Part shown: positions 1-64,000 of the stretch, in pieces
Numbering within the stretch: position 1 is the first letter of the stretch
Layout: each line of letters begins with the position of its first letter
Source of the DNA: an uncultured Caldilineaceae bacterium
Lineage (GTDB): Bacteria; Chloroflexota; Anaerolineae; Caldilineales; Caldilineaceae
Direction: 5' to 3'
Assembly: GCA_951813625.1 (NCBI GenBank)
Contig: CATOTS010000018.1
Location: forward strand, 62,001-126,000
Length of the DNA: 64,000 nt
Notes under the pieces: generated by a model
Seen by the model: only the letters and a program-made list of their open reading frames with translations
Database searches by the model: none
Told to the model about the DNA's origin: nothing
Translations under genes and position numbers: made by a program

Positions 1-609
1 ATGGCCATTGCACGCGCCGCAGATCATGGGTACCTTCGCCAGCGCCATTACCGGTTCAACCTCCCCCTGCACGGTCTTCAGCAGCAGGTCGGCGCCCCGT
101 TCACCGGTGGAATAGGTGTCGTCGTGCGGATAATGTGCGAAGGAGACCAGGGCGGTCGCCTGCCGGACCATGCGCGGCGTTACGTGCGCGTGCAGGTCGA
201 GCGTCATGACGATCGGCAGCCCGGGCCCCACAATCGCGCGCACCGCGTCCAGAATGTCCCCTTCCGGGTCCAACTGCGAAGCTGCGACCATCGAGCCGTG
301 CATCGCCAGCGCCAAGCCGTCGAGCGGGCCGGCTTCCCGCAGCGGAGCCAGCAGCGATTCCTTCAGATAGGCGTAGCAGTCGTTGCTGAGCGCACCTCCC
401 GAAACGCAGCGCGCCGCCACAAGCGGTACGATCTGCGCGCCCGCCTCGGCGCAAACGGCGAGCATGCCGGCCACTTCGCAGTCGGTGCCCGCCAGTTGGA
501 AGAGGGCATCGCCTTCATGCACATAGGAGTTGCGAAACAGGGCCAGGTCGGTCTGCGTGGCGGCGAACTGGTTGCTTTCCTGGAAGATTGAGCCCACGCC
601 AATCCGCAT
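1..609 (-). CDS. MlrC-like M81 family metallopeptidase, 3' end outside window
   Basis: The first 203 residues of a protein of the M81/MlrC family, zinc hydrolases named after microcystinase C; the rest lies left of the window. Diagnostic stretches are MRIGVGSIFQESNQF at the start, LAMHGSMV near residue 101, the metal-site motif LDLHAHVTP near 137-145, and YPHDDTYSTGERG near 160-172. The start ATG at 609 follows GGAG about 12 nt upstream. Many family members are annotated only as M81 peptidases of unknown substrate, so microcystin breakdown should not be assumed. A long reading frame on the opposite strand here is a codon-bias shadow. Confidence 0.85.
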   Translation of the reverse strand, partial: MRIGVGSIFQESNQFAATQTDLALFRNSYVHEGDALFQLAGTDCEVAGMLAVCAEAGAQIVPLVAARCVSGGALSNDCYAYLKESLLAPLREAGPLDGLALAMHGSMVAASQLDPEGDILDAVRAIVGPGLPIVMTLDLHAHVTPRMVRQATALVSFAHYPHDDTYSTGERGADLLLKTVQGEVEPVMALAKVPMICGACNGH

Positions 610-829
610 CTCTGTCACTCGACTCCTTCATGCCCATTCTTCGAGCAGGGGCGAACGATTCTACCAAACGGGGAAGGCCGGGCGCTTTCATCCAACCGGC
701 GCGCAGATGCAGATCGACACTGAGATTATACGCCTGCAAATGAGGAAAGGCAATGTTTGCACGGGCGGTCGTCTGCCTCTACACTGCCACCTATCTTCGA
801 AATCTTACACTCGCGAGAAAGGGAAATCC

Positions 830-1276
830 ATGCTTCGTAAACTTGCCCCGGCACTGCTTTTTGCGCTGCTCTTCGCCGGCTGCATCGCCGTCCCAAGCCA
901 AAACGAACCGGCCGCCTACACCCAGTCGGTCGTACAGGACGCGATCCGCCGCTACAATCGCTACGGCAGAGAGGCGACAATTGCCTATCACAGTACGGAC
1001 GAGAGCGTCCACGAACAATGGTACGTCTTCATTATCGGTGAAGATGGGCGTACAATCGCACACTATCTGAACGAAAGAATCGGCCTGGACTCCTCTGTGC
1101 GCGTCGATTCGACCGGTTACTTCTACGGCGATGAGATACTGAGCGCGACCGCAGAGGGAAAATGGGTCAGCTACGTCTACCGCAACCCGGAAACAGGCGA
1201 TGAAGGCCGCAAGCACTCATGGGTCGTGCTCCATGACGGCCTGATCTTCGGGTCGGGATGGTACGAGCAGAATTAG
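830..1276 (+). CDS. Single-Cache-domain lipoprotein, copy 1
   Basis: A 148-residue predicted lipoprotein. Residues 1-18 form a signal peptide ending in the lipobox LFAGC; the mature part matches the single-Cache type 2 (sCache_2) fold by its order of motifs: WYVFIIGEDGRTIAH, VDSTGYFYGD, EGKWVSYVYRNPETG, and the closing DGLIFGSGWYE. Cache domains usually sense small extracellular ligands in chemoreceptors and kinases, but here there is no membrane segment or signalling domain. The protein may therefore be a free surface binding protein; that role is inference. It is followed after 183 bp by a paralogue with the same architecture. Confidence 0.8.
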   Translation: MLRKLAPALLFALLFAGCIAVPSQNEPAAYTQSVVQDAIRRYNRYGREATIAYHSTDESVHEQWYVFIIGEDGRTIAHYLNERIGLDSSVRVDSTGYFYGDEILSATAEGKWVSYVYRNPETGDEGRKHSWVVLHDGLIFGSGWYEQN

Positions 1277-1459
1277 CTGGTCGGGTGGGGAGCCGAAGCG
1301 AAGCAGCGCCCCACCTCTGAATGCGGCCGCGAATCGGTTGCATTCCTGTGAGAGCGTGCCTACCCCGGTCCACAACTCCGTCACTCGAATCTCTTGTTCC
1401 CTTCATTATTCCTTTCACTGTTCCTTTCACTGTCAAGGCCCATCAAAGAGGAAGCAGCT

Positions 1460-1927
1460 ATGTACCGCACGCCAACCGCTTTTCTCTCGACCCTGATTCT
1501 AGCCGTGTTCACTACCCTGGTCGTCGCCGGCTGCGTCGCCATCCCATCCCGGAACGACCCGGCGGCGTATACCCAATCCATCGTGCGGGACGCAATCCGC
1601 CGCTACCAACGCGAGGGCAGGCAGGCGGCCATCGAATACCACAGTTCAGCCGAGAACGTGGACGGACAGTGGTACGTCTTCATCATCGGCGCCGACGGCT
1701 ACACCATCGCCCATTTCAACCCCGAAATAGTTGGTCGCGACCCCGCGCTGCGCGTTGATTCGACCGGCTACTTCTTCGGCGATGACATGCTGAGCGCGAC
1801 AGAGGAGGGCAAGTGGATACGCTACGGCGCCCAGAACCCGGAAACGGGCGAGGAAGGGCGCAAACACACCTGGATGGTGCGCCATGACGGGCTGCTCTTC
1901 GGTTCGGGTTGGTACGAGGAACAGTAA
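1460..1927 (+). CDS. Single-Cache-domain lipoprotein, copy 2
   Basis: A 155-residue paralogue of the upstream gene, plainly a tandem duplication: AAYTQS, DAIRRYQ, WYVFIIGADG, VDSTGYFFGDDMLSAT, NPETGEEGRKH and GSGWYEE are shared in order. The signal peptide ends in the lipobox VVAGC at residue 25. GAGGAAG precedes the ATG at 1460. No DNA-binding, kinase or methyl-accepting domain is attached. Divergence between the two copies is spread along the protein, so the duplication is not recent. Confidence 0.8.
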   Translation: MYRTPTAFLSTLILAVFTTLVVAGCVAIPSRNDPAAYTQSIVRDAIRRYQREGRQAAIEYHSSAENVDGQWYVFIIGADGYTIAHFNPEIVGRDPALRVDSTGYFFGDDMLSATEEGKWIRYGAQNPETGEEGRKHTWMVRHDGLLFGSGWYEEQ

Positions 1928-2265
1928 CCTGGCTGCCTGAGCAGGATTCCAAGGGCATAGCACGTCCTGCTTCAAGAAAAAAGCTCAGCCTGTTCGCCGC
2001 GCCCGCCGAAAGACATTGGCCGGTACGCGCGCCATGTGGAGAAGACGATCCTCCCGTCCCTTGATCGTGAGGGGTTCGGACGGGACAGGATCGCCCTCTG
2101 CGCCTGCTATCCTTTCAGGGCGCCCGAATGTCGCGCTTCCCTGAAATATGGAGCAAACGCCATGACGGGCTATTCTTCAAGTTCGGGCTGGTGCGAAAGG
2201 GGGCGCCCTGTTCGTTTCAGGTTATTGGTCGCTGCGTTCGACTCGAAAGTAAGGCGCAACCGAAC
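1928..2265. other. Intergenic region between the lipoproteins and the oligopeptide operon
   Basis: No intact gene is supported. The stretch holds the remnant of a third Cache lipoprotein (2151-2200) and, near 2113-2145, an imperfect inverted repeat TTTCAGGG...CCCTGAAA without a T-run. The two flanking transcription units converge here, so the inverted repeat could act as a terminator, but this is weak. Confidence 0.4.
2151..2200 (+). pseudogene. Remnant of a third Cache lipoprotein (C-terminal end)
   Basis: About 50 bp here match the end of the two upstream lipoprotein genes: GCAAAC, then GCCATGACGGGCT, then TTC..GTTCGGG.TGGT.CGA, which reads RHDGLFFKFG against RHDGLLFGSG in copy 2. A short internal deletion and loss of the upstream part make it non-functional. 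The match was made by eye. Confidence 0.45.
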
Positions 2266-3297
2266 CTAAGAACCCGCCTGCCCGCGCCCAACAAACACCG
2301 AGGCCATCTCTTCGGCCTGAAGCGCAGGCGATTCTTCGTGCAGATAGCAGGCCGCCAGGCGATGCGGGTCAGTCTGGTACAGGGGCGGCATATCCTCAGC
2401 GCATTTCGGCATGGCGTGCGGACAGCGCGCGACAAACTTGCAGCAGGCGCTTCCATCCGCCGCCACAGTCGATGATCCGGTCGCCGCTTCCGTATTCCAA
2501 CGGCGGTCCGGGTCGGGCTGCGGCACCGAACCGATCAACAGTTGTGTGTACGGGTGCTGCGGCTGCTTGACCACGAGGCCGATGTCGCCTGCCTCGGCGA
2601 CTGAGCCGGAATACATGACGATGATGTTTTCGCTGATCTGATAGGCCGTCGTCAGGTCGTGCGTGATGTAAATGACGGAGATGCCGAACTCCTCGTTCAG
2701 CTGACGCAAGTTGCCCAAAACCGTGGCGCGCAGCGAGGCGTCGATCATCGAGACCGGCTCGTCGGCCACGATCAGGCGCGGGCGCATCAGCAGTGCACGC
2801 GCCACCATAATCCGCTGTCTCTGCCCGCCGCTCAACTGGTGTGGACGCCGCCCCAGCGTGTTTTCGGGGCGCAACCCCACCGCCTCCAGCGCCTCCTCGA
2901 TCAGCTTCTGACGCTCCGGTCGCGAATTGGCCAGGCCGAACCTGGCAATCGGCGCATTCAGAACATGGTCCACCTTGTAGAAGGGATTGTAGACCTCGAA
3001 CGGGTCCTGGAAGACAACCTGCACGTCGCGCCGGAACGAGTGCCATTCCGCCGTCGACAACCCCTGCAGGTCCTTCCCCTGGTAGAGCACCTGCCCCTCG
3101 GTCGGCGTCTCCAGCCCCAGGAGAATGCGGGCCAGCGTCGTCTTGCCGCTGCCGCTTTCGCCGACCACAGCCGTGATCGTAGGCGGCTCGCTTGCGATCG
3201 CCAGTGAGAAATTCTCCAGCGCCACAGTGCTGCTGCGGCTGAACAGACCGCCGCCGAAAACCTTTGTGATATGTTGAACTTCGAGCAACGCGCTCAT
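2266..3297 (-). CDS. Oligopeptide-type ABC transporter ATP-binding protein (second ATPase)
   Basis: A 343-residue ATPase of the Dpp/Opp class. Walker A GESGSGKT lies near residue 46, the signature LSGGQRQ near 155 and Walker B LIVADEP near 174. After the ATPase core is the HPYTQLL segment of the oligopeptide subfamily, then a cysteine-bearing tail (C-x6-RCPHAMPKC, later AACYLH) typical of these proteins. It is the last gene of the five-gene operon that begins at 8204, 30 bp after the first ATPase, and would power import together with it. Substrate cannot be told from sequence; opines, glycosides and peptides all use this class. Confidence 0.9.
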   Translation of the reverse strand: MSALLEVQHITKVFGGGLFSRSSTVALENFSLAIASEPPTITAVVGESGSGKTTLARILLGLETPTEGQVLYQGKDLQGLSTAEWHSFRRDVQVVFQDPFEVYNPFYKVDHVLNAPIARFGLANSRPERQKLIEEALEAVGLRPENTLGRRPHQLSGGQRQRIMVARALLMRPRLIVADEPVSMIDASLRATVLGNLRQLNEEFGISVIYITHDLTTAYQISENIIVMYSGSVAEAGDIGLVVKQPQHPYTQLLIGSVPQPDPDRRWNTEAATGSSTVAADGSACCKFVARCPHAMPKCAEDMPPLYQTDPHRLAACYLHEESPALQAEEMASVFVGRGQAGS

Positions 3298-3327
3298 GTT
3301 TCTCTGTGGCTCGTGAACGGTTTCGGT

Positions 3328-4395
3328 CTACTGGCCGCCGGGGACCGGCTCCAAGTCGTGAATCTCCCGCACGCGATGGCAGGCGACCCAACGCACCGGT
3401 TGCACTTCCTCCAGCGTCTGCTCCAGTGAGGCGCAGTCGGCGGCGGCATGGGGGCATCTGGGATGAAAGAGGCAGCCCGTCGGCCGCTCCACCAGCGAGG
3501 GCGGCAGCCCCGGAATGCCTTCCAGATCGTCCTTCTCCTCCAGCGACGGCACGCTGTCGATGAGCAGGTGGGCGTAGGGATGCAGCGGCCGCCTGAAAAC
3601 CTCCCGCACCGGCGAGACTTCCACCAGTTTGCCGGCATACATGACTCCCACGCGGTCGACAAATTGCGCCATGATGCCCATATCGTGGCCGACCAGAATA
3701 ACGGCCGCGCCGACCTCCTCCTGCACGCGACGCAAGGTCTCCATGACCTGCATCTGCACCACAACGTCGAGCGCGCTCGTCGGCTCGTCCGCGATGATCA
3801 CCTTGGGACGCAGGCTGATCGCCATGGCGATGCAGACCCGCTGCTTCATCCCGCCGCTCAACTCGTGCGGGTACATGCTGGCAACCTGCGGCTCCAACCC
3901 GACCCGCGCCAGCAGTTCACGTACGTAGTCGTCCTGCTCGCGCCGGCCCATCTTCGCCGCGACTGTTTCGCCGTCGGCCTCGACCTGCCCGTCGGCGTGA
4001 TCTTTCATGCCGTCAAGCAGCTGACGCCGGATGCGCGTCACCGGATTGAGCGAGTTCATCGAACCCTGCGCCACCAGCGCGATGCCCGCCAGCCGCAACT
4101 GGCGCATTCCCTCACCCGAGAGCGACAGCACATCCTGGCCGTCCAGCCATACCTGGCCCGACTCGATCTGCCCCGGAGGCTTGATCATGCGCAGCAACGC
4201 CATCGCCAGCGTCGTTTTACCCGAGCCGGACTCGCCAACAAGGCCGAAACGCTCACCAGCCTCCAGGCTGAAGCTCACGTCGTCCACCGCCCGCACCGCG
4301 CCCTCCGGCGTCGCGTAATGAACGTGCAGGTTCTCCACCCGCAGCGCGGCCGACCGCTGCGCCGACTCGCCGTTAGCGCCCGCCGCCGCCGTCAT
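3328..4395 (-). CDS. Oligopeptide-type ABC transporter ATP-binding protein (first ATPase)
   Basis: A 355-residue ATPase. Walker A GESGSGKT is near residue 53, the signature LSGGMKQ near 176, Walker B VIIADEP near 196, and the subfamily C-terminal motif HPYAHLL followed by the Cys-rich CLFHPRCPHAAADC. The ATG at 4395 overlaps the upstream permease stop as ATGA, which fixes the start and implies translational coupling. An insert rich in acidic and polar residues (DGQVEADGETVAAKMGRREQ, about 120-140) sits between the Q-loop and the signature. It forms the heteromeric ATPase pair with the next gene. Confidence 0.9.
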   Translation of the reverse strand: MTAAAGANGESAQRSAALRVENLHVHYATPEGAVRAVDDVSFSLEAGERFGLVGESGSGKTTLAMALLRMIKPPGQIESGQVWLDGQDVLSLSGEGMRQLRLAGIALVAQGSMNSLNPVTRIRRQLLDGMKDHADGQVEADGETVAAKMGRREQDDYVRELLARVGLEPQVASMYPHELSGGMKQRVCIAMAISLRPKVIIADEPTSALDVVVQMQVMETLRRVQEEVGAAVILVGHDMGIMAQFVDRVGVMYAGKLVEVSPVREVFRRPLHPYAHLLIDSVPSLEEKDDLEGIPGLPPSLVERPTGCLFHPRCPHAAADCASLEQTLEEVQPVRWVACHRVREIHDLEPVPGGQ

Positions 4396-5291
4396 ACGCT
4401 TCTCCTCAACCTCGGATTTGCCAACTCGTCCATCCCGACCGAGGTCAGGTAGAGGGCGATAAAGATGAGGACAATGATCACCACCGGGGTCAGCCACCAC
4501 CACCAGTATCCCCCCAGGACACCGGCATGGAGGATGACCCAATAGATCGTCATGCCCAGCGTCGGGTGGGAGGTCGGTCCTAGTCCCAGCGCTTCCATCC
4601 CGATCGTAGCCAGAATGGCCGAAGCGGTCGTGTTGACGAGATTGGCGACAATGAAGGGAATGAGGTTGGGCATCAGCTCGCGCACGATGATCTCGTACCC
4701 GCGCATGCCCGACATGCGCGCCACGTCGACGTAGGCGCGCTCCTTCAGCGAGAGGACCTGCGACCGGATCGTGCGCGTCGGCCACAGCCACGCCGTCGCA
4801 GCCACGATCAGCGACATCTCCGTCGGGTTTACGCCCCGCAGCGCGATCGCAATCAGGATCAGGATCAGAATGCTGGGAATCGTCAGGCCGACGTCCACAA
4901 CCAGGCGGATGACCGCGTCGATGGCGCCGCCGTAGTAGGCGCCGGTAAAGGCCAGCACGCTGGCAAAAGCCACGCCCAGTACGCCTGCCAGCAGGCCAAC
5001 GCGCAGCGTCAGCGGCGTGCCCACGATCATTACCGCCAGCAGGTCCCGACCCACCTTATCCGTGCCAAATGGATACTCGGCGGAGGGCGCTTTGAACGGA
5101 GGCGCAGACAGGGGCGAAGCGTCTTCCACATTGACAACCAGCCGGCCCACGACCGAAAAAAGCAGCAGGATCACAATCAAGCCCAGCCCAAAGGCAAGCG
5201 GCGGGTTGCGGCGCAGGTAGCCCAGGCCGTTCTGCAACGCTGAACTGCCGGTGCGACGCGTCGTCGTCTCGCTTTCCGCCCGCACAGCCAT
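4392..5291 (-). CDS. Oligopeptide-type ABC transporter permease (DppC-like)
   Basis: A 299-residue inner-membrane permease of the BPD_transp_1 family. One N-terminal membrane segment (LAFGLGLIVILLLFSVVGRL) is followed by the DppC hallmark GTDKVGRDLLA near residue 75, a block of membrane helices, and the ATPase-contacting EAA region that includes EALGLGPTSHPTLG. The ATG directly abuts the TAG stop of the preceding permease. Together the two permeases make the membrane channel. Confidence 0.9.
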   Translation of the reverse strand: MAVRAESETTTRRTGSSALQNGLGYLRRNPPLAFGLGLIVILLLFSVVGRLVVNVEDASPLSAPPFKAPSAEYPFGTDKVGRDLLAVMIVGTPLTLRVGLLAGVLGVAFASVLAFTGAYYGGAIDAVIRLVVDVGLTIPSILILILIAIALRGVNPTEMSLIVAATAWLWPTRTIRSQVLSLKERAYVDVARMSGMRGYEIIVRELMPNLIPFIVANLVNTTASAILATIGMEALGLGPTSHPTLGMTIYWVILHAGVLGGYWWWWLTPVVIIVLIFIALYLTSVGMDELANPRLRRSV

Positions 5292-6296
5292 CTATGTCCG
5301 CCTTCTGATTCGTGGATCCAGGATCGGCAATGTCAAATCCAGGATTAAGGTCGTTGTGGCGATTGTCAGAATGATCGCCAGCACAATTCCCTGGATCACG
5401 GGATAGTCCACGCCTTTGATCGCTTGGAAGAGCACCGTCCCGATGCCGGGGAAACCAAATACGACCTCGACCAGCAGCGCGCCCGAAAAGACATAACCCA
5501 TTGCCAGCGCCAGCGAAGTGATCTGCGGCAGGATTGCGTTGCGCAGCCCGTAGTCGTAAAAGAGACGTCCACTCTTGATTCCCTTGGCTTCGGCCAGCGT
5601 CATGTAGTCCTCGCCCTCGACCGTTACCATCATGCCGCGCATGGCGATGGCCCAGAAACCGAGACTCGATAGCAGGATCGAGAGCGCCGGCAGGATGGCG
5701 TGTTCACCTGCTTCCAAGAGAAACTTCCAACTCAAGTTGGGAATATGGCCGATGCGGTAGCCGCCGTGCCCGGGGAACCAGCGCAGCTCAAAGGCGAAGA
5801 TGAAGAGCAGGATCAGCCCCAACAGGTAATAGGGGATGGCCGCCATCGTCATAATCGGCGGCGCCAGCGAGCGCAGCCACAATGGCGCGCGCGTCCACGC
5901 TACGATCGCGCCGAAGAGCGTCCCGAATATGAATGAGAGCAGCGTTGTTACCGTCAGCAGACTGATCGTCCACAACATCGAATCCCTCAGGATCTGGTTG
6001 ACAGTCCTAGGGTAGGATGCGATCGAATGACCCAAGTCAAAGCGGGACATGTCGCCCAGATAGGTGAGGTACTGCTGCCACAGCGGCTTGTCCAGGCCGA
6101 ACTTCTCGTTGTAGAGCTCGACCATATCCTCGATGCCCTTGCCCCAGGCGCTGCCCGACTGCACCAGTTTGATCATGCGCTCGCGGATCGGGTCCTGCCC
6201 GGATAGCCGCGGCAGGAAAAAGTTCACCGTAGCGGCCGTCCACACGATCAGGAGAAAGAAGGCGATCCGTTTGAGGAGATAGCCGGTGGCCCACAT
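5292..6296 (-). CDS. Oligopeptide-type ABC transporter permease (DppB-like)
   Basis: A membrane permease of about 334 residues starting MWATGYLLKRIAFF, the normal DppB beginning of a short basic stretch and a first helix. The central BPD_transp_1 domain has the EAA loop (YMTLAEAKGIKSG..YDYGLRNAILP). The ATG at 6296 is preferred, with GGGG about 8 nt upstream. The frame stays open to a GTG at 6353 and an ATG at 6323, but those starts would fall in the intercistronic hairpin. A decayed copy of the 5' half lies at 9172-9565. Confidence 0.88.
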   Translation of the reverse strand: MWATGYLLKRIAFFLLIVWTAATVNFFLPRLSGQDPIRERMIKLVQSGSAWGKGIEDMVELYNEKFGLDKPLWQQYLTYLGDMSRFDLGHSIASYPRTVNQILRDSMLWTISLLTVTTLLSFIFGTLFGAIVAWTRAPLWLRSLAPPIMTMAAIPYYLLGLILLFIFAFELRWFPGHGGYRIGHIPNLSWKFLLEAGEHAILPALSILLSSLGFWAIAMRGMMVTVEGEDYMTLAEAKGIKSGRLFYDYGLRNAILPQITSLALAMGYVFSGALLVEVVFGFPGIGTVLFQAIKGVDYPVIQGIVLAIILTIATTTLILDLTLPILDPRIRRRT

Positions 6297-6326
6297 CTGC
6301 AAACCCCGTGGATTGAAGTGCATCGA

Positions 6327-6363
6327 CGAGTGGCTGGCGGGGATGCTAACCACCAGCCACTCG
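6327..6363 (-). promoter_or_regulatory. Intercistronic inverted repeat after binding-protein gene 1
   Basis: A perfect 11-bp inverted repeat (CGAGTGGCTGG / CCAGCCACTCG) with a 15-nt loop lies between the binding-protein stop (6378) and the permease start. There is no T-run. Placed like this, a hairpin would protect the 3' end of the binding-protein message and lower permease expression, as at malE-malF. The same element is retained in the duplicated copy near 9600-9636. Confidence 0.5.
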
Positions 6364-6377
6364 CCACCATCTACGAA

Positions 6378-8204
6378 CTATTCAGCCGCTTCCAGATATA
6401 GCAGGACCAGGTGGAAGCCGAGCAGCTGCGGCGCTTCGTTGACATACTCGCCATCCCTGCTGTCAACGGTCGGCCAGTTCTCCCAGTAGGTCTGATTCAT
6501 CGCCATGTTGTGCTTCCAGTTGAACAGCATGACCGCAGGCAGCTCCGGCAGCCAGATCTCCATCGCCTGGCGGAAGAGCGCCTTCATCGTCTCGGTATCT
6601 TCCGGATGCACCCGCGACATCTCCAGCACGATCTCGTCGAACGCTTCATTGCACCACTGCGCCTGGTTGGAGGCCCAGTTCGCGGCCGGGCCGCCCTCTT
6701 TGCCGCAGGTGTACAGATTCAGCGCCTCGTAGGGCTCCTTCAGGCTGCCGGTGTGGCCGGCGGGGAAAGCGGTGTACGTCTTGGAAACGAAGCGGTCCCA
6801 AGCGTCGGGTGGATTCGTCAACTCGGCTTCGATTCCACCGCGTTTGAGCTGTTCAACCAGCACCTCACCCGGCGCGTTCCAGGCAAACCAGGACTCCAGC
6901 GGCACCTTGATCGTGTTGCCGTCGGCGTCCGCCCACATGCCGTCGTCGTTCTTGCTGTAGCCGGCGGCCTCAAAGTGTTTGGCAGCCTTCTCCGGGTTGT
7001 ACTCGTTGGTGTCGTACTGCTCTAGCAGGTCGGAGATCGACTCGGTGTACTGTTCAAGTCCCGGATACGGCGGGTACGGCATCTGGTTTATGGGATTCAG
7101 GCCCTCGAAGGCGAAGTCCACAATCTGCTGACGGTCGATCAGATAGCTGATGCCCCAGCGCACGTCGACGTTGTCGTAAGGCGGCTTCTCGTTGTTCAGC
7201 CATAGCGCCTGCGTCCACCAGTCGACGTAGCCGTAAGGGGCCTGGCGGCCGTTGTGAGCCGTAACCTTCTCATTGCGTTCGATCGCCAGCCGGATCGAGG
7301 AGCCCTGCAACGCGGTGATATCGATCTGGTCGCTCGTGACCAGCTCGATCAGGCGAGTCTGGTCGGTGCCGCCAACGACAAACAGAACCCGCTCCATGTT
7401 CAGCTCGTCGGTCAGGCCGGACTCAGCCGCCCACCAGTCGTCGCGCCGGTCGAATATCTTCTGCTGCGGCGATGAATAGACCACCTTCAGCGGGCCGGTT
7501 GTTACCGGCCAGCCCTTCTCGATGTCGAAGTGGTTGAAGGTCGCCCAATCCTGCCCTTCGAAAATGTGCTTGGGCATGATCGGGAAAGCGCCAGAGTCCC
7601 ACTTCCAGACGAAGAAGCGGTCATGGTAGCGCGGGAAGGGGTAATTCAGGCTGATGACGACGGTGTGGTCATCGGTCGCAACCGCCTCTTTCGTGTACTG
7701 CTGGACTTCGTTACCGAAACGCACCGCTCCGCCGATTTCGCTCAGGTGGTTGATCGTATAAACGACGTCGTGGGCCGTAAATGGCGTGCCGTCACTCCAC
7801 ATCACCTCCGGCCGCAGCGAAATGGTCAGCTCGGTGAAATCATCATTGTAGTCGAAGCTCTCGGCCTGCCACATGGTCGTCTCGTCGCGGAAGGCATTCC
7901 AGTAAGCCATGCCCTCGTAAACGACGTTGAGGCCGCGCTGATAGTCGCCGCCGATGGCAAACGGTGTGTAGATCTCCGACTCCTCAAACTCGTTGCTGCC
8001 CCACCAGCCGACTATCAGGCTCCGCTCTCTGGGCACATCTTTGACGCCTTCGACGCTGGTCGTCTCTTCGGCGGGCTCTTCGCCCATCTGCTCGGGCGCG
8101 GGCGCAGGCGCGGCCTCCTCCCCGCAAGCTGCCACGAACAGAGCCAGCACAGCCAATAGCACAGCGATCTTCAATGGTACGCCGAACCTTCTTCGTCTCT
8201 CCAT
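6378..8204 (-). CDS. Oligopeptide-type ABC substrate-binding lipoprotein 1
   Basis: A 608-residue SBP_bac_5 protein. The signal peptide ends in the lipobox VAAC at about residue 27, followed by a Pro/Ala/Glu-rich linker. Family motifs include LRPEVMWSDGTPFTAHDVVYTI near 130 and RWGISYLIDRQQIVD near 350. Being lipid-anchored, it would capture substrate outside the membrane and hand it to the permease pair encoded just downstream. It is the first gene of the five-gene operon 8204-2266. A close paralogue is encoded at 9646-11466. Confidence 0.92.
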   Translation of the reverse strand: MERRRRFGVPLKIAVLLAVLALFVAACGEEAAPAPAPEQMGEEPAEETTSVEGVKDVPRERSLIVGWWGSNEFEESEIYTPFAIGGDYQRGLNVVYEGMAYWNAFRDETTMWQAESFDYNDDFTELTISLRPEVMWSDGTPFTAHDVVYTINHLSEIGGAVRFGNEVQQYTKEAVATDDHTVVISLNYPFPRYHDRFFVWKWDSGAFPIMPKHIFEGQDWATFNHFDIEKGWPVTTGPLKVVYSSPQQKIFDRRDDWWAAESGLTDELNMERVLFVVGGTDQTRLIELVTSDQIDITALQGSSIRLAIERNEKVTAHNGRQAPYGYVDWWTQALWLNNEKPPYDNVDVRWGISYLIDRQQIVDFAFEGLNPINQMPYPPYPGLEQYTESISDLLEQYDTNEYNPEKAAKHFEAAGYSKNDDGMWADADGNTIKVPLESWFAWNAPGEVLVEQLKRGGIEAELTNPPDAWDRFVSKTYTAFPAGHTGSLKEPYEALNLYTCGKEGGPAANWASNQAQWCNEAFDEIVLEMSRVHPEDTETMKALFRQAMEIWLPELPAVMLFNWKHNMAMNQTYWENWPTVDSRDGEYVNEAPQLLGFHLVLLYLEAAE

Positions 8205-8526
8205 TGCTGCTTCTCCTTTTGCGTGTGAAAAGGGATATCAATACGCGCCGGACTCGCTGATACTGCTGCATTGTCAATGGATAAAGGGGTATTGAGGAAC
8301 AACTGTGATTCTGGGCTGCCACCGACCTGAGCCGCCGGACTTTGGCAGTGATCGAAGAGCGGCGAAGACCGGACGAAATGCGAACACTTTCCTGCCGGCG
8401 GCGACCTGGAATAATTCAACTCTTGCAGAAATTGACATTGAGTAGTCTATACGACGGAGGGGCTTTGGGCAAACGCGAAAAATTCGACCCCGACAGGCGA
8501 AGAAGCTCGCCCGCGACCGGCCAGGC
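8205..8526. other. Leader and promoter region of binding-protein operon 1
   Basis: No gene is supported. It resembles the region upstream of the paralogous binding-protein gene at 11467-11700: both have CTTTTGC near the start codon, a GGGATATC.ATACGCGC block, and the 17-bp motif described at 8470. The duplication therefore included the promoter. Confidence 0.5.
8446..8486 (-). promoter_or_regulatory. Possible promoter and operator of operon 1
   Basis: On the minus strand a TATAGA box (8446-8451) lies 15 bp from TTGCCC (8467-8472), a weak match. Overlapping it, 8470-8486 reads CAAACGCGAAAAATTCG. The same 17 bp occur at 11673-11689 upstream of the paralogous gene. The core CGAA-AAA-TTCG has dyad symmetry, which fits an operator. 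Confidence 0.35.
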
Positions 8527-8719
8527 GAGTCAATTCAAGCCAACCTTCCGCAGCAGATCGCGCATCTGGATCGTCCCAGGCAAGTTACCGACCTCGTTGC
8601 AGCCCTCCCACTCGATCCACACATACTCGAAGCAGATGTAGCCGGTATAACCGGCCTCGTGCAACGCCCGCACCACCCGCTGGTAGTCGACTACATTAGG
8701 AGTCGTTGACATTTTCAAT
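8527..8719 (-). pseudogene. C-terminal fragment of a sugar isomerase/epimerase
   Basis: The frame reads YQRVVRALHEAGYTGYICFE, then EWEGCNEVGNLPG and QMRDLLRKVGLN, and closely matches the last ~55 residues of the intact isomerase at 19378-20223. Nothing upstream of NVVDY is present; homology stops just before the miniature element at 8728. It is a dispersed partial copy without its barrel or active site. Confidence 0.7.
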
Positions 8720-8727
8720 GAATGGTC

Positions 8728-9036
8728 GTAACTACTCAGCCGCAATCAGTCTGCGACCCTGAATGAGGCGAGCGAAGCTGTTTTCTCTCTCCTCACTCCT
8801 TCTAACTCTCTCTTTATTTCTTGGGACGGTCGGGCCTGCGGCCCTCCCTTGTGCGGGGGGACTCCCCCCGCAACGCCCCCCTCCAAAACCAGCGCTCACC
8901 GAAAGTACGCCTTCATTCCTGCAGTGCGTCCCGACCAACGTGGCGTCTGCCAGCCGAATACGCAATCAGATAATCTGAACGGCCGCGGGGATGAAGCACT
9001 GGTCGAGACAGACGATGTATGTGGCTTTGTAGTTAC
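8728..9036. mobile_element. Miniature inverted-repeat element, copy 1 (309 bp, with 8-bp target duplication)
   Basis: The element begins GTAACTACTCAGCCGCA and ends TGTGGCTTTGTAGTTAC, which are inverted repeats matching at 14 of 17 positions. It is flanked by a perfect direct repeat GAATGGTC (8720-8727 and 9037-9044), the mark of transposition. No transposase is encoded inside. Termini starting GTAA plus an 8-bp duplication are the pattern of the IS66 family, so it may be mobilised by an IS66-type transposase elsewhere. The interior includes a GC-rich palindromic block at 8824-8882. Copy 2 is at 50792-51077. Confidence 0.8.
8824..8882. repeat. 59-bp GC-rich core repeat, copy 1
   Basis: A block running from GGACGGTCGGGCC to GCAACGCCCCCCT and containing the palindrome GCGGGGGG-ACT-CCCCCCGC. 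It recurs at 18972-19030 and 50866-50924. Here and at 50866 it is the inside of the miniature element; at 18972 it stands alone. Confidence 0.8.
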
Positions 9037-9171
9037 GAATGGTCAAAGAAAGTCGGCGTCTACAGGTTGCCCGCGTACCTTCCCAACTCTGCTTCCCCTG
9101 ATCCTTGGAGCGAAGACTCCCGTGTAAGACGGTGCCGTTAACTGTGTCCATTACAAAATTGTGTCCATCAC

Positions 9172-9565
9172 AAAAAAGCCGAAGACCGTCCCAAACAGAA
9201 ACAACACGAGCGTCGTTTCCGTCGGCAGACTGATCGTCCACAGCATTGATTCCGGCAGTATCTGCTTGACGCTCCTGGGGTAGGATGCGATCAAATGACC
9301 CAGTGCAAAGCGGGCCATGTCGCCCAGCTAGGTGAAGTACTGCTGCCACAGTGGCTTGTCCAGGCCGAACTCTTCGTTGTAGAACTCGACCATATCCCCG
9401 ATGCCCTTGCCCCGGGCGCCGCCCGACCGCACCAGTTTGATCATGCGCTCGCCGATGAGGTCCTGCCTGAACAGCCGCGGCAGGAAAAAGTTCACGGTGG
9501 CGGCCGTCCACACGATCTGGAGGAAGAAGGCGATCCGTTTGAGGAGATAGCCGGGGGGCCCACAT
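9172..9565 (-). pseudogene. Truncated, inactivated DppB-like permease
   Basis: A degraded copy of the first ~140 codons of the permease at 5292-6296. Three lesions are visible. One extra C just after the start (GGCCCCCCGG against GGCCACCGG) shifts the frame. A TAT codon has become TAG in the segment corresponding to QYLTYLGDM. Homology ends near FGTVFG, before the EAA loop. The sequence upstream, including the intercistronic hairpin, is retained, so it arose with the second binding-protein gene by partial operon duplication. Confidence 0.85.
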
Positions 9566-9645
9566 CTGAAACCACGTGGATTGAAGTGCATCGACGAGTG
9601 GCTGGCGGGGATGCTAACCACCAGCCACTCGCCACTATCTACGAA

Positions 9646-11466
9646 CTATTCAGCCGCTTCCAGATGAAGCAGGACCAGGTGGAAGCCGAGCAGCTGCGGC
9701 GCTTCGTTGACATACTCGCCATCCTTGCTGTCAACGGTCGGCCAGTTCTCCCAGTAGGTCTGATTCATCGCCATGTTGTGCTTCCAGTTGAACAGCATCA
9801 CCGAAGGCAGCTCCGGCAGCCAGATCTCCATCGCCTGGCGGAAGAGCGCCTTCATCGTCTCGGTATCATCCGGATGCACCTGTGACATCTCCAGCACGAT
9901 CTCGTCGAACGCTGCGTTGCACCACAGCGACTGGTTGGAAGCCCAGTTCGAGGCCGGGCCGCCCTCCTTGCCGCAGGTGTACAGGTTCAGCGCCTCGTAG
10001 GGCTCCTTCAGGCTGCCGGTGTGGCCGGCGGGGAAGGCGGTGTGCGTCTTGGAAACGAAGCGGTCCCAGGCGTCGGGCGGCGTCGTCAGCTCGGCATCGA
10101 TACCGCCGCGCTTGAGCTGCTCGACCAGCACCTCGGCCGGCGCGTTCCAGGCAAACCAGGACTCCAGCGGCACCTTGATCGTGTTGCCGTCGGCGTCCGC
10201 CCACATGCCGTCGTCATTCATGCTGTAGCCGGCCGCTTCCAGGTGCTCAGCGGCCTTGTCCGGGTTGTACTCGTTGGTATCGTACTCCGCAAGCAGGTCG
10301 GAGATCGACTCAGTGTACTGTTCGAGGCCCGGATACGGCGGGTACGGCATCGGGTTGGGGCTGGTCAGCCCCTCGTAGGCGATGTCCGCGATCTGCTGGC
10401 GGTCGATCAGGTAGCTGATCCCCCAGCGCACGTCCGCGTTGTCGTACGGCGGCTTCTCGTTGTTCAGCCATAGCGCCTGCGCCCACCAGTCCACGTAGCC
10501 GTAAGGGGCCTGGCGGCCGTAGTGGGCCGTTACCTTCTCATTCCGTTCGACCGCCATCCGGATCGAGGAGCCCTGCAATTCGGTGATATCGATCTGGTTG
10601 CTGGTCATAAGCTCGATCAGGCGGGTCTGATCGGTGCCGCCGACCACGAACATCACCCTTTCCATGTTCAGCTCGTCGGTCAGGCCGGACTCAACCGCCC
10701 ACCAGCCGTCGCGCCGGTCGAACATCTTCTGCTGCGGCGATGAGTAGACGACCTTCAGCGGGCCTGTTGTTACCGGCCAGCCCTTCTCGATGTCGTAGTG
10801 GGTGAAGGTGGCCCAATCCTGCCCTTCGAAGATGTGCTTGGGCATGATCGGGAAGGCGCCCGAGTCCCACTTCCAGACGAAGAAGCGGTCATGGTAGCGC
10901 GGGAAGGGGAAGTTCAAGCTGAGGACGACAGTGTGGTCGTCAACCACAACGGCCTCTTTGGTGTACTGCTTGACTTCGTTGCCGAAGCGGACCTCGCCGC
11001 CAATTTCGATCAGGTGGTTGATCGTATAGGCGACGTCATGGGCGGTGAACGGAGTTCCGTCACTCCACATCACCTCCGGCCGCAGCGCGATGGTCAGCTC
11101 GGTATATTCGTCATTGTAGTCGAAGCTCTCGGCTTGCCACATGACCGTCTCGTCGCGGAAGGCGTTCCAGTAGGCCATGCCCTCATAGATGACGTTCAGG
11201 CCGCGCTGATAGTCGCCGCCGATGGCAAACGGCGTGTAGATCTCCGACTCTTCAAACTCGTCGCTGCCCCACCAACCGATAATCAGTGTCTGTTCTCTGG
11301 GTACATCCATGACGCCTTGGACGCTGGTCGTCTCTTCGGCGGGCTCTTCGGCCATCTCTTCGCTCGCAGGCGCGGCCGGCTGACCGCAGCCTGCCACCAG
11401 AAGGGCCAGCACAGCCAATAGCACAGCGATCTTCAATGGTACGCGGAACTTCCTTCGCTCTTCCAT
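9646..11466 (-). CDS. Oligopeptide-type ABC substrate-binding lipoprotein 2
   Basis: A 606-residue paralogue of the 6378-8204 protein, collinear over its length, with lipobox VAGC near residue 27 and the SBP_bac_5 motif LRPEVMWSDGTPFTAHDVAY. The ATG at 11466 follows AGGAGAAACAGG; a longer open frame to 11619 is upstream DNA with no homology. Differences are scattered substitutions, so the gene is under selection although its own permease has decayed. It probably feeds the intact permease of the neighbouring operon, perhaps with altered ligand preference (inference). Confidence 0.9.
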   Translation of the reverse strand: MEERRKFRVPLKIAVLLAVLALLVAGCGQPAAPASEEMAEEPAEETTSVQGVMDVPREQTLIIGWWGSDEFEESEIYTPFAIGGDYQRGLNVIYEGMAYWNAFRDETVMWQAESFDYNDEYTELTIALRPEVMWSDGTPFTAHDVAYTINHLIEIGGEVRFGNEVKQYTKEAVVVDDHTVVLSLNFPFPRYHDRFFVWKWDSGAFPIMPKHIFEGQDWATFTHYDIEKGWPVTTGPLKVVYSSPQQKMFDRRDGWWAVESGLTDELNMERVMFVVGGTDQTRLIELMTSNQIDITELQGSSIRMAVERNEKVTAHYGRQAPYGYVDWWAQALWLNNEKPPYDNADVRWGISYLIDRQQIADIAYEGLTSPNPMPYPPYPGLEQYTESISDLLAEYDTNEYNPDKAAEHLEAAGYSMNDDGMWADADGNTIKVPLESWFAWNAPAEVLVEQLKRGGIDAELTTPPDAWDRFVSKTHTAFPAGHTGSLKEPYEALNLYTCGKEGGPASNWASNQSLWCNAAFDEIVLEMSQVHPDDTETMKALFRQAMEIWLPELPSVMLFNWKHNMAMNQTYWENWPTVDSKDGEYVNEAPQLLGFHLVLLHLEAAE

Positions 11467-11646
11467 TTCCTGTTTCTCCTTTTGCAATGAATGAAATGGG
11501 ATATCGATACGCGCTGAACTCGCTGACACTGAGGAATTGTCGACGAAGTGTATGGCTCTGAGGGGCAAGGGTGAATCTGGTTGGCGCCGATCAGATGGGC
11601 CGTTCAGGAGAGGCGCCAAATCCCAACTCGAAAACCATTTCCCGCT

Positions 11647-11689
11647 ATTTTAGTGGATAGAGGGCGATGGAACAAACGCGAAAAATTCG
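11647..11689 (-). promoter_or_regulatory. Promoter and possible operator of binding-protein gene 2
   Basis: On the minus strand TTGTTC (11670-11675) and TAAAAT (11647-11652) are separated by exactly 17 bp, a good sigma-70 arrangement. The start codon is about 180 nt downstream. The motif CAAACGCGAAAAATTCG (11673-11689), identical to 8470-8486, covers the -35 box and is placed where a repressor would act. Confidence 0.5.
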
Positions 11690-11748
11690 GCCCTGATCGG
11701 GCATGCGCCTTCGTTTGTGAGCGCTGCGATTGGGCGGCCAGGACAGCC

Positions 11749-13488
11749 TCAGCTCTTGGGCCAGCCGAGGATCTCTCGCTCTTCGTCAGTGATGTTGGCG
11801 AACTCGAATCTGTCCGCGGTGTCGCCGCTCCGCTTGCTTTCGGCACTGCCGGCAGCCTCATAGATCGAGTTCATCTCCCAGATGTCGATCCCCTCGCAGC
11901 GGATGCCGCCGCCGGCACAGAAAAGGCCGACATGCAGGCTGTCGGGGCGATTGGGGTAGGTCCGGCCGGTGATGCAGGCGCGATTGCCGTTGGCAAAGAC
12001 TTCCACGACCGAACGATCGACGAAGGCCCGCACCGTCACCAGTCCGTCCTCGGCCATCGGCAGATCGACCTTTCGCACCGTCCTGAACACCTCGCTGTCC
12101 AGGCTGCCGTGCGTGTTGTCGAAACTGAGTTTTCCGTCCTCCAGATCGATGCCGATGCGGGCCGCTTCGGTGAAATCAGGCGCGCAGCGCACGAGCAGGC
12201 CGAATTGTCGCGCGCCCTGTGGCCGGATTCTGGCGATGATCTCCACACAATCTCCCAGCACGCCGTCCAGGAGCAGTTGGCTGTTGATTTGGCCGGGGGC
12301 TTCCTGCCGATTTTCCGTCCCCAGCCAAAACGATGGCAACTGGGTGTGGCGTCCCCGCAGCGCTTCCAGTTCAACGGGTGGCTCCATCAGCAGAGCGCCG
12401 TCCGCGGCGACGCGCAATTGACGCGGCAGCGACATCAGGCCGCTCCATCCCGCCCGCCGCGTGGCGGAGTCCAGCGGCCGCGATTCGGCGCCGGCCGGCC
12501 GGTCCTCCAGGACCCAGCTCCAGGCGATGCGGCGCCCCTGGTCATCAAGCAGGGTTTTGGTGGCGCAGGCGCGGGCCGAATCATAATGGGTGCGGCGCTG
12601 TGATACAAAGAGGCCGTCGCTGTGTTCACCGACTTCGACGAAAGTGGTGAACATGCCCCAAGGATGATGGAAAAGGACGTGGCGGCCATCCAACTCGAAG
12701 AAGTGCGGGTATTCCATGGCCCGCATGGGCGCCGCGCCAGCCTGATAAAAGCAGCTCACGTAGGACCAGTCGCGCAGGTCCTTGCTGGCGTAAAGAGGAA
12801 TCGCGGCCGTTTTCTGGTCGGACAGCGAGGCGGCCAAGAGCATATACCAAGTGTCCCCTTCCTTCCAGATGTCAGGGTCGGACCAGCGCCCGTGCGGATG
12901 GTAGATTTCCGACGGCAGCAGTTCAGCCCGGTACATGATCGGATTGGCCGGGTCCTTCTTCCACCGGATCAGGTCGTCGTCCAGAGCGGTAGCCAAACAA
13001 TGGGTCTCCTCACGCGTCTCCCCGTCAACGCCGCCGTAAAATATATGGACTTTGCCCTCATGGCTCAACACACAGCCGCTCGCGCACAGCGCCCGGTCAT
13101 ATTGCTCCGGCCCGTTGGTAATGGCTACCGGCAACTCCTCCCAGTGGACCAGGTCGGTGCTCCTGACATGTCCCCAAACGCACTTGTCCCCAGCCCACTC
13201 GTCCGGCGCGTACTGGAAAAAGACATGGTACACACCTTTCCAGAAGAAGGGGATCGTGTCCTGGAAGAACTCACCGGCCCTGGGCAGGAAATGGTAGCGG
13301 GGGCGGTGCGGGTCCTTGTCCAGGCGTGCAACGCGCAGCGCCAGCCCGGTCAGGGAGCCGGCCGGGGCGACGAACCGCGCGCCGTGAAAGTCGATTGCGT
13401 TGTCTGGCAGCGCGGCATTCTCCGTGACTGCACTGTCTTCATCGTGTCCTGTCCCCGCAGAAACGTCCGGTACCCTATTCCCCGTCAT
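11749..13488 (-). CDS. Glycoside hydrolase family 32-like protein
   Basis: A 579-residue protein with a five-bladed propeller then a beta-sandwich, as in fructosidases. The nucleophile motif, normally NDPNG, reads QDTIPFFWKGVYHVFFQ near residue 77; the transition-state Asp motif reads RWSDPDIW near 200; the acid/base Glu is probably in AMEYPHFFEL near 248. The sandwich end carries DRSVVEVFANG, typical of GH32. No signal peptide is visible, so it would act on imported sugar in the cytoplasm. The ATG at 13488 overlaps the dioxygenase gene by 14 bp. It is the last gene of the operon starting at 18680. Substrate could be a fructoside, but the altered first motif leaves this open. Confidence 0.8.
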   Translation of the reverse strand: MTGNRVPDVSAGTGHDEDSAVTENAALPDNAIDFHGARFVAPAGSLTGLALRVARLDKDPHRPRYHFLPRAGEFFQDTIPFFWKGVYHVFFQYAPDEWAGDKCVWGHVRSTDLVHWEELPVAITNGPEQYDRALCASGCVLSHEGKVHIFYGGVDGETREETHCLATALDDDLIRWKKDPANPIMYRAELLPSEIYHPHGRWSDPDIWKEGDTWYMLLAASLSDQKTAAIPLYASKDLRDWSYVSCFYQAGAAPMRAMEYPHFFELDGRHVLFHHPWGMFTTFVEVGEHSDGLFVSQRRTHYDSARACATKTLLDDQGRRIAWSWVLEDRPAGAESRPLDSATRRAGWSGLMSLPRQLRVAADGALLMEPPVELEALRGRHTQLPSFWLGTENRQEAPGQINSQLLLDGVLGDCVEIIARIRPQGARQFGLLVRCAPDFTEAARIGIDLEDGKLSFDNTHGSLDSEVFRTVRKVDLPMAEDGLVTVRAFVDRSVVEVFANGNRACITGRTYPNRPDSLHVGLFCAGGGIRCEGIDIWEMNSIYEAAGSAESKRSGDTADRFEFANITDEEREILGWPKS

Positions 13489-14374
13489 CACCTGTTTGCT
13501 CCCCAGACCTACGCAAATGGACGCCCGGAACACGGGTGCCGGCGATCGCTGCCCCCGTCCTTTCGCCCTGGACGACCAGCGGCTTGACCGCATCACCCAC
13601 GTCGCCCGTCCACCAGTTGGGCGGGCGAAACGTGTATTCAATTTTGCAGGCTTCCTTGATTTCCGCTGGAAAACGGTCGAAATCGAGGAAGTACCATACA
13701 AGCACTAGAGGGCGGTGCTCGGGTGTCTGGTTGGCGCGGGTGCTGTGCAGCAGCCGGGCATCGGCCATTACCAGGGAACCGCTTTTCGCCGGGACATCGA
13801 CCGCGGCAGGGTGGTCTAACAGCATCGCTTCATTTACCCCTTCTGCCTTTTCGTCTTTCGTCCAATCGACGTGGCCGGGGCCGATCAGGAGCTTGTCATG
13901 CAGATCGAAGCGCCGCAGATGCGAACCCGGGATGACGCGCAAACAGCCGTTTTCGACAGTTGTGTCTGCCAGGTAGTAGGAGAAAAACACCTGCATCGGG
14001 CGCGCTTCGCTGCTGACGGGATGATTCCACCATCCCCAGTCCTGGTGCCAATACAGCGGCGGGCCAAAGGGCAGCTTGCTGATGAGATACATCGAGCCTT
14101 CCCAGCGGACGTCTCCGAATCCCATCACGGCCAGGAGATCGAGACTTGGCTGCCACGCGATCAGGCGCGCGTAGACAGGGTCGCGGAAGGCCGGTTCGAT
14201 CAGGGTTCCGTGATACTTGACAGCGCTGTGGCTTTGCTTCTCCTCCGCGCGGATGCGCGCGGTAACCTGCCTCAGCTCCGCCAGGAACTCCTGATCCAAT
14301 ACGTCGTCAACGATGCAGTAGCCCTCTTCGACCAGTTGCTTTCGCTTGTCCTGCGCCTGGGTTAGCGTAAGCAT
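13475..14374 (-). CDS. Phytanoyl-CoA dioxygenase family protein (operon with GH32)
   Basis: A 299-residue Fe(II)/2-oxoglutarate dioxygenase of the PhyH family. The iron-binding HxD is in LYWHQDWGWW near residue 110; the distal His is in ARLLHSTRANQ and the 2-oxoglutarate Arg in EHRPLVLVWYF. The core between (ENGCLRVIPGSH) is characteristic. Start ATG 14374 has AAAGGTG upstream. Its place between a sugar kinase and a glycosidase gene suggests it oxidises a sugar-linked or small-molecule substrate rather than phytanoyl-CoA; that is inference. Confidence 0.87.
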   Translation of the reverse strand: MLTLTQAQDKRKQLVEEGYCIVDDVLDQEFLAELRQVTARIRAEEKQSHSAVKYHGTLIEPAFRDPVYARLIAWQPSLDLLAVMGFGDVRWEGSMYLISKLPFGPPLYWHQDWGWWNHPVSSEARPMQVFFSYYLADTTVENGCLRVIPGSHLRRFDLHDKLLIGPGHVDWTKDEKAEGVNEAMLLDHPAAVDVPAKSGSLVMADARLLHSTRANQTPEHRPLVLVWYFLDFDRFPAEIKEACKIEYTFRPPNWWTGDVGDAVKPLVVQGERTGAAIAGTRVPGVHLRRSGEQTGDDGE

Positions 14375-14469
14375 GGCGATGACACCTTTCCGCCTGGAAG
14401 TGCAGCGCCGGCGCGGCGCTCCCTTCGAGCAGGGCCGCATGAAAGCTTGTCTGTCTTCGCTGCTCTGAA

Positions 14470-15411
14470 CTAGCCTTCAGAAGCCAGCCGGCTGTAATCG
14501 AATCGCGTCCCCCGACTGGCCAGGAATTCGGCCGTTTCCGCCGCGTCGGGAATGCCGGCCCGCCCGCCCAGCTTGGCGCACTTGATCGCGGCTACCGCCG
14601 CCGCGAATTCGACCGTCTGCGCCAGTTGCCAGTCCTGCAGCAAGCCCCGAACGAAGGCGCCGTGAAAGACGTCGCCGGCCCCTGTCGTATCCACTACATC
14701 CACCTCGAAGATCGGCGTGTGAAAGGTATCGCCGTCCGCGTGGCAGACGCATCCCTCTTCCCCGAGTGTGATCAGTATGATCGAGGAGCCAAAGGCGCGA
14801 AAGGCCCCGATGGCCTTTTCTGCATCCTCCGTTCCGGTAAAACGCTGCGAGAAGCTCTTCGACGGAATCAGTATGTCTGTCAGTTCAAGGAGCAGTTCGA
14901 TTTCGGAATCGAGCGCCAGCACATCGGCATCGAGCACCACCGGAACGCCGGCTCGGCGCGCCCTTCTCGCCGCCTCCAGGGCGGCTTGGCGCGCCGTCCC
15001 ATCCAGTAGAAGGTATCTCGCCTCCTCGACGAAGCCGGGCCTGATCTGGTCCGGCGCGATCTCGGAGGCGGTGAAGGGAACGCCCAGAATCGTGCGCTTG
15101 CCCGACTCGTCATCGACCAACACGATGCTTGTCTGGGAGGTGGCTCCTCTCTCGACGAGCAGATGGCTTGTGTCGACGCCGTACTGTTCAAATTCTGTCG
15201 CAATCAGGTCGCCTGAGGGGTCGTCGCCGACCTGCCCGACGTATGAGGTCGTTGAACCCAGCCGTGCGAGCGCCACCAGCGCAGTCGCTACTTCTCCGCC
15301 GCCCTGCCGGCTTGCGGCAAGCATCTGGATCTCATCATCCAACCCGGGCATGTAAGGGACAACGCCCAGAAAATCGACGCAAGCGCATCCCAGGCCGACA
15401 ACGTCATACAT
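14470..15411 (-). CDS. PfkB family carbohydrate kinase
   Basis: A 313-residue ribokinase-type kinase. The N-terminal GLGCACVDFLG and the GGGEVATALVALARLG stretch bind sugar; the signature VVDTTGAGDVFHGAF near 245-259 carries the anion hole and the catalytic Asp. It would phosphorylate the sugar released or imported by this operon. The gene starts 21 bp after the end of the second permease gene. Exact sugar specificity cannot be read from sequence. Confidence 0.88.
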   Translation of the reverse strand: MYDVVGLGCACVDFLGVVPYMPGLDDEIQMLAASRQGGGEVATALVALARLGSTTSYVGQVGDDPSGDLIATEFEQYGVDTSHLLVERGATSQTSIVLVDDESGKRTILGVPFTASEIAPDQIRPGFVEEARYLLLDGTARQAALEAARRARRAGVPVVLDADVLALDSEIELLLELTDILIPSKSFSQRFTGTEDAEKAIGAFRAFGSSIILITLGEEGCVCHADGDTFHTPIFEVDVVDTTGAGDVFHGAFVRGLLQDWQLAQTVEFAAAVAAIKCAKLGGRAGIPDAAETAEFLASRGTRFDYSRLASEG

Positions 15412-15432
15412 CTCCTCGTCTCCCCAAAAAAG

Positions 15433-16323
15433 TTAGTGTCCGCCCATTCCGGTGAGCGCGACGCCCCGGGTGATGTAGCGTTGAAAGATGAAGAAGATGA
15501 GCAGGACCGGCACAACGACGATCAGGTCACCGGCCATCAGAATACCGAGTTGATGCGTTCCCCTCCCGGCTGCGCCCATTCCTCTGGGGTTGATGGTGAC
15601 GAGCGTGCTCAGCGCAACCGGCAGCGTGCGCAGGTCTCCCGTATTTATCACGAATAGCGGCCACAGGAAATCGCCCCAGATGCCTGTGAAGGCGAAGATG
15701 CCCAGCGCCCCCATCGCCGGAGCGAGAATCGGCAATGCGATCTGAACGAAGATGCGCAGTTCATTGGCGCCGTCAATGCGCGCGGCGTCCAGCAGCTCGT
15801 CAGGGATCGTCATCGAGAACTGGCGCAACAGAAAGATGCCGAATGGCGTGAAGAGCACGGGCACGATCAGGGCGTGGTATGTATCGAGCCAACCCCAGCT
15901 GACCACCATCACAAAGAGCGGCACCAGGACGACGAAAAAGGGAACCATCATCGTCGACAGTATCAACAAGAAGAGCGTTTGCCGCCCCGGAAAGTCGAAT
16001 CGAGCCAGGGCGTATCCTGTCATGGCGCTGGTGATGATTTGCGCAGCCGTGGCCGCAGTGGATACAAACAGGCTGTTGGCATAGATGCGGCCGACAGGGA
16101 AGACTTTCGTCAGCGCGCGAAAATTCTGCAGCGTCCACTCTTCCGCGATCAGCGTAGGCGGGATACGCATAATCTGATGCCCCGGTTTGAACGCGCCCAA
16201 CACCCCCCACAGGAAAGGGAAGACCACCCAACCGGCGGCCAGCGTCAGCAGCAGGTAGGAGAGAAGTTGAACAGCCCTGCGGCCGCGCAGCCAGGAGTGG
16301 GAGATCGCGATTGATTCTCTCAT
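15433..16323 (-). CDS. Sugar ABC transporter permease (MalG/UgpE-like)
   Basis: A 296-residue permease with about six membrane helices (first LLSYLLLTLAAGWVVFPFLW) and the EAA loop DELLDAARIDGANELRIFVQIALPILAP near 200. This is the second membrane subunit of a carbohydrate-type importer. The ATG at 16323 follows the upstream stop by one base (TGAgATG). No ATPase is encoded in the operon; a shared MsmK-type ATPase elsewhere is expected, as is common for such operons. Confidence 0.9.
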   Translation of the reverse strand: MRESIAISHSWLRGRRAVQLLSYLLLTLAAGWVVFPFLWGVLGAFKPGHQIMRIPPTLIAEEWTLQNFRALTKVFPVGRIYANSLFVSTAATAAQIITSAMTGYALARFDFPGRQTLFLLILSTMMVPFFVVLVPLFVMVVSWGWLDTYHALIVPVLFTPFGIFLLRQFSMTIPDELLDAARIDGANELRIFVQIALPILAPAMGALGIFAFTGIWGDFLWPLFVINTGDLRTLPVALSTLVTINPRGMGAAGRGTHQLGILMAGDLIVVVPVLLIFFIFQRYITRGVALTGMGGH

Positions 16324-16324
16324 C

Positions 16325-17239
16325 TCAGTACTCCCAGCGCGTGCGCAATAGGGCCAGCTGCGCCAGTGTAAACAGCATAATGATGGCGAAGAGAACGAAT
16401 GCCATGGCCGCGGCGTAGCCGGCGTTGCCGCGCCCCATGATCGTGTGCTGAATGTAAACAACCATCACCAGAATGCTCTTGCCCGGTCCACCGTCACGTC
16501 CAAACAGAAATGCCAGGGTGAAGACCTGAAAAGAGCTGATGATTGTGGTGACGGTGACGAAGAGCGTTGTGTGTTGAAGCAGCGGCAGTGTGATATGGCG
16601 GAAACTCTGCAACTGTCCCGCGCCGTCGATCTTGGCGGCATCGTAGAAATGTTGGGGGATCCCTTGCAGGCCGGCCAGGAAGAGGATCGTCTGCAAGCCC
16701 ATCGACTGCCAGACCGAGACGATCACCAGGCTGGGCATGGCTGTGGCCGCATTGACGAACCACTCCAGCGGCGGCAGGCCCAGGCTCTCCAGCACCAGGT
16801 TGGCGCTGCCGATGCTGGGGTGCATGACGTAGCGCCAGATGAGCGCAACCGCCACGCCGGCCGTCATCACCGGCGCAAAGTAGATGGCGCGGTATAGGGC
16901 TGCGCCGCGACGAATCATGTTGAGCATCACCGCCAGCGCCAACGCGATCACGATCACCGCGGGCACGAACATCGCCGTAAATTTGAAGGTGGCCAGCAGA
17001 GAACTCGAAAAGTCGGGGTCGTCAAACAGCTTGCGGTAGTTTTCCAGGCCGACAAAGGGCTTTTCCGGCGCCGCGATCTGGTAGTCCTGCAAGCTCATCG
17101 TCAGACCGCGCACAAGCGGATAGACGAGGAAGATCAGGAAGAAGACAATGGCTGGCAGGACAAACAGATAGGCCGTGAGGACCTGCTGCGTGCGTAAGTT
17201 AAGCGAGGAGTAGCGTGCGCGAAGCGAAAGAGAAGACAT
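16325..17239 (-). CDS. Sugar ABC transporter permease (MalF/UgpA-like)
   Basis: A 304-residue permease. The N-terminal helix TAYLFVLPAIVFFLIFLVYPL is typical of the UgpA class, and the EAA loop is PQHFYDAAKIDGAGQLQSFRHITLPLL near 205. It pairs with the following permease and with the binding protein encoded upstream. Confidence 0.9.
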   Translation of the reverse strand: MSSLSLRARYSSLNLRTQQVLTAYLFVLPAIVFFLIFLVYPLVRGLTMSLQDYQIAAPEKPFVGLENYRKLFDDPDFSSSLLATFKFTAMFVPAVIVIALALAVMLNMIRRGAALYRAIYFAPVMTAGVAVALIWRYVMHPSIGSANLVLESLGLPPLEWFVNAATAMPSLVIVSVWQSMGLQTILFLAGLQGIPQHFYDAAKIDGAGQLQSFRHITLPLLQHTTLFVTVTTIISSFQVFTLAFLFGRDGGPGKSILVMVVYIQHTIMGRGNAGYAAAMAFVLFAIIMLFTLAQLALLRTRWEY

Positions 17240-17258
17240 GAGAACGGCAGTGGAAAGC

Positions 17259-17320
17259 GGTTCGTGGATAGTGTGCTCTGCAATACATCGCCACTATCCA
17301 CGAACCACTATCCACGAACC
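17259..17320 (-). promoter_or_regulatory. Intercistronic inverted repeat with heptamer units
   Basis: GGTTCGTGGATAGTG (17259-17273) is the exact complement of CACTATCCACGAACC at 17292-17306, giving a 15-bp perfect stem with an 18-nt loop; the second arm is repeated once more to 17320. It sits between the binding-protein stop (17328) and the permease start (17239), so it could uncouple their expression levels. The arms are made of 7-bp units CACTATC and CACGAAC. Confidence 0.6.
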
Positions 17321-17327
17321 AATTGCG

Positions 17328-18680
17328 TCAGCTCAGTTGCAGGGCCTTATCCAGATTGGGCATCTCCGACGCCATCGCGTCCTTGGCAGACATGCCGTCG
17401 AAAACGATCTTTTCGTAGATCGTCTCGTGCACGGAATCCCACAGCGGAATGTCCGGCGGCAGCGCAAAGACTTTGCCGCAGCAGACCGCGTCGGCCAGCT
17501 CGACCGCGTACTGCGGGGCCCTGTCCCCCGCGAAGGCATCGGCGCCCATGGCCGCGATATCCACGTGCGTGGGCGGCGTGTTTGTGTAGGAGATGTAATC
17601 AAGCAGGTTCTCCTTCGAGAGGCCGTACTTGTAAACCTGCCACGCCGCGTCCCGCTTCTCTTCAGCCGTGGCCGATGTCACGACCATCCCCCAGTTGGGC
17701 GCGATACCGAGCCGGTAGCCGTCCGGGCCGATCTGGGGCATGCAGTTGCGCGCGCTGATCGTTCCCGTCTCCACATCCTGCACATTCGCTTCCAGCTCAT
17801 TGTTGACGGCCGCCGAAGTCCAGCCAAACGCTGAGAAGCCCTGTACATAAGTCTGGCCCGTCCATCCCAGCCCCTTGCCGAATTTGAAGTGGAGCACATC
17901 ATGCTTCCGCTCGAAATCGGCCAACAGCTCCCACGCTTCCCAGCCCAACTCATTGTTGAAGGGAATCTCGGTCTCGAACAGGTCGGTGAGATGCTCGCCC
18001 CCCATGCTCTGCAAGATGTCTCTGTAGATGTCCTTGACGCCGTGGATTCCGAAGCCGGAGCGCAACACCTTGTCCCCGTCTTTGGAAACAGAGGCTTTCG
18101 CCATCTCCAGAAACTCATCAAAGCTGGTCGGTTCGCTGTCGAAGCCGACCTCCTGCAGGATTGTCCTGTTCACCTGGAGGGCCATCGTGGCCATTTCCCA
18201 GCAAATGAGATAATAGTTGTCGTCAACCAATAGCTGGTCTATCGACTGCTCGATGAAACTCTCGTTGATCCAATCGTAGGAGATCGCTTCCTTGGGGATT
18301 GGAAGCCAGGCATCATTGTTGAGCGAACGCACCATCATGTCCGGCGCTGCCCAGATCAGGTCGGGAAAGACCCCGGCCTCGCCGGCCAGCCAGTACTTTT
18401 CGTACAGTTCGTCCCAGCCGATGGGCGGGTTGTCGATCTCGACCTGGGGCATAATGCCCGCCGCGTCCATACTGGGGCCAATGGTGGGGAAGTACTCGTC
18501 CCACAGCCAACTGCCCTGCCACAGCGTCAACGTGACAGGCTCTGCCATCTGCGGGCCCGCTGCCTCCTCGGCCGGCGTTGTAACCGGCATGCATGCCTGC
18601 AACAGCGCCGCGCCAGTCGTCGCTCCCGCCACTGTTGCGGTGCGAACCAGGAAATCCCTGCGGTTCAACTCGTGAGCCAT
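17328..18680 (-). CDS. Sugar ABC transporter substrate-binding protein
   Basis: A 450-residue SBP_bac_1-type protein. The N-terminus has a twin-arginine-like motif (NRRDFLVRTATVAG) and a lipobox-like LLQAC near residue 29, so it is probably exported folded and lipid-anchored. Further features are LTLWQGSWLWDEYF and the C-terminal MSAKDAMASEMPNLDKALQ. GGGAGGAG lies just before the ATG. It is the first gene of the operon that continues with two permeases, PfkB, dioxygenase and GH32. Confidence 0.88.
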   Translation of the reverse strand: MAHELNRRDFLVRTATVAGATTGAALLQACMPVTTPAEEAAGPQMAEPVTLTLWQGSWLWDEYFPTIGPSMDAAGIMPQVEIDNPPIGWDELYEKYWLAGEAGVFPDLIWAAPDMMVRSLNNDAWLPIPKEAISYDWINESFIEQSIDQLLVDDNYYLICWEMATMALQVNRTILQEVGFDSEPTSFDEFLEMAKASVSKDGDKVLRSGFGIHGVKDIYRDILQSMGGEHLTDLFETEIPFNNELGWEAWELLADFERKHDVLHFKFGKGLGWTGQTYVQGFSAFGWTSAAVNNELEANVQDVETGTISARNCMPQIGPDGYRLGIAPNWGMVVTSATAEEKRDAAWQVYKYGLSKENLLDYISYTNTPPTHVDIAAMGADAFAGDRAPQYAVELADAVCCGKVFALPPDIPLWDSVHETIYEKIVFDGMSAKDAMASEMPNLDKALQLS

Positions 18681-18859
18681 GATCTCCTCCCTTTTCCGTG
18701 TGTCAAATATGGCAGCTATTCAGTCCCTTTCGTGATAGTGGATATGAACAACGCCCGCTCTACGTCAGTGTAGAAAATAAACTCTATTTCTTGGAAGTCA
18801 ACGTCCTCTAGTATAAGCGACGGCTGAAGAAGCGGCAAACACGGAAATTCCGGGGGGAT

Positions 18860-18887
18860 GCAGTCCAAAACTGGGGTACAAATTCCT
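18860..18887 (-). promoter_or_regulatory. Block shared by the upstream regions of both sugar-binding-protein genes
   Basis: GCAGTCCAA..CTGGGGTACAAAT.CCT occurs here and at 30756-30783. In both places it lies 165-180 bp upstream of a carbohydrate binding-protein start, and is followed by a looser match ending GTCATGGCC. It could be a common regulatory site or a fragment of a dispersed repeat. Confidence 0.4.
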
Positions 18888-18971
18888 ATCCCTCGGGTTG
18901 CAACGAAGTCATGGCCGGTCCACCCTCCATGCTCTGGCAGAGTGGAGAAATACGCATTCCTGTATCCTTTT

Positions 18972-19030
18972 GGACGGTCGGGCCTGCGGCCCTCCCTTGT
19001 GCGGGGGGACTCCCCCCGCAACGCCCCCCT
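18972..19030. repeat. 59-bp GC-rich core repeat, solitary copy
   Basis: Near-identical to 8824-8882 and 50866-50924 but without the rest of the miniature element on either side. This suggests either a deletion remnant or that the 59-bp block is itself a mobile or recombining unit. Confidence 0.8.
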
Positions 19031-19103
19031 GACCCAACCCGCAGTTGCCGCTCTTCGTGAAGATTCCCGCAAATTCGTGGATTAAGCCCTTGCCCCTGAC
19101 GTT

Positions 19104-19145
19104 GCCGGCAACTGGCCACTGGCAACTGGCCACCGGCCACTGCAG
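19104..19145. repeat. Heptamer array (six 7-bp units)
   Basis: Reads as consecutive 7-bp units GCCGGCA ACTGGCC ACTGGCA, then ACTGGCC ACCGGCC ACTGCAG. It lies in non-coding DNA. A nearly identical array is at 30842-30875. Confidence 0.8.
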
Positions 19146-19377
19146 CCCTGTGCCGCCAGCAGCCCACCGCGTCGCCCCCAAATCAGCGAACGCCGCGGCC
19201 ACCGTAGGGGCAGGCCTTGTGCCTGCCCAACGCGCCCCCAAACCCCCCAAAGCTGCTAGACATTTCCAGCCACCGCTGGCATGAACGCCCCGCCAGACGA
19301 TTCCCACCCCAAAAGTGGCTGCACCCAATTCCGGGCCGCGCAGCTGCTGCTATGGCCGCAACGCCGATTCAAGGCCT

Positions 19378-20223
19378 TCAGGTCAAGTCAACCGACCGCA
19401 GCAGATCGCGCATCTGAATCGTCTCCGACAGGTTGTCGACCTCGTTGCAGCCCTCCCATTCCGTCCATACATACTCGATGCAGATATAGCCCGCGTAGCC
19501 GGCCTCGTGCAGCGCCCGCACCACCCGCCGGTAGTCGATCACATTGTCCTGATACTTCGACTGCAAGCGGTTCTTATGCCCCCCGCGCACGTGAAAGTGG
19601 GAGGTATGCGGGATCAGAGTTTCGCTCTCGTCGTCGCTGATCTCTCTGTAGGCAAAGTGCGAATAGTCGAGCGTCAGCGTCAGACCCGGCGTCATCTCCA
19701 GCAGGCGGCGCGTCTGCGCCGGCGTGCGCGCCACCGACTCGACGTTCGGCTCGACTGCGCAAACACAGCCCGCCTCCTGCGCCACCTCCACCCGCCATGC
19801 CAGCTCCTCGCACGCCCGCTGCAGCGAGGTCTCGTAGGATTCTCCCTCCCACAACAGCCCGGGCTCGATCGAAATATGGGTAGCGTTGCAGCGCAGCGTA
19901 AACTCGACCACGCGCGCGAACAGATCGCGCGCTTTGCGGCGATCTTCGGCCTCAGGATGGTTGATCGCCAGGTCGATCAGCCCTGGGCCCGATGCCTGAA
20001 AGTAGACGTCGGCGATCTCCAGCCCCTTGTCGCGCACCCGGCTCGAGAGGTCGCGCGCCGATCCTGCCAGGTCCGGCATCACGTGGCTCGGATAGATGTG
20101 CGAGCGATCTTCAAACAGCCCAATGTCGACCCCCTGAAAGCCCAACATCGCGATCAGCTGCAGCACATCGTCATGGGGCAGCAACGGAAAGGTGAAATCG
20201 GGGCACGAGAGTTTGAGTTCCAT
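19378..20223 (-). CDS. Sugar phosphate isomerase/epimerase (AP_endonuc_2 fold)
   Basis: A 281-residue TIM-barrel protein of the xylose-isomerase-like family. Metal-ligand candidates are Glu in ISIEPGLLWEGESYE and CAVEPNVES, the Asp/His of LTLDYSHFAY, and the His of HTSHFHVRGGHKNR; the C-terminal ICIEYVWTEWEGC is the last barrel strand. AAGGAG precedes the ATG. It is the last gene of the glycan operon from 30589 and probably interconverts a released sugar or keto-sugar. A C-terminal fragment is duplicated at 8527-8719. Confidence 0.85.
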   Translation of the reverse strand: MELKLSCPDFTFPLLPHDDVLQLIAMLGFQGVDIGLFEDRSHIYPSHVMPDLAGSARDLSSRVRDKGLEIADVYFQASGPGLIDLAINHPEAEDRRKARDLFARVVEFTLRCNATHISIEPGLLWEGESYETSLQRACEELAWRVEVAQEAGCVCAVEPNVESVARTPAQTRRLLEMTPGLTLTLDYSHFAYREISDDESETLIPHTSHFHVRGGHKNRLQSKYQDNVIDYRRVVRALHEAGYAGYICIEYVWTEWEGCNEVDNLSETIQMRDLLRSVDLT

Positions 20224-20283
20224 CTTGCAGCTTCTCCTTCGTATAGATTTCGTCGCTGACCGCCCTGGTTGACGCTGTTCGGG

Positions 20284-21786
20284 TCAACCGTTGGCCTCGA
20301 TCTGAACGACGATGTCGTGCGTGAACGGTTCCAGGTCAATCGCCGCGTCCCCGCCAGCCAGGTCCTGCGTCTGCTCCAGGTAGGCCCCGTCTGCCGGCGA
20401 GTAGAGCTTGGCCGTGTAGCTGCCCGCGGGCAGGGCAAATTCCAGGCGGCCCTGGCAGGGCTGTCCCAGCGCCGGGTCGTCCACCTCGCGCTGGTCCGCC
20501 ACATAGATCACGTAGGCCTGCCCCGACCGGCTCAACCCAATCGCGATCGTGTTGGACGGCGTTTCTGTGACGGCCTCCGCGTCCGGCCCCATGCCCACAA
20601 AGTCGACCCCATGGATGAATTCCGACAGATACTTCATCCAGCTGCGGATCATCGCCTGCGAGGCCGGTGTGCCCGCCTCCTGCCCGCCGACCTGCACCGA
20701 AAAGTCAATCATGTTGTAGTGCCCGCCGCTGCAGACCGTCGCCCATGCCCGCTTGCGATGCACAATCCACGACTCCTCATCAAGCGAGCTGGTGGCCGTG
20801 TTGTCCTCGTCGAAAACAAAGGGTTTGCCGCTGTCGTGGACTGCCGTCCACAGATGCCGGATACGCGCCAGCCGCAGGTCGCGCTGCATGAAGCGCGAGA
20901 GCGGCGCCAGGATCTGCCCCTTGTAGGTCAGCTGCTGATAGTCATGCAGGTTGACCGCGTCGACCGACTCCTCGCCCAGGATCTGCTCCAGCGCGGTATC
21001 GGTTCGCCAATTCTCGACCGGCACCTGGAAGATGAGATGCTTCTTCGGCAGCCCTTTCTCCGCGGCGCGGATTTTCGCCCGAACCGCCTCCTGCCAGCCG
21101 TCCACCTCCGCCTGCGTCGCAAACTCGGTCTCCGGCTCCATCTCCGCCCTCGTCGTGAACGGCTCGTTGCAAACCTCAAAGTAGAAGTTGTCGTACCCGT
21201 TCACCTCTTCGACCACCTTGCTGACATAGGCCATCTGACGCTCGGTCAGCGCCGCATCGCGGCCCGAAATGTAGTCCTGCCACGGAATATCCCCGATGCC
21301 GTTGACGTTGTTCTCGATATTCAGCGGATTCAGCCCCCAAACCGCGTCGCTGTACGTGCTGCTGAATAACGTAAGCTCGATGATAACATCCCGCTCCTGC
21401 GCCGCGCGCAAAAAGCCGTGCAAACGCTCGAAATACTCAGGATTCCACTGCTCCAGGTCAAACTTGGGGTAGCCGTCGGTGGCGAAGCCCGGCCCGCTGC
21501 GCACAAAGGGCGAGACATACTCGCCCGGCAGCGGCTTGCACGGCGAATGCGGGTTGAGCGGCTTCACCTGCGATGACGGGTCGAACACCTGCAGCTCGCG
21601 GAAGAGCAGAAAACAGCGGCTGAGGGTCTGCCGCTTCTCCGCCGCGTCGTCCAGGTAAGCAATATAGTCGAAATTGCGGTTGATAACCGCGCCGTAATGC
21701 TCCGTGGCGGTGATGAGAACAAGCGGCTCGTCCTTGTAGAGGAAGTAACGGGGGTTCTCCGGGTGCAGCTGGATCGGTGCCGACAT
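20284..21786 (-). CDS. Glycoside hydrolase clan GH-A-like protein (cellulase-like)
   Basis: A 500-residue TIM-barrel hydrolase. The acid/base Glu is in NFYFEVCNEPF near residue 200 and the likely nucleophile Glu in KPFVFDEDNTA near 330, the spacing expected for clan GH-A. A small beta-rich C-terminal domain follows (YTAKLYSPADGAYLEQTQDL). No signal peptide is seen, so it works inside the cell on oligosaccharides brought in by the ABC importer. TTGGAGG lies 8 nt before the ATG. The GH family number cannot be given without a search. Confidence 0.75.
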   Translation of the reverse strand: MSAPIQLHPENPRYFLYKDEPLVLITATEHYGAVINRNFDYIAYLDDAAEKRQTLSRCFLLFRELQVFDPSSQVKPLNPHSPCKPLPGEYVSPFVRSGPGFATDGYPKFDLEQWNPEYFERLHGFLRAAQERDVIIELTLFSSTYSDAVWGLNPLNIENNVNGIGDIPWQDYISGRDAALTERQMAYVSKVVEEVNGYDNFYFEVCNEPFTTRAEMEPETEFATQAEVDGWQEAVRAKIRAAEKGLPKKHLIFQVPVENWRTDTALEQILGEESVDAVNLHDYQQLTYKGQILAPLSRFMQRDLRLARIRHLWTAVHDSGKPFVFDEDNTATSSLDEESWIVHRKRAWATVCSGGHYNMIDFSVQVGGQEAGTPASQAMIRSWMKYLSEFIHGVDFVGMGPDAEAVTETPSNTIAIGLSRSGQAYVIYVADQREVDDPALGQPCQGRLEFALPAGSYTAKLYSPADGAYLEQTQDLAGGDAAIDLEPFTHDIVVQIEANG

Positions 21787-21818
21787 GCTATGCCTCCAAA
21801 TCGTTCCTGTTCGATTGA

Positions 21819-21863
21819 ATTGTGTTCATATGTATTGTGTTCATATGTATTGTGTTCATATAT
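21819..21863 (-). repeat. Three tandem 15-bp repeats upstream of the GH-A gene
   Basis: ATTGTGTTCATATGT is repeated three times (the last ends ATAT), 33-77 bp upstream of the ATG at 21786. The AT-rich, dyad-containing unit (CATATG) in GC-rich DNA at this distance fits an operator or promoter array, suggesting an internal promoter for the GH-A and isomerase genes. Confidence 0.55.
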
Positions 21864-21914
21864 GCGACTATGCGGACTTTCTCGCTTTGCCGGCCGCTGC
21901 CAGGAACCGCAAAC

Positions 21915-22907
21915 TCAAGCCCGGTGTTTCACAAGCCGCCGCAGCCGCTCTTCGACCGCATTGAGCGGATGCCGCAGCGCGTCGTCGCGCAGCCGCTTGA
22001 ATGCGGGGTAGCCCCTCCGTTCCTCCTCCGCCCATTCGCGCGCGAAATCGCCGCGCCGGATTGCCTGCAGCGCCTCGCTCAGCTTCTTCTTGAACGGCGC
22101 AGCCGGCTGGATCCAATCCGAGCGCGACAGATTGCCGTACTGGCTCGTCTGCGAATGGAACGTCATCTGTTTGAAGAAGCCGATATCGGCCATCTCCGCG
22201 GCCGTTTCGGCGAGCTCCTTCGACGCGTACAGCTCCAGCGCGACAACCTCCGGCGCGAATCCGGCCTCCACCAGGAACTCGTAGGTATGCAGCAGGACCT
22301 GGCTCATCGCCGGGTCGAAAGTCTGCTCGAGCAGCAGGTCGAGATCGGTCTCCTCCTCAAACGACTGCTCGATGACCGCATTGCGCGTCGCCCCGATCCC
22401 CTTGGCAATCGCCAGCGCCGTCGCCATCGCCCGCCCCGACGCATCCTGGTGCACGCCGACATAGGCCGCCGCGCCGGAGCCTTCGACGTACAGATCGCGC
22501 ACAACCTTGCCGATCATACGCGGCGCGACCATGATCACGTCTACGTCATCCGGCGGCTTGATAAGCTCGAAGCGGATATTGTAGCCGTGCGCGAAGACAA
22601 GCGTATCGCCCTCGTGCAGCTGTGCCGCAATGTCGCTCTCGTAGGCGCCCGGCTGCGCTTCGTCGGGTATGAGCAGGAACAGAATGTCGGCGCGGCGCGC
22701 CGCCTCGGCCGTAGCGTAAACCGGGAATCCGTCCGCCTCCGCCCGCCTCCAGCTGCCGTCGGTGATGCCCCCCACAATGACATCGACGCCGCTGTCGCGC
22801 AGGTTCAGCCCCTGCGAGCGCCCCTGGTTGCCATAACCGATGATGGCGGCCGTCCGCCCCTCCAATACACCGAGATCTGCATCTTCATCGCCGTAGACCT
22901 TGAGCAT
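21915..22907 (-). CDS. Ketol-acid reductoisomerase-like protein (divergent)
   Basis: A 330-residue protein of class I reductoisomerase length. The Rossmann motif is GYGNQGRSQGLNLRDSG (standard GYGSQG); other landmarks are FAHGYNI (standard HGF), MVAPRMIGKVVRDLYVEG where true IlvC has MVAPKGPGHxVR, and FEEETDLDLLLEQTFDPAMS for the metal-binding FxEETDLFGEQ region. The C-terminal knotted domain is present (HTYEFLVEAG, YGNLSRSDW). The changed substrate loop and its operon of sugar-degrading genes, not ilvBN, suggest a different 2-keto or hydroxy-acid substrate. Confidence 0.75.
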   Translation of the reverse strand: MLKVYGDEDADLGVLEGRTAAIIGYGNQGRSQGLNLRDSGVDVIVGGITDGSWRRAEADGFPVYATAEAARRADILFLLIPDEAQPGAYESDIAAQLHEGDTLVFAHGYNIRFELIKPPDDVDVIMVAPRMIGKVVRDLYVEGSGAAAYVGVHQDASGRAMATALAIAKGIGATRNAVIEQSFEEETDLDLLLEQTFDPAMSQVLLHTYEFLVEAGFAPEVVALELYASKELAETAAEMADIGFFKQMTFHSQTSQYGNLSRSDWIQPAAPFKKKLSEALQAIRRGDFAREWAEEERRGYPAFKRLRDDALRHPLNAVEERLRRLVKHRA

Positions 22908-22931
22908 CTCCTCACCCCCATCGCCAATCAG

Positions 22932-22952
22932 CCCCTACCCCCTATCCCCTGC
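22932..22952. repeat. Short heptamer array (three units)
   Basis: CCCCTAC CCCCTAT CCCCTGC in the 47-bp gap between the reductoisomerase-like and dioxygenase genes. The same unit family forms a longer array at 62259-62300. Confidence 0.6.
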
Positions 22953-22954
22953 CC

Positions 22955-23860
22955 TCACGCCTCCTGGATCTCTACCAGCGACGTGTCATACTCTTCGAAT
23001 TCGAGATCATAGTTCTGCCAGTAGTATTGCAGCTCCTTCGATTTCCAGCCGGCGTAGATCTCCTCCCACGGCAGCACCTGGCAGTGGGGCGTGATCGATT
23101 TCTTCTCGATCGGCAGCGAGGGCGGCTGAGAACGGTAGTCCACCGACAGCCGGATCTGGTTCTCAGTTAGATTCGGGATCGACTTGTGCACCGTCAGGCT
23201 GTGGAAGACCAGCACGTCGCCAATCTCGAAGTCGGTCTCGAACCACTCCTGCTCCATCTTGTCGTCGAGGATGACATGGCGGTTGCCCGCGCCCTCCGCG
23301 GCGCGTACCGGCAGAATGCCCAGCTTGTGCGAACCGCGCAGCACGCTCAGCCCGCCCAGCTGGCGCGGGCAGTCGCCCAGCGGCATCCAGCAGGTGTAGA
23401 CCGTCTTCGTCCCCTGAATGAAAATATGGTCCTGGTGCGCGGGCGTCGGCGCGTTGCCCTTGGCTGGAATCATCAGCCGCGCAATCTTGAGCGCATGCAC
23501 GAGCACAGATTCATCAAATAGCTGCCCCAGCATCGTAACCAGGCGGGGATTGTGCGCCAGGCGGTGAAAGGACTCCAGGCATTGCACATCGCCGTAGGCT
23601 GCAGGCGGCACGCCGACGCCGCAGAAAGGCTCCATCGCGTCGGCCGAAGGGTCGGCGATCCCGTCCATCAGCTCCGTGCCGGGCGCGATCCATCCGTAGT
23701 TGTCGCAGATCTGCAGGATTCGCCGGCGCAGGGCAGTGATCTTATCGGCCGGCAGCAGACCGCGAAAGAAAAGATAGCCGTCGCTCTCCATCTGGCGGCG
23801 CAGCGCCAGCGGGTCATCGAGCAGCTCATTGTGTTCCTGGAATTCGACCGTCTTATCCAT
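22955..23860 (-). CDS. Phytanoyl-CoA dioxygenase family protein (glycan operon)
   Basis: A 301-residue PhyH-family Fe(II)/2-oxoglutarate oxygenase. The iron motif HQD is in TPAHQDHIFIQGT near residue 164; the distal His is in FHSLTVHKSIPN and the co-substrate Arg in QIRLSVDYR. It ends WEEIYAGW..YYWQNYDLEFEEYD, an ending shared with the protein at 47955-48971, so these two are closer to each other than to 13475. The ATG at 23860 overlaps the upstream hydrolase gene by 8 bp. Confidence 0.87.
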   Translation of the reverse strand: MDKTVEFQEHNELLDDPLALRRQMESDGYLFFRGLLPADKITALRRRILQICDNYGWIAPGTELMDGIADPSADAMEPFCGVGVPPAAYGDVQCLESFHRLAHNPRLVTMLGQLFDESVLVHALKIARLMIPAKGNAPTPAHQDHIFIQGTKTVYTCWMPLGDCPRQLGGLSVLRGSHKLGILPVRAAEGAGNRHVILDDKMEQEWFETDFEIGDVLVFHSLTVHKSIPNLTENQIRLSVDYRSQPPSLPIEKKSITPHCQVLPWEEIYAGWKSKELQYYWQNYDLEFEEYDTSLVEIQEA

Positions 23861-25520
23861 CGTCCCTCTCCATGACAAATACCCAATCCCAGATGATGGT
23901 CGCATTGGGCATCGTGCAGTTCCCCTGCGCGTCGCCCCTGAGTGACACCGACTCTTGTTCCGCGCCAGTTTGTACATCGTAGTAGAAGCCGCGGTACCTG
24001 ACGCCGGGCTCCAGACCGGTGATGGTAACCTCGCCGCGGTTGACGTAGCGGATCGACGGGCCCGGCAGATAAAAGATCCGCACCTGCCCGGGGATGCCGG
24101 CGGCGTACGGCATCAGCCGGTTCTCGACCGTGTTGTGCGGCTCCACCCATTCGGGATGCGGCTCGAATTCCCACCATGCGTAGCGCTCGAGCAGGCGTTT
24201 GGAGTTGCCGACGTGGGTCGAGCCGGGCAGTCGCGCGGCCTCGTTCCAGGGCCTATTGCCATACGACGCCCCGTGCGGCGACGGTCCGTACGGCTTCTCC
24301 GACGTGTTCATCTGCCAGATGCCGATCGCGCCGTACGTATGGCCGCCCGCGCCGGAGAGAACCGCAGCCCAGAAAAAGAATCGCTGCGTCTCCGCATGGC
24401 TCATCTCCATCTCGCCCTCGTAATTCACCTCGGCGACCAGCACGGGGATGCGCGGGCCCTCCTCCACCGCGCTCACAACAAGGTGCGCCATGTCGGTCAT
24501 CGTCTGGTAGCCGAGATGCGCCGGGTGCAGCATATTGAACTCCACCAGCGACGGATCGTCGACCGTCAGGTGAGCGAAGCCATTGGGATGAATAGTTTGT
24601 GGATGTCCGTAAGGATCGGTCCTCTTCACCATCCGCATGATGTCCGACCAGATCGCGCGTTTTTCTGCCGGCAGCCAGGTCATGTCCGCGGTCGTGACCA
24701 GCTGGACCTCGGTCCGCCACTGCTGGAATTCGGCCGTCTCCTCGGCCAGATAGTAGGGCATCAGCGCCTCGCCGGTCGTACACCAGACAACGGGGTACGC
24801 GCCGTAACGCGCGATCAGGTAGCGCCAATGCTTCTTGACCACCTCCGGCCCGGCGAAATCGATGAAAAAGCCCCACAGGCCGACGATACACGGCAGCAGC
24901 CCCGACCGCACCAGGTGGGCGATGCGCAAGTCCGCCATATCGAAGTAGGCCGGGTTGATGCGTGTGAACTCGCGGTCCCAGGGGAAGCCGGCTTCATTGG
25001 CGCCGCGCTCATCGAAAGGCGGCATGTCGGGATAGAGCCCGGCGATGATCTGGATCACGCTGAAGCCCTTGGCCGTGCGGTCGGCCGCCAGCTCCTGCAC
25101 ATCCTCGGGCCAGCGAAAGCGTTTGCAAAAGCCCATCCACCACGTGTCGGCCAGCCAGAAAAACGGTGTGCCGTCGATGTGTTCGAACGTGCGGCCGCTT
25201 GCGGCCACACGCAGCGGCCCGTGCTTGAGCAAAGGGTTGTCGCCCTCGTAGGGCGAAACTTCGAGCGTTCCCGTCTGGCCGTGCAGACTGCTGTTGCTCG
25301 CGTCCGAGCATACGGTCCGGTATCGGTGCGTGCCGGTCTGCGTCGAGCTGTAGCGGACGCGCCAGGTCTGGTCGCCGGCCCAAAAGGCCGGCACGACCTG
25401 TTCGCTGCCGTCAGGGCGCGTAACCAGCACGTCCAATTCGACGTCGTTGAACGGATCGCCGTAGACCTTGCCCGAGTTGTAGGCCCATTCGGTGGCGCAA
25501 TTCTGGATGGCGTAGAGCAT
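23853..25520 (-). CDS. DUF5060/DUF4038 glycoside hydrolase 1 (apiosidase-like)
   Basis: A 555-residue protein with an N-terminal DUF5060 beta-sandwich (about 1-95; VVPAFWAGDQTWRVRYSS) followed by a DUF4038 TIM barrel beginning GTPFFWLADTWWMGF. Catalytic candidates are Glu in TTGEALMPYY and Glu in PVLVAEVNYEGE. The C-terminal ~90 residues (GQVRIFYLPG..VTITGLEPG) form a small beta domain. There is no signal peptide. It is paired with a paralogue at 25560-27296; tandem copies may act on different linkages of one glycan. Confidence 0.82.
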   Translation of the reverse strand: MLYAIQNCATEWAYNSGKVYGDPFNDVELDVLVTRPDGSEQVVPAFWAGDQTWRVRYSSTQTGTHRYRTVCSDASNSSLHGQTGTLEVSPYEGDNPLLKHGPLRVAASGRTFEHIDGTPFFWLADTWWMGFCKRFRWPEDVQELAADRTAKGFSVIQIIAGLYPDMPPFDERGANEAGFPWDREFTRINPAYFDMADLRIAHLVRSGLLPCIVGLWGFFIDFAGPEVVKKHWRYLIARYGAYPVVWCTTGEALMPYYLAEETAEFQQWRTEVQLVTTADMTWLPAEKRAIWSDIMRMVKRTDPYGHPQTIHPNGFAHLTVDDPSLVEFNMLHPAHLGYQTMTDMAHLVVSAVEEGPRIPVLVAEVNYEGEMEMSHAETQRFFFWAAVLSGAGGHTYGAIGIWQMNTSEKPYGPSPHGASYGNRPWNEAARLPGSTHVGNSKRLLERYAWWEFEPHPEWVEPHNTVENRLMPYAAGIPGQVRIFYLPGPSIRYVNRGEVTITGLEPGVRYRGFYYDVQTGAEQESVSLRGDAQGNCTMPNATIIWDWVFVMERDDG

Positions 25521-25559
25521 TGCTGTTTTCTCCGGACCGCAGTGGAGCGCGAATCGTGG

Positions 25560-27296
25560 TCAATCAACTGTGACTACGTTGGTGTCTGTCCTTTTGCGTT
25601 CCAGCACAAGCACCCAATCCTGGATGATCGGCGGTTTGGGCGGTTGCCACGCGCCCTGCTCGTCCGCGACCACCTCTCCGGCATCGTACTCCCGCCCGTA
25701 ACGCGGATCGAAGTAGTAGGCGCGATAGCCCGCGTCCGGCTCGATATCCCTGACGGTGATCAGATAACGTACCGGGATGAATATGACGCGAACTTCCCCC
25801 GCAATGCCCGCCGCAAACGGTCTGATGTATTCCTGCAACGGCTTGAAGTGGTGATCTCCCCGCTGCGTGATCCAGCGCGGCGCCGGCTCAAAGCGCCACC
25901 ATTGATAGCGCTCCAGCAGGCGGCGGCCCAACCCCACCTGCCGCGACCCGGCGAAGTGCATCGCCTCCTCCCACGGGTCCTCATCGAACCCCTCACCGTA
26001 AATACGCGGGCTGGGACCGTAGGGCGCCTCGCGCGTGTTCACCTGCCAGATCCCGCTGGCGCCGTAGGTATGGCCGGCCGCGCCGCTCAGCACGCTCCCC
26101 CAGAACATCAGCCGCTGTACGTTTTCCCAGTTCCAGCCGCCCTCACCTTCGTAACAGGATTCGCCCACGAAGCGCGGCATTCGCGGCTTCCGCGGCGCCT
26201 GTTTGGCGACTTCATCCACGATCTGGGGGAAAGTGAGGATGTCGTGGAGCCCGCATTGGGTGATGTCTACGTCAATGACCGCAGGATCGTCTACATGATC
26301 GTACGACCAGATGCCGCCCGTTCCGGGATGGATCGTCATCGGGTGCCCGTAGGGATCGACCGAGCGCAGATAGCGGGCAACGCGCGTCCACGCCGAGCGC
26401 AAACTGTCCTGCCGCTCCTGCACTCTGCTCGACAGGTCCTCCCGTTTGAGGCGCGTCTTCGCTACGCCGCCCTCGTCGTCAGCTCGATTCCTCAGCGCCG
26501 CGTCGTAAATGTCCTGCCAGTGCGGGTGGCTGTAGTGCGGCATCAGCGCCTCACCCGCCACGTCCCAGACGACGGGATAAGCCCCGTAGCGGGCCACCAG
26601 ATAGCGCCAGTGCTGCTTGATCCTCTCCTCGCCGGCGAAATCCATAAAATAACCCCAGCAGCCGACGATGCTCGGCAACAGCCCGCTCTGCGCCAGCCAG
26701 TCGATCCGACGGTCCGCCATGTCGAACCAGGCCGGATTGACGCAACTGAAGTCCTTCTCCCAGGGGAAGCCGGCCTCGTTGGCGCCGCGCGGGTCAAACG
26801 GCGGCATGTCCGGGTATAGGCCGGCAACGAGCTGGATGACACTGAAGCCCTTCTGCACACGGTCCGAGGCCAGGCGTTTGAAGCCGTCCGGCCACGGCAG
26901 ACGTTCGACCAGCCCCATCCACCAGGTATCCCCCAGCCAGAAAAAGGGCGTGCCATCGCGGTGCTCCAGGTGGCGGCCGCTTTCCGCGACGCGCAAAGGC
27001 CCGTGCCGCAAGAGGAGGTTGTCGCCGTCATAGGGCGTGACTTCGATCGTGCCTTCCTGCCCGTGCAGGCTGCCGTTGTCGGCGTCGGAGCAGCGCGTGC
27101 GATAGCGGTGCCGCCCGACCTTGGGCGAGGCGTAGCGCACGCCCCACTCCTGTTGCCCGCGCCAAAATGCGGGGACGCTGCGTGTGTGACCGTCCGGATC
27201 GATTATGTCGACGTCGAGCGTTACCTGATTGAAGGGGTCGTCGTAGAGCTTGCCGGAGACGCAGCTCCATTCAAAGAGATGGTTTTGCGGGGGCAT
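25560..27296 (-). CDS. DUF5060/DUF4038 glycoside hydrolase 2 (apiosidase-like)
   Basis: A 578-residue paralogue of the next gene with the same domain order: DUF5060 (SVPAFWRGQQEWGVRYAS), DUF4038 barrel from GTPFFWLGDTWWMGL, catalytic candidates in DVAGEALMPHY and RFVGESCYEGEG, and a C-terminal beta domain. It has an insert near residue 280 (RADDEGGVAKTRLKREDLSS) absent from the paralogue. It starts 8 bp after the permease stop, so both hydrolases are co-transcribed with the importer. Confidence 0.82.
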   Translation of the reverse strand: MPPQNHLFEWSCVSGKLYDDPFNQVTLDVDIIDPDGHTRSVPAFWRGQQEWGVRYASPKVGRHRYRTRCSDADNGSLHGQEGTIEVTPYDGDNLLLRHGPLRVAESGRHLEHRDGTPFFWLGDTWWMGLVERLPWPDGFKRLASDRVQKGFSVIQLVAGLYPDMPPFDPRGANEAGFPWEKDFSCVNPAWFDMADRRIDWLAQSGLLPSIVGCWGYFMDFAGEERIKQHWRYLVARYGAYPVVWDVAGEALMPHYSHPHWQDIYDAALRNRADDEGGVAKTRLKREDLSSRVQERQDSLRSAWTRVARYLRSVDPYGHPMTIHPGTGGIWSYDHVDDPAVIDVDITQCGLHDILTFPQIVDEVAKQAPRKPRMPRFVGESCYEGEGGWNWENVQRLMFWGSVLSGAAGHTYGASGIWQVNTREAPYGPSPRIYGEGFDEDPWEEAMHFAGSRQVGLGRRLLERYQWWRFEPAPRWITQRGDHHFKPLQEYIRPFAAGIAGEVRVIFIPVRYLITVRDIEPDAGYRAYYFDPRYGREYDAGEVVADEQGAWQPPKPPIIQDWVLVLERKRTDTNVVTVD

Positions 27297-27304
27297 CGAG
27301 CGCC

Positions 27305-28150
27305 CTATCCCTTGATCGCGCCGGCGGTGAGGCCGCTCATGAACTGGCGCTGCAGGAGGAGGAAAACGATGATAAGGGGGACCGTCATCATGATGATCAG
27401 CGCGAAGCGGTACTCGTGCAGGACGAAGCCAATCGAGCCTTCAAGCTCGAACAGGATCAGCCCCAGCGGCATTGTGCGCAGCCCCGGTTTGCTGGTCATC
27501 AGCATCGGCAGCAGGAAGTCATTCCACGTCCCCAAGCCGGTGAAAATGGCGACTGTCGCCAGCGCCGGCCGCGTCAGCGGCAGCATGATGCGCCAGTAAA
27601 TGGTGAAGCGCGTCGCGCCGTCTATCAGGGCTGCGTCTTCGATCTCTTCGGGCAACCCCTCAAAAAAGCCGCGCAAGATCAGGATGGCGAAGGGAAGACC
27701 GAGCGCGAGATAGGGCCCGATCATGGCGTAATATGTATCCAGAAGCTTGAAGGTTACGTTTACCTGGTAGAGCGGCACCATGATCGCGGCCGCCTGCAAC
27801 ATCAGCCCGGCCAGGAAGAGCAGATAGAAGGGCTCCTTGAACGCGAAGTCGAGCCGGGCAAAACCATAGGCCGCCAGCGAGGCTAGAAAGAGGATCGCCA
27901 CCACCGACGCCGCCGTAACCACAAAACTGTTGAGTGCCAATAAAGGTACGTCGGCGATCACCCAGGCCTTCACGAAATTCCCGAATGAGATCTCCCACGG
28001 GATCAGTCCTCTGTTCAGGGCCGACTCGCCAGGCGCTTTCAGGCCGGTCGAAAGGGCGATCAGCCACGGGAAGATCATGATGAACGCGAAAAAGAGCAGC
28101 GCCGCATGGGTAAGAACTGATTTTCTGCTGACCTTTACGCCGAACACCAT
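27305..28150 (-). CDS. Sugar ABC transporter permease (MalG/UgpE-like), glycan operon
   Basis: A 281-residue permease; membrane helices begin LTHAALLFFAFIMIFPWLIAL and the EAA loop is EEIEDAALIDGATRFTIYWRIMLPLTRPA near 190. The ATG at 28150 has GGAGGG 8 nt upstream; the frame is open to a TTG at 28165 but that would include the ribosome-binding site. It follows the other permease gene by 27 bp. Confidence 0.9.
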   Translation of the reverse strand: MVFGVKVSRKSVLTHAALLFFAFIMIFPWLIALSTGLKAPGESALNRGLIPWEISFGNFVKAWVIADVPLLALNSFVVTAASVVAILFLASLAAYGFARLDFAFKEPFYLLFLAGLMLQAAAIMVPLYQVNVTFKLLDTYYAMIGPYLALGLPFAILILRGFFEGLPEEIEDAALIDGATRFTIYWRIMLPLTRPALATVAIFTGLGTWNDFLLPMLMTSKPGLRTMPLGLILFELEGSIGFVLHEYRFALIIMMTVPLIIVFLLLQRQFMSGLTAGAIKG

Positions 28151-28177
28151 CTGTTTACCCTCCAAACCGGAACCTGT

Positions 28178-29122
28178 CTATAACCGAACGCGGCGGCCGC
28201 GCATCAGGAGCAGTTGGAAAATGGTAACGACCGCCGAAATTAGCAGCAGCAAGACCGAAAGCGCCGAAGCATAGCCGGTGTGATTGGTCCTGAATGCCAG
28301 TTCGTAGATCTGATACGCGATCACCTCAGAGGCGTGATAGGGACCCCCGCGCGAGAGCAGGAAGACCAGGCCGAACGCATTGATCGAGCGGATCAATCCC
28401 AGAATCCACAGGGCGCGTGTCGTGCCCATCGTCAGCGGCACCGCCACATGCCACATCTGGCGAAAACCGGTCGCGCCGTCGACCGCGGCGCAGTCGTACA
28501 GGTCCTGCGGAACGGCTTGCAAGGCAGCCAGAAAGACGACGACCCAGAAGCCGAGCGAGGCCCACAACGAGACCACAATAATGGCAAAAATCGTAACGTC
28601 GGGGTCCGCCAGCCAGATGCGGGTCAGGTTCTCCAAGCCAAACTCGCGCAGCGTGTGATTCAGCATGCCGACTTCGGGCTGGTAGATGAACTCCCACGTA
28701 TAGCCGATCACGACCAGCGAGGCGGTTACAGGCAGGAAGAAGGCGGCGCGGTAGGTGTTGCGCAAGCGGATGCGCTGATTGAGCAGCCAGGCGAAGAGGA
28801 AGCCGGAGATCGAGAGGGAGATAACGGTGATGATCGCCCAATATACGTTGTTGCGGATGCTGAGACGGAAGGCGCGGTCCTTTGTCAGCAGCCGCACGTA
28901 GTGGTCTAGCCCAACAAACTCGCGGTCGGGGCTGATCCCATCCCATACGAAGAATCCATTGTAGAGCGTGGCGATAATCGGCCAGGCGATGAACCCCAGG
29001 TAGACGACCAGCCCCGGCAGGATGAAAAAGAAGCCGCCATTGGCGCGCGCAACGCGCGCGACCCGCTGCATCGCGCTCTGGTCATTCCTGTGTTGTGTTG
29101 CGCCTGCCGCCGCAGTTGCCAT
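28178..29122 (-). CDS. Sugar ABC transporter permease (MalF/UgpA-like), glycan operon
   Basis: A 314-residue permease with N-terminal helix GGFFFILPGLVVYLGFIAWPI and EAA loop PQDLYDCAAVDGATGFRQMWHVAVPLTMGT near 205. It forms the channel with the following gene. As in the other sugar operon, no ATPase gene is present. Confidence 0.9.
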   Translation of the reverse strand: MATAAAGATQHRNDQSAMQRVARVARANGGFFFILPGLVVYLGFIAWPIIATLYNGFFVWDGISPDREFVGLDHYVRLLTKDRAFRLSIRNNVYWAIITVISLSISGFLFAWLLNQRIRLRNTYRAAFFLPVTASLVVIGYTWEFIYQPEVGMLNHTLREFGLENLTRIWLADPDVTIFAIIVVSLWASLGFWVVVFLAALQAVPQDLYDCAAVDGATGFRQMWHVAVPLTMGTTRALWILGLIRSINAFGLVFLLSRGGPYHASEVIAYQIYELAFRTNHTGYASALSVLLLLISAVVTIFQLLLMRGRRVRL

Positions 29123-29156
29123 CTCTTCAGAGGTCAGAGGTGCGTGTTAGATAGCA

Positions 29157-29186
29157 CCGCCGGCCGCGCGCTGCCGCGGCCGGCGG
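29157..29186 (-). promoter_or_regulatory. Intercistronic GC-rich inverted repeat after the binding-protein gene
   Basis: CCGCCGGCCGCG (29157-29168) and CGCGGCCGGCGG (29175-29186) form a perfect 12-bp stem with a 6-nt loop, between the binding-protein stop (29198) and the permease start (29122). There is no T-run, so it is more likely an mRNA-stabilising or attenuating hairpin than a full terminator. Confidence 0.6.
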
Positions 29187-29197
29187 CGTCGAGGACT

Positions 29198-30589
29198 CTA
29201 GGCTTTGACCCAATTCTGGCAGGACATGTCGAAGGCGTCTTGGACCTCTTGGGCCGCCTCCTCAGCCGTGATTAGCCCGGCGGTCACGCCCGGCAGCACC
29301 GTGCCCAGCTGCTGGTAAACGTCGGTGCAGAGGACGCGGCGGAAGACGTTGTCGCCGCTGACCATCGCCTCCAGCAGCGGTTCGCCAAGATTCTTGTCGA
29401 AGTCGGTGTTCTGCGGCGGGACTTCGATTGCCTTGGCGCCCATCGGCTGACCCGTGCTCGCGATCTGTTCAGCGCCAGGACCAAGCGTGCGCCACTTCAT
29501 GTACTCCCAGGCGTTGTCCTTGCGCTCCGATTCGGACACCATCGCCACGCCGGCATCGGTCGCCGCCAGCCCTCTCGAGCCGGGCAGCAGGAACGTGCCC
29601 ACGCTGTTATTCATGGCGTCGCGAATGACCTCCGACTCATGATTGAGGAAGCCGAAGTACGGCGTGCCAGTGAAAATGTTGATCATCGGCCTGTCGCCGG
29701 TGCCGTTCCAGAACGGCTCGCGTACCGCGTTGCCGTCCTGCGCGCCGATCGCGCCTTCCTGCATATAATCGTTGTAGACCGTGGCGAACAGGTCGAACGC
29801 ATCAACCACGCCCGCGTCGGTGAAACTGCCGTTCCCCATCTGCACCTCGTCCAGCTGACCCCGGCCGGTCACCTCGACCAGGCTCTTGAACCAGTCGACC
29901 ATGTTGGCAGGATGGTTGTAGCCGCCGATCGGCGCGATGCCATCGTCCAGGAAGGACTGGCAAAGGGCATCGAAATCGTCCCACGTCTGCAGCGCCGAAG
30001 CATCGATGCCGCGCTCCTCGAAGGTAGGAATCCAGTAGTAGAGCCAGCCAAGCAGCTGCATGTTGCCGGGCAGGTAAAGAGCATCGCCCGAAAGGTCCAC
30101 GATGCCGGCGACCAGCTCCATTTCGCTCAACGCTGCACCAGAGAAGGCGTCCTCCTTCCAGCCGGCGCCCCATTCGGCCTCGCCGCGGTCATTGAGCGGT
30201 TCAACAAAGCCCCAGAACGGCCCCATGATGTCGAAGTCTGTGTTCAGCAGGTCGGGGCCGGTGCCCGCGGGCAGGGCTGCCTTCAGCTTCGCCGCCATAT
30301 CCGGGTGGTCGACCATGCCAAGCTCCAGGTCCAACCCGGTGTCCGCCTTTAGTGTATCGGCGAAGATGTCTTCGCCCTCAGCGCTCCGGTAGCGGGCCAT
30401 CGCCGTGCCCCAGCTCCACAGGGAAACACCAGTGTCGGCTTCGGCGGGCATGGCCTCTTCCCCGCCGCCCTGGTCTGCCGGCGCCGCAGCCGGTGGAGCG
30501 CACGCAGCCAGCGCCGCGCCCGCAGTCGCAAACGCCGAAACGCGCAGGAAGTCACGCCTGGAAACAAAATTGCGGTCCCTGTCGGTCAT
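29198..30589 (-). CDS. Sugar ABC transporter substrate-binding protein, glycan operon
   Basis: A 463-residue SBP_bac_1-type protein. The N-terminus carries a Tat-like motif SRRDFLRVSAFATAG and a lipobox LAAC near residue 30, then an Ala/Pro/Gly-rich linker. Family-like stretches are LKAALPAGTGPDLLNTDFD and the C-terminal GLITAEEAAQEVQDAF. AAGGAGAA precedes the ATG at 30589. It heads the nine-gene run to 19378 and sets the uptake specificity for the glycan fragments its hydrolases degrade. Confidence 0.88.
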   Translation of the reverse strand: MTDRDRNFVSRRDFLRVSAFATAGAALAACAPPAAAPADQGGGEEAMPAEADTGVSLWSWGTAMARYRSAEGEDIFADTLKADTGLDLELGMVDHPDMAAKLKAALPAGTGPDLLNTDFDIMGPFWGFVEPLNDRGEAEWGAGWKEDAFSGAALSEMELVAGIVDLSGDALYLPGNMQLLGWLYYWIPTFEERGIDASALQTWDDFDALCQSFLDDGIAPIGGYNHPANMVDWFKSLVEVTGRGQLDEVQMGNGSFTDAGVVDAFDLFATVYNDYMQEGAIGAQDGNAVREPFWNGTGDRPMINIFTGTPYFGFLNHESEVIRDAMNNSVGTFLLPGSRGLAATDAGVAMVSESERKDNAWEYMKWRTLGPGAEQIASTGQPMGAKAIEVPPQNTDFDKNLGEPLLEAMVSGDNVFRRVLCTDVYQQLGTVLPGVTAGLITAEEAAQEVQDAFDMSCQNWVKA

Positions 30590-30755
30590 TGCTGTTCTCC
30601 TTGGTGTGTGATCAGTCCGATCGTGGACAGACTGCGATAAAGTACTGCCAATTACTGCAACGGTGCCGGCGGAGACAAGACAAAGCCAGATGCCGTGGAT
30701 GCGACAAGTATATTGAAGCGAGAGTCCCATGTCAAACCATTTTTCCACGAAGGGC

Positions 30756-30783
30756 GCAGTCCAATTCTGGGGTACAAATCCCT
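30756..30783 (-). promoter_or_regulatory. Second copy of the shared upstream block
   Basis: GCAGTCCAATTCTGGGGTAC and the following AAATCCCT match 18860-18887 at all but a few positions. It lies about 167 bp upstream of the glycan-operon binding-protein gene, the same position as at the other sugar operon. Confidence 0.4.
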
Positions 30784-30841
30784 AAACCTCATGCAGCGCC
30801 GGAGTCATGGCCACTCCACTGTCCACCACTCCCGGCAGTTC

Positions 30842-30875
30842 CTGGCAACTGGCCACTGGCAACTGGCCACTGCAG
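30842..30875. repeat. Heptamer array (about five units)
   Basis: Units CTGGCAA CTGGCCA CTGGCAA, then CTGGCCA, ending in CTGCAG. It is the same family, and ends the same way (CTGCAG), as the array at 19104-19145. Confidence 0.8.
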
Positions 30876-31289
30876 TGCCTGCCCATCCCCCCCAAAGCCG
30901 GCAACAATTTCAGCCGCCGCCGGCATGAATTCCCCGTCAGACGATTCCCACCCGAAATGTGGGATGCACCCTTCTGGTAAGATACACCCTTTTCTTGATA
31001 GAATTCTTGTCCGCGGCATGCTTGGCGAAACCCTTCAGTGTCCAGAACTGTAAACGACAAACCGCCTACAATACCTACACTCTTTCTCGTCGATTGCACG
31101 GCGCGTACCATAATTGCATAGATTCGGCTGCATTTGTAATCGAAATCCATTTGGCCGCCTTTCTTTTGCCGTGCCATAATTGTCTAATGCGCTTCTGCCC
31201 GTTCGGGGCGTAAATTGGACTATAAACCCCTGCTCACTACTGCAAAGCCAATGCCATTGCGCCCGATCTATCGTCAGTTGGGAGGAACT

Positions 31290-32723
31290 ATGCCTAATCG
31301 CTTTCGCGTCTTTCTGCGCGGCGCACGGCGACCTGCCGCGGCTGGGGCACTGGTGATTCTCAGCCTTTTGCTCGCAGGTTGTCAACCCATCGAGGGCGAT
31401 CTCTCGACAGTCTTGACTCCCGTCGTGCAACCCGCGCCGCAAGAAAACATCGAACCTGTTGAACCGCAAATGGTCACTCTGGAAGCGACAGTAGTGGCCG
31501 CCGCACTGCGCGTGCGCAAGGAGGCCGACGCCCGGTCGCCCATCATCGCCGGCCTGATCCAGGAAGACCTCATCCCGGTGATCGGGCGCACTGAAGACGG
31601 CAGTTGGCTCAAGGTGCGCGTGCCCGATGTGGAGACAATCGGCTGGATCTGGGCCGAGGAAGTGACGTTGAACGGCGAAACCGCCGCGCTTCTCGTCTCC
31701 GACGAAGTCGAGGCAATGGCAGCTGTGTCCGCGTCCGCTGTGTCCCCCGAGGACGCGGCAACCGGCGAAGAAGCCGCAGCGGAGGTGACCTCCGACGATG
31801 GCGAGACCGCCGCGGCGACCGCAGCCGAGGAGGAGCCCGACGACGGCAGCATGGCAATGCAGGACCTCAATCCCAGCCTCACCGTAACCGCCCAGGACGT
31901 GATCAAGGGCACGATTACGATTGCCGAGGCGGTCGCGCCCGAGAAAGGCTGGATCGTTGTCCACGCCGACGATGCCGGTTCATTCGGGCCCATCATCGGC
32001 CAGGCGCCCGTCGAGGCCGGCGTCAACACCGAACTGACCGTGTACATCGACGTCGATGCCGCCACCGAAACGCTCTACGCCATGCTCCACGTTGACGGCG
32101 GCGTCTTCGATGTCTTCGAGTTTCCCGGCCCCGATATGCCCGTACTGGAGGAAGGGAATCCAATTAGCCCGGCCTTCAGAGTGACGATCGGCGAGATGTC
32201 GATCGCCGAAGCGGGCGCCGAGGAAGCTGCCGCGTCGGAATCGACCGCCGTCGCCCCCGCGGAGATCTTGTTGCTCCAGCAGGGCGATGTCACCACACAG
32301 TTGGCGATCATTACGAGCCGCGCTCTGCGCGTCCGCAGCAGGCCCGAAACGATTTCCGAGGTCCTGGCAGGCGTCGTCGCCGGGGAATCCTACCCCGTCG
32401 CCGGTTTCAGCGCCGATGAAGACTGGGTGGCTATCTTCTTCGACGAAATTGAGGACCCGGTCTGGGTTTCAGCATCGCTGGTGGAGTTGCGCGAGATAGA
32501 ACTGGTCGTGCAGTTGGGCCGCGCCACAATTTCGGTAGGCCCATTCGGTCGCCTGCGCCTGCGCGGCGGTCCTTCCCTTGAAGCGCCAATCGTCGGCCAC
32601 GTAACCGACAGCGAAAACTACTCGATCCTCGGCCTCAGCCTGGACGGCGAATGGGCGCTCCTCGTGGGCACAGAGGTGAGCGCTCCCGCATGGGCCTCGA
32701 CCTCGTTCCTGAGATTTGAGTAG
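31290..32723 (+). CDS. Lipoprotein with SH3 domains and a DUF7282-like domain
   Basis: A 477-residue secreted lipoprotein; lipobox LLAGC near residue 30 after a basic N-terminus and a hydrophobic segment. A bacterial SH3 domain (AALRVRKEADARSPIIAGL, ending GWIWAEEV) is followed by an acidic Ala/Glu linker, a DUF7282-like domain near 190-290 (GWIVVHADDAGSFGPIIG..AMLHVDGG), and two further SH3 repeats (ALRVRSRPETISEVLAGVV; RLRLRGGPSLEAPIVGHV). SH3 repeats often bind peptidoglycan or surface polymers. GGAGGA lies 5 nt before the ATG. An isolated transcription unit with its own terminator. Confidence 0.8.
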   Translation: MPNRFRVFLRGARRPAAAGALVILSLLLAGCQPIEGDLSTVLTPVVQPAPQENIEPVEPQMVTLEATVVAAALRVRKEADARSPIIAGLIQEDLIPVIGRTEDGSWLKVRVPDVETIGWIWAEEVTLNGETAALLVSDEVEAMAAVSASAVSPEDAATGEEAAAEVTSDDGETAAATAAEEEPDDGSMAMQDLNPSLTVTAQDVIKGTITIAEAVAPEKGWIVVHADDAGSFGPIIGQAPVEAGVNTELTVYIDVDAATETLYAMLHVDGGVFDVFEFPGPDMPVLEEGNPISPAFRVTIGEMSIAEAGAEEAAASESTAVAPAEILLLQQGDVTTQLAIITSRALRVRSRPETISEVLAGVVAGESYPVAGFSADEDWVAIFFDEIEDPVWVSASLVELREIELVVQLGRATISVGPFGRLRLRGGPSLEAPIVGHVTDSENYSILGLSLDGEWALLVGTEVSAPAWASTSFLRFE

Positions 32724-32784
32724 CGACCTCTACATTCGCAGCCCAATCTGTCCCGGCAGACCGGGCGCTTGATTCATACGCAGC

Positions 32785-32821
32785 AAAAAAGCGGCAGTTT
32801 CCACGCGAAGCTGCCGCTTTT
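32785..32821. terminator. Bidirectional rho-independent terminator
   Basis: A stem of AAAGCGGCAG and CTGCCGCTTT with a 13-nt loop, bordered by an A-run on the left and a T-run on the right. It separates the convergent lipoprotein and DinB genes and can serve both. Confidence 0.9.
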
Positions 32822-32857
32822 CTTGTGTATAGCTCAGTTTTCAGGGCGATGCCGCTT

Positions 32858-33358
32858 CTACTCTCCGTTGCGCTTGAGCGCCCAGGAATCGGCCCAACTC
32901 TCCGGAATCGGAAGGTTGTTGGCGTAGATCAGATTGATCAGCTGGCCGTGGTGGTGAGACTCATGCTCAACCAGGCGATAGTATCCTGCCAGCGGCGTGG
33001 CGCCATTTTCAAAAACGCGTAACCAGTCCGCCCGCTCGAACGCCGTCTCCAACGCCTCGTCCGCCGCCTCCATCGCCGCCCGCACCCGTCCAATCGGCAG
33101 CACCTCGCCGGCGGGCGCCGCCTTCAGGCTGCAACTCCATCCACGCATCCCCCCCTCCAGCAGCACCGGCAGCCAGCTCTCCTGCGTCCCCAGCATGCAG
33201 TAGAACTGGTAGAGAATGTTCTGGGATTCGGCAAACGGCAGGCGCGCGTTCAGGTCGGCGTCGACCAGGACATCCAGCAGATCATAGGTGCGTCCACGCA
33301 GGTCTCTCCAATGGGTCTGCACACTCTGCTTAACACTACGCTCAACACTGTGTTCCAT
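32858..33358 (-). CDS. DinB/YfiT-like family protein
   Basis: A 166-residue four-helix protein. The metal-binding triad is indicated by an early His in SVQTHWRDL and by LVEHESHHHGQLINLIYANN near residue 140. DinB-fold proteins include thiol-dependent transferases and damage-inducible proteins; which applies here is not evident. The ATG at 33358 has a purine-rich GAGAAG upstream; the open frame further upstream has no homology. Confidence 0.75.
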   Translation of the reverse strand: MEHSVERSVKQSVQTHWRDLRGRTYDLLDVLVDADLNARLPFAESQNILYQFYCMLGTQESWLPVLLEGGMRGWSCSLKAAPAGEVLPIGRVRAAMEAADEALETAFERADWLRVFENGATPLAGYYRLVEHESHHHGQLINLIYANNLPIPESWADSWALKRNGE

Positions 33359-33455
33359 CTTCTCCTCGCGCTCTTTTTCTATCAAGAGGGGTTGCCGCCG
33401 GTCAAGACCCGACGAGTTCAACAAGGTGCTTGCCCATCGAAAGGCGCCGGCTTCG

Positions 33456-34064
33456 TTAATCACTCTGCTTGTACTTGATCAAAACCGTGGTAACTGTCGT
33501 AGAGCTCGGAATCAAAATTCGCTGGTCTTCGGTGTCCAAAATAACGTGCATCAGTGTGATGTCGGTCACCGTCCCGGTCTTGCCGCTGATGGTCACTTTC
33601 TCCCCGATTCCAATCGGTCGAGAAACTGCCATAAAGATGCCGGCGACTGTGTTGCCCATGACGGTTTGCGAGGCAAAGCCGGCCACCAGGCCCGCAAAGC
33701 TGCCCATCGTCAACGCCGCCGCGGCGTTGTCAGTCAGATGGGACACCAGGAAGGAGAATATCAGCCCATATCCCACCAGACGAGCGATGATTCGAATCGA
33801 TCCGGCCACGTCTGTCGACGACCGCCTCTGCACGAGTGCGAAAATCCACTTGGTCCCGGCTTGAACGGCCAGATGTCCCAAGACGACGACAAGGCCGACC
33901 AGGATGTACTCCTTGTACGGCGCCAAAAAGCTGACCTGTGGATATTCTTCTATTCTGCCAACGAGGGCGTAGAGGACGATCAGGGCGAGTCCGAAAACTA
34001 CTGTCATTATCAGTGGCGAAGTTACCGAGACCTTGGTATTGGGCTGGCTCTTGCTTTCGGACAT
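33456..34064 (-). CDS. Small mechanosensitive ion channel (MscS family)
   Basis: A 202-residue membrane protein. Three hydrophobic segments are followed by the pore-lining helix region (AALTMGSFAGLVAGFASQTVMGNTVAGIFM) and the MscS beta domain (IGIGEKVTISGKTGTVTDIT, ending ILIPSSTTVTTVLIKY). It lacks the C-terminal alpha/beta domain of full-length MscS, so it is a minimal form. GGGAGG lies 11 nt before the ATG. It opens under membrane tension in osmotic downshock. Confidence 0.85.
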   Translation of the reverse strand: MSESKSQPNTKVSVTSPLIMTVVFGLALIVLYALVGRIEEYPQVSFLAPYKEYILVGLVVVLGHLAVQAGTKWIFALVQRRSSTDVAGSIRIIARLVGYGLIFSFLVSHLTDNAAAALTMGSFAGLVAGFASQTVMGNTVAGIFMAVSRPIGIGEKVTISGKTGTVTDITLMHVILDTEDQRILIPSSTTVTTVLIKYKQSD

Positions 34065-34337
34065 CTTGCGTTTACCTCCCGGTACGTATGTCCTGCCTGT
34101 CGCCGAAGAATGAGGAACAGTGCGCCGTAAATAGCGGAAGCCTAATCGAATCCCGGTTCCGCAAGTCGGTCGGGACACGCTGTGCCGTCGGCGCGGCGGA
34201 TGGTTTTTGGCGTTGGTATGTCTGGATCGGTTCGCGCGATCGGGCTGAGTATAGCACACTACCGACTAGCGCGCACCGACAGGCTGTGTTACGATCACAC
34301 GGGCGCATTTCATCTCCAGTTTCCGAGGCGATCGTCT

Positions 34338-35852
34338 GTGGCAAATCCGCCCAACATCCTGCTGATAACGAGCGACCAGCAGCACTTCTCAACCCTCGGC
34401 GTGACCAATCCCAGAATCCAGACGCCGGCCCTCGACCGCCTGGCCCGCGAAGGCGTCCGCTTCGATCGCGCCTACTGCAACAACCCCGTCTGCTCGCCCT
34501 CGCGGTCAACAGTTATCACCGGCCAGTATCCGGCCTGGCACGGCTGCTGGACAATCGGCGTCAAACTGGGAGAAGATGTCCCCACCGTGGGCGGCCTGCT
34601 GCACGAGCACGGCTACGACACCACCCTCATCGGCAAGGCCCACTTTCAGCCGCTCGCATCCCGCCCCGAGCAGAAATCGCTCGAGTGCCAACCCACCCTG
34701 CGCGACCTCGACTTCTGGCGCGACTTCCACGGGCCCTGGTACGGCTTTCAGCACATCGAAATTGCCCGCAATCACGCCGACGAGGCACACGCCGGCCAGC
34801 ACTACGCCATCTGGATGGAGGAGAACGGCCTGCCCGACTGGAGGAGCTACTTCCAGACCTGGCCGCCGGACCCCCACGCCGCCAAACGTCGCCATTCCTG
34901 GGACCTGCCCGCAGACTTCCACTACTCCGTTTGGACGGCCGAACGCTCGATTGCGGCCATGGAACGCAGCGTCGCCGCTGGCAAGCCATTCTTTCTCTGG
35001 AGCAGCTTCCAGGATCCACACCCACCTTATCTCGTATCCGAACCCTGGGCGTCAATGTACGATCCTTATGCGATGGAACCGGGAAGAATGGAGCCGGGCG
35101 AGCTCGACGCGATGCCGCCCCACTTCGCCAAAACACAAACGCGGCAGCCCGACTTCTCGGCCTGGCAGGAGACTTCGCATGGCAACCACGGCTTTCACAG
35201 CCATCTGCGTGAACCAGCTGCGCTGCGCCAGGATATGGCCGTCTACTACGCGATGGTGAGTTTGATGGATCGTGAAATTGGACGCATACTGGACAAGCTG
35301 GATAAACTGGGCATCGCCGACAATACGCTCGTCGTATTCAGTACCGATCACGGGCATTTTCTCGGTCAGCACGGACTGGTCGCGAAAGGGGCTTTTCACT
35401 ACGAAGACCTGATACGTCTGCCATTCCTCGTCCGCTGGCCCGGGCGTGTGCCTGCCGGCGCGGTCAACAGTTCGCTCCAATCGCTGTTGGACCTCGCCCC
35501 GACCTTTTTGCACGCCGCCGGCATCGACATGCCGGGGCAGATGCAGGGCGCCGACCAGTTGCCGGTGTGGACCGGCGCGGCCGATCAAGCGCGCGACCAT
35601 GTGCTCGTGGAGAACCGCCACCAGCCGTCGGCGCTGCACCTGCGTACACTGGTCGACAGCCGCCACAAACTGACCGTCTACCGCGGGCACGAATACGGCG
35701 AGCTGTTCGATCTGCACGAAGACCCTGAAGAGCGCCGCAACCGCTGGCGCGACCCGGCCTTCGCCGCTGTCAAGTCGGACCTGTTGCAGCGCTTTGTGCA
35801 GGCCGAGATGGAACGCGAACCGACCCGGTTCGAACGAATCGCAGGAGCGTAG
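34338..35852 (+). CDS. Sulfatase (alkaline phosphatase superfamily)
   Basis: A 504-residue arylsulfatase-type enzyme. PNILLITSDQQHFSTLG supplies the first metal ligands; VCSPSRSTVITGQYP holds the Cys of the C-x-P-S-R motif that is converted to formylglycine; VFSTDHGHFLGQHGL gives the second Asp-His metal pair. The GTG at 34338 is the likely start, with GAGG nine nt upstream. No signal peptide, so it may act on sulfated sugars in the cytoplasm. No formylglycine-generating enzyme is in this window. Confidence 0.88.
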   Translation: MANPPNILLITSDQQHFSTLGVTNPRIQTPALDRLAREGVRFDRAYCNNPVCSPSRSTVITGQYPAWHGCWTIGVKLGEDVPTVGGLLHEHGYDTTLIGKAHFQPLASRPEQKSLECQPTLRDLDFWRDFHGPWYGFQHIEIARNHADEAHAGQHYAIWMEENGLPDWRSYFQTWPPDPHAAKRRHSWDLPADFHYSVWTAERSIAAMERSVAAGKPFFLWSSFQDPHPPYLVSEPWASMYDPYAMEPGRMEPGELDAMPPHFAKTQTRQPDFSAWQETSHGNHGFHSHLREPAALRQDMAVYYAMVSLMDREIGRILDKLDKLGIADNTLVVFSTDHGHFLGQHGLVAKGAFHYEDLIRLPFLVRWPGRVPAGAVNSSLQSLLDLAPTFLHAAGIDMPGQMQGADQLPVWTGAADQARDHVLVENRHQPSALHLRTLVDSRHKLTVYRGHEYGELFDLHEDPEERRNRWRDPAFAAVKSDLLQRFVQAEMEREPTRFERIAGA

Positions 35853-35943
35853 CCACGCCCACTACCCTGTGGGCGCGCGCCGCCTGAACAGATAGTCCAA
35901 ACAGTCACCAAAACGTACGCACACTCTCGAACGGAGCAAAACA

Positions 35944-36327
35944 ATGAACCTGGAACACATTGCCATTAACGTACCCAACGTCAAAGAGCAGGTCCAATGG
36001 TGGAAGGAGCATCTCGGGCTGCGCATCGTCGCCGCCGGTGATGTCGCCCCCTACATGAACTTTATCGCCGATGACAAGGGAAGCATGCTGGAGCTGTACA
36101 GCAACGAGGAAATGGAGCATCTCGATTTTGCCCAGATCAACCCGTTCAACCTGCATTTCGCCTTCAGCGTTGACGACATGGAGGGTGAACGAGATCGCCT
36201 CATCCGCGCCGGCGCCACGCCCGACGGCGACATCAACGACACGCCCGCAGGCGACAAGCTCTGCTTCCTGCGCGATCCCTGGAGCGTGACCGTGCAGCTC
36301 GTTCAGCGCAAAACACCCATGATCTAG
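35944..36327 (+). CDS. VOC family (glyoxalase/dioxygenase fold) protein
   Basis: A 127-residue two-repeat VOC protein: MNLEHIAINVPNVKEQVQWW begins the first module and NLHFAFSVDDME the second, ending CFLRDPWSVTVQLVQR. Metal ligands are likely His5, the Glu of MLELYS, the His of LHFAF and the Gln of VQLVQR. Substrate is not predictable. It begins 91 bp after the sulfatase stop and may be co-transcribed with it. Confidence 0.8.
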   Translation: MNLEHIAINVPNVKEQVQWWKEHLGLRIVAAGDVAPYMNFIADDKGSMLELYSNEEMEHLDFAQINPFNLHFAFSVDDMEGERDRLIRAGATPDGDINDTPAGDKLCFLRDPWSVTVQLVQRKTPMI

Positions 36328-36404
36328 ACATTTCTCGCTTTCCGTTCCTGCCTTTCAGGGGTTCCAATTGCCCCACCCGATTCGAAGATTCGCCGTTTCC
36401 AAAA

Positions 36405-36439
36405 AACTGGAAACTGGCAACCGGAAACTGGCAACTGTA
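36405..36439. repeat. Heptamer array upstream of the E2 gene
   Basis: Units AACTGGA AACTGGC AACCGGA AACTGGC AACTGTA, ending 15 bp before the E2 start codon and so in the mRNA leader. Confidence 0.7.
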
Positions 36440-36454
36440 GTCGGAGCGCAGGCA

Positions 36455-37762
36455 ATGCCAACGCCAGTCAAAATGCCCCAACTGGGCGAAACGGTCTTTG
36501 AAGGCACTGTGGCCCGTTGGCTCAAACGGCCCGGGGATGCCGTCGAGCGCCAGGAGCCTCTGCTCGACATCTCCACCGACAAAATCGACACCGAAGTGCC
36601 CGCGCCCGCGGCCGGCGTTCTGCTTGAGATCCTGGCGGCAGAGGGCGCCACCGTCGAAGTCGGCGCAACAATCGCCTACATCGGCGACGAAGGAGAAAGC
36701 GTCGATAGGACGGCGCTGACGCCTGAGGCGGCAGAAGATGTAGCGCACGCTGCTGATTCCTTGCAGCCCACCCGCTCCCGCAGAGCAGAGGAGCCGGCGC
36801 CTGTCGAAAAGCCGGCCGGCCGCGCCTTCGTCAGTCCGGTCGTCGCCAGAATCAGCGCAGAAAATAGCATCGATCTGGCCGAAGTGAAGGGAACAGGCCG
36901 CCAGGGCCGCGTCACCAGGAAGGATCTGTTGGCCTTTATCGACGCGCGCAAACGGCAGTTGCCGGCCCAGGCCGCGCAGACCGACGCTGCGCAGACCGAT
37001 GCTTCCCCCAGTGAAGACGAACTCCTGCAGCCGCATTCGACCATGCGCAAAGCAATCGCCGAGCACATGGTCCGTAGCGTGCGCACCAGCCCGCACGTGG
37101 TGACGGTTCACGAGGCCGATATGACCGCGGTCGTGCGTCACCGCGCCGAACGCAAAGAGTCGTTCGCGCAGAAGGAGATCAGCCTCACCTTCACGCCCTA
37201 CTTCGTCGCCGCCGTCGCATCCGCCCTGCGCCGCCATCCAACGGTCAACAGCCGCTGGACCGACGCCGGGCTGGCGCTGAGCCGGCACATCCATGTCGGC
37301 GTCGCAGTGTCGCTGCCGGACGGGCTGGTTGTGCCGGTGATCCGCGACGCCGATGAACGCAGCCTGCAGGAGCTGGCGCGCTCTGTCAACGACCTGGCCG
37401 ACCGCGCCCGCCGCGGAGCGCTGACGCCCGACGAACTGCGCGGCGGGACCTTCACCCTGACCAATCACGGGGTCGGCGGCAGCCTGCTGGGCACGCCCAT
37501 CATCAACCAGCCGCAGGCCGCCATCCTGGGCATCGGCAACATCACCAAGCGCGCCGTAGTCCGCAGCGGCCCGGTCGCGCCGGCTGTCGATCCCCTCCTG
37601 CCCAGCGCCGATGACACCATCTCGATTCGACCAATGTGCTATCTGAGCTTCGCCTTCGATCATCGCATTCTGGACGGCCTGGGCGCCGACAGATTTCTCG
37701 TTGACGTGGTGACGCGCCTCGAAGAGTTCGACGCCTCGCCGCTCGAAGAAGGCGGAAAATAG
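36455..37762 (+). CDS. 2-oxoacid dehydrogenase E2 component (acyltransferase)
   Basis: A 435-residue dihydrolipoamide acyltransferase. The lipoyl domain has its attachment Lys in ISTDKIDTEVPAP near residue 43; the peripheral-subunit-binding domain is SPVVARISAENSIDLAEVKG near 128; the catalytic domain ends in SFAFDHRILDGLGADRF, where DHRxxDG replaces the more usual HHRxxDG. It transfers acyl groups to CoA in pyruvate, branched-chain or 2-oxoglutarate complexes; the class is not resolved. Lipoamide dehydrogenase follows after 40 bp, but no E1 gene is nearby. Confidence 0.88.
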   Translation: MPTPVKMPQLGETVFEGTVARWLKRPGDAVERQEPLLDISTDKIDTEVPAPAAGVLLEILAAEGATVEVGATIAYIGDEGESVDRTALTPEAAEDVAHAADSLQPTRSRRAEEPAPVEKPAGRAFVSPVVARISAENSIDLAEVKGTGRQGRVTRKDLLAFIDARKRQLPAQAAQTDAAQTDASPSEDELLQPHSTMRKAIAEHMVRSVRTSPHVVTVHEADMTAVVRHRAERKESFAQKEISLTFTPYFVAAVASALRRHPTVNSRWTDAGLALSRHIHVGVAVSLPDGLVVPVIRDADERSLQELARSVNDLADRARRGALTPDELRGGTFTLTNHGVGGSLLGTPIINQPQAAILGIGNITKRAVVRSGPVAPAVDPLLPSADDTISIRPMCYLSFAFDHRILDGLGADRFLVDVVTRLEEFDASPLEEGGK

Positions 37763-37802
37763 ACCGGAAAGATCAACGGCCAACGGCCGTGTGGAGGAAG
37801 CT

Positions 37803-39233
37803 GTGGCAAGCAACTATGACTACGACCTGATCGTCATCGGCTCCGGGCCGGGCGGTTATGTGGCGGCGATTCGCGGCGCCCAACTGAACCTCAAGACCGC
37901 CCTGATCGAACGCGAGCATCTCGGCGGCGTCTGCCTCAACTGGGGCTGCATCCCCAAGAAATCGCTCGTCAAGAGCGCCGAAGTGCTGGACACGCTCCAG
38001 CACGCGCAAGAGTTCGGGCTCACCTTTGACAATCTGCAAGTCGACTACGGCGCCGCGGTCGCCCGCTCGCTGCAGATCGTCTCCCGCCAGACAAAGGGCG
38101 TCGGCTTTCTCATGCGCAAAAACAAGATCGACGTCATCGAAGGCCACGCCCGCTTCATCGATGCCAACAGCGTGCAGGTCAGCGCCGGTCCGCTTAACCC
38201 AGAAGCCGGGCCGCGCACCGTATCCGCGCGCAGCTTCATCGTTGCGACAGGCGCCCGAGCGCGCGATCTGCCCGGCATCGAAGCCGACGGCGATCGCGTT
38301 CTCCAGTATCGGCACGCCATCCGGCTGTCTGAAATCCCCGCTTCCATGCTCGTGGTGGGCGCCGGCCCGATCGGTATGGAGTTGGGCCATATCTACGCCA
38401 CCTACGGCGCGCAGGTGACAATCGTCGAAATGTTGGATCAGGCGCTGCCCCTGGAGGATGCCGAAGTGGCGCAGGAGGTCGTGCGCGCCTTCGCGAAACG
38501 CGGCATCACCGTGCTGACTTCGAGCCGCACTGAGGACTTCGACGTCGCTGAACAGTCGGTCAAGGTGACAATCAGGAGTGCCAATGACGAAAGCACGCAG
38601 ACGGTCGAAGTCGAGAAGGTTTTGTTAGCGGTCGGCATCACGCCCAACACCGAGGAGCTCGGACTCGACGCGGCCGGAGTGGAACGCAGCCGCGAAGGGT
38701 ACATCGAGATCGACGAGTTCATGCGCACCAGCCGCGCCAACGTCTACGCCATCGGCGACTGCACCGGCAAGTTGCCCTTGGCTCACGTAGCCAGCGCGCA
38801 GGCGGTTGTGGCCGCCGAGCACGTCGCCGGCCAGTCGACAAACCCGATACCGGCTGACCGCTACACTTTCATGCCGCGTTGCACATTCTGCGTGCCCCAG
38901 GTCGCCAGTATGGGCATGACCGAAGCCGAGGCCCAGGCAGCCGGCTACACCGTGAACGTCGGCAAGTTCCCGTTCATGCCCAACGGCGCGGCCCAGGCGC
39001 AGGGCGTGCGCACCGGCTTCGTCAAAATCGTCTCCGATCAGAAATACGGCGAAATCCTCGGCGCGCACATCGTCGGGCCGAACGCGACCGAGCTGCTCCC
39101 CGAGCTGACGCTGGCCCAGATGATGGAACTGACCCCGGCGGAAATCGCCCACAACGTGCATGCCCACCCGACGCTGGCCGAAGTGGTGATGGAGGCCGCC
39201 CACGCTGTCGAAGGGCTGGCGATCCATATGTAA
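37803..39233 (+). CDS. lpdA: Dihydrolipoyl dehydrogenase (E3)
   Basis: A 476-residue flavoprotein. The FAD motif is DLIVIGSGPGGYVAA; the redox-active disulfide is in GGVCLNWGCIPKKS near residue 40; the NAD motif is LVVGAGPIGMELGHIYATYG near 180; the C-terminal HAHPTLAEVVMEA holds the catalytic His-Glu pair. The GTG at 37803 with GGAGGA just upstream is preferred to the in-frame GTG at 37791. It reoxidises the lipoyl arm of the adjacent E2. Confidence 0.93.
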   Translation: MASNYDYDLIVIGSGPGGYVAAIRGAQLNLKTALIEREHLGGVCLNWGCIPKKSLVKSAEVLDTLQHAQEFGLTFDNLQVDYGAAVARSLQIVSRQTKGVGFLMRKNKIDVIEGHARFIDANSVQVSAGPLNPEAGPRTVSARSFIVATGARARDLPGIEADGDRVLQYRHAIRLSEIPASMLVVGAGPIGMELGHIYATYGAQVTIVEMLDQALPLEDAEVAQEVVRAFAKRGITVLTSSRTEDFDVAEQSVKVTIRSANDESTQTVEVEKVLLAVGITPNTEELGLDAAGVERSREGYIEIDEFMRTSRANVYAIGDCTGKLPLAHVASAQAVVAAEHVAGQSTNPIPADRYTFMPRCTFCVPQVASMGMTEAEAQAAGYTVNVGKFPFMPNGAAQAQGVRTGFVKIVSDQKYGEILGAHIVGPNATELLPELTLAQMMELTPAEIAHNVHAHPTLAEVVMEAAHAVEGLAIHM

Positions 39234-39240
39234 ACTGCAG

Positions 39241-39296
39241 TGGTCGGTGGCTGGTGGTCGGTGGCTGGTGGTCGGTGGCTGGTGGTCAGTAGCCAG
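39241..39296. repeat. Heptamer array (eight units)
   Basis: TGGTCGG TGGCTGG is repeated three times, then TGGTCAG TAGCCAG, beginning 8 bp after the dihydrolipoyl dehydrogenase stop. It is the longest perfect array of this type in the window. Confidence 0.85.
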
Positions 39297-39421
39297 TGGT
39301 GACAATAGACGCTGGCCTTTGCTGCCGGACGTGTGGCCATTGAAATTCACCGATTCGGGCGGTATTTAACCTTGGGTCCGCGGCAATCCGCACAAGATCG
39401 ATCACCCTCTGACAGGCAAAA

Positions 39422-39898
39422 ATGACAAGCGTTGAACTCGGCCCAGTCGACAAGAGGGGCGGCATTGAGGGCGTAACCGTCCCACTGGACATCACCGTCC
39501 GCTTCGCCGAGACCGACCAGATGGGCGTCGTCCACCACAGCGAGTGCGTCGTCTGGTTCGAGGCCGGGCGCGTCGCCTGGATGGAAGCCGCCGGGATGCC
39601 CTACACGGAGATCGCCGGCGCCGGCTTCAACTTCGCGGTCACCGACCTGCAATGCCGCTACCGCAACGCCATCCGCTTCGGCGATCCCGTGCAGGTGATC
39701 ACACGGCTGGCCATGCTGCGCAGCCGCCAGATCGAGTTCCAATACGAGATCCGCAACCGGCAGACAGACGTCATCTACGCCGACGGCCATACGCGGCATA
39801 TCTGCGTCGACAGCGCAGGCCGCATGACGCGTGTACCCGAGTGGATTGCAGAGAGATTGTTGAGAGAGCCCGTTCCCAAAATGGGGGCCGCCAAATAG
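39422..39898 (+). CDS. Acyl-CoA thioesterase (4HBT, YbgC/FadM-like)
   Basis: A 158-residue hot-dog-fold protein. The family signature is FAETDQMGVVHHSECVVWFE, with the catalytic Asp in ETDQMG; the later RFGDPVQVITR strand is also typical. The first ~22 residues are not part of the fold, so a later start is possible. It would hydrolyse short acyl-CoA thioesters. Confidence 0.85.
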   Translation: MTSVELGPVDKRGGIEGVTVPLDITVRFAETDQMGVVHHSECVVWFEAGRVAWMEAAGMPYTEIAGAGFNFAVTDLQCRYRNAIRFGDPVQVITRLAMLRSRQIEFQYEIRNRQTDVIYADGHTRHICVDSAGRMTRVPEWIAERLLREPVPKMGAAK

Positions 39899-39927
39899 GG
39901 CTTGGGCATTCCGGCGACGGCAGTCCC

Positions 39928-40470
39928 TTACTCCTGCCCCACCGTTTCCCCTTCACCCTCCAGCGGCGGCAACTCCGGCAGCTCATTCAATGTGGTCAAG
40001 CCGAAATGCTGCATGAACTGGTCGGTCACCGCGTAGCGGATCGGGCGGCCCGGCCCATCCATGCGGTCGAACTCCTCCACCAGGCCCTGTAGCTGCAACC
40101 TGCGCAGTGTGTTGGAACAGTCCACCCCCCGAACCGCCTCCACCTGCGCCCGCGTGACCGGATGGAGATACGCGACGATGGCCAGCGTCTCCAGGGCCGG
40201 TGCGCTGAACTGCACCGTCATCTCCAGGTTGAGGAACTCTTCAACCATCTGGGCGGCGGCCGGGTTGGTGACCAGGAGGACACTGCCGGAGCGACGCTGC
40301 AGGCGCAGGCCGCGGTTCTGCTCTTCATACTCCCACTGCAACTCGTCGAGCGCCTTGCACACCTCGACCTCAGGGCAGCCCGAGGCCTGGGCAAGCTGTC
40401 CCGTCGTGACCGGGTCCGCCGCCACGAACAGCAGGCTCTCCAACAACGCGCTCAACTTCACGCTTCCCAC
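39928..40470 (-). CDS. scpB: Segregation and condensation protein B
   Basis: A 180-residue ScpB with two winged-helix domains: [20 protein letters not shown] opens the first, and [25 protein letters not shown] the second, followed by [13 protein letters not shown]. It is the kleisin-associated subunit of the SMC complex that compacts and segregates the chromosome. The start overlaps the upstream amaP gene by 13 bp. No scpA is adjacent. Confidence 0.92.
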
Positions 40471-41024
40471 TCATCTTCAAAGGGCGAATGGCGCATACGC
40501 ACGTCCAACTTGCCCAGCCGCAGCCCCATCCCTTCTTCGACAATGTCGCGCGTCGATTCCACGACCTCGTCCGTCTTCATCGGCACGTCGATGTCGGGCG
40601 AGGTCTCGACCTCCAGCTCGATGTCAACCGCGTTGCCGCGCGACCGAACCTCCGGGAACACCGTTATCACATCTGCGAGCTGGTCCAGGTGCCACGACAG
40701 CCGGCGCGCAATGCTGTCCGTGTCCAACTCGACCGAACTGCCTTTCACCGTCCGCATGCGCACCCCGCGCTGACGGTGAGGCCACAGCTCCAGCCACAGT
40801 AGGCCGCCAAAAACAACCACCGCCAAAACGCCCACCGCCACCTGGCCGATCAGAAAATAGTTGCCGTCGGCCTCCTGCTGAACGCGCAGCATCTCCTTTG
40901 CCAGCGACAGGCGCTCCACCAGCGCAGTGAAGGCCGCGTCGGGAAAGATCGTGATATACCCTATAGCCGCCAACATCAGCAGCCAAAGCAGGACAACGAC
41001 AATGCGATTAAATGTGTTAATCAC
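40458..41024 (-). CDS. amaP: Alkaline shock response membrane anchor protein AmaP-like
   Basis: A 188-residue protein with two membrane helices ([19 protein letters not shown] at about 9-27; [19 protein letters not shown] at about 62-80) followed by a cytoplasmic Asp23-like domain. In Gram-positives AmaP anchors Asp23 at the membrane. Its last codons overlap scpB. Confidence 0.75.
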
Positions 41025-41123
41025 GTCTCTGTAGTGACCTGGAAGGCGTTTCCTTAGGTTCCGCGCCAGTCTCTCGATTATACATCAGGGCCTGTTTGGC
41101 CGTGAAGTAAAGACTGATTCGCC

Positions 41124-44093
41124 TCATTCGCGGGCGCGTTGCCCTTGCCGTCCCCTTGCCCGCGCCCAGATGGTACCGACAGCCAACAGCAGCCAGAGCA
41201 AGCCGCCTCCCGCGCTCGCGCGCAGACCGGTCCGCCAGCTCTGCGGCCTGTACGTGAAGACAACTTCGTTTTCACCCGCCGGCACCGGCACGCCGCGGAA
41301 AAGTACATTGGCCGCATAGATCACGACCGCCTCTCCGTTGACTGTAGCCTCCCAGCCGGGATAGTACGCCTCCTTTAGGACGAGCAGGCCCGGCCTGTCG
41401 CTGCGCGTTCGCGCCACCACCTGTTCCGCCGAATACGAAACCAGCGACGCTTCGCCGCTGCCGTCGTTGGCGGCATTCAGCCCCCAGGCATCTACCACTT
41501 CCGCGCTCGCTTCGACGACCGCGCCTGTACCCGCGTGATCGCGCAGCAAAGTAACCGCCTCCTCCTGAGAGGAGGCCGCCCGCACCGAATCAATCAGCTG
41601 CACGCGTCCGCTGCCTCCCAGCCGCTCATAGATCTTCACGTCGCCGCTGTGTACGCGTCGGAAGCGGCCGCGGTCGCTGGGAAGCAGCGGCACGAATGTC
41701 TGCGTGCGCGCGTCGATCAGCGTCACCGCCTGCACCGCCAGACCATGCTGCTCGTCCGTCGCCGTCAACGTGATATCCAGCGCCTGTAGACGCGACGGCT
41801 CGGCCAGAGGAAAACGGGCAAGATACTCCTGTCTTCCGCTGTCGCCGTCGAGGTAGACGAGCGGTGCGTCTATGAAGCCGGCCTGCGCCGGCAGACTGAC
41901 CATCACCCGCAACGCGTCCCTGTGCTTACCGCCCGTGAGCAGCTGCCCGAGCGTGAATCGTTCACCGTCAATCAGCGCCTCGACCTCCGCCAGCGTCCGG
42001 TTGCCCGCGATGTCCAGGTCAGAGCTCTTCCGCTTCCAGGTCATCGAGCCAACCACGGCGACGTCTGTCGCCACGAAATTGTGCGGCGCCTCTACCTTGA
42101 GCGTCTCGAGCCCATCGGCTGTCAGGGTTGCGCCGATCTGTCGGTCGTAGTAGATATCGTCGAACCACACGTCCCGAACTTTGTCGGTGATCAGATGGCG
42201 TACATCCATCAGCTCGAGAATGTGCGCCGGTGGAATTTCATGCAACTGCTCGCGCACGCGCCCGTCCGGCACCAGCTCCTCCGGCGGAATCAGCAGCGAA
42301 AAGAAGGCGTTGTAGCGTTGCAGAGGCAGCACCCCGCCGTCGAAGCCGTCCGCGGTCGGCACGCGCCAGAGCAGGGAGAGGTTCGGCGCCAGAATCTCCT
42401 GCGCTTTGAGCGCAATGACGAACTCGGTGAAGGCCGCCTCGCTCAGTTGGGGAAACTCTCCCCCGCGCAGGACGCGCCGCCAGTCCGGCATGTCGCCCGG
42501 GTCATACGTGATCTCGCTGATACTCAGAAGACGTCCCATCGCCGCCGGATGGACCGTCCGTCCCGGCTCCGTCAGCAGATGCGCGGAGGCTGTGCGCACG
42601 TCGTAGACCGCCTGTGGCGCGGTCGGCTGCGCATGGGGCAGCGCGCGTGCCGCCGCCAAAAGATCGACCGCCAGCAAACTGAGGAGCGCGGCGCAAAGAG
42701 CAATGCTCGGGGACCGTGACCCACTCTCGCCCTTTCCACGCAGCCGCTTACGCGCGATCCAGCCCGCAACCTGCTGCGACCCAAGCCCCGCCAGCACCGC
42801 CACCCCCAGCGTGTAAAGCATCATCCAGCGCGCCGGCGTGCGAAACAGGTCGAAGCCGGGGATGACATGGTAGAAGAGAAACGTGAACGGGTTCCAGCGC
42901 CCCATCGCCAGGAAGAGACCAAGAACGGCGAAGAAGGCCCCGCACTGCACGGCGAGCGGCCATTTCGCGAAACCCAGGGTCCAGCCTTTTGCCGCTTTCC
43001 CCTTGTTGACGGCCACTGTGAACACGGCCAGAATCAGTCCAAGCGCGCCCACATAGGCGATGTACTCCGTATAGCCAAGCGTGGCAAATACCACGCTCAG
43101 ATCGCGCAGGCCGTAGGAGGGCAGCAGCGTCCAGTGGAGAAGCAGGGGACGCAGGCTGAAGCTGGTTGCCTCGCTGTAGCTGAGACCGCCGCTGCGAATC
43201 CCCAGTTGGCTGAGTTCCAGCGTTGGCAGAAGTTGCGCCGCCGCCATCAGCGCGCCCAGCAGCACGCCCGCGACATAGAGCAGCGAGGAGGCGATCAGGC
43301 GGCGCAAGCCCAGCCTTCCCGCCAGCGCGCATCGCACCAGCAGCCACGCGCCCGCACCGAAAAGGTTGATATAGGTAGTTTGCGTGTGTCCGGCGAGCAG
43401 GGTCAGCGCAACGAACAGGGAAAATGACAGCAACAGGGGCGCGTACCACCGCAAACACAGCATGAAGCGCCCAAGGCCGGCCATCTTCTCTCTTTCCCCG
43501 CCGGACCCCGGTTTCTCCAGCGCCCACAGAAGCCACGGCAGCCAGGCCGCGCCGTTCATCTGGTTGATGTGTCCCAGCAGTCCGCCGTAGTGGCCGCTTC
43601 CCGCCAGCACCAGACCGCAGCCTACCGCGGCCAGCCACCCGCTTCCCCAGCGCCGCATCAGAGCATAACCGCCCACTGCCAAAATCCAGGCATGGATGGC
43701 GCCGCTCCAATAGAGTTGCCGTGTCACCGGCAGCCAGCTCAGCGGCCAGTGCAGTGGATACAGCGCCGCCGCCTGCGGGTTGGCGAGGAAGGGCGCGCCC
43801 ATAAAAATGTAGGGGTTCCAGAGCGGAACGCGGCCCGCGCGCAACGCCGCCGCCGCATAGTCGCGGTAGGGATAGAAGTAGTGGAGAATGTCGCCGCTGG
43901 CCAGCACCCGGTCCGTAAAGAGCAGGCGGTAGAACAGCAGGAGAACGAAGAGCGCCAGGAGCGCAGCTGCGAGAAGTGGCGGGAAGAGGCGGCGAATCCT
44001 GCCGTGGTGGCAAATCCTACTGTAGTGGCGAACCCTACTGGGGTGGCGAGTCGTTTGTGACCCGCCGATAGCAACACCCATGCCGCGCGCCAC
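41124..44093 (-). CDS. YfhO family large membrane protein
   Basis: A 989-residue protein with a dozen or more hydrophobic helices in its first ~480 residues and a large extracytoplasmic C-terminal part. YfhO markers are SGDILHYFYPYRDYAAAALR near the N-terminus, MGAPFLANPQAAALYPLHW, and the C-terminal YYPGWEATVNGEAV..PAGENEVVF. Related proteins glycosylate lipoteichoic acid using lipid-linked sugars. The first ~35 residues are Arg/His-rich and arise from three 18-bp repeats at 44005-44052, so translation may start later. It is followed 6 bp downstream of the glycosyltransferase gene. Confidence 0.85.
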   Translation of the reverse strand: MARGMGVAIGGSQTTRHPSRVRHYSRICHHGRIRRLFPPLLAAALLALFVLLLFYRLLFTDRVLASGDILHYFYPYRDYAAAALRAGRVPLWNPYIFMGAPFLANPQAAALYPLHWPLSWLPVTRQLYWSGAIHAWILAVGGYALMRRWGSGWLAAVGCGLVLAGSGHYGGLLGHINQMNGAAWLPWLLWALEKPGSGGEREKMAGLGRFMLCLRWYAPLLLSFSLFVALTLLAGHTQTTYINLFGAGAWLLVRCALAGRLGLRRLIASSLLYVAGVLLGALMAAAQLLPTLELSQLGIRSGGLSYSEATSFSLRPLLLHWTLLPSYGLRDLSVVFATLGYTEYIAYVGALGLILAVFTVAVNKGKAAKGWTLGFAKWPLAVQCGAFFAVLGLFLAMGRWNPFTFLFYHVIPGFDLFRTPARWMMLYTLGVAVLAGLGSQQVAGWIARKRLRGKGESGSRSPSIALCAALLSLLAVDLLAAARALPHAQPTAPQAVYDVRTASAHLLTEPGRTVHPAAMGRLLSISEITYDPGDMPDWRRVLRGGEFPQLSEAAFTEFVIALKAQEILAPNLSLLWRVPTADGFDGGVLPLQRYNAFFSLLIPPEELVPDGRVREQLHEIPPAHILELMDVRHLITDKVRDVWFDDIYYDRQIGATLTADGLETLKVEAPHNFVATDVAVVGSMTWKRKSSDLDIAGNRTLAEVEALIDGERFTLGQLLTGGKHRDALRVMVSLPAQAGFIDAPLVYLDGDSGRQEYLARFPLAEPSRLQALDITLTATDEQHGLAVQAVTLIDARTQTFVPLLPSDRGRFRRVHSGDVKIYERLGGSGRVQLIDSVRAASSQEEAVTLLRDHAGTGAVVEASAEVVDAWGLNAANDGSGEASLVSYSAEQVVARTRSDRPGLLVLKEAYYPGWEATVNGEAVVIYAANVLFRGVPVPAGENEVVFTYRPQSWRTGLRASAGGGLLWLLLAVGTIWARARGRQGQRARE
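44005..44052. repeat. 18-bp imperfect tandem repeat in the YfhO gene start
   Basis: Plus-strand units GTGGCAAATCCTACTGTA, GTGGCGAACCCTACTGGG and a partial GTGGCGAGTCG. Read as protein they give six-residue repeats (SRVRHY, SRICHH, GRIRR). Confidence 0.65.
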
Positions 44094-44099
44094 TGCCGT

Positions 44100-44840
44100 T
44101 CAATCGCGGAAGCGGTACTTGATGAGCGTGGCGATGGCCGTGAACCCGTCCCGCCAGGTGAGCTTCTTGCCCTCGTGGAACTTGCGCCCGTTATAGCTGA
44201 TGGGCGTCTCGAAAATCGAGTAATCGCGCTTGAGAATTTTGGCCGTCAGTTCAGCTTCGATTTCAAATCGCTCGCTGTGAAGGGGCATTCCTGCGATGAC
44301 GTCGCGCCGGAAGCACTTATAGCATGTCTCCATATCGGTCAAAACGGTGCCATAGAGCAGATTGGTGAACCAGGTTACGCCCTTGTTGCCGAGCGTGTGC
44401 GTGAGGCTCATCGCCGCCCGCGGCCCCCCGAGGAAGCGGCTGCCGTATACGACATCGGTGCGCCCCTCAAGAATGGGGACGAGAAGGCTGACATAATCCC
44501 CGGGATTGTACTCCAGGTCGGCATCCTGCACCACGAAAATCGAGCCGCTCGCTGCCTCAAAGCCGGTTCGCAGCGCAGCGCCCTTGCCGCCGTTGTCCTC
44601 GTGGTAGATTACGCGCAGATCAGCTGCTGCATCCGTCTGCATTCGCGAAAGAATCTCGCGCGTGCCGTCGGTGGAGCCGTCATCAACGATGATGATCTCC
44701 TTCTCCATCTGCAATGGGCTCTCGAGCTGAGTGTTGGAGCTATCGACATTCAATTTGAGGTCCACCGCGCGCACGCGGCGGACGATTTCTTCCAATGTAC
44801 CGATTTCGTTGTAGACCGGCATGATGATCGAGAGTCGCAT
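44100..44840 (-). CDS. Family 2 glycosyltransferase (DPM1-like)
   Basis: A 246-residue GT-A glycosyltransferase starting MRLSIIMPVYNEIGTLEEIV. The nucleotide-sugar motifs are IIIVDDGSTDGTREIL and the metal-binding VQDADLEYNPGDY; ETCYKCFRRDV and the C-terminal GRKFHEGKKLTWRDG are typical of DPM1/DPG-synthase-like enzymes that load sugar on polyprenyl phosphate. A GTG at 44864 with GGAAG upstream is an alternative start. It probably supplies lipid-linked sugar for the YfhO protein encoded next. Confidence 0.88.
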   Translation of the reverse strand: MRLSIIMPVYNEIGTLEEIVRRVRAVDLKLNVDSSNTQLESPLQMEKEIIIVDDGSTDGTREILSRMQTDAAADLRVIYHEDNGGKGAALRTGFEAASGSIFVVQDADLEYNPGDYVSLLVPILEGRTDVVYGSRFLGGPRAAMSLTHTLGNKGVTWFTNLLYGTVLTDMETCYKCFRRDVIAGMPLHSERFEIEAELTAKILKRDYSIFETPISYNGRKFHEGKKLTWRDGFTAIATLIKYRFRD

Positions 44841-44874
44841 ATTCTGGCAATGGCTGTTCTCCACAGGGCTTCCG

Positions 44875-45456
44875 TTACTCCCCTGCCTGATGAGCCAGGA
44901 TGATCGCTTCAGCCACCGCTTTCATCGGCTTGCGGTTGTTCATGCTCATCTTCTGGATACGCCGGAACGCCTCCGCTTCGTTCATGTTTTGCTTTTCCAT
45001 CAATATGCCCTTGGCGCGTTCGACCGCTTTGCGGGTCTCCAGCGTCTCTTTCAGGTCTTCTACCTCCTTCTCCAACGTTCGGAACTCGTTGAAACGCGCC
45101 AGGGCCACCTCGATCGCAGGCGTGAGATCGCTCTCGCGAAAGGGCTTGACCAGGTAGCTGGCGACGCCCGCCTCCTGCGCCCGCTGCACCAGGTCCTGCT
45201 GACTGTACGCGCTCAGCAGCAGCACCGGCGCCAGCCGTTCCTGCGTCAGAATCCGGGCCGCCTCGATGCCGTCCATATCCGGCATCTTTATGTCCATGAT
45301 CACGATGTCCGGGCGCAGTTCCCAGGTCAGATTGATCGTGCTCTGGCCGTCGCCGGCCTCGCCCACAACCAGGTAGCCCAGGTTTGTCAGCAGCTCCCGC
45401 AGGTCCATGCGGATTATCGATTCGTCGTCGGCAACAATTATGCGTGTCCGCTCCAC
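44875..45456 (-). CDS. ANTAR-domain response regulator (PdtaR-like)
   Basis: A receiver domain (RIIVADDESIIRMDLRELLTNL; phospho-Asp in IVIMDIKMPDMDG; Lys in SYLVKPF) followed by a coiled linker and a C-terminal ANTAR RNA-binding domain (AVERAKGILMEKQNMNEAEAFRRIQKMSMNNRKPM). ANTAR regulators bind tandem hairpins in mRNA leaders and prevent termination. The GTG at 45456 with AGAGGA upstream gives the family N-terminus. An ATG at 45543, in ATGA overlap with the kinase gene, would add 29 non-homologous residues. Confidence 0.88.
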   Translation of the reverse strand: MERTRIIVADDESIIRMDLRELLTNLGYLVVGEAGDGQSTINLTWELRPDIVIMDIKMPDMDGIEAARILTQERLAPVLLLSAYSQQDLVQRAQEAGVASYLVKPFRESDLTPAIEVALARFNEFRTLEKEVEDLKETLETRKAVERAKGILMEKQNMNEAEAFRRIQKMSMNNRKPMKAVAEAIILAHQAGE

Positions 45457-45539
45457 AGTGAGTCCTCTGTTGATTGTGGCTTTTTTGCTTAGGCTCGCGG
45501 TGTCGCTGGCCCGAAAACTCAGGCCGGCGGCCCTTTCGG

Positions 45540-47234
45540 TCATACCTGCGGTACGATCGATTCTACGTTGATCGAGCGCTTGGGGAAAGTGATTACAGCA
45601 CGCGTTCCGCTGCGAGCCGCCACGTCCACCCTGCCATTGGCCATGGTGTTGGCGGCCGGTAGCGAATTCCAGGAGTCGTCACTATGCTCCGCGACGCCTC
45701 CCGGCTCGATCAGCAGTTCGCCCTTCAGGTCATCGGTTACCAGTGTTTGTACGATCTGCAGACCCAGGCTGCCGGCGCCGCTTCCCTTCCATACCGGGTC
45801 AAAATCTGACGGCAGCCCGTGTCCATTGTCCGCCACTTCTATGCGCACCTTATCGCCCAGATCTTCGAGAGCAACCCGAATCTTCCCGTCCTCGCAGTCT
45901 TTAAGCCCGTGTTCGATGGCGTTCATAAGCAGTTCATTGACAACCAGCGCCGAGGCCGTCGCCTGGCTGGACGGCAAGCGGATATTCGGCCCCTCAATCT
46001 CAAGCTCCACCCGCCGGTCCGGATTCACCGCAACTGCGCGCGCCTGCCCCACGATTCGTTGGCAAACGTCGCGAATGTTGATAGGACGGTGCTCATCCTG
46101 GCTCAGATACTCATGGATCACCGACATGCTGAAAATACGGTTCACAGCGTCCTTCAGGTGCTGCCGCGCCTCACCGCTCTCGCTGCGCCGGCTCTGTATC
46201 CGCAAGATAGCTGCGATCGTCTGCAGGTTGTTCTTGACCCGGTGATGTACCTCCTGGATCATCGCCGACTTTACGTTCAGCTCCCGCTCGCTCTGCACCG
46301 CCGCCGTGGCATCGTGCACCAGCACCAGCACACCGTCGATCCGTGGCGTTCTCTCAACCACTGAGCGCAGCCGCCTTGCCTGCAGCTGTTCCCGCACCCG
46401 CCGGCTCATCTCGTACAGGCTGTCGCGCGGCGCCCGCAACGGGATCGCCGTTCTCACCCAGACGCGCCCATCTTCACTCTCTGTCCGGCTCTGTACACAG
46501 CGGTTGGCCTGCACGGCCTGGTCGACCAACCGCTCGTCCTCCTCTTCCAGGTCTGAAATCGGCCCGCCGCGCGTTTCCGCACCCCTTCCCACCGATCGGA
46601 ACAGGTTCATGGCGATGCCGCTCATGTAACTGATACACGACTGTTCATCAACCAGGAAGATGCCGTCGAGACTGCCGAATCTGCCAGCTCTCTCGGCTGC
46701 CTCGATTTCGCCCTGCACCGCCATACCCTGCAGCCAGCCAACCGCCTGACGGAAAAGTCGGCCGCGCCGCCGCTGCCGCTCGAACTCGATCATGTTCGTC
46801 TCAAACAGCAACGCCCCTATCACCCGGTTCGCCGCGTTGCGCACCGGATATACCTGTTGTACGACCGGCGCACCGCTGCTCGTCCGACCCGGCGGCACCT
46901 TCTTCTCGGCAACCTTGCCTCTCCGGTCCTCCATCAACGCGCGATGGACAGTCGGCTGCGCCGCGAGCGTGTAGGCGCGCCCCGTCATGTCATCTACGTA
47001 CACTGAAGAGAGCGAATGAGGAGCTACATGCCGCGCTACCAGGATACGTGCATCCGCAGGCGGCACTCTGCCCCCGTTTTGTGAGGAGAGAATTTGGTTC
47101 CTGTCCGTCAGACAGCACAGCATTATATCGGACCGGCTGATGTCGGCTGTAATTGGCAGCCCAGCCTCGATCCTGTAAAGAAGCGCTATATCGCGCTCCG
47201 TCAAGGAAGGACAGGAATTGACCCTTGCATCCAT
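45540..47234 (-). CDS. PdtaS-like sensor histidine kinase
   Basis: A 564-residue soluble kinase. An N-terminal GAF-like region (DIALLYRIEAGLPITADISR) is followed by a PAS region (GSLDGIFLVDEQSCISYMSG near 205), a HisKA_2 phosphoacceptor EVHHRVKNNLQTIAAILRIQ near 347, and the ATPase domain (NELLMNAIEHGLK; VADNGHGLPSDFD; GSLGLQIVQTLV). No membrane helix is visible, so it senses a cytoplasmic signal. It is encoded immediately upstream of its ANTAR partner. Confidence 0.9.
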   Translation of the reverse strand: MDARVNSCPSLTERDIALLYRIEAGLPITADISRSDIMLCCLTDRNQILSSQNGGRVPPADARILVARHVAPHSLSSVYVDDMTGRAYTLAAQPTVHRALMEDRRGKVAEKKVPPGRTSSGAPVVQQVYPVRNAANRVIGALLFETNMIEFERQRRRGRLFRQAVGWLQGMAVQGEIEAAERAGRFGSLDGIFLVDEQSCISYMSGIAMNLFRSVGRGAETRGGPISDLEEEDERLVDQAVQANRCVQSRTESEDGRVWVRTAIPLRAPRDSLYEMSRRVREQLQARRLRSVVERTPRIDGVLVLVHDATAAVQSERELNVKSAMIQEVHHRVKNNLQTIAAILRIQSRRSESGEARQHLKDAVNRIFSMSVIHEYLSQDEHRPINIRDVCQRIVGQARAVAVNPDRRVELEIEGPNIRLPSSQATASALVVNELLMNAIEHGLKDCEDGKIRVALEDLGDKVRIEVADNGHGLPSDFDPVWKGSGAGSLGLQIVQTLVTDDLKGELLIEPGGVAEHSDDSWNSLPAANTMANGRVDVAARSGTRAVITFPKRSINVESIVPQV

Positions 47235-47440
47235 TTTGATCGACGGGCATCGCTGCGCCGTTTGAATCGGCGTCCTTGCCGTGCCCTCGCCCTGGCTCCC
47301 GCAACCTCCGCGGGATAAAAAACGCCGTCGCAGAAATACCCCTGTTCCCGACGGCAGAAAACACAGCGTACTTAGATTCGCAGACTGGTAGAACCACAGA
47401 CAAAACAATGACAATGAAGCAGATCAGCCGGCCTGCGTAT

Positions 47441-47517
<77 letters not shown>

Positions 47518-47597
47518 AAAGTGGAGAACAGCATAACGCATAACCGCGGCTTTGGGCAAATCGGTTTGGAGGCGGTCGAGGGAGCGTAGGATTGGCG

Positions 47598-47852
47598 TTA
47601 CCAGGTCAAACCCAGATCCCGGGCGACTTACTCCGCAGGTATCGGTTTGCCGCCCGATTCTAGAGCGGCGAGGGAGTTCCTGCCCTCGGCGATGAACCCA
47701 TGGCGCAGTTCCTTGCCCTCATCTGAGTCGCCAGCCAGTTCAGCAAGCGTCCCAAGACCCGCTTCCCGCATAAGCTCCTTGATTTCATCGATTGTCAGAT
47801 CGGCGATTTTGGCAGGTGCCGCAATCCTGCCCCTTTGTGGGACGAGCATTCT
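47598..47852 (-). pseudogene. Small antitoxin-like protein gene interrupted by a nonsense codon
   Basis: The frame reads ADLTIDEIKELMREA, then DSDEGKELRHGFIAE and SLAALESGGKPIPAE before a TAA at 47628-47630; past this stop it continues VARDLGLTW and ends at 47598. Small proteins of this kind, usually ending EEVAxxLGLxW, occur widely as toxin-antitoxin-like accessory genes. A single Glu codon changed to TAA explains the break. The 5' end is uncertain; MLVPQ at 47850 is one candidate. No partner toxin is adjacent. Confidence 0.45.
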
Positions 47853-47954
47853 CCGCGTTGCGCGTCCTTCTGAACAAGGACGCTTCGAATTCGGAGGTCG
47901 CCGCCGCCGAAATCCACTTCCCAAGATTATCCCGTCAAACCACCCGCCGTCCCC

Positions 47955-48971
47955 CTACGCGTCCGCCAGCTCCTGCAACGAGGCTAACAACCCCTCCGCC
48001 TCCTCGCGCTTGGTCGGGTCATCGTCGCGCGCAATGATGCGCTGCAGCGTCGAAATGGCGCGCGTATCTCCCTCCTTGGCCATTTTGAGCGCCATCTCAT
48101 CGCGCCTTTCGTGATAGCTGTTGTCGTACTCCTTGATCTCCATGTCCCACTTGCGCCAGTAGTACGTCAGCTCCGTCTCCGGCCAGCCCGCGTAGATCTC
48201 CTCCCACGTGCTCGGTTGACTGTGCGGCTGCAGGCTGCCCGGCGCAATCGGCTCGCTCGCCCTCTGGTAGCGAGCATCGATCGACATCCGCAGCCGGTCG
48301 GAGCCGTTTGGCATCCCCTTGTGCACTGCCAGGCTGTGGAAGATCAGCACGTCCCCCTGTTTGAACGGGCTGTACCTCCACGTGCCCTCGAGCGGGTCCA
48401 GAACCTCCAGCCCGCCCGCGCCCATCGCCGGTTGGAAGTCGTATACGCCCCGCCGGTGCGACCCGGCCGCAATCTGCAGCCCGCCCAGCTCCCTCGGCAG
48501 ATCGCTCAGCGGGATCCAAGCCGTGTACGTGTCCTCCGTCCCCTGTATCGGAATGAAATCCTGATGCGGCGGCGTAGTGAACGCGTTCCGCTGTGGAAAG
48601 ATCGTACGCCCAATGATGCGCGGGTGCGGCAGTACCGTCTCCTCCAGCATCCGCTCGAACATCCCGATCAAATTGGGGTGATGCTGGATTGCGTGGAACC
48701 CCGGCAGCTTGTACATGGCGCGATACTTCTCCATGTAGACCGGCTCCGGCTCCACGCAAAAGCCGTTCTGGTCGGCAACCGCCTCCGCCAGCGGCGTATC
48801 GCGCTGCACCCATCCCGCATCGCACGCGATCTCCAGGATCTGCATGCGCAGCGCCTCGACGTCGGCAGCGGGGAGCAGCCCGCATATGAATAGATAACCG
48901 TCCCGTTCCATGCGGCGGCTCAGTTCGACGCCGTCATTCACTACTTCGGTCGAATCTAGAAAGGACTGCAT
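47955..48971 (-). CDS. Phytanoyl-CoA dioxygenase family protein (monocistronic)
   Basis: A 338-residue PhyH-family oxygenase. Iron ligands are in TTPPHQDFIPIQGT near residue 140 and the distal His in FHSLAVHKGMPN; the co-substrate Arg is in RLRMSIDARYQ. It shares the C-terminal WEEIYAGWPETELTYYW..EYDNSY with the 22955 protein, plus an extra ~40-residue Lys/Glu-rich helix (MALKMAKEGDTRAISTLQRI). GGAGAGAG is upstream of the ATG. It stands alone next to an oxidoreductase gene on the same strand. Confidence 0.87.
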   Translation of the reverse strand: MQSFLDSTEVVNDGVELSRRMERDGYLFICGLLPAADVEALRMQILEIACDAGWVQRDTPLAEAVADQNGFCVEPEPVYMEKYRAMYKLPGFHAIQHHPNLIGMFERMLEETVLPHPRIIGRTIFPQRNAFTTPPHQDFIPIQGTEDTYTAWIPLSDLPRELGGLQIAAGSHRRGVYDFQPAMGAGGLEVLDPLEGTWRYSPFKQGDVLIFHSLAVHKGMPNGSDRLRMSIDARYQRASEPIAPGSLQPHSQPSTWEEIYAGWPETELTYYWRKWDMEIKEYDNSYHERRDEMALKMAKEGDTRAISTLQRIIARDDDPTKREEAEGLLASLQELADA

Positions 48972-49049
48972 AGGACTCTCTCCTTTCGCGTGGCAATTGA
49001 ATGCAAAACGCTGGCGGACCTCGCTCGCGCTTGTGGATTAAACCGCGCC

Positions 49050-50144
49050 TCAACGCCAGGCGTCAAACGGGTTGTGAGGGCTGCTCAAGGGCAGCGGCAC
49101 GCGCGCGCCCGCGATGTGCGAAGCGTGCGCGGCCATGGCCCATTCGACGTGGCGGCGCGCCGTGCGGCCGTCGAGCAACGGAAACTCCGGCTCGCGGCCA
49201 TCCAGCATAGCCAGCATCGAGCGCGCCATGCGGTGGTGCGCCTTCACCCACTTGTGCGCATCGGGCGGCGGCTCGGACGCGATCACCTGCCAGCGGTCAT
49301 CGTTGAATAGCCCCGGGCTCACCAGCGGGTGGAAATAAATGTCCGGCTGGTTGCTCATCGGCCCCGGCAGCGAAAGTGTGCCCGCCGTGCCGTGAATGTC
49401 GATCCGGTAGGGCCGCTCCTTGTGGTCGCCTTCATAGGACTCAAAGTCCGCGGCAAAACCGCCGTTGAAGACGTAGTAGGCCCGAAGGCCGTTGCCCGCG
49501 ACCAGGCCCATCCCCTCCATGCCCTGCTTGACGTCTTCCCGCGTCGCGTCGCGGCCGTCCTGCGTGATGTGGGCGTGACACCACAGCGGCTCGCCCCAGA
49601 CCTGCCCCAGGAAGTCGAAAAAGTGGGGGTAAAGGTCCAGGAACCACTCGTTGCCGCCATGGTCTCCGTTCATTCCGTAAATGCGGGCGAGGCGCGGCTC
49701 GCCGATCTTGCCCCCCTTGATCAGCGGTATGGCCGTATGTTGGATTGGAGGATGCCCGCGCCACGGGCAGGCGACGATCAGCAGCTTGTCATTCCGGTCG
49801 CAGGCCGCGACCATCTCATCGACCTGGGCGGGAGAGGCCGCCACCGGCTTCTCCATGTAGATGTGCGTGTCGGCCTCTGCAGCCGCCATCGTCAGCCCGT
49901 AGTGGTCGCCAATCTCGCGCGTCGCGATGACGGTGATATCCGGGCGCTCTTCGGCCAGCATCTGCTGGTAGTCGGCGTATCCTTTGAGCGCACCGGTCCG
50001 CTGCAGCGCCTCCTGGCGTCCTGTTTCGTCCGGGTCGGCCAGCGCGACGATTGAGGCGCCCTCGACACCGACGAAGGCCAGGTCGACATTGTGTCCGTAA
50101 CTGCCGCGGCCCGTATGTCCGATGATGCCAACTCTGTAGGTCAT
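49050..50144 (-). CDS. Gfo/Idh/MocA family oxidoreductase
   Basis: A 364-residue NAD(P)-dependent oxidoreductase. The Rossmann motif is VGIIGHTGRGSYGHNVD; the conserved EKPVAAS is at about 98; a putative active-site region is NEWFLDLYPHFFDFLGQVWG, with the His taking the place of the catalytic His in DxxxH. Family members oxidise or epimerise sugars, inositols and related compounds. It fits the sugar-breakdown theme of the window. Confidence 0.88.
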   Translation of the reverse strand: MTYRVGIIGHTGRGSYGHNVDLAFVGVEGASIVALADPDETGRQEALQRTGALKGYADYQQMLAEERPDITVIATREIGDHYGLTMAAAEADTHIYMEKPVAASPAQVDEMVAACDRNDKLLIVACPWRGHPPIQHTAIPLIKGGKIGEPRLARIYGMNGDHGGNEWFLDLYPHFFDFLGQVWGEPLWCHAHITQDGRDATREDVKQGMEGMGLVAGNGLRAYYVFNGGFAADFESYEGDHKERPYRIDIHGTAGTLSLPGPMSNQPDIYFHPLVSPGLFNDDRWQVIASEPPPDAHKWVKAHHRMARSMLAMLDGREPEFPLLDGRTARRHVEWAMAAHASHIAGARVPLPLSSPHNPFDAWR

Positions 50145-50305
50145 ACTGACTCCGATGGTGTGAAGGTTGCCGGTTCTGGCGCACAGGTCTGCTCGTACGC
50201 CCGTGTTGCCAGCATTTTACCACGAGAGCGGTGTGCCAGGCAGAGTAGGAAGGGGAAGGTCGTTGTGCCCGCCCGCGTTTTTCTTCTCGCAGTAACGGTG
50301 CGACA

Positions 50306-50683
50306 TCATCCACCGCCCCACCATCCGCCGCCCTCTTCGTCAATCAACTCCTGCTGTCTTTCGTACAGCGCCACCGCCACCCGCTCTACACGCTGCAGCA
50401 CGTCGGGGTCACTGGTATCCCGCAAAATGGACAGGTTGATCGTGTACGGCAAAAGCAGGTCATCCAGTTCATCGGCGATTCTGTGGCGCACCCGAAGCGT
50501 CAGGTCCTCGCCGCCGCACACGGTCAGGTCGATGTCCGATCCTTTCCTGCAACTTCCCTTAGCGCGTGAACCATTCAAGATTGCCTCTACGACTTGCCGG
50601 TGTCGGGGAAATACAGTGCAACTTCTTTGAACCACCGATTCGGACAAGCCGATATCCGAGTCGGCTCGACGCCGGGAATCCAT
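50306..50683 (-). CDS. Nucleotidyltransferase domain protein (MntA-like)
   Basis: A 125-residue minimal nucleotidyltransferase. The catalytic signature is ILNGSRAKGSCRKGSDIDLT near residues 35-54 (GS...DxD). Such proteins pair with HEPN-domain partners: MntA antitoxins AMPylate HepT toxins, and HI0073/HI0074 pairs are similar. The C-terminal end of a partner gene of the HI0074 type is directly upstream and overlaps its start, but is cut off at 50791 by a miniature element. Confidence 0.75.
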   Translation of the reverse strand: MDSRRRADSDIGLSESVVQRSCTVFPRHRQVVEAILNGSRAKGSCRKGSDIDLTVCGGEDLTLRVRHRIADELDDLLLPYTINLSILRDTSDPDVLQRVERVAVALYERQQELIDEEGGGWWGGG

Positions 50684-50791
50684 GGGGATTCCTCTTGCTT
50701 CAACTGCGCCGGCCTTGCCCGCAATCCCTGAAACTCTGCGAAGTATGTATCAAGAATCGCGGCCACAATCTGGGCGGCAGTAGCCTTATTG
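50587..50791 (-). pseudogene. C-terminal remnant of a HEPN (HI0074-like) partner gene
   Basis: The open frame entering from the miniature element reads NKATAAQIVAAILDTYFAEF, then QGLRARPAQLKQEES, and stops at TAG 50587-50589. This matches the last helix of nucleotidyltransferase-substrate-binding HEPN proteins, which typically read A..I...I...Y...F..L before the nucleotidyltransferase gene. The HEPN catalytic part is missing: homology ends exactly at the first base of the element (50792). Confidence 0.6.
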
Positions 50792-51077
50792 GTAACTACT
50801 CAACCGCATTCAGTCTGCGACCATGAATGAGGCGAGCGAAGGTGTTTTCTCTCTCCTTGCTTTTTGGACGGTCGGGCCTTCGGCCCTCCCTTGTGCGGGG
50901 GGACTCCCCCCGCAACGCCCCCCTCCAAAACCATCGCTCACCGACAGTACGTCGTCATTCCTGCCGTCCGGTTTATCCAACGTGGTGGCGGCCAACCGAA
51001 TACGCAATCAGATAATCTGAATGGCGGCGGGGATGAAGCGCTGGTCGAGACAGACGCTGTATGTGGCTTAGTAGTTA
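50792..51077. mobile_element. Miniature inverted-repeat element, copy 2
   Basis: Begins GTAACTACTCAACCGCA and ends TGTGGCTTAGTAGTTA, collinear with the element at 8728-9036 and sharing CTGCGACC.TGAATGAGGC, the 59-bp core (50866-50924) and CAGATAATCTGAA.GGC. It is some 23 bp shorter, lacking a pyrimidine-rich stretch. Its last base or two are replaced by the end of an IS982 element. No matching target duplication is visible because the right flank is gone. Confidence 0.75.
50866..50924. repeat. 59-bp GC-rich core repeat, copy 3
   Basis: Same block as 8824-8882 with one visible change (CCTTCGG for CCTGCGG). It lies inside miniature element copy 2. Confidence 0.8.
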
Positions 51078-52063
51078 ACCCGAGTTCGGAGTTAGATAAG
51101 GGCAGGCAAAAGAGCCAAGTCTTTGTCAGAGAGATGGAGAGATGGCTTCTTGGGTTGCCAAGAGTAGGCAATCAGCCCGGCGATAAGATTGACGATAAAG
51201 TTGGTTGGGCTCCGGTGGCGGGTATGTTCAATTTGTGAGATATTCTTGAGCTGGTCAACGATGGTCTCAATGACGAAGCGCTTACGCGTGAGCAGCTTGT
51301 CTTCGAGAACAACAAGTCGATTCTGCATGTTTTTGCGGATGGGCGTGATCAATTGCAGTCCGCGTGCGAAGAGTTGCTCAAAGAGAGCTTGGGAGAGATA
51401 GCCGCGGTCGCCGACCAACTTACCCCATAGGTTTTTGGTCATCTGTGGGACCGGTTTGCGGTCATCTGTGTTGCCAGGTGTGAGTTGAACCGCCAGCAAT
51501 TCACCCTGGTCATTGACAATCAGATGGAGCTTGAAGCCATAGAACCATCCCATACTGCTCTTGCCCCGCATGGCCACCTCGGCAAAGACTCGGTGGCGGG
51601 CGATCCGCCGGTTGTGGCAGACGGACAACGGGGTCGAATCGATGAATGCCACCCCTATCGCCTGGCCAAAGCGCGCACGCAGATAGAGACACATTGCTGG
51701 CATGGCTGATGGCATTAACTCCACAAAGCGCGTGTAACTGACCAGTGTAGGGAATTCACTGCGCATATGCTCACATACGTGCTGCATATAGTAGGCCTTG
51801 AAATCGCGATAATGCGATTGGTGAAAGTGAATCAGAATCGTCATTACTTCACTCAAGCTCAGCCGCGGGGCCGGCCCTCGTTTGCGAGTCACGCCTAACA
51901 GTTTGGCATTTTCTTGTGTAGCCAACCACTGACAGAAATCATCGACATGACAGTACAGTTTGAGTATACTCATCACTGAGCACCTTTCCTTGCTGGAGAA
52001 TTTCGGTTGCAGAACTTCAATTCTACCAGCTTGTGAAGGTGCTCACTTACTCCGAATTCAGGT
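51078..52063 (-). mobile_element. IS982-family insertion sequence (about 986 bp)
   Basis: Ends ACCCGAGTTCGGAGTTAG and, inverted, ACCTGAATTCGGAGTAAG (15 of 18 positions), the terminal pattern of IS982 elements; the match continues into TTA outside on both sides. It encodes one transposase. Left flank is a miniature element, right flank a methyltransferase gene, and there is no direct repeat between them, so a deletion or recombination followed insertion. Confidence 0.85.
51092..51976 (-). CDS. IS982 family transposase
   Basis: A 294-residue DDE transposase, full length for IS982. Landmarks are FIDSTPLSVCHNRRIARHRV with the first catalytic Asp, KSSMGWFYGFKLHLIVNDQG, TPGNTDDRKPV, GDRGYLS with the second Asp, and RFVIETIVDQLKNI with the Glu, then QIEHTRHRSPTNF. 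No stops or frameshifts are present, so the element may be active. Confidence 0.95.
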   Translation of the reverse strand: MMSILKLYCHVDDFCQWLATQENAKLLGVTRKRGPAPRLSLSEVMTILIHFHQSHYRDFKAYYMQHVCEHMRSEFPTLVSYTRFVELMPSAMPAMCLYLRARFGQAIGVAFIDSTPLSVCHNRRIARHRVFAEVAMRGKSSMGWFYGFKLHLIVNDQGELLAVQLTPGNTDDRKPVPQMTKNLWGKLVGDRGYLSQALFEQLFARGLQLITPIRKNMQNRLVVLEDKLLTRKRFVIETIVDQLKNISQIEHTRHRSPTNFIVNLIAGLIAYSWQPKKPSLHLSDKDLALLPALI

Positions 52064-53008
52064 TAAGGAGAAAGAACAGTTGTCGATGCTGTTAGCGAAG
52101 CAAACGATGTATTCATGCGTGTTAGAGATAATTCTGGCATCGTTAGACGGGCCGTATTTCTTCTGCCAAACAATCGTCGCTATGAAATTCTCCCTATCCA
52201 ACACTTCATCCATTTAGACCTTCACATATGCTTGTTCATTATCATCGCACTGAACAAACATAACCCCATCATCCCGCAACGACTCCCTTGCCGCGGCCAG
52301 CCGATTCTTCATAAACGTCAGCCAGCTTGAATGGTTGAAGCGGTCGTGATAGCCGAACGAGTCATTGCCCGTGTTATACGGCGGGTCAATATAAATCAGC
52401 TTCACTTTGCCGCGGAACCGCTGTTTGAGCGTGTGCAACGCCAACAGGTAATTGCCTTTGATTGTCAGGTTTTCCCTGATCGTCCCGTCTTTATCCAGCC
52501 TGAATTCCGTCACCTCCTGCTCGCCGTCCACCGTGAAGCGTTTCCAGCCGGTCAATACCTTGGGATTAAACAGTCGGTCGATCTCATCCTGTGCCAGAAT
52601 CTCATTGAGGAAAACCTCCTTGCGGTTTTCCTCATCCTTTGTTTGGCCGCCTTCCAGCACACAGTCTTTGAACGGCCAGACAAGTGAGACCTCGCCCCGT
52701 TCGTGCAGAAACTTGCCGTCAATATTCAGGCCGATCCGATTGCGGAATCTGGTGTGAGAGTTGTCGAGGAAGTTCCTATCGGAGATACAGTCGATAAAGG
52801 CATTGATGTTGAAGACCCAGTGCCCGTCGATCTCGTCGAAGAACTTGGCCTTTAGGTCCGCATTTTTGAGCAGCAGCCTCACTAGGTTATGGTCGATCTG
52901 CCAGGCGCGGTCGATCACCGCGGCTGCGACCAGTTCGCCGGATTCGTCAACGAAGCGAGGGTCAGTTTTTAGCAGTTCAGTGAGTTTGTTGTGAAAACTC
53001 TTGGGCAT
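52064..53008 (-). pseudogene. Truncated type III restriction-modification methyltransferase (Mod)
   Basis: The 5' part of an adenine-specific methyltransferase: 264 residues including the catalytic motif IYIDPPYNTGNDSFGYHD and ending VQCDDNEQAYVKV at a TAA (52214-52216). Beyond this stop the frame continues MDEVLDRENFIATIVWQKKY, then NDARIISNTHEYIVCFA, as a normal Mod would, until the IS982 end at 52063. A Leu TTA changed to TAA therefore accounts for the first lesion, and loss of the 3' part next to IS982 for the second. No restriction subunit is nearby. AAGGGA precedes the ATG. Confidence 0.85.
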
Positions 53009-53037
53009 AGTGAGATCCCTTGAGGTACGGAAGGCGA

Positions 53038-53862
53038 TTAGACTGATTCGCCTGGTATGTCTTTGGTTGCAACTGCGTTGGTAACTGCTCTTGGAATTCC
53101 TTCGATCGCAAGCGAAAAATCACTTGTGAGCGAAAAGTCAAGATCTTGATCACCATGTCCAAAGGCCCACAAGAACAGTTCGACTCCTTGCGCAGAAGGT
53201 GTGCACACAATTCCATCGCCGGTGACATTGGCGCTTAATTGTTTGAGCACTTGCTGACTTCCAAATCCCCATTCGCCTTCTATGAGTCCGTCTGTACTGA
53301 GACCATGAAAGATGTGATTTAGTATTTGAGGGTTATTCCATTCCACTTCCGTGAATTCCATTGCTTCAGCATAACCCTGCAGTGGCATGAATAGCTGCAT
53401 CTTACGCCGGTTTTTGGACAAGCCAAAGCTGTGGGCACTGTTAGACCACAATTCAGATACTGTGGAATATATGAGATAGTGTGTTCGTATCTGGTATGCT
53501 GACAAGCTGTCTATTAACTTCGCTATCCGCGCTCCTCGGTCATCTCGACTGACATCAGTTCTTGATGAAGCTAAGACACCACCAAAGTATTCAACGGCAA
53601 TTCTATCATCGGAATAAGAACCCTCATTGATTATCGTTTTGAGAACTTTCGGAGGCACTTGACCTGGGCCATTCAGTTTATCGCCAAGTTTTCGCTCTGC
53701 ATTTGAGAATATCCTGCCTACGTTTTCTACCCGTCTAATGGTAAACTCCTTGAGTTCGCCACCGAGGTAATCAGCGGTTGGGCCTAAGATTCTTACGATT
53801 GCGTCTTTCCCCACATATGCGGCGATGACACCTATCCCTACATTGGTGATTGGGTCTGGCAT
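53038..53862 (-). CDS. Abi-alpha-like abortive-infection protein
   Basis: A 274-residue protein with no obvious enzyme motif. Its middle (GPTADYLGGELKEFTIRRVE, NVGRIFSNAERKLGDKL, INEGSYSDDRIAVEYFGGVL) resembles the Abi-alpha/DUF4393 family linked to abortive phage infection; the N-terminus (VGIGVIAAYVGKDAIVRILG) could be a weak membrane segment. GGGAGA lies before the ATG at 53862. It lies among other broken defence genes but is itself intact. Family assignment is by recollection of motifs and should be tested. Confidence 0.5.
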   Translation of the reverse strand: MPDPITNVGIGVIAAYVGKDAIVRILGPTADYLGGELKEFTIRRVENVGRIFSNAERKLGDKLNGPGQVPPKVLKTIINEGSYSDDRIAVEYFGGVLASSRTDVSRDDRGARIAKLIDSLSAYQIRTHYLIYSTVSELWSNSAHSFGLSKNRRKMQLFMPLQGYAEAMEFTEVEWNNPQILNHIFHGLSTDGLIEGEWGFGSQQVLKQLSANVTGDGIVCTPSAQGVELFLWAFGHGDQDLDFSLTSDFSLAIEGIPRAVTNAVATKDIPGESV

Positions 53863-53896
53863 TTGGATGTCTCCCGGCAAATGGCAAATGAATTGT

Positions 53897-54192
53897 TCAA
53901 GTCGTAGCGCGAACTTGCCTTTTAGCGCTCGACTGATGTTGACAATATGCGTCCCGATGATGCTTTAAGCGACAGACTTCAATCCGGCCTCCCTCTATTC
54001 GATAGAGGATACGGTAGTCTCCGACGCGTTCCCGCCAACAGGAACTCGTTAACCCGAATGTCTAATGATACCGTTCTGGCGTGGATTTTCCGCTAACCGC
54101 TGGAATACGGTGTCAATGCGTCTGACATAGTCTTGGGGCAACCGCCGCAAGACTCGTTCAGCGCGATGCTCCAAAATAATAGTGTAAGCCAT
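53897..54192 (-). pseudogene. Frameshifted RelE/ParE-type toxin
   Basis: The first frame gives MAYTIILEHRAERVLRRLPQ, then TVFQRLAENPRQNG and stops at 54049. The next frame continues LTSSCWRERVGDYRILYRIE, then VCRLKHHRDAYC, the expected RelE C-terminus with the RVGDYR active-site strand, and ends at 53897. A single frameshift near 54055 explains the break. The matching antitoxin is directly upstream and is also broken. Confidence 0.8.
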
Positions 54193-54200
54193 CGCATCTT

Positions 54201-54430
54201 TCAGAGCTTGCCTTCGCTTTGAAATACTGCCCATATTTCAGCGTACTCCCTAAAGCCTGTGGCCGTCTCCATCGCCTCATCCATCTCCATCGGCTCATCC
54301 ATCTCAAAAGCATCCTCTAAACCCTGAAGCCGCTGCATCAGGGCTCGGTATTCTTTTCCCAAAATAGAACAGCCGCCGTTTTCCGCCCTTTCCAATTGAA
54401 AAGAAGTCTTGGTTCGATATTTGGTATCAT
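54201..54430 (-). pseudogene. Frameshifted RelB/Phd-type antitoxin
   Basis: A strong AGAGGAGG precedes the ATG at 54430, which reads MIPNIEP..KGRKTAAVLFWEK and soon stops. The adjacent frame carries the rest: GKEYRALMQRLQGLEDAFEM, then DEAMETATGFREYAEIWAVF, ending at 54201. This matches the antitoxin pattern (..EEYxxLLexLEDLEDA.ELDEA..) and the second copy at 55783. It lies 8 bp upstream of the toxin. An upstream extension in the second frame has no ribosome-binding site. Confidence 0.7.
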
Positions 54431-54539
54431 AGTCCTCCTCTTCTGAAGGCGTGTCCCTTTGTATCGCAAATTCGCTCGCAACGAGGTAACAGTCCGCCAC
54501 CTGTGTAATCTGCCGAGTTGGCATATGTTGGCGTCCCTT

Positions 54540-55496
54540 CTACCTTTCCTCGTCCGCTTTCGCCAACAGGAGAATGTTGGATGCGGTCAGATGGAGCGCG
54601 TATGCGGCTATGTAGTCCGGCACTGTGGTCTCCTCCGCCTGCCCGTGCGCTGAAAGCTTATTTCGCATAGAGGGAACGCCAGATTCCAACGTGTTCCTCA
54701 ACGCCGAAAAGTGTGACTTCATAAATGGTTGAATCAGTTCATTATCGAACACGATCTGAATCAGGCTGCTGGCGCTATTTTTCTCAGTGTAGGTCCACCC
54801 TCTCTTCTTGCAAATTGTTTTGATGCAGCTCTCAAATGCCTTGAGGCAGCCGTTCAGACTTTCCTTGTATCTTCCTTTGCGATAGTGCTCGTGCGCGTTC
54901 AGGTATTCCGCATTCGCTCCTTTATACATCGGGTTAGACAGCATATGCAGGGCAGGCTGTACTACCTCTGCGTGGACCCACTGCGAATCAACTCGGATTA
55001 TCTGGCCGGATTCGTACTGGTATCCGACGCCATTCTCTCGAAATCGGCGATTCAGTTTGTTTATCGCACCGTCGGGTGAGATCTTTCGTTCGGTATACGC
55101 TGTATACTCATTTTGACGGACAAAGCTGTCCACATAACGCTCAATATAGCAAAAGGCAATCTCAATGACATCAAGTGCCTTGTCTGTCTCCTGTGTTTGC
55201 AGAAGGAAGTTGCGGACCGCCTCAGCAGAGCCCCTGGCGCTGTCATCCAATGTGACCACGCCGTATTCATCACACAGTGTCTCGTGGATTGACTCGTAGA
55301 CCCACTTGTATGCTTCGTCTTGCCTAGTGTGGAACTCCCCAACGGTATCGCCGTGGACAACAACTTGGAAGACATCATTCAGGATGCGGACAACCTGAAC
55401 CCGCAATTCAGGGGGAATCGCTTCGTACTGGTACACGTCAGGAACTTCGCCCTGAAGACGTATCTGTCGTTTCGAGAAGAGGTCTATAGTTGGCAT
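54540..55496 (-). CDS. AbiJ/STM4504-like defence-associated protein
   Basis: A 318-residue soluble protein. The N-terminus DLFSKRQIRLQGEVPDVYQY and the following VQVVRILND resemble the STM4504/CBY_0614 and AbiJ N-terminal families; the C-terminal third (AFESCIKTICKKRGW to MRNKLSAHG) looks like a HEPN-type helical domain, with RNKLSAHG as the likely RNase-like RxxxxH motif. The start overlaps a small upstream ORF by 13 bp. Abortive infection is an inference from family and neighbours. Confidence 0.6.
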   Translation of the reverse strand: MPTIDLFSKRQIRLQGEVPDVYQYEAIPPELRVQVVRILNDVFQVVVHGDTVGEFHTRQDEAYKWVYESIHETLCDEYGVVTLDDSARGSAEAVRNFLLQTQETDKALDVIEIAFCYIERYVDSFVRQNEYTAYTERKISPDGAINKLNRRFRENGVGYQYESGQIIRVDSQWVHAEVVQPALHMLSNPMYKGANAEYLNAHEHYRKGRYKESLNGCLKAFESCIKTICKKRGWTYTEKNSASSLIQIVFDNELIQPFMKSHFSALRNTLESGVPSMRNKLSAHGQAEETTVPDYIAAYALHLTASNILLLAKADEER

Positions 55497-55735
55497 AGGA
55501 TGTTATTTTCGCTCCACTTTACGCTGAGGTATCTTTTTTGCCATTCAGTTCGCTCGTCAGCTATCTGTTGGTAGTGGCCCTTCATCCGTTCGGCCTGCTG
55601 AGACAAAATCCGACGGCGCTCATCCAGAGATCCGTTGTCAGGCTCCATCGGGGATTGGCGTGCAGAATCCGCTTGATACGGCGTTTCTAAGTCTCTGATC
55701 AACCCTTGACCTTGCGCGAGGGCAATCGTCTCCAT
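55484..55735 (-). CDS. Small hypothetical protein upstream of the AbiJ-like gene
   Basis: An 83-residue frame with AAGGGGATAGG before the ATG. The middle, SLDERRRILSQQAERMKGHYQQ followed by IADERTEWQ, is strongly helical and polar and resembles the tail of some antitoxin-type proteins; the rest is not recognisable. It overlaps the next gene and may be co-translated with it. No function can be assigned. Confidence 0.4.
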   Translation of the reverse strand: METIALAQGQGLIRDLETPYQADSARQSPMEPDNGSLDERRRILSQQAERMKGHYQQIADERTEWQKRYLSVKWSENNILCQL

Positions 55736-55782
55736 GCCTATCCCCTTCGTTTGAACTTCACAAAGCTTTCATTCGGCACCCA

Positions 55783-55989
55783 TCAAAGCTGCAAGTCTCT
55801 CTGCAATTCTGTCCGAAGTTCAGCATGCGCCCGGAACACTGTGGCGGTTTCAACCGCCTCATCCAGTTCTCATGCGTCGTCCCGGTCCGCAAGCCGTTGC
55901 AACAGGGCGCGAAATCCTTTCATTGACAGAACGGGACGCCCTTTGGGCCCCTTCTCATTGACATGATATTTCGGTCTAATCGTGAGCAT
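55783..55989 (-). pseudogene. RelB-like antitoxin, second copy, with in-frame TGA
   Basis: With AGGAGAG before the ATG at 55989, the frame reads MLTIRPKYHVNEKGPKGRPV, then GFRALLQRLADRDDA, then a TGA (55870-55872), then ELDEAVETATVFRAHAELRT to a stop at 55783. It is a paralogue of the antitoxin at 54201-54430. The in-frame TGA is the only lesion seen. No toxin gene follows. IS1 has inserted about 40 bp upstream of its start. Confidence 0.7.
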
Positions 55990-56023
55990 TATGACTCTCC
56001 TCTTGAAGTGACCAGGTTCAGTT

Positions 56024-56825
56024 GAAATTTGGGTAGTGGTCGAATAGTAAGTGGTGGTAGAATTGTTGCATGATACAGAAAACGATCACCTACAGTTGTC
56101 GCGTGTGCGGGAGCACGAATATCGTCAAGAATGGGAGCAACCGGCTTGGTCAGCAGCAATATCACTGTAAAGAGTGCAATGCGTATCGGGTTTTGGAATC
56201 CAAGCGAGAGGCGAAAAAAAAGAGAAGCGCCTCATCCTGAGAGCCTACCAGGAACGCATCAGCCTGCGCGGACTGAGTCGGTTGTTTGCTGTTCATCGTC
56301 ACACGATTGCCCGCTGGATTCGAGCGCATGTGGCATCCTTGCCGCCGCTCCGAGCAACCTTGTTGCCTGCCCAGCCCGATGACCTGCTCGAAATCGATGA
56401 GGCCTGGAGTTTTGTGCGCACACGGCGCAACAAACGCTGGCTGTGGACCGTCATGTGTCGTCGAACGCGTCAGATCGTGGCTTTTGTGATCGCTGACCGT
56501 AGCCAACAGAGTTGTCGCCGCCTATGGGCCAAGGTCCCGTTTACGTACCGCCGATGTCTCTCCTATAGCGACTTCTGGAACGCGTATCAAGCGCTGCCCA
56601 AAGAGAACCATTGCGCAGTCGGCAAAGAGAGCGGAGAACTCTCCCATATGGAGCGTTGGTATTGTACATTGCGCCAAAGGCAGGCACGCTATGTTCGCAA
56701 AACACTCTCATTCTCCAAGAGCGATGCTTACCACCATATGGTCACCAACTGGTTTATCATTGACCACAACCTGGCAATGTACTCCTTGACCTAACCACTT
56801 ACCTTGTGACCACTACCGAAATTTG
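56024..56825 (+). mobile_element. Complete IS1-family insertion sequence with target duplication
   Basis: The element is 56032-56817 (786 bp). Inverted ends are GGTAGTGGTCGAATAGTAAG and GGTAGTGGTCACAAGGTAAG. It is flanked by a perfect 8-bp direct repeat GAAATTTG (56024-56031 and 56818-56825). Size, ends, duplication length and two-frame transposase all fit IS1. No lesion is seen, so it may be recent and active. Confidence 0.93.
56070..56794 (+). CDS. IS1 family transposase made by programmed -1 frameshift (InsAB')
   Basis: The first frame from ATG 56070 encodes the zinc-ribbon DNA-binding part (CRVCGSTNIVKNG..YHCKEC) and ends at a TGA near 56240. The second frame encodes the DDE domain (LLEIDEAWSFV, LSYSDFWNAY, SHMERWYCTLRQRQARYVRK). 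They join at a run of eight A (56214-56221): slipping back one base gives ..REAKKKEKRLILRAY... IS1 elements make their transposase this way. The first-frame product alone would be an InsA-type repressor. Confidence 0.9.
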
Positions 56826-57493
56826 CATGGTGTGTTGCGTCGTGTGCACGACGAGCGCTCGTACGCGAGATGCACGAGAGATCTACAAGCGGGCACGGTA
56901 AAATAATTTCAGAAATTATAGCAATAATTATTAGAAATAATATAAATATTATTGGAATATTGTAAAGGAGGGGCGACAAGCGAATTGGGCTGTTGACATC
57001 CTTCTCGATAAGCGAGCCAATAGCCTTCATCAATGAGGCCAGACGGTTATTCTCGTTTTCGCCTAGCACGTCGACGTCGGCAAACCGACTTTGCGATCCG
57101 ACCGTCCAGCACAACCACGAGTGTCCACGCCCCACCGCTGCTCCACCCGTTAGTCATAACAATCTCCAAATCACGAGAATCAAAGTTCAGACAGGCAACG
57201 GCAGGGACAAACTGCCATGCGTACCTTACACCCGCCGCGTAGTATACCGCACCTCCATTCGGTTGCGGCATCCTTCCAGCACCACCCGGAAATTGTTCCG
57301 GCTAAACTGTCGCGCATCTATCTCTTTCTACCTACAAATAATATACGCTACGCGCACGAAACGATCACTTTGCGCTGAATGGCAACCGCCAATTGCTTTA
57401 CAAGCGCCCGCCGATCTGCTAAACTAGGTGAGTTTGATAAAAAGGTCGAAATGCCGCGCATTCTTAGGCGGTTTAGACAGGCAGGTGAACACA
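56826..57493. other. Intergenic region with an AT-rich island
   Basis: No gene is supported in ~670 bp. A stretch at about 56903-56965 is strikingly AT-rich (TAATTATTAGAAATAATATA and similar), unlike the surrounding GC-rich DNA. A hydrophobic minus-strand frame over it comes from the composition. The promoter of the exporter operon should lie at the right end. Confidence 0.5.
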
Positions 57494-59365
57494 ATGGAAG
57501 CTATGCAACAATCGAAAGTTGACGGCAAGGTTTTCCGCCGGCTTGTCGGCTTTCTGCGCCCTTATTGGAAGCAGGCGGCCCTTGCCTATGTCTCCGTCCT
57601 CTTTGCCTCGCTGCTCAATCTCTATATCCCGCAAGTCTTGAAGGACGCAATCGACCTTGGTGTCGAGGGGCAGCGCGCCGGCGCGCTCTTCTCCGCCGCC
57701 GCCTGGATCCTGGGCATCGCCCTCGTGCGCGGCGTGGCTATGTTCTTTCAGCGTTACTACGGGGAATGGTTGACGCATCGCGTCGCCTACGACCTCCGCA
57801 ACCGCTTCTTCAACGCGGCGCAGCGCTTGCCCTTCTCCTTTCACGACCACGCTCAGACCGGCGACCTGATGAGCCGCGCCACCAGCGACATCACCGAGAC
57901 CGAGCGCTTTGTCGGACAGGGCCTGATGGACCTGACCGCGACGCTGCTGCTGCTGGCCGGCGTCCTCGTCGCCATGGTCCTGGAGAGCTTCAGCCTCGCT
58001 CTCTTCGCCCTCATACCGCTGCTGTTGCTATTCGTTCTCACGCTGCGCTTCGGGATGGTGATCCGGCCTCGATTCAAACGCGTACAGGAGCAAATGGGCC
58101 AACTCTCCTCGACGATGCAGGAGAGCGTGACCGGCATCCAGGTGGTAAAAGCCTTTGCGCGTGAGGAAGACGAGCTGCGAAAGTTCGACGCGGCCAACGA
58201 GGACTGGTTTACCAAGCGCTTCGGCATCATCAAGATCTGGGCCAACAACTGGCCTACCTTCACCTTCATACTGATGAGCAGCGTCTTCCTTCTCCTGCTC
58301 GTCGGCGGCCCGCGCGCGATCGAAGGAACCATTACAATCGGGTCGCTCTTCGCCCTCCTGGCCTATGTCATGATGCTCAACGGCCCTGTGCAACGGCTCG
58401 GGTTCCTGGTCAATATGGCCGCCACCTCCAGCGCAAGCGCGGCGCGCGTATTCGAGATAATCGATACGCCCCGCGAAGTCGAAGAAAGTGACAACGCAGT
58501 CGAGCTGGCCGATGCCCAGGGCGCGGTTGCCTTTTCCAATGTCAGTTTCGGCTACGAGGGCGGCCCGCGCGCGCTCGACGACATAAATTTCGAGGTTGAA
58601 GCCGGCCAGACCGTCGCCCTCATCGGCCCCACCGGCAGCGGCAAATCGACCATCACCAACCTCATCCCCCGCTTCTACGACCCAGCCGGCGGTGTTGTCC
58701 GCATCGACGGCCATGACGTGCGCAGCGTCACACTCAAAAGCCTGCGCCGCCATATCGGTATTGTCCTGCAGGACCCCTTCCTTTTCGCGACGACAATCAC
58801 CGAAAATATCGCCTACGGCCGCCCACAGGCCACCCCGGACGATGTCGTCGCCGCGGCCAAAGCCGCGCGCGCACACGATTTCATCATGGAGTTCCCCGCC
58901 GGTTACGAAACAATCGTCGGCGAGAGGGGCGTCACCCTCAGCGGCGGGCAGAAACAGCGGGTCGCCATCGCGCGCGCTCTCCTCTACGCCCCCCGCATTC
59001 TGATCCTGGACGACTCTACCAGCAGCGTCGACACCGAGACCGAGCACCTGATCCAGGAGGCGCTCGCATCGCTCATGCAGGGGCGCACAACTTTTGTCAT
59101 CGCCCAGCGCCTGCTCACGCTCAAGAACGCCGACCAGATCCTTGTGCTCGATGGCGGCCGTATCGTCGAACGCGGCCGCCACGACGAACTGCTTGCCCAT
59201 GGCGGCCTGTACCGCCAGATCTATGATTTGCAGCTGCGCGATCAGGAGGAGTTCGCGGCGCTCGACGCGCAGTTGCTCAAACAGGCTGAGCCGCTGGCGT
59301 CCGGCGCAAGCGGGTATCCGGTTTCCGAAATGGCGCTGGCCGGCGCCGCAGAAAACGGGAGATAA
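57494..59365 (+). CDS. ABC exporter, fused permease/ATPase, subunit 1
   Basis: A 623-residue half-transporter. Six membrane helices in the first ~320 residues are followed by an ATPase: Walker A GPTGSGKST near 398, Q-loop VLQDPFLFATT, signature LSGGQKQR near 497, and ILILDDSTSSVDTET, in which the catalytic Glu after Walker B is Asp. This is the degenerate-site subunit of a heterodimer of the BmrCD/TM287-288 type. The ATG at 57494 follows AGGTGA; the frame is open to a GTG at 57428. It exports lipids or hydrophobic drugs together with the next gene product. Confidence 0.9.
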   Translation: MEAMQQSKVDGKVFRRLVGFLRPYWKQAALAYVSVLFASLLNLYIPQVLKDAIDLGVEGQRAGALFSAAAWILGIALVRGVAMFFQRYYGEWLTHRVAYDLRNRFFNAAQRLPFSFHDHAQTGDLMSRATSDITETERFVGQGLMDLTATLLLLAGVLVAMVLESFSLALFALIPLLLLFVLTLRFGMVIRPRFKRVQEQMGQLSSTMQESVTGIQVVKAFAREEDELRKFDAANEDWFTKRFGIIKIWANNWPTFTFILMSSVFLLLLVGGPRAIEGTITIGSLFALLAYVMMLNGPVQRLGFLVNMAATSSASAARVFEIIDTPREVEESDNAVELADAQGAVAFSNVSFGYEGGPRALDDINFEVEAGQTVALIGPTGSGKSTITNLIPRFYDPAGGVVRIDGHDVRSVTLKSLRRHIGIVLQDPFLFATTITENIAYGRPQATPDDVVAAAKAARAHDFIMEFPAGYETIVGERGVTLSGGQKQRVAIARALLYAPRILILDDSTSSVDTETEHLIQEALASLMQGRTTFVIAQRLLTLKNADQILVLDGGRIVERGRHDELLAHGGLYRQIYDLQLRDQEEFAALDAQLLKQAEPLASGASGYPVSEMALAGAAENGR

Positions 59366-59369
59366 TGAG

Positions 59370-61382
59370 GTGAGCAACGCCAACGGCAACCATGCAGCTG
59401 CCAAGACGCAAAATGGAAACGGTGAGCTCTCTGCCCCGCCGGGCGCGGAGAATGAACTGATCGAAAAGCTGCCGCGCCAGCGCGACGCCTTCGGCCGCGA
59501 ACAGGCAACACGCGTCGGCAACAAAAACAGCCTTTCCGCAATCGAACAGGAAAGACTGCGCCGCGAACGCAGAATTCAGGACCTTCTGCCCGACGAAGAG
59601 GAGGCGCAGGAGAAGACCTACGACAGCCGCCTGGTCAAGCGTCTCATGGTCTATGTGGGCGTCTATAAGCGCGAGTTTATCGTTTCAGTAGCCCTGATCG
59701 TCGTTAGTGCGCTGATGAGCGTGGGCACCCCGTGGATGATACAACGGGCAATCGACGAAGGCATCCGCGCCGGCAACGCCGGCACACTGCGTTTCTGGAC
59801 ATTCCTCTTCCTGGCCGCGATCGCGCTCGAATGGGTGACAAGTCGTGCCCGCCTGACAGTCATGGCTTACGCTGGCACGCGCATCGTCACCGACCTGCGC
59901 AGCCAGCTCTTCCGCCACCTGCACTCGCTCTCGCTTGGCTTCTTCAACGACTATAGCGTGGGCCGCCTGATGAGCCGTCTCATCAGCGACGTCAGCGTGT
60001 TGCAGGATTTCGTCACTTGGTCGATTACGGGACTGGCCCGCTCCGTCTTCATCCTGATCGGGATCGTTATCGCCATGCTGTTCCTCAACTGGCAGCTGGC
60101 GCTGGTAACCTTCGCTGTCCTGCCCATGATGATCGCGTTGACCAACTACTTTCGCCGCTACGTGCGCCAAGCCTATCGCGCCGCCCGCCAGCGCCTGTCG
60201 CTGATCAACGGCTTTCTCAACGAGTCGATTACCGGCATTCGCGTAACCAAGAGTTTCGCCCGCGAAGGGGCCAACGCCCGTCACTTCGACGATCTCAACC
60301 GCTCCTACTTCGACGCCAACGTGAGGACGACACAACTTGCCGCCTTCTTCTTCCCAGGTGTCGATTTCATCGGCTCGCTTGCCACCGCACTGGTCGTCGG
60401 TGTCGGCGGCTGGCTGATCCTGGGCGACCAGGTGACCGCCGGCGTGCTCGCCGCCTTCGTGATCTGGGTGGAGCGCTTCTTTGACCCGATTCGCGAGCTC
60501 TCCCGGCGCTACTACACATTCCAGGCCGCAATGGCGGCCAGCGAGCGCCTCTTCGCCCTGCTCGACACAGAGCCGGACCTTCAGGATGCCCCCCACGCCG
60601 CAGCCCTGCCCCCGGTCGAAGGCCGGGTGGAGCTGGACAACGTTCAGTTCAACTACAAAGAGGATGAACCGGTGCTGCAGGGCGTGACGATCAGCGCCGC
60701 GCCGGGTGAGCGCATCGCCCTCGTCGGTGAGACCGGCGCCGGCAAGAGTACAGTCATCCGCCTCATCTCCCGCTTCTTTGACGTTACCGGAGGCGCCGTG
60801 CGCATTGACGGTCACGACGTGCGCGATGTTACCCAAGCCAGCCTGCGCGCCCAACTCGGCATCGTCCTACAGGATACTTTCCTCTTCGACGGAACCATAC
60901 GCGACAACATTCGCTACGGCCGGTCTGACGCAAACAACGCCGAGGTCGAAGCCGCGACCATCGCCGTCGGCGCCGATGAGTTCATTCGCAAGCTGCCAAA
61001 GGGCTATGAAACCGAAGTGGGCGAAAACGGCGTGAATCTCAGCGTTGGTCAGCGCCAGATCGTCTCGTTCGCCCGCGCACTGCTGGCCGATCCCCGCATC
61101 CTCATTCTGGACGAGGCCACCAGCTCAATCGACACGACAACAGAGCGCCAGATTCAGGCCGGGTTGGAACGTCTGCTCAAAGGGCGGACCAGCTTTGTCA
61201 TCGCCCACCGCCTCAATACAATTGTCAACTCGGACAAAATCGTTGTCCTCGACCAGGGGCGCGTGCTCGAAGAAGGTAGCCACGAAGATCTGCTGGCCCG
61301 CCGCGGCCGCTACCACCAGCTGTACACGATGCAGTGGGCAGTGGAGAGCGATCCGCGCGCCAGGAACTACGCTTTGAACTGA
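59370..61382 (+). CDS. ABC exporter, fused permease/ATPase, subunit 2
   Basis: A 670-residue half-transporter starting with GTG four bases after the previous stop, with GGGAGA upstream. A ~95-residue hydrophilic N-terminal extension (Asn/Ala-rich, then RLRRERRIQDLLPDEEEAQE) precedes six membrane helices. ATPase motifs: Walker A GETGAGKST near 458, Q-loop VLQDTFLFDGT, signature LSVGQRQ, and Walker B ILILDEATSSID with the proper catalytic Glu. Its LSVGQ (not LSGGQ) and the Asp of its partner mean one ATP site is canonical and one degenerate. Confidence 0.92.
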   Translation: MSNANGNHAAAKTQNGNGELSAPPGAENELIEKLPRQRDAFGREQATRVGNKNSLSAIEQERLRRERRIQDLLPDEEEAQEKTYDSRLVKRLMVYVGVYKREFIVSVALIVVSALMSVGTPWMIQRAIDEGIRAGNAGTLRFWTFLFLAAIALEWVTSRARLTVMAYAGTRIVTDLRSQLFRHLHSLSLGFFNDYSVGRLMSRLISDVSVLQDFVTWSITGLARSVFILIGIVIAMLFLNWQLALVTFAVLPMMIALTNYFRRYVRQAYRAARQRLSLINGFLNESITGIRVTKSFAREGANARHFDDLNRSYFDANVRTTQLAAFFFPGVDFIGSLATALVVGVGGWLILGDQVTAGVLAAFVIWVERFFDPIRELSRRYYTFQAAMAASERLFALLDTEPDLQDAPHAAALPPVEGRVELDNVQFNYKEDEPVLQGVTISAAPGERIALVGETGAGKSTVIRLISRFFDVTGGAVRIDGHDVRDVTQASLRAQLGIVLQDTFLFDGTIRDNIRYGRSDANNAEVEAATIAVGADEFIRKLPKGYETEVGENGVNLSVGQRQIVSFARALLADPRILILDEATSSIDTTTERQIQAGLERLLKGRTSFVIAHRLNTIVNSDKIVVLDQGRVLEEGSHEDLLARRGRYHQLYTMQWAVESDPRARNYALN

Positions 61383-61385
61383 GAA

Positions 61386-61432
61386 GACGGAAGATCGCGG
61401 CGCGTGGTCGGCCTGCGCCGCGATCTTCCGTC
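61386..61432. terminator. Perfect 18-bp inverted repeat between convergent genes
   Basis: GACGGAAGATCGCGGCGC and its exact complement (61415-61432) with an 11-nt loop, starting three bases after the exporter stop and ahead of the convergent cyclophilin gene's end. No clear T-run follows, so rho-independent termination is probable but not textbook. Confidence 0.7.
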
Positions 61433-61460
61433 CCATCTTCCCGTCTCTCGCTCTCCTGCC

Positions 61461-61940
61461 TCAACTTTCTTCGATACTGACACTCTCCATCACGTCCCCT
61501 TGCCGGATTGAATCGACCACATCCTGTCCGCTTCGCACCTTGCCGAAGACCGCGTGCTTGTTGTTCAGCCAATCGGTCGCGATATGGGTGATGAAAAACT
61601 GGCTGCCGTTCGTATTCGGGCCGGCATTGGCCATGCTCAGAACGCCGGGCCCGTCATGCGTTAGGTCTGGGTGGAATTCGTCGCCGAATCGGTAGCCGGG
61701 ACCGCCGCTGCCGCTGCCGGTCGGGTCGCCTCCCTGGATCATGAACTCCGCGATTACGCGGTGAAACTTAACGCCGTCATAAAAGCCATCGCGCGCCAGC
61801 GTCACAAAATTGTTGACCGTCCGCGGCGCCTTGTCCGCATACAGGTCGATCACGATATCGCCCCGGTTGGTCTGGATCGTCGCCGCATAACTCTTCGACT
61901 CGTCGATCTGCATCGCCGGCGGAGATGAATACTGCTTCAC
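61461..61940 (-). CDS. Peptidyl-prolyl cis-trans isomerase (cyclophilin type)
   Basis: A 159-residue cyclophilin. Active-site motifs are [21 protein letters not shown] (with the catalytic Arg), [21 protein letters not shown], and [12 protein letters not shown] with the substrate-contacting His. No signal peptide; cytoplasmic. It catalyses proline isomerisation in protein folding. Confidence 0.93.
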
Positions 61941-62258
61941 AGGAGTTTCCTTTCGCTGATGAACTCGAATTGTTTGTCCGACGACCTGGCACGACTGCCT
62001 GCTCCGGCGGGCGGACAGTGAACTTCACCCCCGCCGCTTGCGCCGGCAGACAATGCCCCTGCGTCGAGACACGCTCAGGTTAAAGTGGATGGCGCCTGAT
62101 TGCCAAATCATGTGATGCAGTCTTTTCGTGTTGAATCCACCCGCATCCGCACCCACCCATCCCCGCCCCTCATCCGTCCCCCCCCTCAAAGACCTCCCAC
62201 CCTTCCTCCCATCGTCGTTGCGACAGGCCCCCTACCTCCCCTCAACCGTTCCCACTAT

Positions 62259-62300
62259 CCCGAATCCCTATCCCCTATCCCCTATCCCCTGCCCCCTGCC
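62259..62300. repeat. Heptamer array (six units)
   Basis: Units CCCGAAT, CCCTATC three times, CCCTGCC twice. Same family as the three units at 22932-22952. Confidence 0.8.
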
Positions 62301-62817
62301 TTTCCCCTTCCCGGGCAAGAGCTCCGGAAACGTGGTATGCTACAGCGATGAAAGTCAACACCGTGCCTGACCGCAACCATATCTCGCAACGCCGCGGCCG
62401 CCGCCTGTGCCGCCCAATGCGCCGGGCTCTGCATGCGTCGACGGTACCGCAGACACACGGCTCGATCCCGCGTCCACGAAAAGTCGAGCCGCAAACGCAA
62501 AAAGAGAGCCTTATTCTCAATCTGGCCCACTTTAGGGCACAATGTCGCACTTTGATTCAGAATCTTTCACAAAAGTCGATGCCCTTCTCTCCCTGTCACG
62601 TAAAAACGCCCCGACATCCTGTCACGAAAAAGAGAAAAGTAGGGGCAAGATTCATAACTTTTTCTAACTTTTTGCCAAATCCGATACCCTTTCGATACCC
62701 TTCCCGTCGCTGCCGTAAGGGCAGACCTTGCGCACACCCGCGCCTTCAACTGTCCCATTTGCATGAATCATCCGAACCAGATTTCCGACGAATGCCGGGA
62801 ACTCCTGATATCAGACT

Positions 62818-62831
62818 ACCGGCCACCGGCC
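62818..62831. repeat. Two-unit heptamer repeat
   Basis: ACCGGCC ACCGGCC followed by ACCAGCG; the unit also occurs in the array at 19104-19145. Confidence 0.5.
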
Positions 62832-62942
62832 ACCAGCGTTCCGGTATACCTATGTTATACTGCCTGCCAATGTCGAAACCGCGCCGCGCGCTAGGCGCAA
62901 ACATCTGATGCACGCGCCGCAAGCAATCCGCGGACCCAACCA

Positions 62943-63506
62943 ATGACAGCCCAGCCCGTTCAAACACCAACAAGACTTATCACCGGCGAACAGCTCCTGG
63001 CAATGGGTGACATCGGCCCCTGCGAACTCATCGATGGAGTTATCGTAAGCATGAGCCCAACTGGCGAAAGACATGGATTCCTTGCGTCCAGACTCATTTC
63101 TCTCTTGTACCAATTCAGCCAGGACACCGAGGCCGGTTGGGTGATGGCTGGAGAGGTCGGCATCTATATCCGACGCGATCCCGACCGAATACGTGCTGCT
63201 GATATAGCCTTCTGGTCCAACAGAAGACGACCCGACGGCCCTTCCACCGGTTTCAGTGAAGTGGCTCCCAACTTGGTCGTGGAAATCCTCTCGCCGACCG
63301 ACCGCTGGCCCGAGGTGAACGAGAAGATCGCAGACTACTTTTCGGTCGGCGTCGGCGAACTCTGGATCGTCGAGCCAGCAGAGGAGACCGTCTTCGTCTA
63401 CCGTTCACCAACGCAGCGCACCGCCCTGCGCCGCGGCGATTCGCTCACCGGCGCCGGCCCCCTGAACGGTTTCACGCTCCCCATCGACGAGCTGTTCACA
63501 TTCTGA
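62943..63506 (+). CDS. Uma2 family (DUF820) nuclease-fold protein
   Basis: A 187-residue PD-(D/E)XK-like protein. Family motifs in order are CELIDGVIVSMSPTGERHG, IYIRRDPDRIRAADIAFW with the putative catalytic Asp, LVVEILSPTDRWPEVNEKI with the Glu, and YFSVGVGELWIVEPAEETV. Uma2 proteins are abundant in Chloroflexota and cyanobacteria; their biological role is unsettled, although a nuclease fold is recognised. Confidence 0.88.
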   Translation: MTAQPVQTPTRLITGEQLLAMGDIGPCELIDGVIVSMSPTGERHGFLASRLISLLYQFSQDTEAGWVMAGEVGIYIRRDPDRIRAADIAFWSNRRRPDGPSTGFSEVAPNLVVEILSPTDRWPEVNEKIADYFSVGVGELWIVEPAEETVFVYRSPTQRTALRRGDSLTGAGPLNGFTLPIDELFTF

Positions 63507-63557
63507 GCGCCCCCTCAACTGCCGCACTCCTGAACCCAGCCGCACATCGCCTGTCCC

Positions 63558-64000
63558 ATGCCCCAAGCCCTCTCACACATCACAGTTCTCGACCTTTCGC
63601 GCGTCCTCGCCGGCCCGTACGCCACCATGACACTCGGCGACTTCGGCGCAGAAATCATCAAGGTCGAGCAACCCGGCCGCGGCGACGACTCCCGCCATTG
63701 GGGCCCACCCTTCACCGCCGGCGGCCAGAGCGCATACTTTCTCTGCGCCAACCGCAACAAGCGCAGCCTTACCCTTAACCTCAAGGAGCAGGCCGGCCGG
63801 ACGATTTTCCGACAACTGGCCGCGCAGGCCGACGTGGTCGTGGAAAACTTCAAGGCCGGGGGCATGGAGCGGCTCGGCCTGGGCTGCGAAAGCCTGCGCA
63901 AAGACAACCCCGGTCTTATCTACTGCGCCATCACCGGCTACGGGCAGACCGGCCCCGATCACGCTCTCCCCGGCTACGATACCGTGATCCAGGCGCAGGG
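63558..64000 (+). CDS. CaiB/BaiF family CoA transferase, 3' end outside window
   Basis: The first 147 codons of a family III CoA transferase: ITVLDLSRVLAGPYATMTLG, FGAEIIKVEQPGRGDDSRHW, FLCANRNKRSLTLNLKEQAG, VVVENFKAGGMERLGLG and ITGYGQTGP are all classic. The catalytic Asp lies just beyond the window edge and could not be checked. These enzymes move CoA between carboxylic acids such as formate/oxalate or carnitine derivatives; the substrate is undetermined. Confidence 0.93.
   Translation, partial: MPQALSHITVLDLSRVLAGPYATMTLGDFGAEIIKVEQPGRGDDSRHWGPPFTAGGQSAYFLCANRNKRSLTLNLKEQAGRTIFRQLAAQADVVVENFKAGGMERLGLGCESLRKDNPGLIYCAITGYGQTGPDHALPGYDTVIQAQ

Follow-up and report, generated by a model that had tools for sequence, protein, structure and literature searches.

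Seven base pairs past the stop codon of a putative dihydrolipoamide dehydrogenase gene (37791–39233) of a Caldilineaceae bacterium begins a tandem array with a 14-bp unit, and further arrays of heptanucleotide units are scattered over the same 64,000-nt stretch of DNA (hereafter, the window). What these arrays are, how they spread, and how far they parallel the STRR repeats of cyanobacteria, to which the first-pass annotation likened them, are the questions raised by this locus.

Tandem arrays were identified with TRF, genes were predicted by hexamer scoring, and Markov-shuffled intergenic DNA as well as coding DNA served as controls. TRF recovers arrays starting at 17291, 19105, 22932, 30842, 36404, 39238, and 62250 (Table 1), so that most sites of the first-pass annotation are clear, while the array at 22932 is weak and the one at 62818 comprises merely 2.4 copies. 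All reported arrays fall between predicted genes, in agreement with the earlier description. Periods were analyzed in 813 kb, that is 15% of the genome (G000, a Caldilineaceae MAG of 5.4 Mb in 59 contigs, completeness 96%). Sixty-six intergenic tandem arrays were found there, 24 of them in the period 7/14/28 class (9, 14, and 1 arrays, respectively). The corresponding numbers are 0.0, 0.6, and 0.0 after shuffling of the intergenic DNA, while coding DNA contains 0, 1, and 0 such arrays. This confirms that period-7-class intergenic arrays far exceed chance, and the excess at 7 and 14 bp that the first-pass annotation had made its check is present. Periods of 10/20 bp (16 arrays) and 12 bp (9 arrays) are also enriched in intergenic regions; a decamer family AAGTCCGGTCAGGTCCGGT with the 10/20-bp period is found between genes on contigs C1, C4, and C18 (e.g., G000:C1:111861–111907). 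Other intergenic repeats of the window are ATTGTGTTCATATGT with a 15-bp unit in 2.9 copies (21819–21861, absent in the sister species), and two 54-bp hairpin sequences, identical save one base, at 6324–6377 and 9592–9645, each adjoining a long minus-strand gene; these two genes may be duplicates.

Table 1. Heptamer arrays, carrier elements and modules in the window (M1, M2, and M5, modules; TSD, target-site duplication).
Feature	Position	Strand	Sequence or units	Remarks
Solitary array	17291–17321	+	(CCACTATCCACGAA) × 2.2	TRF
TSD	left 18846–18853, right 19327–19334	.	AATTCCGG	8 bp; single AATTCCGG in the sister species
Non-autonomous modular element	18854–19326	+	ends GGGGATGCAGTCC / GGCTGCACCC	exact absence in the sister species G061
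Module M1	18973–19028	+	hairpins GGGCCTGCGGCCC and GCGGGGGGACTCCCCCCGC	further window copies 8825–8880, 50867–50922
Module M2	19054–19086	+	TTCGTGAAGATTCCCGCAAATTCGTGGATTAAG	
Element-borne heptamer array	19105–19142	+	CAACTGGCCACTGGCAACTGGCCACCGGCCACTG	TRF
Module M5	19200–19228	+	GTAGGGGCAGGCCTTGTGCCTGCCC	GTAG-tagged palindrome, REP-like; genome without Y1_Tnp/RAYT
Solitary array	22932–22954	+	CCCCTAC/CCCCTAT/CCCCTG	TRF; weak, 3.3 copies
Second element copy	30752–30971	+	GGGCGCAGTCC...GGGATGCACCC	missing from the sister species; no clear TSD
Element-borne array	30842–30872	+	CTGGCAACTGGCCA × 2.2	TRF
Solitary array	36404–36437	+	AAACTGG/CAACTGG	TRF
Array	39240–39287	–	(GTGGTCGGTGGCTG) × 3.4 on +; CCACCAG/CCACCGA units on –	TRF
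Solitary array	62250–62312	+	CCCTATC/CCCCTAT/CCCCTGC	TRF
Very short array	62818–62834	+	ACCGGCC × 2.4	TRF; possibly chance

The array next to the dihydrolipoamide dehydrogenase gene has a TRF span of 39238–39300, with 100% matches over 39240–39287; it contains three copies of GCTGGTGG and ends with the sequence CTGCAGTTT.

The first-pass annotation described many unit sequences. Word variants do exist, but most of them belong to one degenerate family: on one of the two strands, almost every unit conforms to the heptamer CMMYTRN, that is C-[AC]-[AC]-[CT]-T-[AG]-N (e.g., CCACTGA, CAACTGG, CCCCTAT), while some arrays relax positions 1 and 5, as does array 39240 with its CCACCAG and CCACCGA units. 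Three consecutive units match this pattern at 225 sites of the whole genome, compared to 12 for the reversed pattern used as a control. Arrays consist mostly of three or four units, the maximum being 22, and word variants are grouped in blocks inside them. Array ends are distinctive as well. Among 120 arrays from five species, the R of the final unit is G in 115 cases, whereas internal units have G at this position in 214 of 318 instances (p about 1e-11). CAGTT directly follows 62 arrays, yielding a common 3′ boundary CTG|CAGTT; the 5′ frame CAGTTxCTG(A/G) is also frequent. The 14-mer of array 17291–17321 has an inverted copy at 17259–17273, forming a hairpin. An origin of arrays as amplified hairpin arms, suggestive here (17259–17320) and in other slots of contig C18, was rejected as a general explanation: an inverted copy within 110 bp upstream is present in 2 of 63 arrays, compared to 0.4 expected, with the pair 17259/17306 as one further example. 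Rfam identifies one tRNA as the sole match in the window, and no known RNA family at the arrays.

Comparison of the same slots in the sister species G061 (about 90% DNA identity) demonstrates that copy number is altered and words are replaced, while the period is unchanged. At slot 17291 the sister has GGAGCGAGGAGCGAGG instead, at slot 22932 it carries another 14-bp array, ACAACTCAAAACTG, and at slot 36404 a diverged version, with a hairpin of the CAGTGACCGG..CCGGTCACTG type in most congeners. A shorter variant of array 39240 is present in the sister, and the array is missing from the other congeners compared; the adjacent dihydrolipoamide dehydrogenase shows 94% identity to the one in the Caldilineaceae MAG JAJDTL010000054.1 and 83–86% to those in fifteen further Caldilineaceae MAGs. 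Arrays are found in 16 of 16 sampled congeners, with 11 to 474 three-unit matches each, and constitute a genus-wide class built on one degenerate heptamer, CMMYTRN. Most other Caldilineaceae genera have no CMMYTRN arrays, some of them having CAATTGA/CCATTAA or CACCTGC heptamers, and four-unit runs of CCACTRN occur in 16 of 150 genomes of the class Anaerolineae. One of these 16, G108, is from another Anaerolineae family; period 7 is common there as well (40 arrays in 320 kb by direct scanning), and its CCACTRN arrays form divergent inverted pairs, which might fold into long hairpins.

About two thirds of the arrays are located inside or close to modular elements for which no transposase was detected. 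The array-bearing mosaics are built of recurring fixed modules, and composite units also occur in tandem with about 171-bp spacing. Allowing up to three mismatches, the M1 core is found 355 times in this genome and 0–39 times in twelve congeners. The terminal inverted repeats (TIRs) are GGGTGCA(G/T)... and ...(A/C)TGCACCC, and the target duplications of the family measure 8–9 bp; related TIR elements of about 385–750 bp are present elsewhere in the genome, several with matching 7–9 bp flanking repeats. For the element at 18854–19326 the sister has a precise empty site. Hence the features of MITEs, terminal inverted repeats and a target-site duplication with an empty site, are observed, the latter in the one element for which a clean empty site and duplication were compared, several others having flanking repeats only. 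Exact TIRs with an 8–9-bp duplication were sought in about 2 Mb of sampled sequence; there were two short matches only, and no autonomous copy turned up. The REP transposase Y1_Tnp (PF01797), the sole family searched, has zero matches in the 96% complete genome, and RAYT-driven REP spread was rejected on this ground.

The arrays are also strongly oriented, as judged from complete listings. On the complete chromosome G062 (OY282376.1), the arrays of at least seven units, listed in full, comprise about 14 on the plus strand at 0.09–2.39 Mb and six on the minus strand at 3.70–5.10 Mb. GC skew remains negative as far as 2.55 Mb and has turned positive by 2.80 Mb, and the switch between matches the change of the array strand; ten arrays from evenly spaced sample pieces also agree with the skew. 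In the negative-skew half, where arrays are on the plus strand, the flanking genes are oriented ++ in 6 cases, –– in 6, –+ in 12, and +– in 3; gene direction does not account for array orientation, which follows replication. Across species, TRF-defined intergenic arrays of the period-7 class agree with the local skew in the ratio 56:3, approaching 100% in G062 and G063. For arrays defined by the grammar, the C-rich strand coincides with the local C-rich strand in 58:1 element-borne and about 28:4 solitary cases. Modules distant from any array are also oriented (M1: 21:3, 12:0, and 15:0), as is the M5 palindrome, 15:0 in G062, while the unrelated decamer family is not (5:6). With the origin and the leading strand deduced from GC skew and a roughly 55–60% gene-strand bias, the C-rich strand of the chromosome is probably the lagging one. 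Array 39240 and its sister ortholog are among the few exceptions, pointing against the regional trend. Two other oriented sequences were observed: an octamer GGTGAGGG, distributed 26:1 and 24:4 between the leading and lagging strands in the G062 and G063 samples, is a candidate KOPS-like motif, and an A-rich heptamer dialect (ACTAAAA repeats) trails some G062 arrays, with TTTTTAGT oriented 37:1.

The simplest account of these data, to which we give about an even chance, combines trans-mobilized elements, one favored orientation, and 7-nt slippage. Elements would be brought in by transposition in trans, and one orientation with respect to the fork would be favored when they insert or are retained; replication slippage by 7 nt, inside an element or after its decay to a solitary array, would then alter copy number and also spread word variants in blocks, and, as the G-rich strand would behave differently on leading and lagging templates, its products may survive in one orientation. 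The arrays would thus be by-products of replication and small-element activity, and neither regulatory switches nor word-encoded signals. The evidence for insertion is direct for one element, while the slippage and strand-stability steps are those we infer; the wrong orientation of array 39240 and its sister ortholog speaks against the joint account, as do the negative search for Y1_Tnp and autonomous copies and the orientation bias itself, which is atypical of cut-and-paste TIR elements. The stricter proposition that TIR elements and arrays insert or survive only one way relative to the replication fork is tentative and rather doubtful. If true, one-way elements would represent a mobile system coupled to replication, or else a polarity mark, such as is not known for TIR elements.

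Another explanation of the orientation is that arrays are orienting signals for a machine tracking along DNA, Chi-like in repair or KOPS/SRS-like for FtsK, and are kept by selection. Chi and KOPS are G-rich on the leading strand; the arrays are also G-rich on the inferred leading strand and nearly completely replication-oriented, and GCTGGTGG, present three times in array 39240, is the Chi octamer. However, that array is oriented counter to the trend, the long arrays listed are not crowded toward the inferred terminus, and arrays are scarce in some species (11 and 17 matches). Moreover, unlike Chi and KOPS/SRS, which are dispersed octamers, single words outside arrays (CCACTGA 41:31, CCACTGG 52:56, CAACTGG 88:92) show no orientation beyond composition-matched permutations. 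This single-word test speaks against a signalling role, and a word-level Chi/KOPS signal is unsupported; selection for tracking signals seems unlikely to us. Orientation is a property of arrays and elements, not of words. As arrays are oriented and the same words outside them are not, array formation or survival is separable from word-level signalling.

The arrays might also be independent simple sequences of the STRR type, acting in mRNA stability or translation coupling, roles suggested for STRRs, which are mostly 7-bp repeats (PMC2670836). The 7-bp unit, intergenic dispersal, and the presence of several unit sequences are indeed shared, and to that extent the parallel drawn in the first-pass annotation stands. 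Kinship fails, as the unit words (CCCCART/GGGGAYT in STRRs) are essentially absent: tandems of CCCCART, GGGGAYT, GGGAATC, and TAACTGA number zero in 749 kb of this genome, in G062, and in G063, and a single CCCCART pair in G064 is the sole exception in 1.5 Mb from this genome and its congeners. Also at odds with such kinship, modular TIR elements carry many of the arrays, array orientation tracks replication and not genes, and upstream inverted copies are rare (2/63); STRRs are not known to have TIR carriers or a replication orientation. We regard the STRR reading as rather improbable.

Still less credit can be given to a compositional accident, where GC skew simply places C-rich tandem DNA on the C-rich strand. 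Arrays and modules are themselves C-rich, and therefore part of the agreement with the skew is compositional; intergenic arrays with other periods follow the local skew too, 39:18 (68%). However, the agreement for period 7 is significantly higher (Fisher p = 2e-4), and single words composed of the same letters are unoriented.

A folded G-rich strand (G-quadruplex or i-motif) affecting replication or expression is a poor candidate. CCCCTRN arrays of at least four units read (TCAGGGG)n on the opposite strand, and similar heptamers from Xanthomonas and Nostoc form G4 in vitro (PMC4692102). However, at least four CCCC tracts are present in only 25 of 120 arrays, 43 of 120 are only three units long, and arrays of the CCACTGA and CAACTGG types, with at most GG tracts, have the same orientation. 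The Xanthomonas/Nostoc G4 heptamers have a G-tract unit of the GGGNATC type and prefer four units, while here three to four are the commonest. Finally, phase-variable or regulatory switching by particular genes, suggested by the copy number at 39240 varying between sister species, is highly improbable given hundreds of copies, core metabolic genes among the window neighbors, and no preferred gene orientation except for more frequent divergent gaps.

That heptamers are over-represented in bacteria is a long-standing observation for which, to our knowledge, no mechanism has been offered. The arrays described here follow a word grammar, have carriers that can be identified, and are strongly tied to replication direction; they provide a testable system, where insertion orientation, slippage direction, and strand are all measurable.

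Among known systems, MITEs, BIMEs, and BOX-type repeats share with the carriers a short, non-coding sequence bounded by TIRs and target duplications, a mosaic build of modules, and composite units in tandem; heptamer arrays inside and strong replication orientation set the present elements apart, as does the absence of PF01797. The TAACTGA repeat, known from marine Beggiatoaceae and others, is a single fixed word, in Beggiatoaceae located mostly just upstream of start codons, and in Microcystis a small subset of TAACTGA repeats are all in one chromosomal orientation (PMC4679880). This word fits a slightly wider CMMYTRN grammar (compare CAACTGA), while TAACTGA tandems themselves are absent here. 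In titles and abstracts of the open-licence literature searched, no replication-oriented heptamer arrays are described in bacteria. The Xanthomonas and Nostoc heptamers are likewise mostly intergenic and highly length-variable, with C/G strand asymmetry in the unit. However, Xanthomonas GGGAATC arrays are reported to lack a leading/lagging preference, and Nostoc GGGGAYT arrays are divided 43%/57% between the two strands (PMC4692102), whereas roughly 90–98% of the arrays studied here are oriented. This near-uniform replication orientation sets them apart from the Xanthomonas and Nostoc heptamer repeats as reported.
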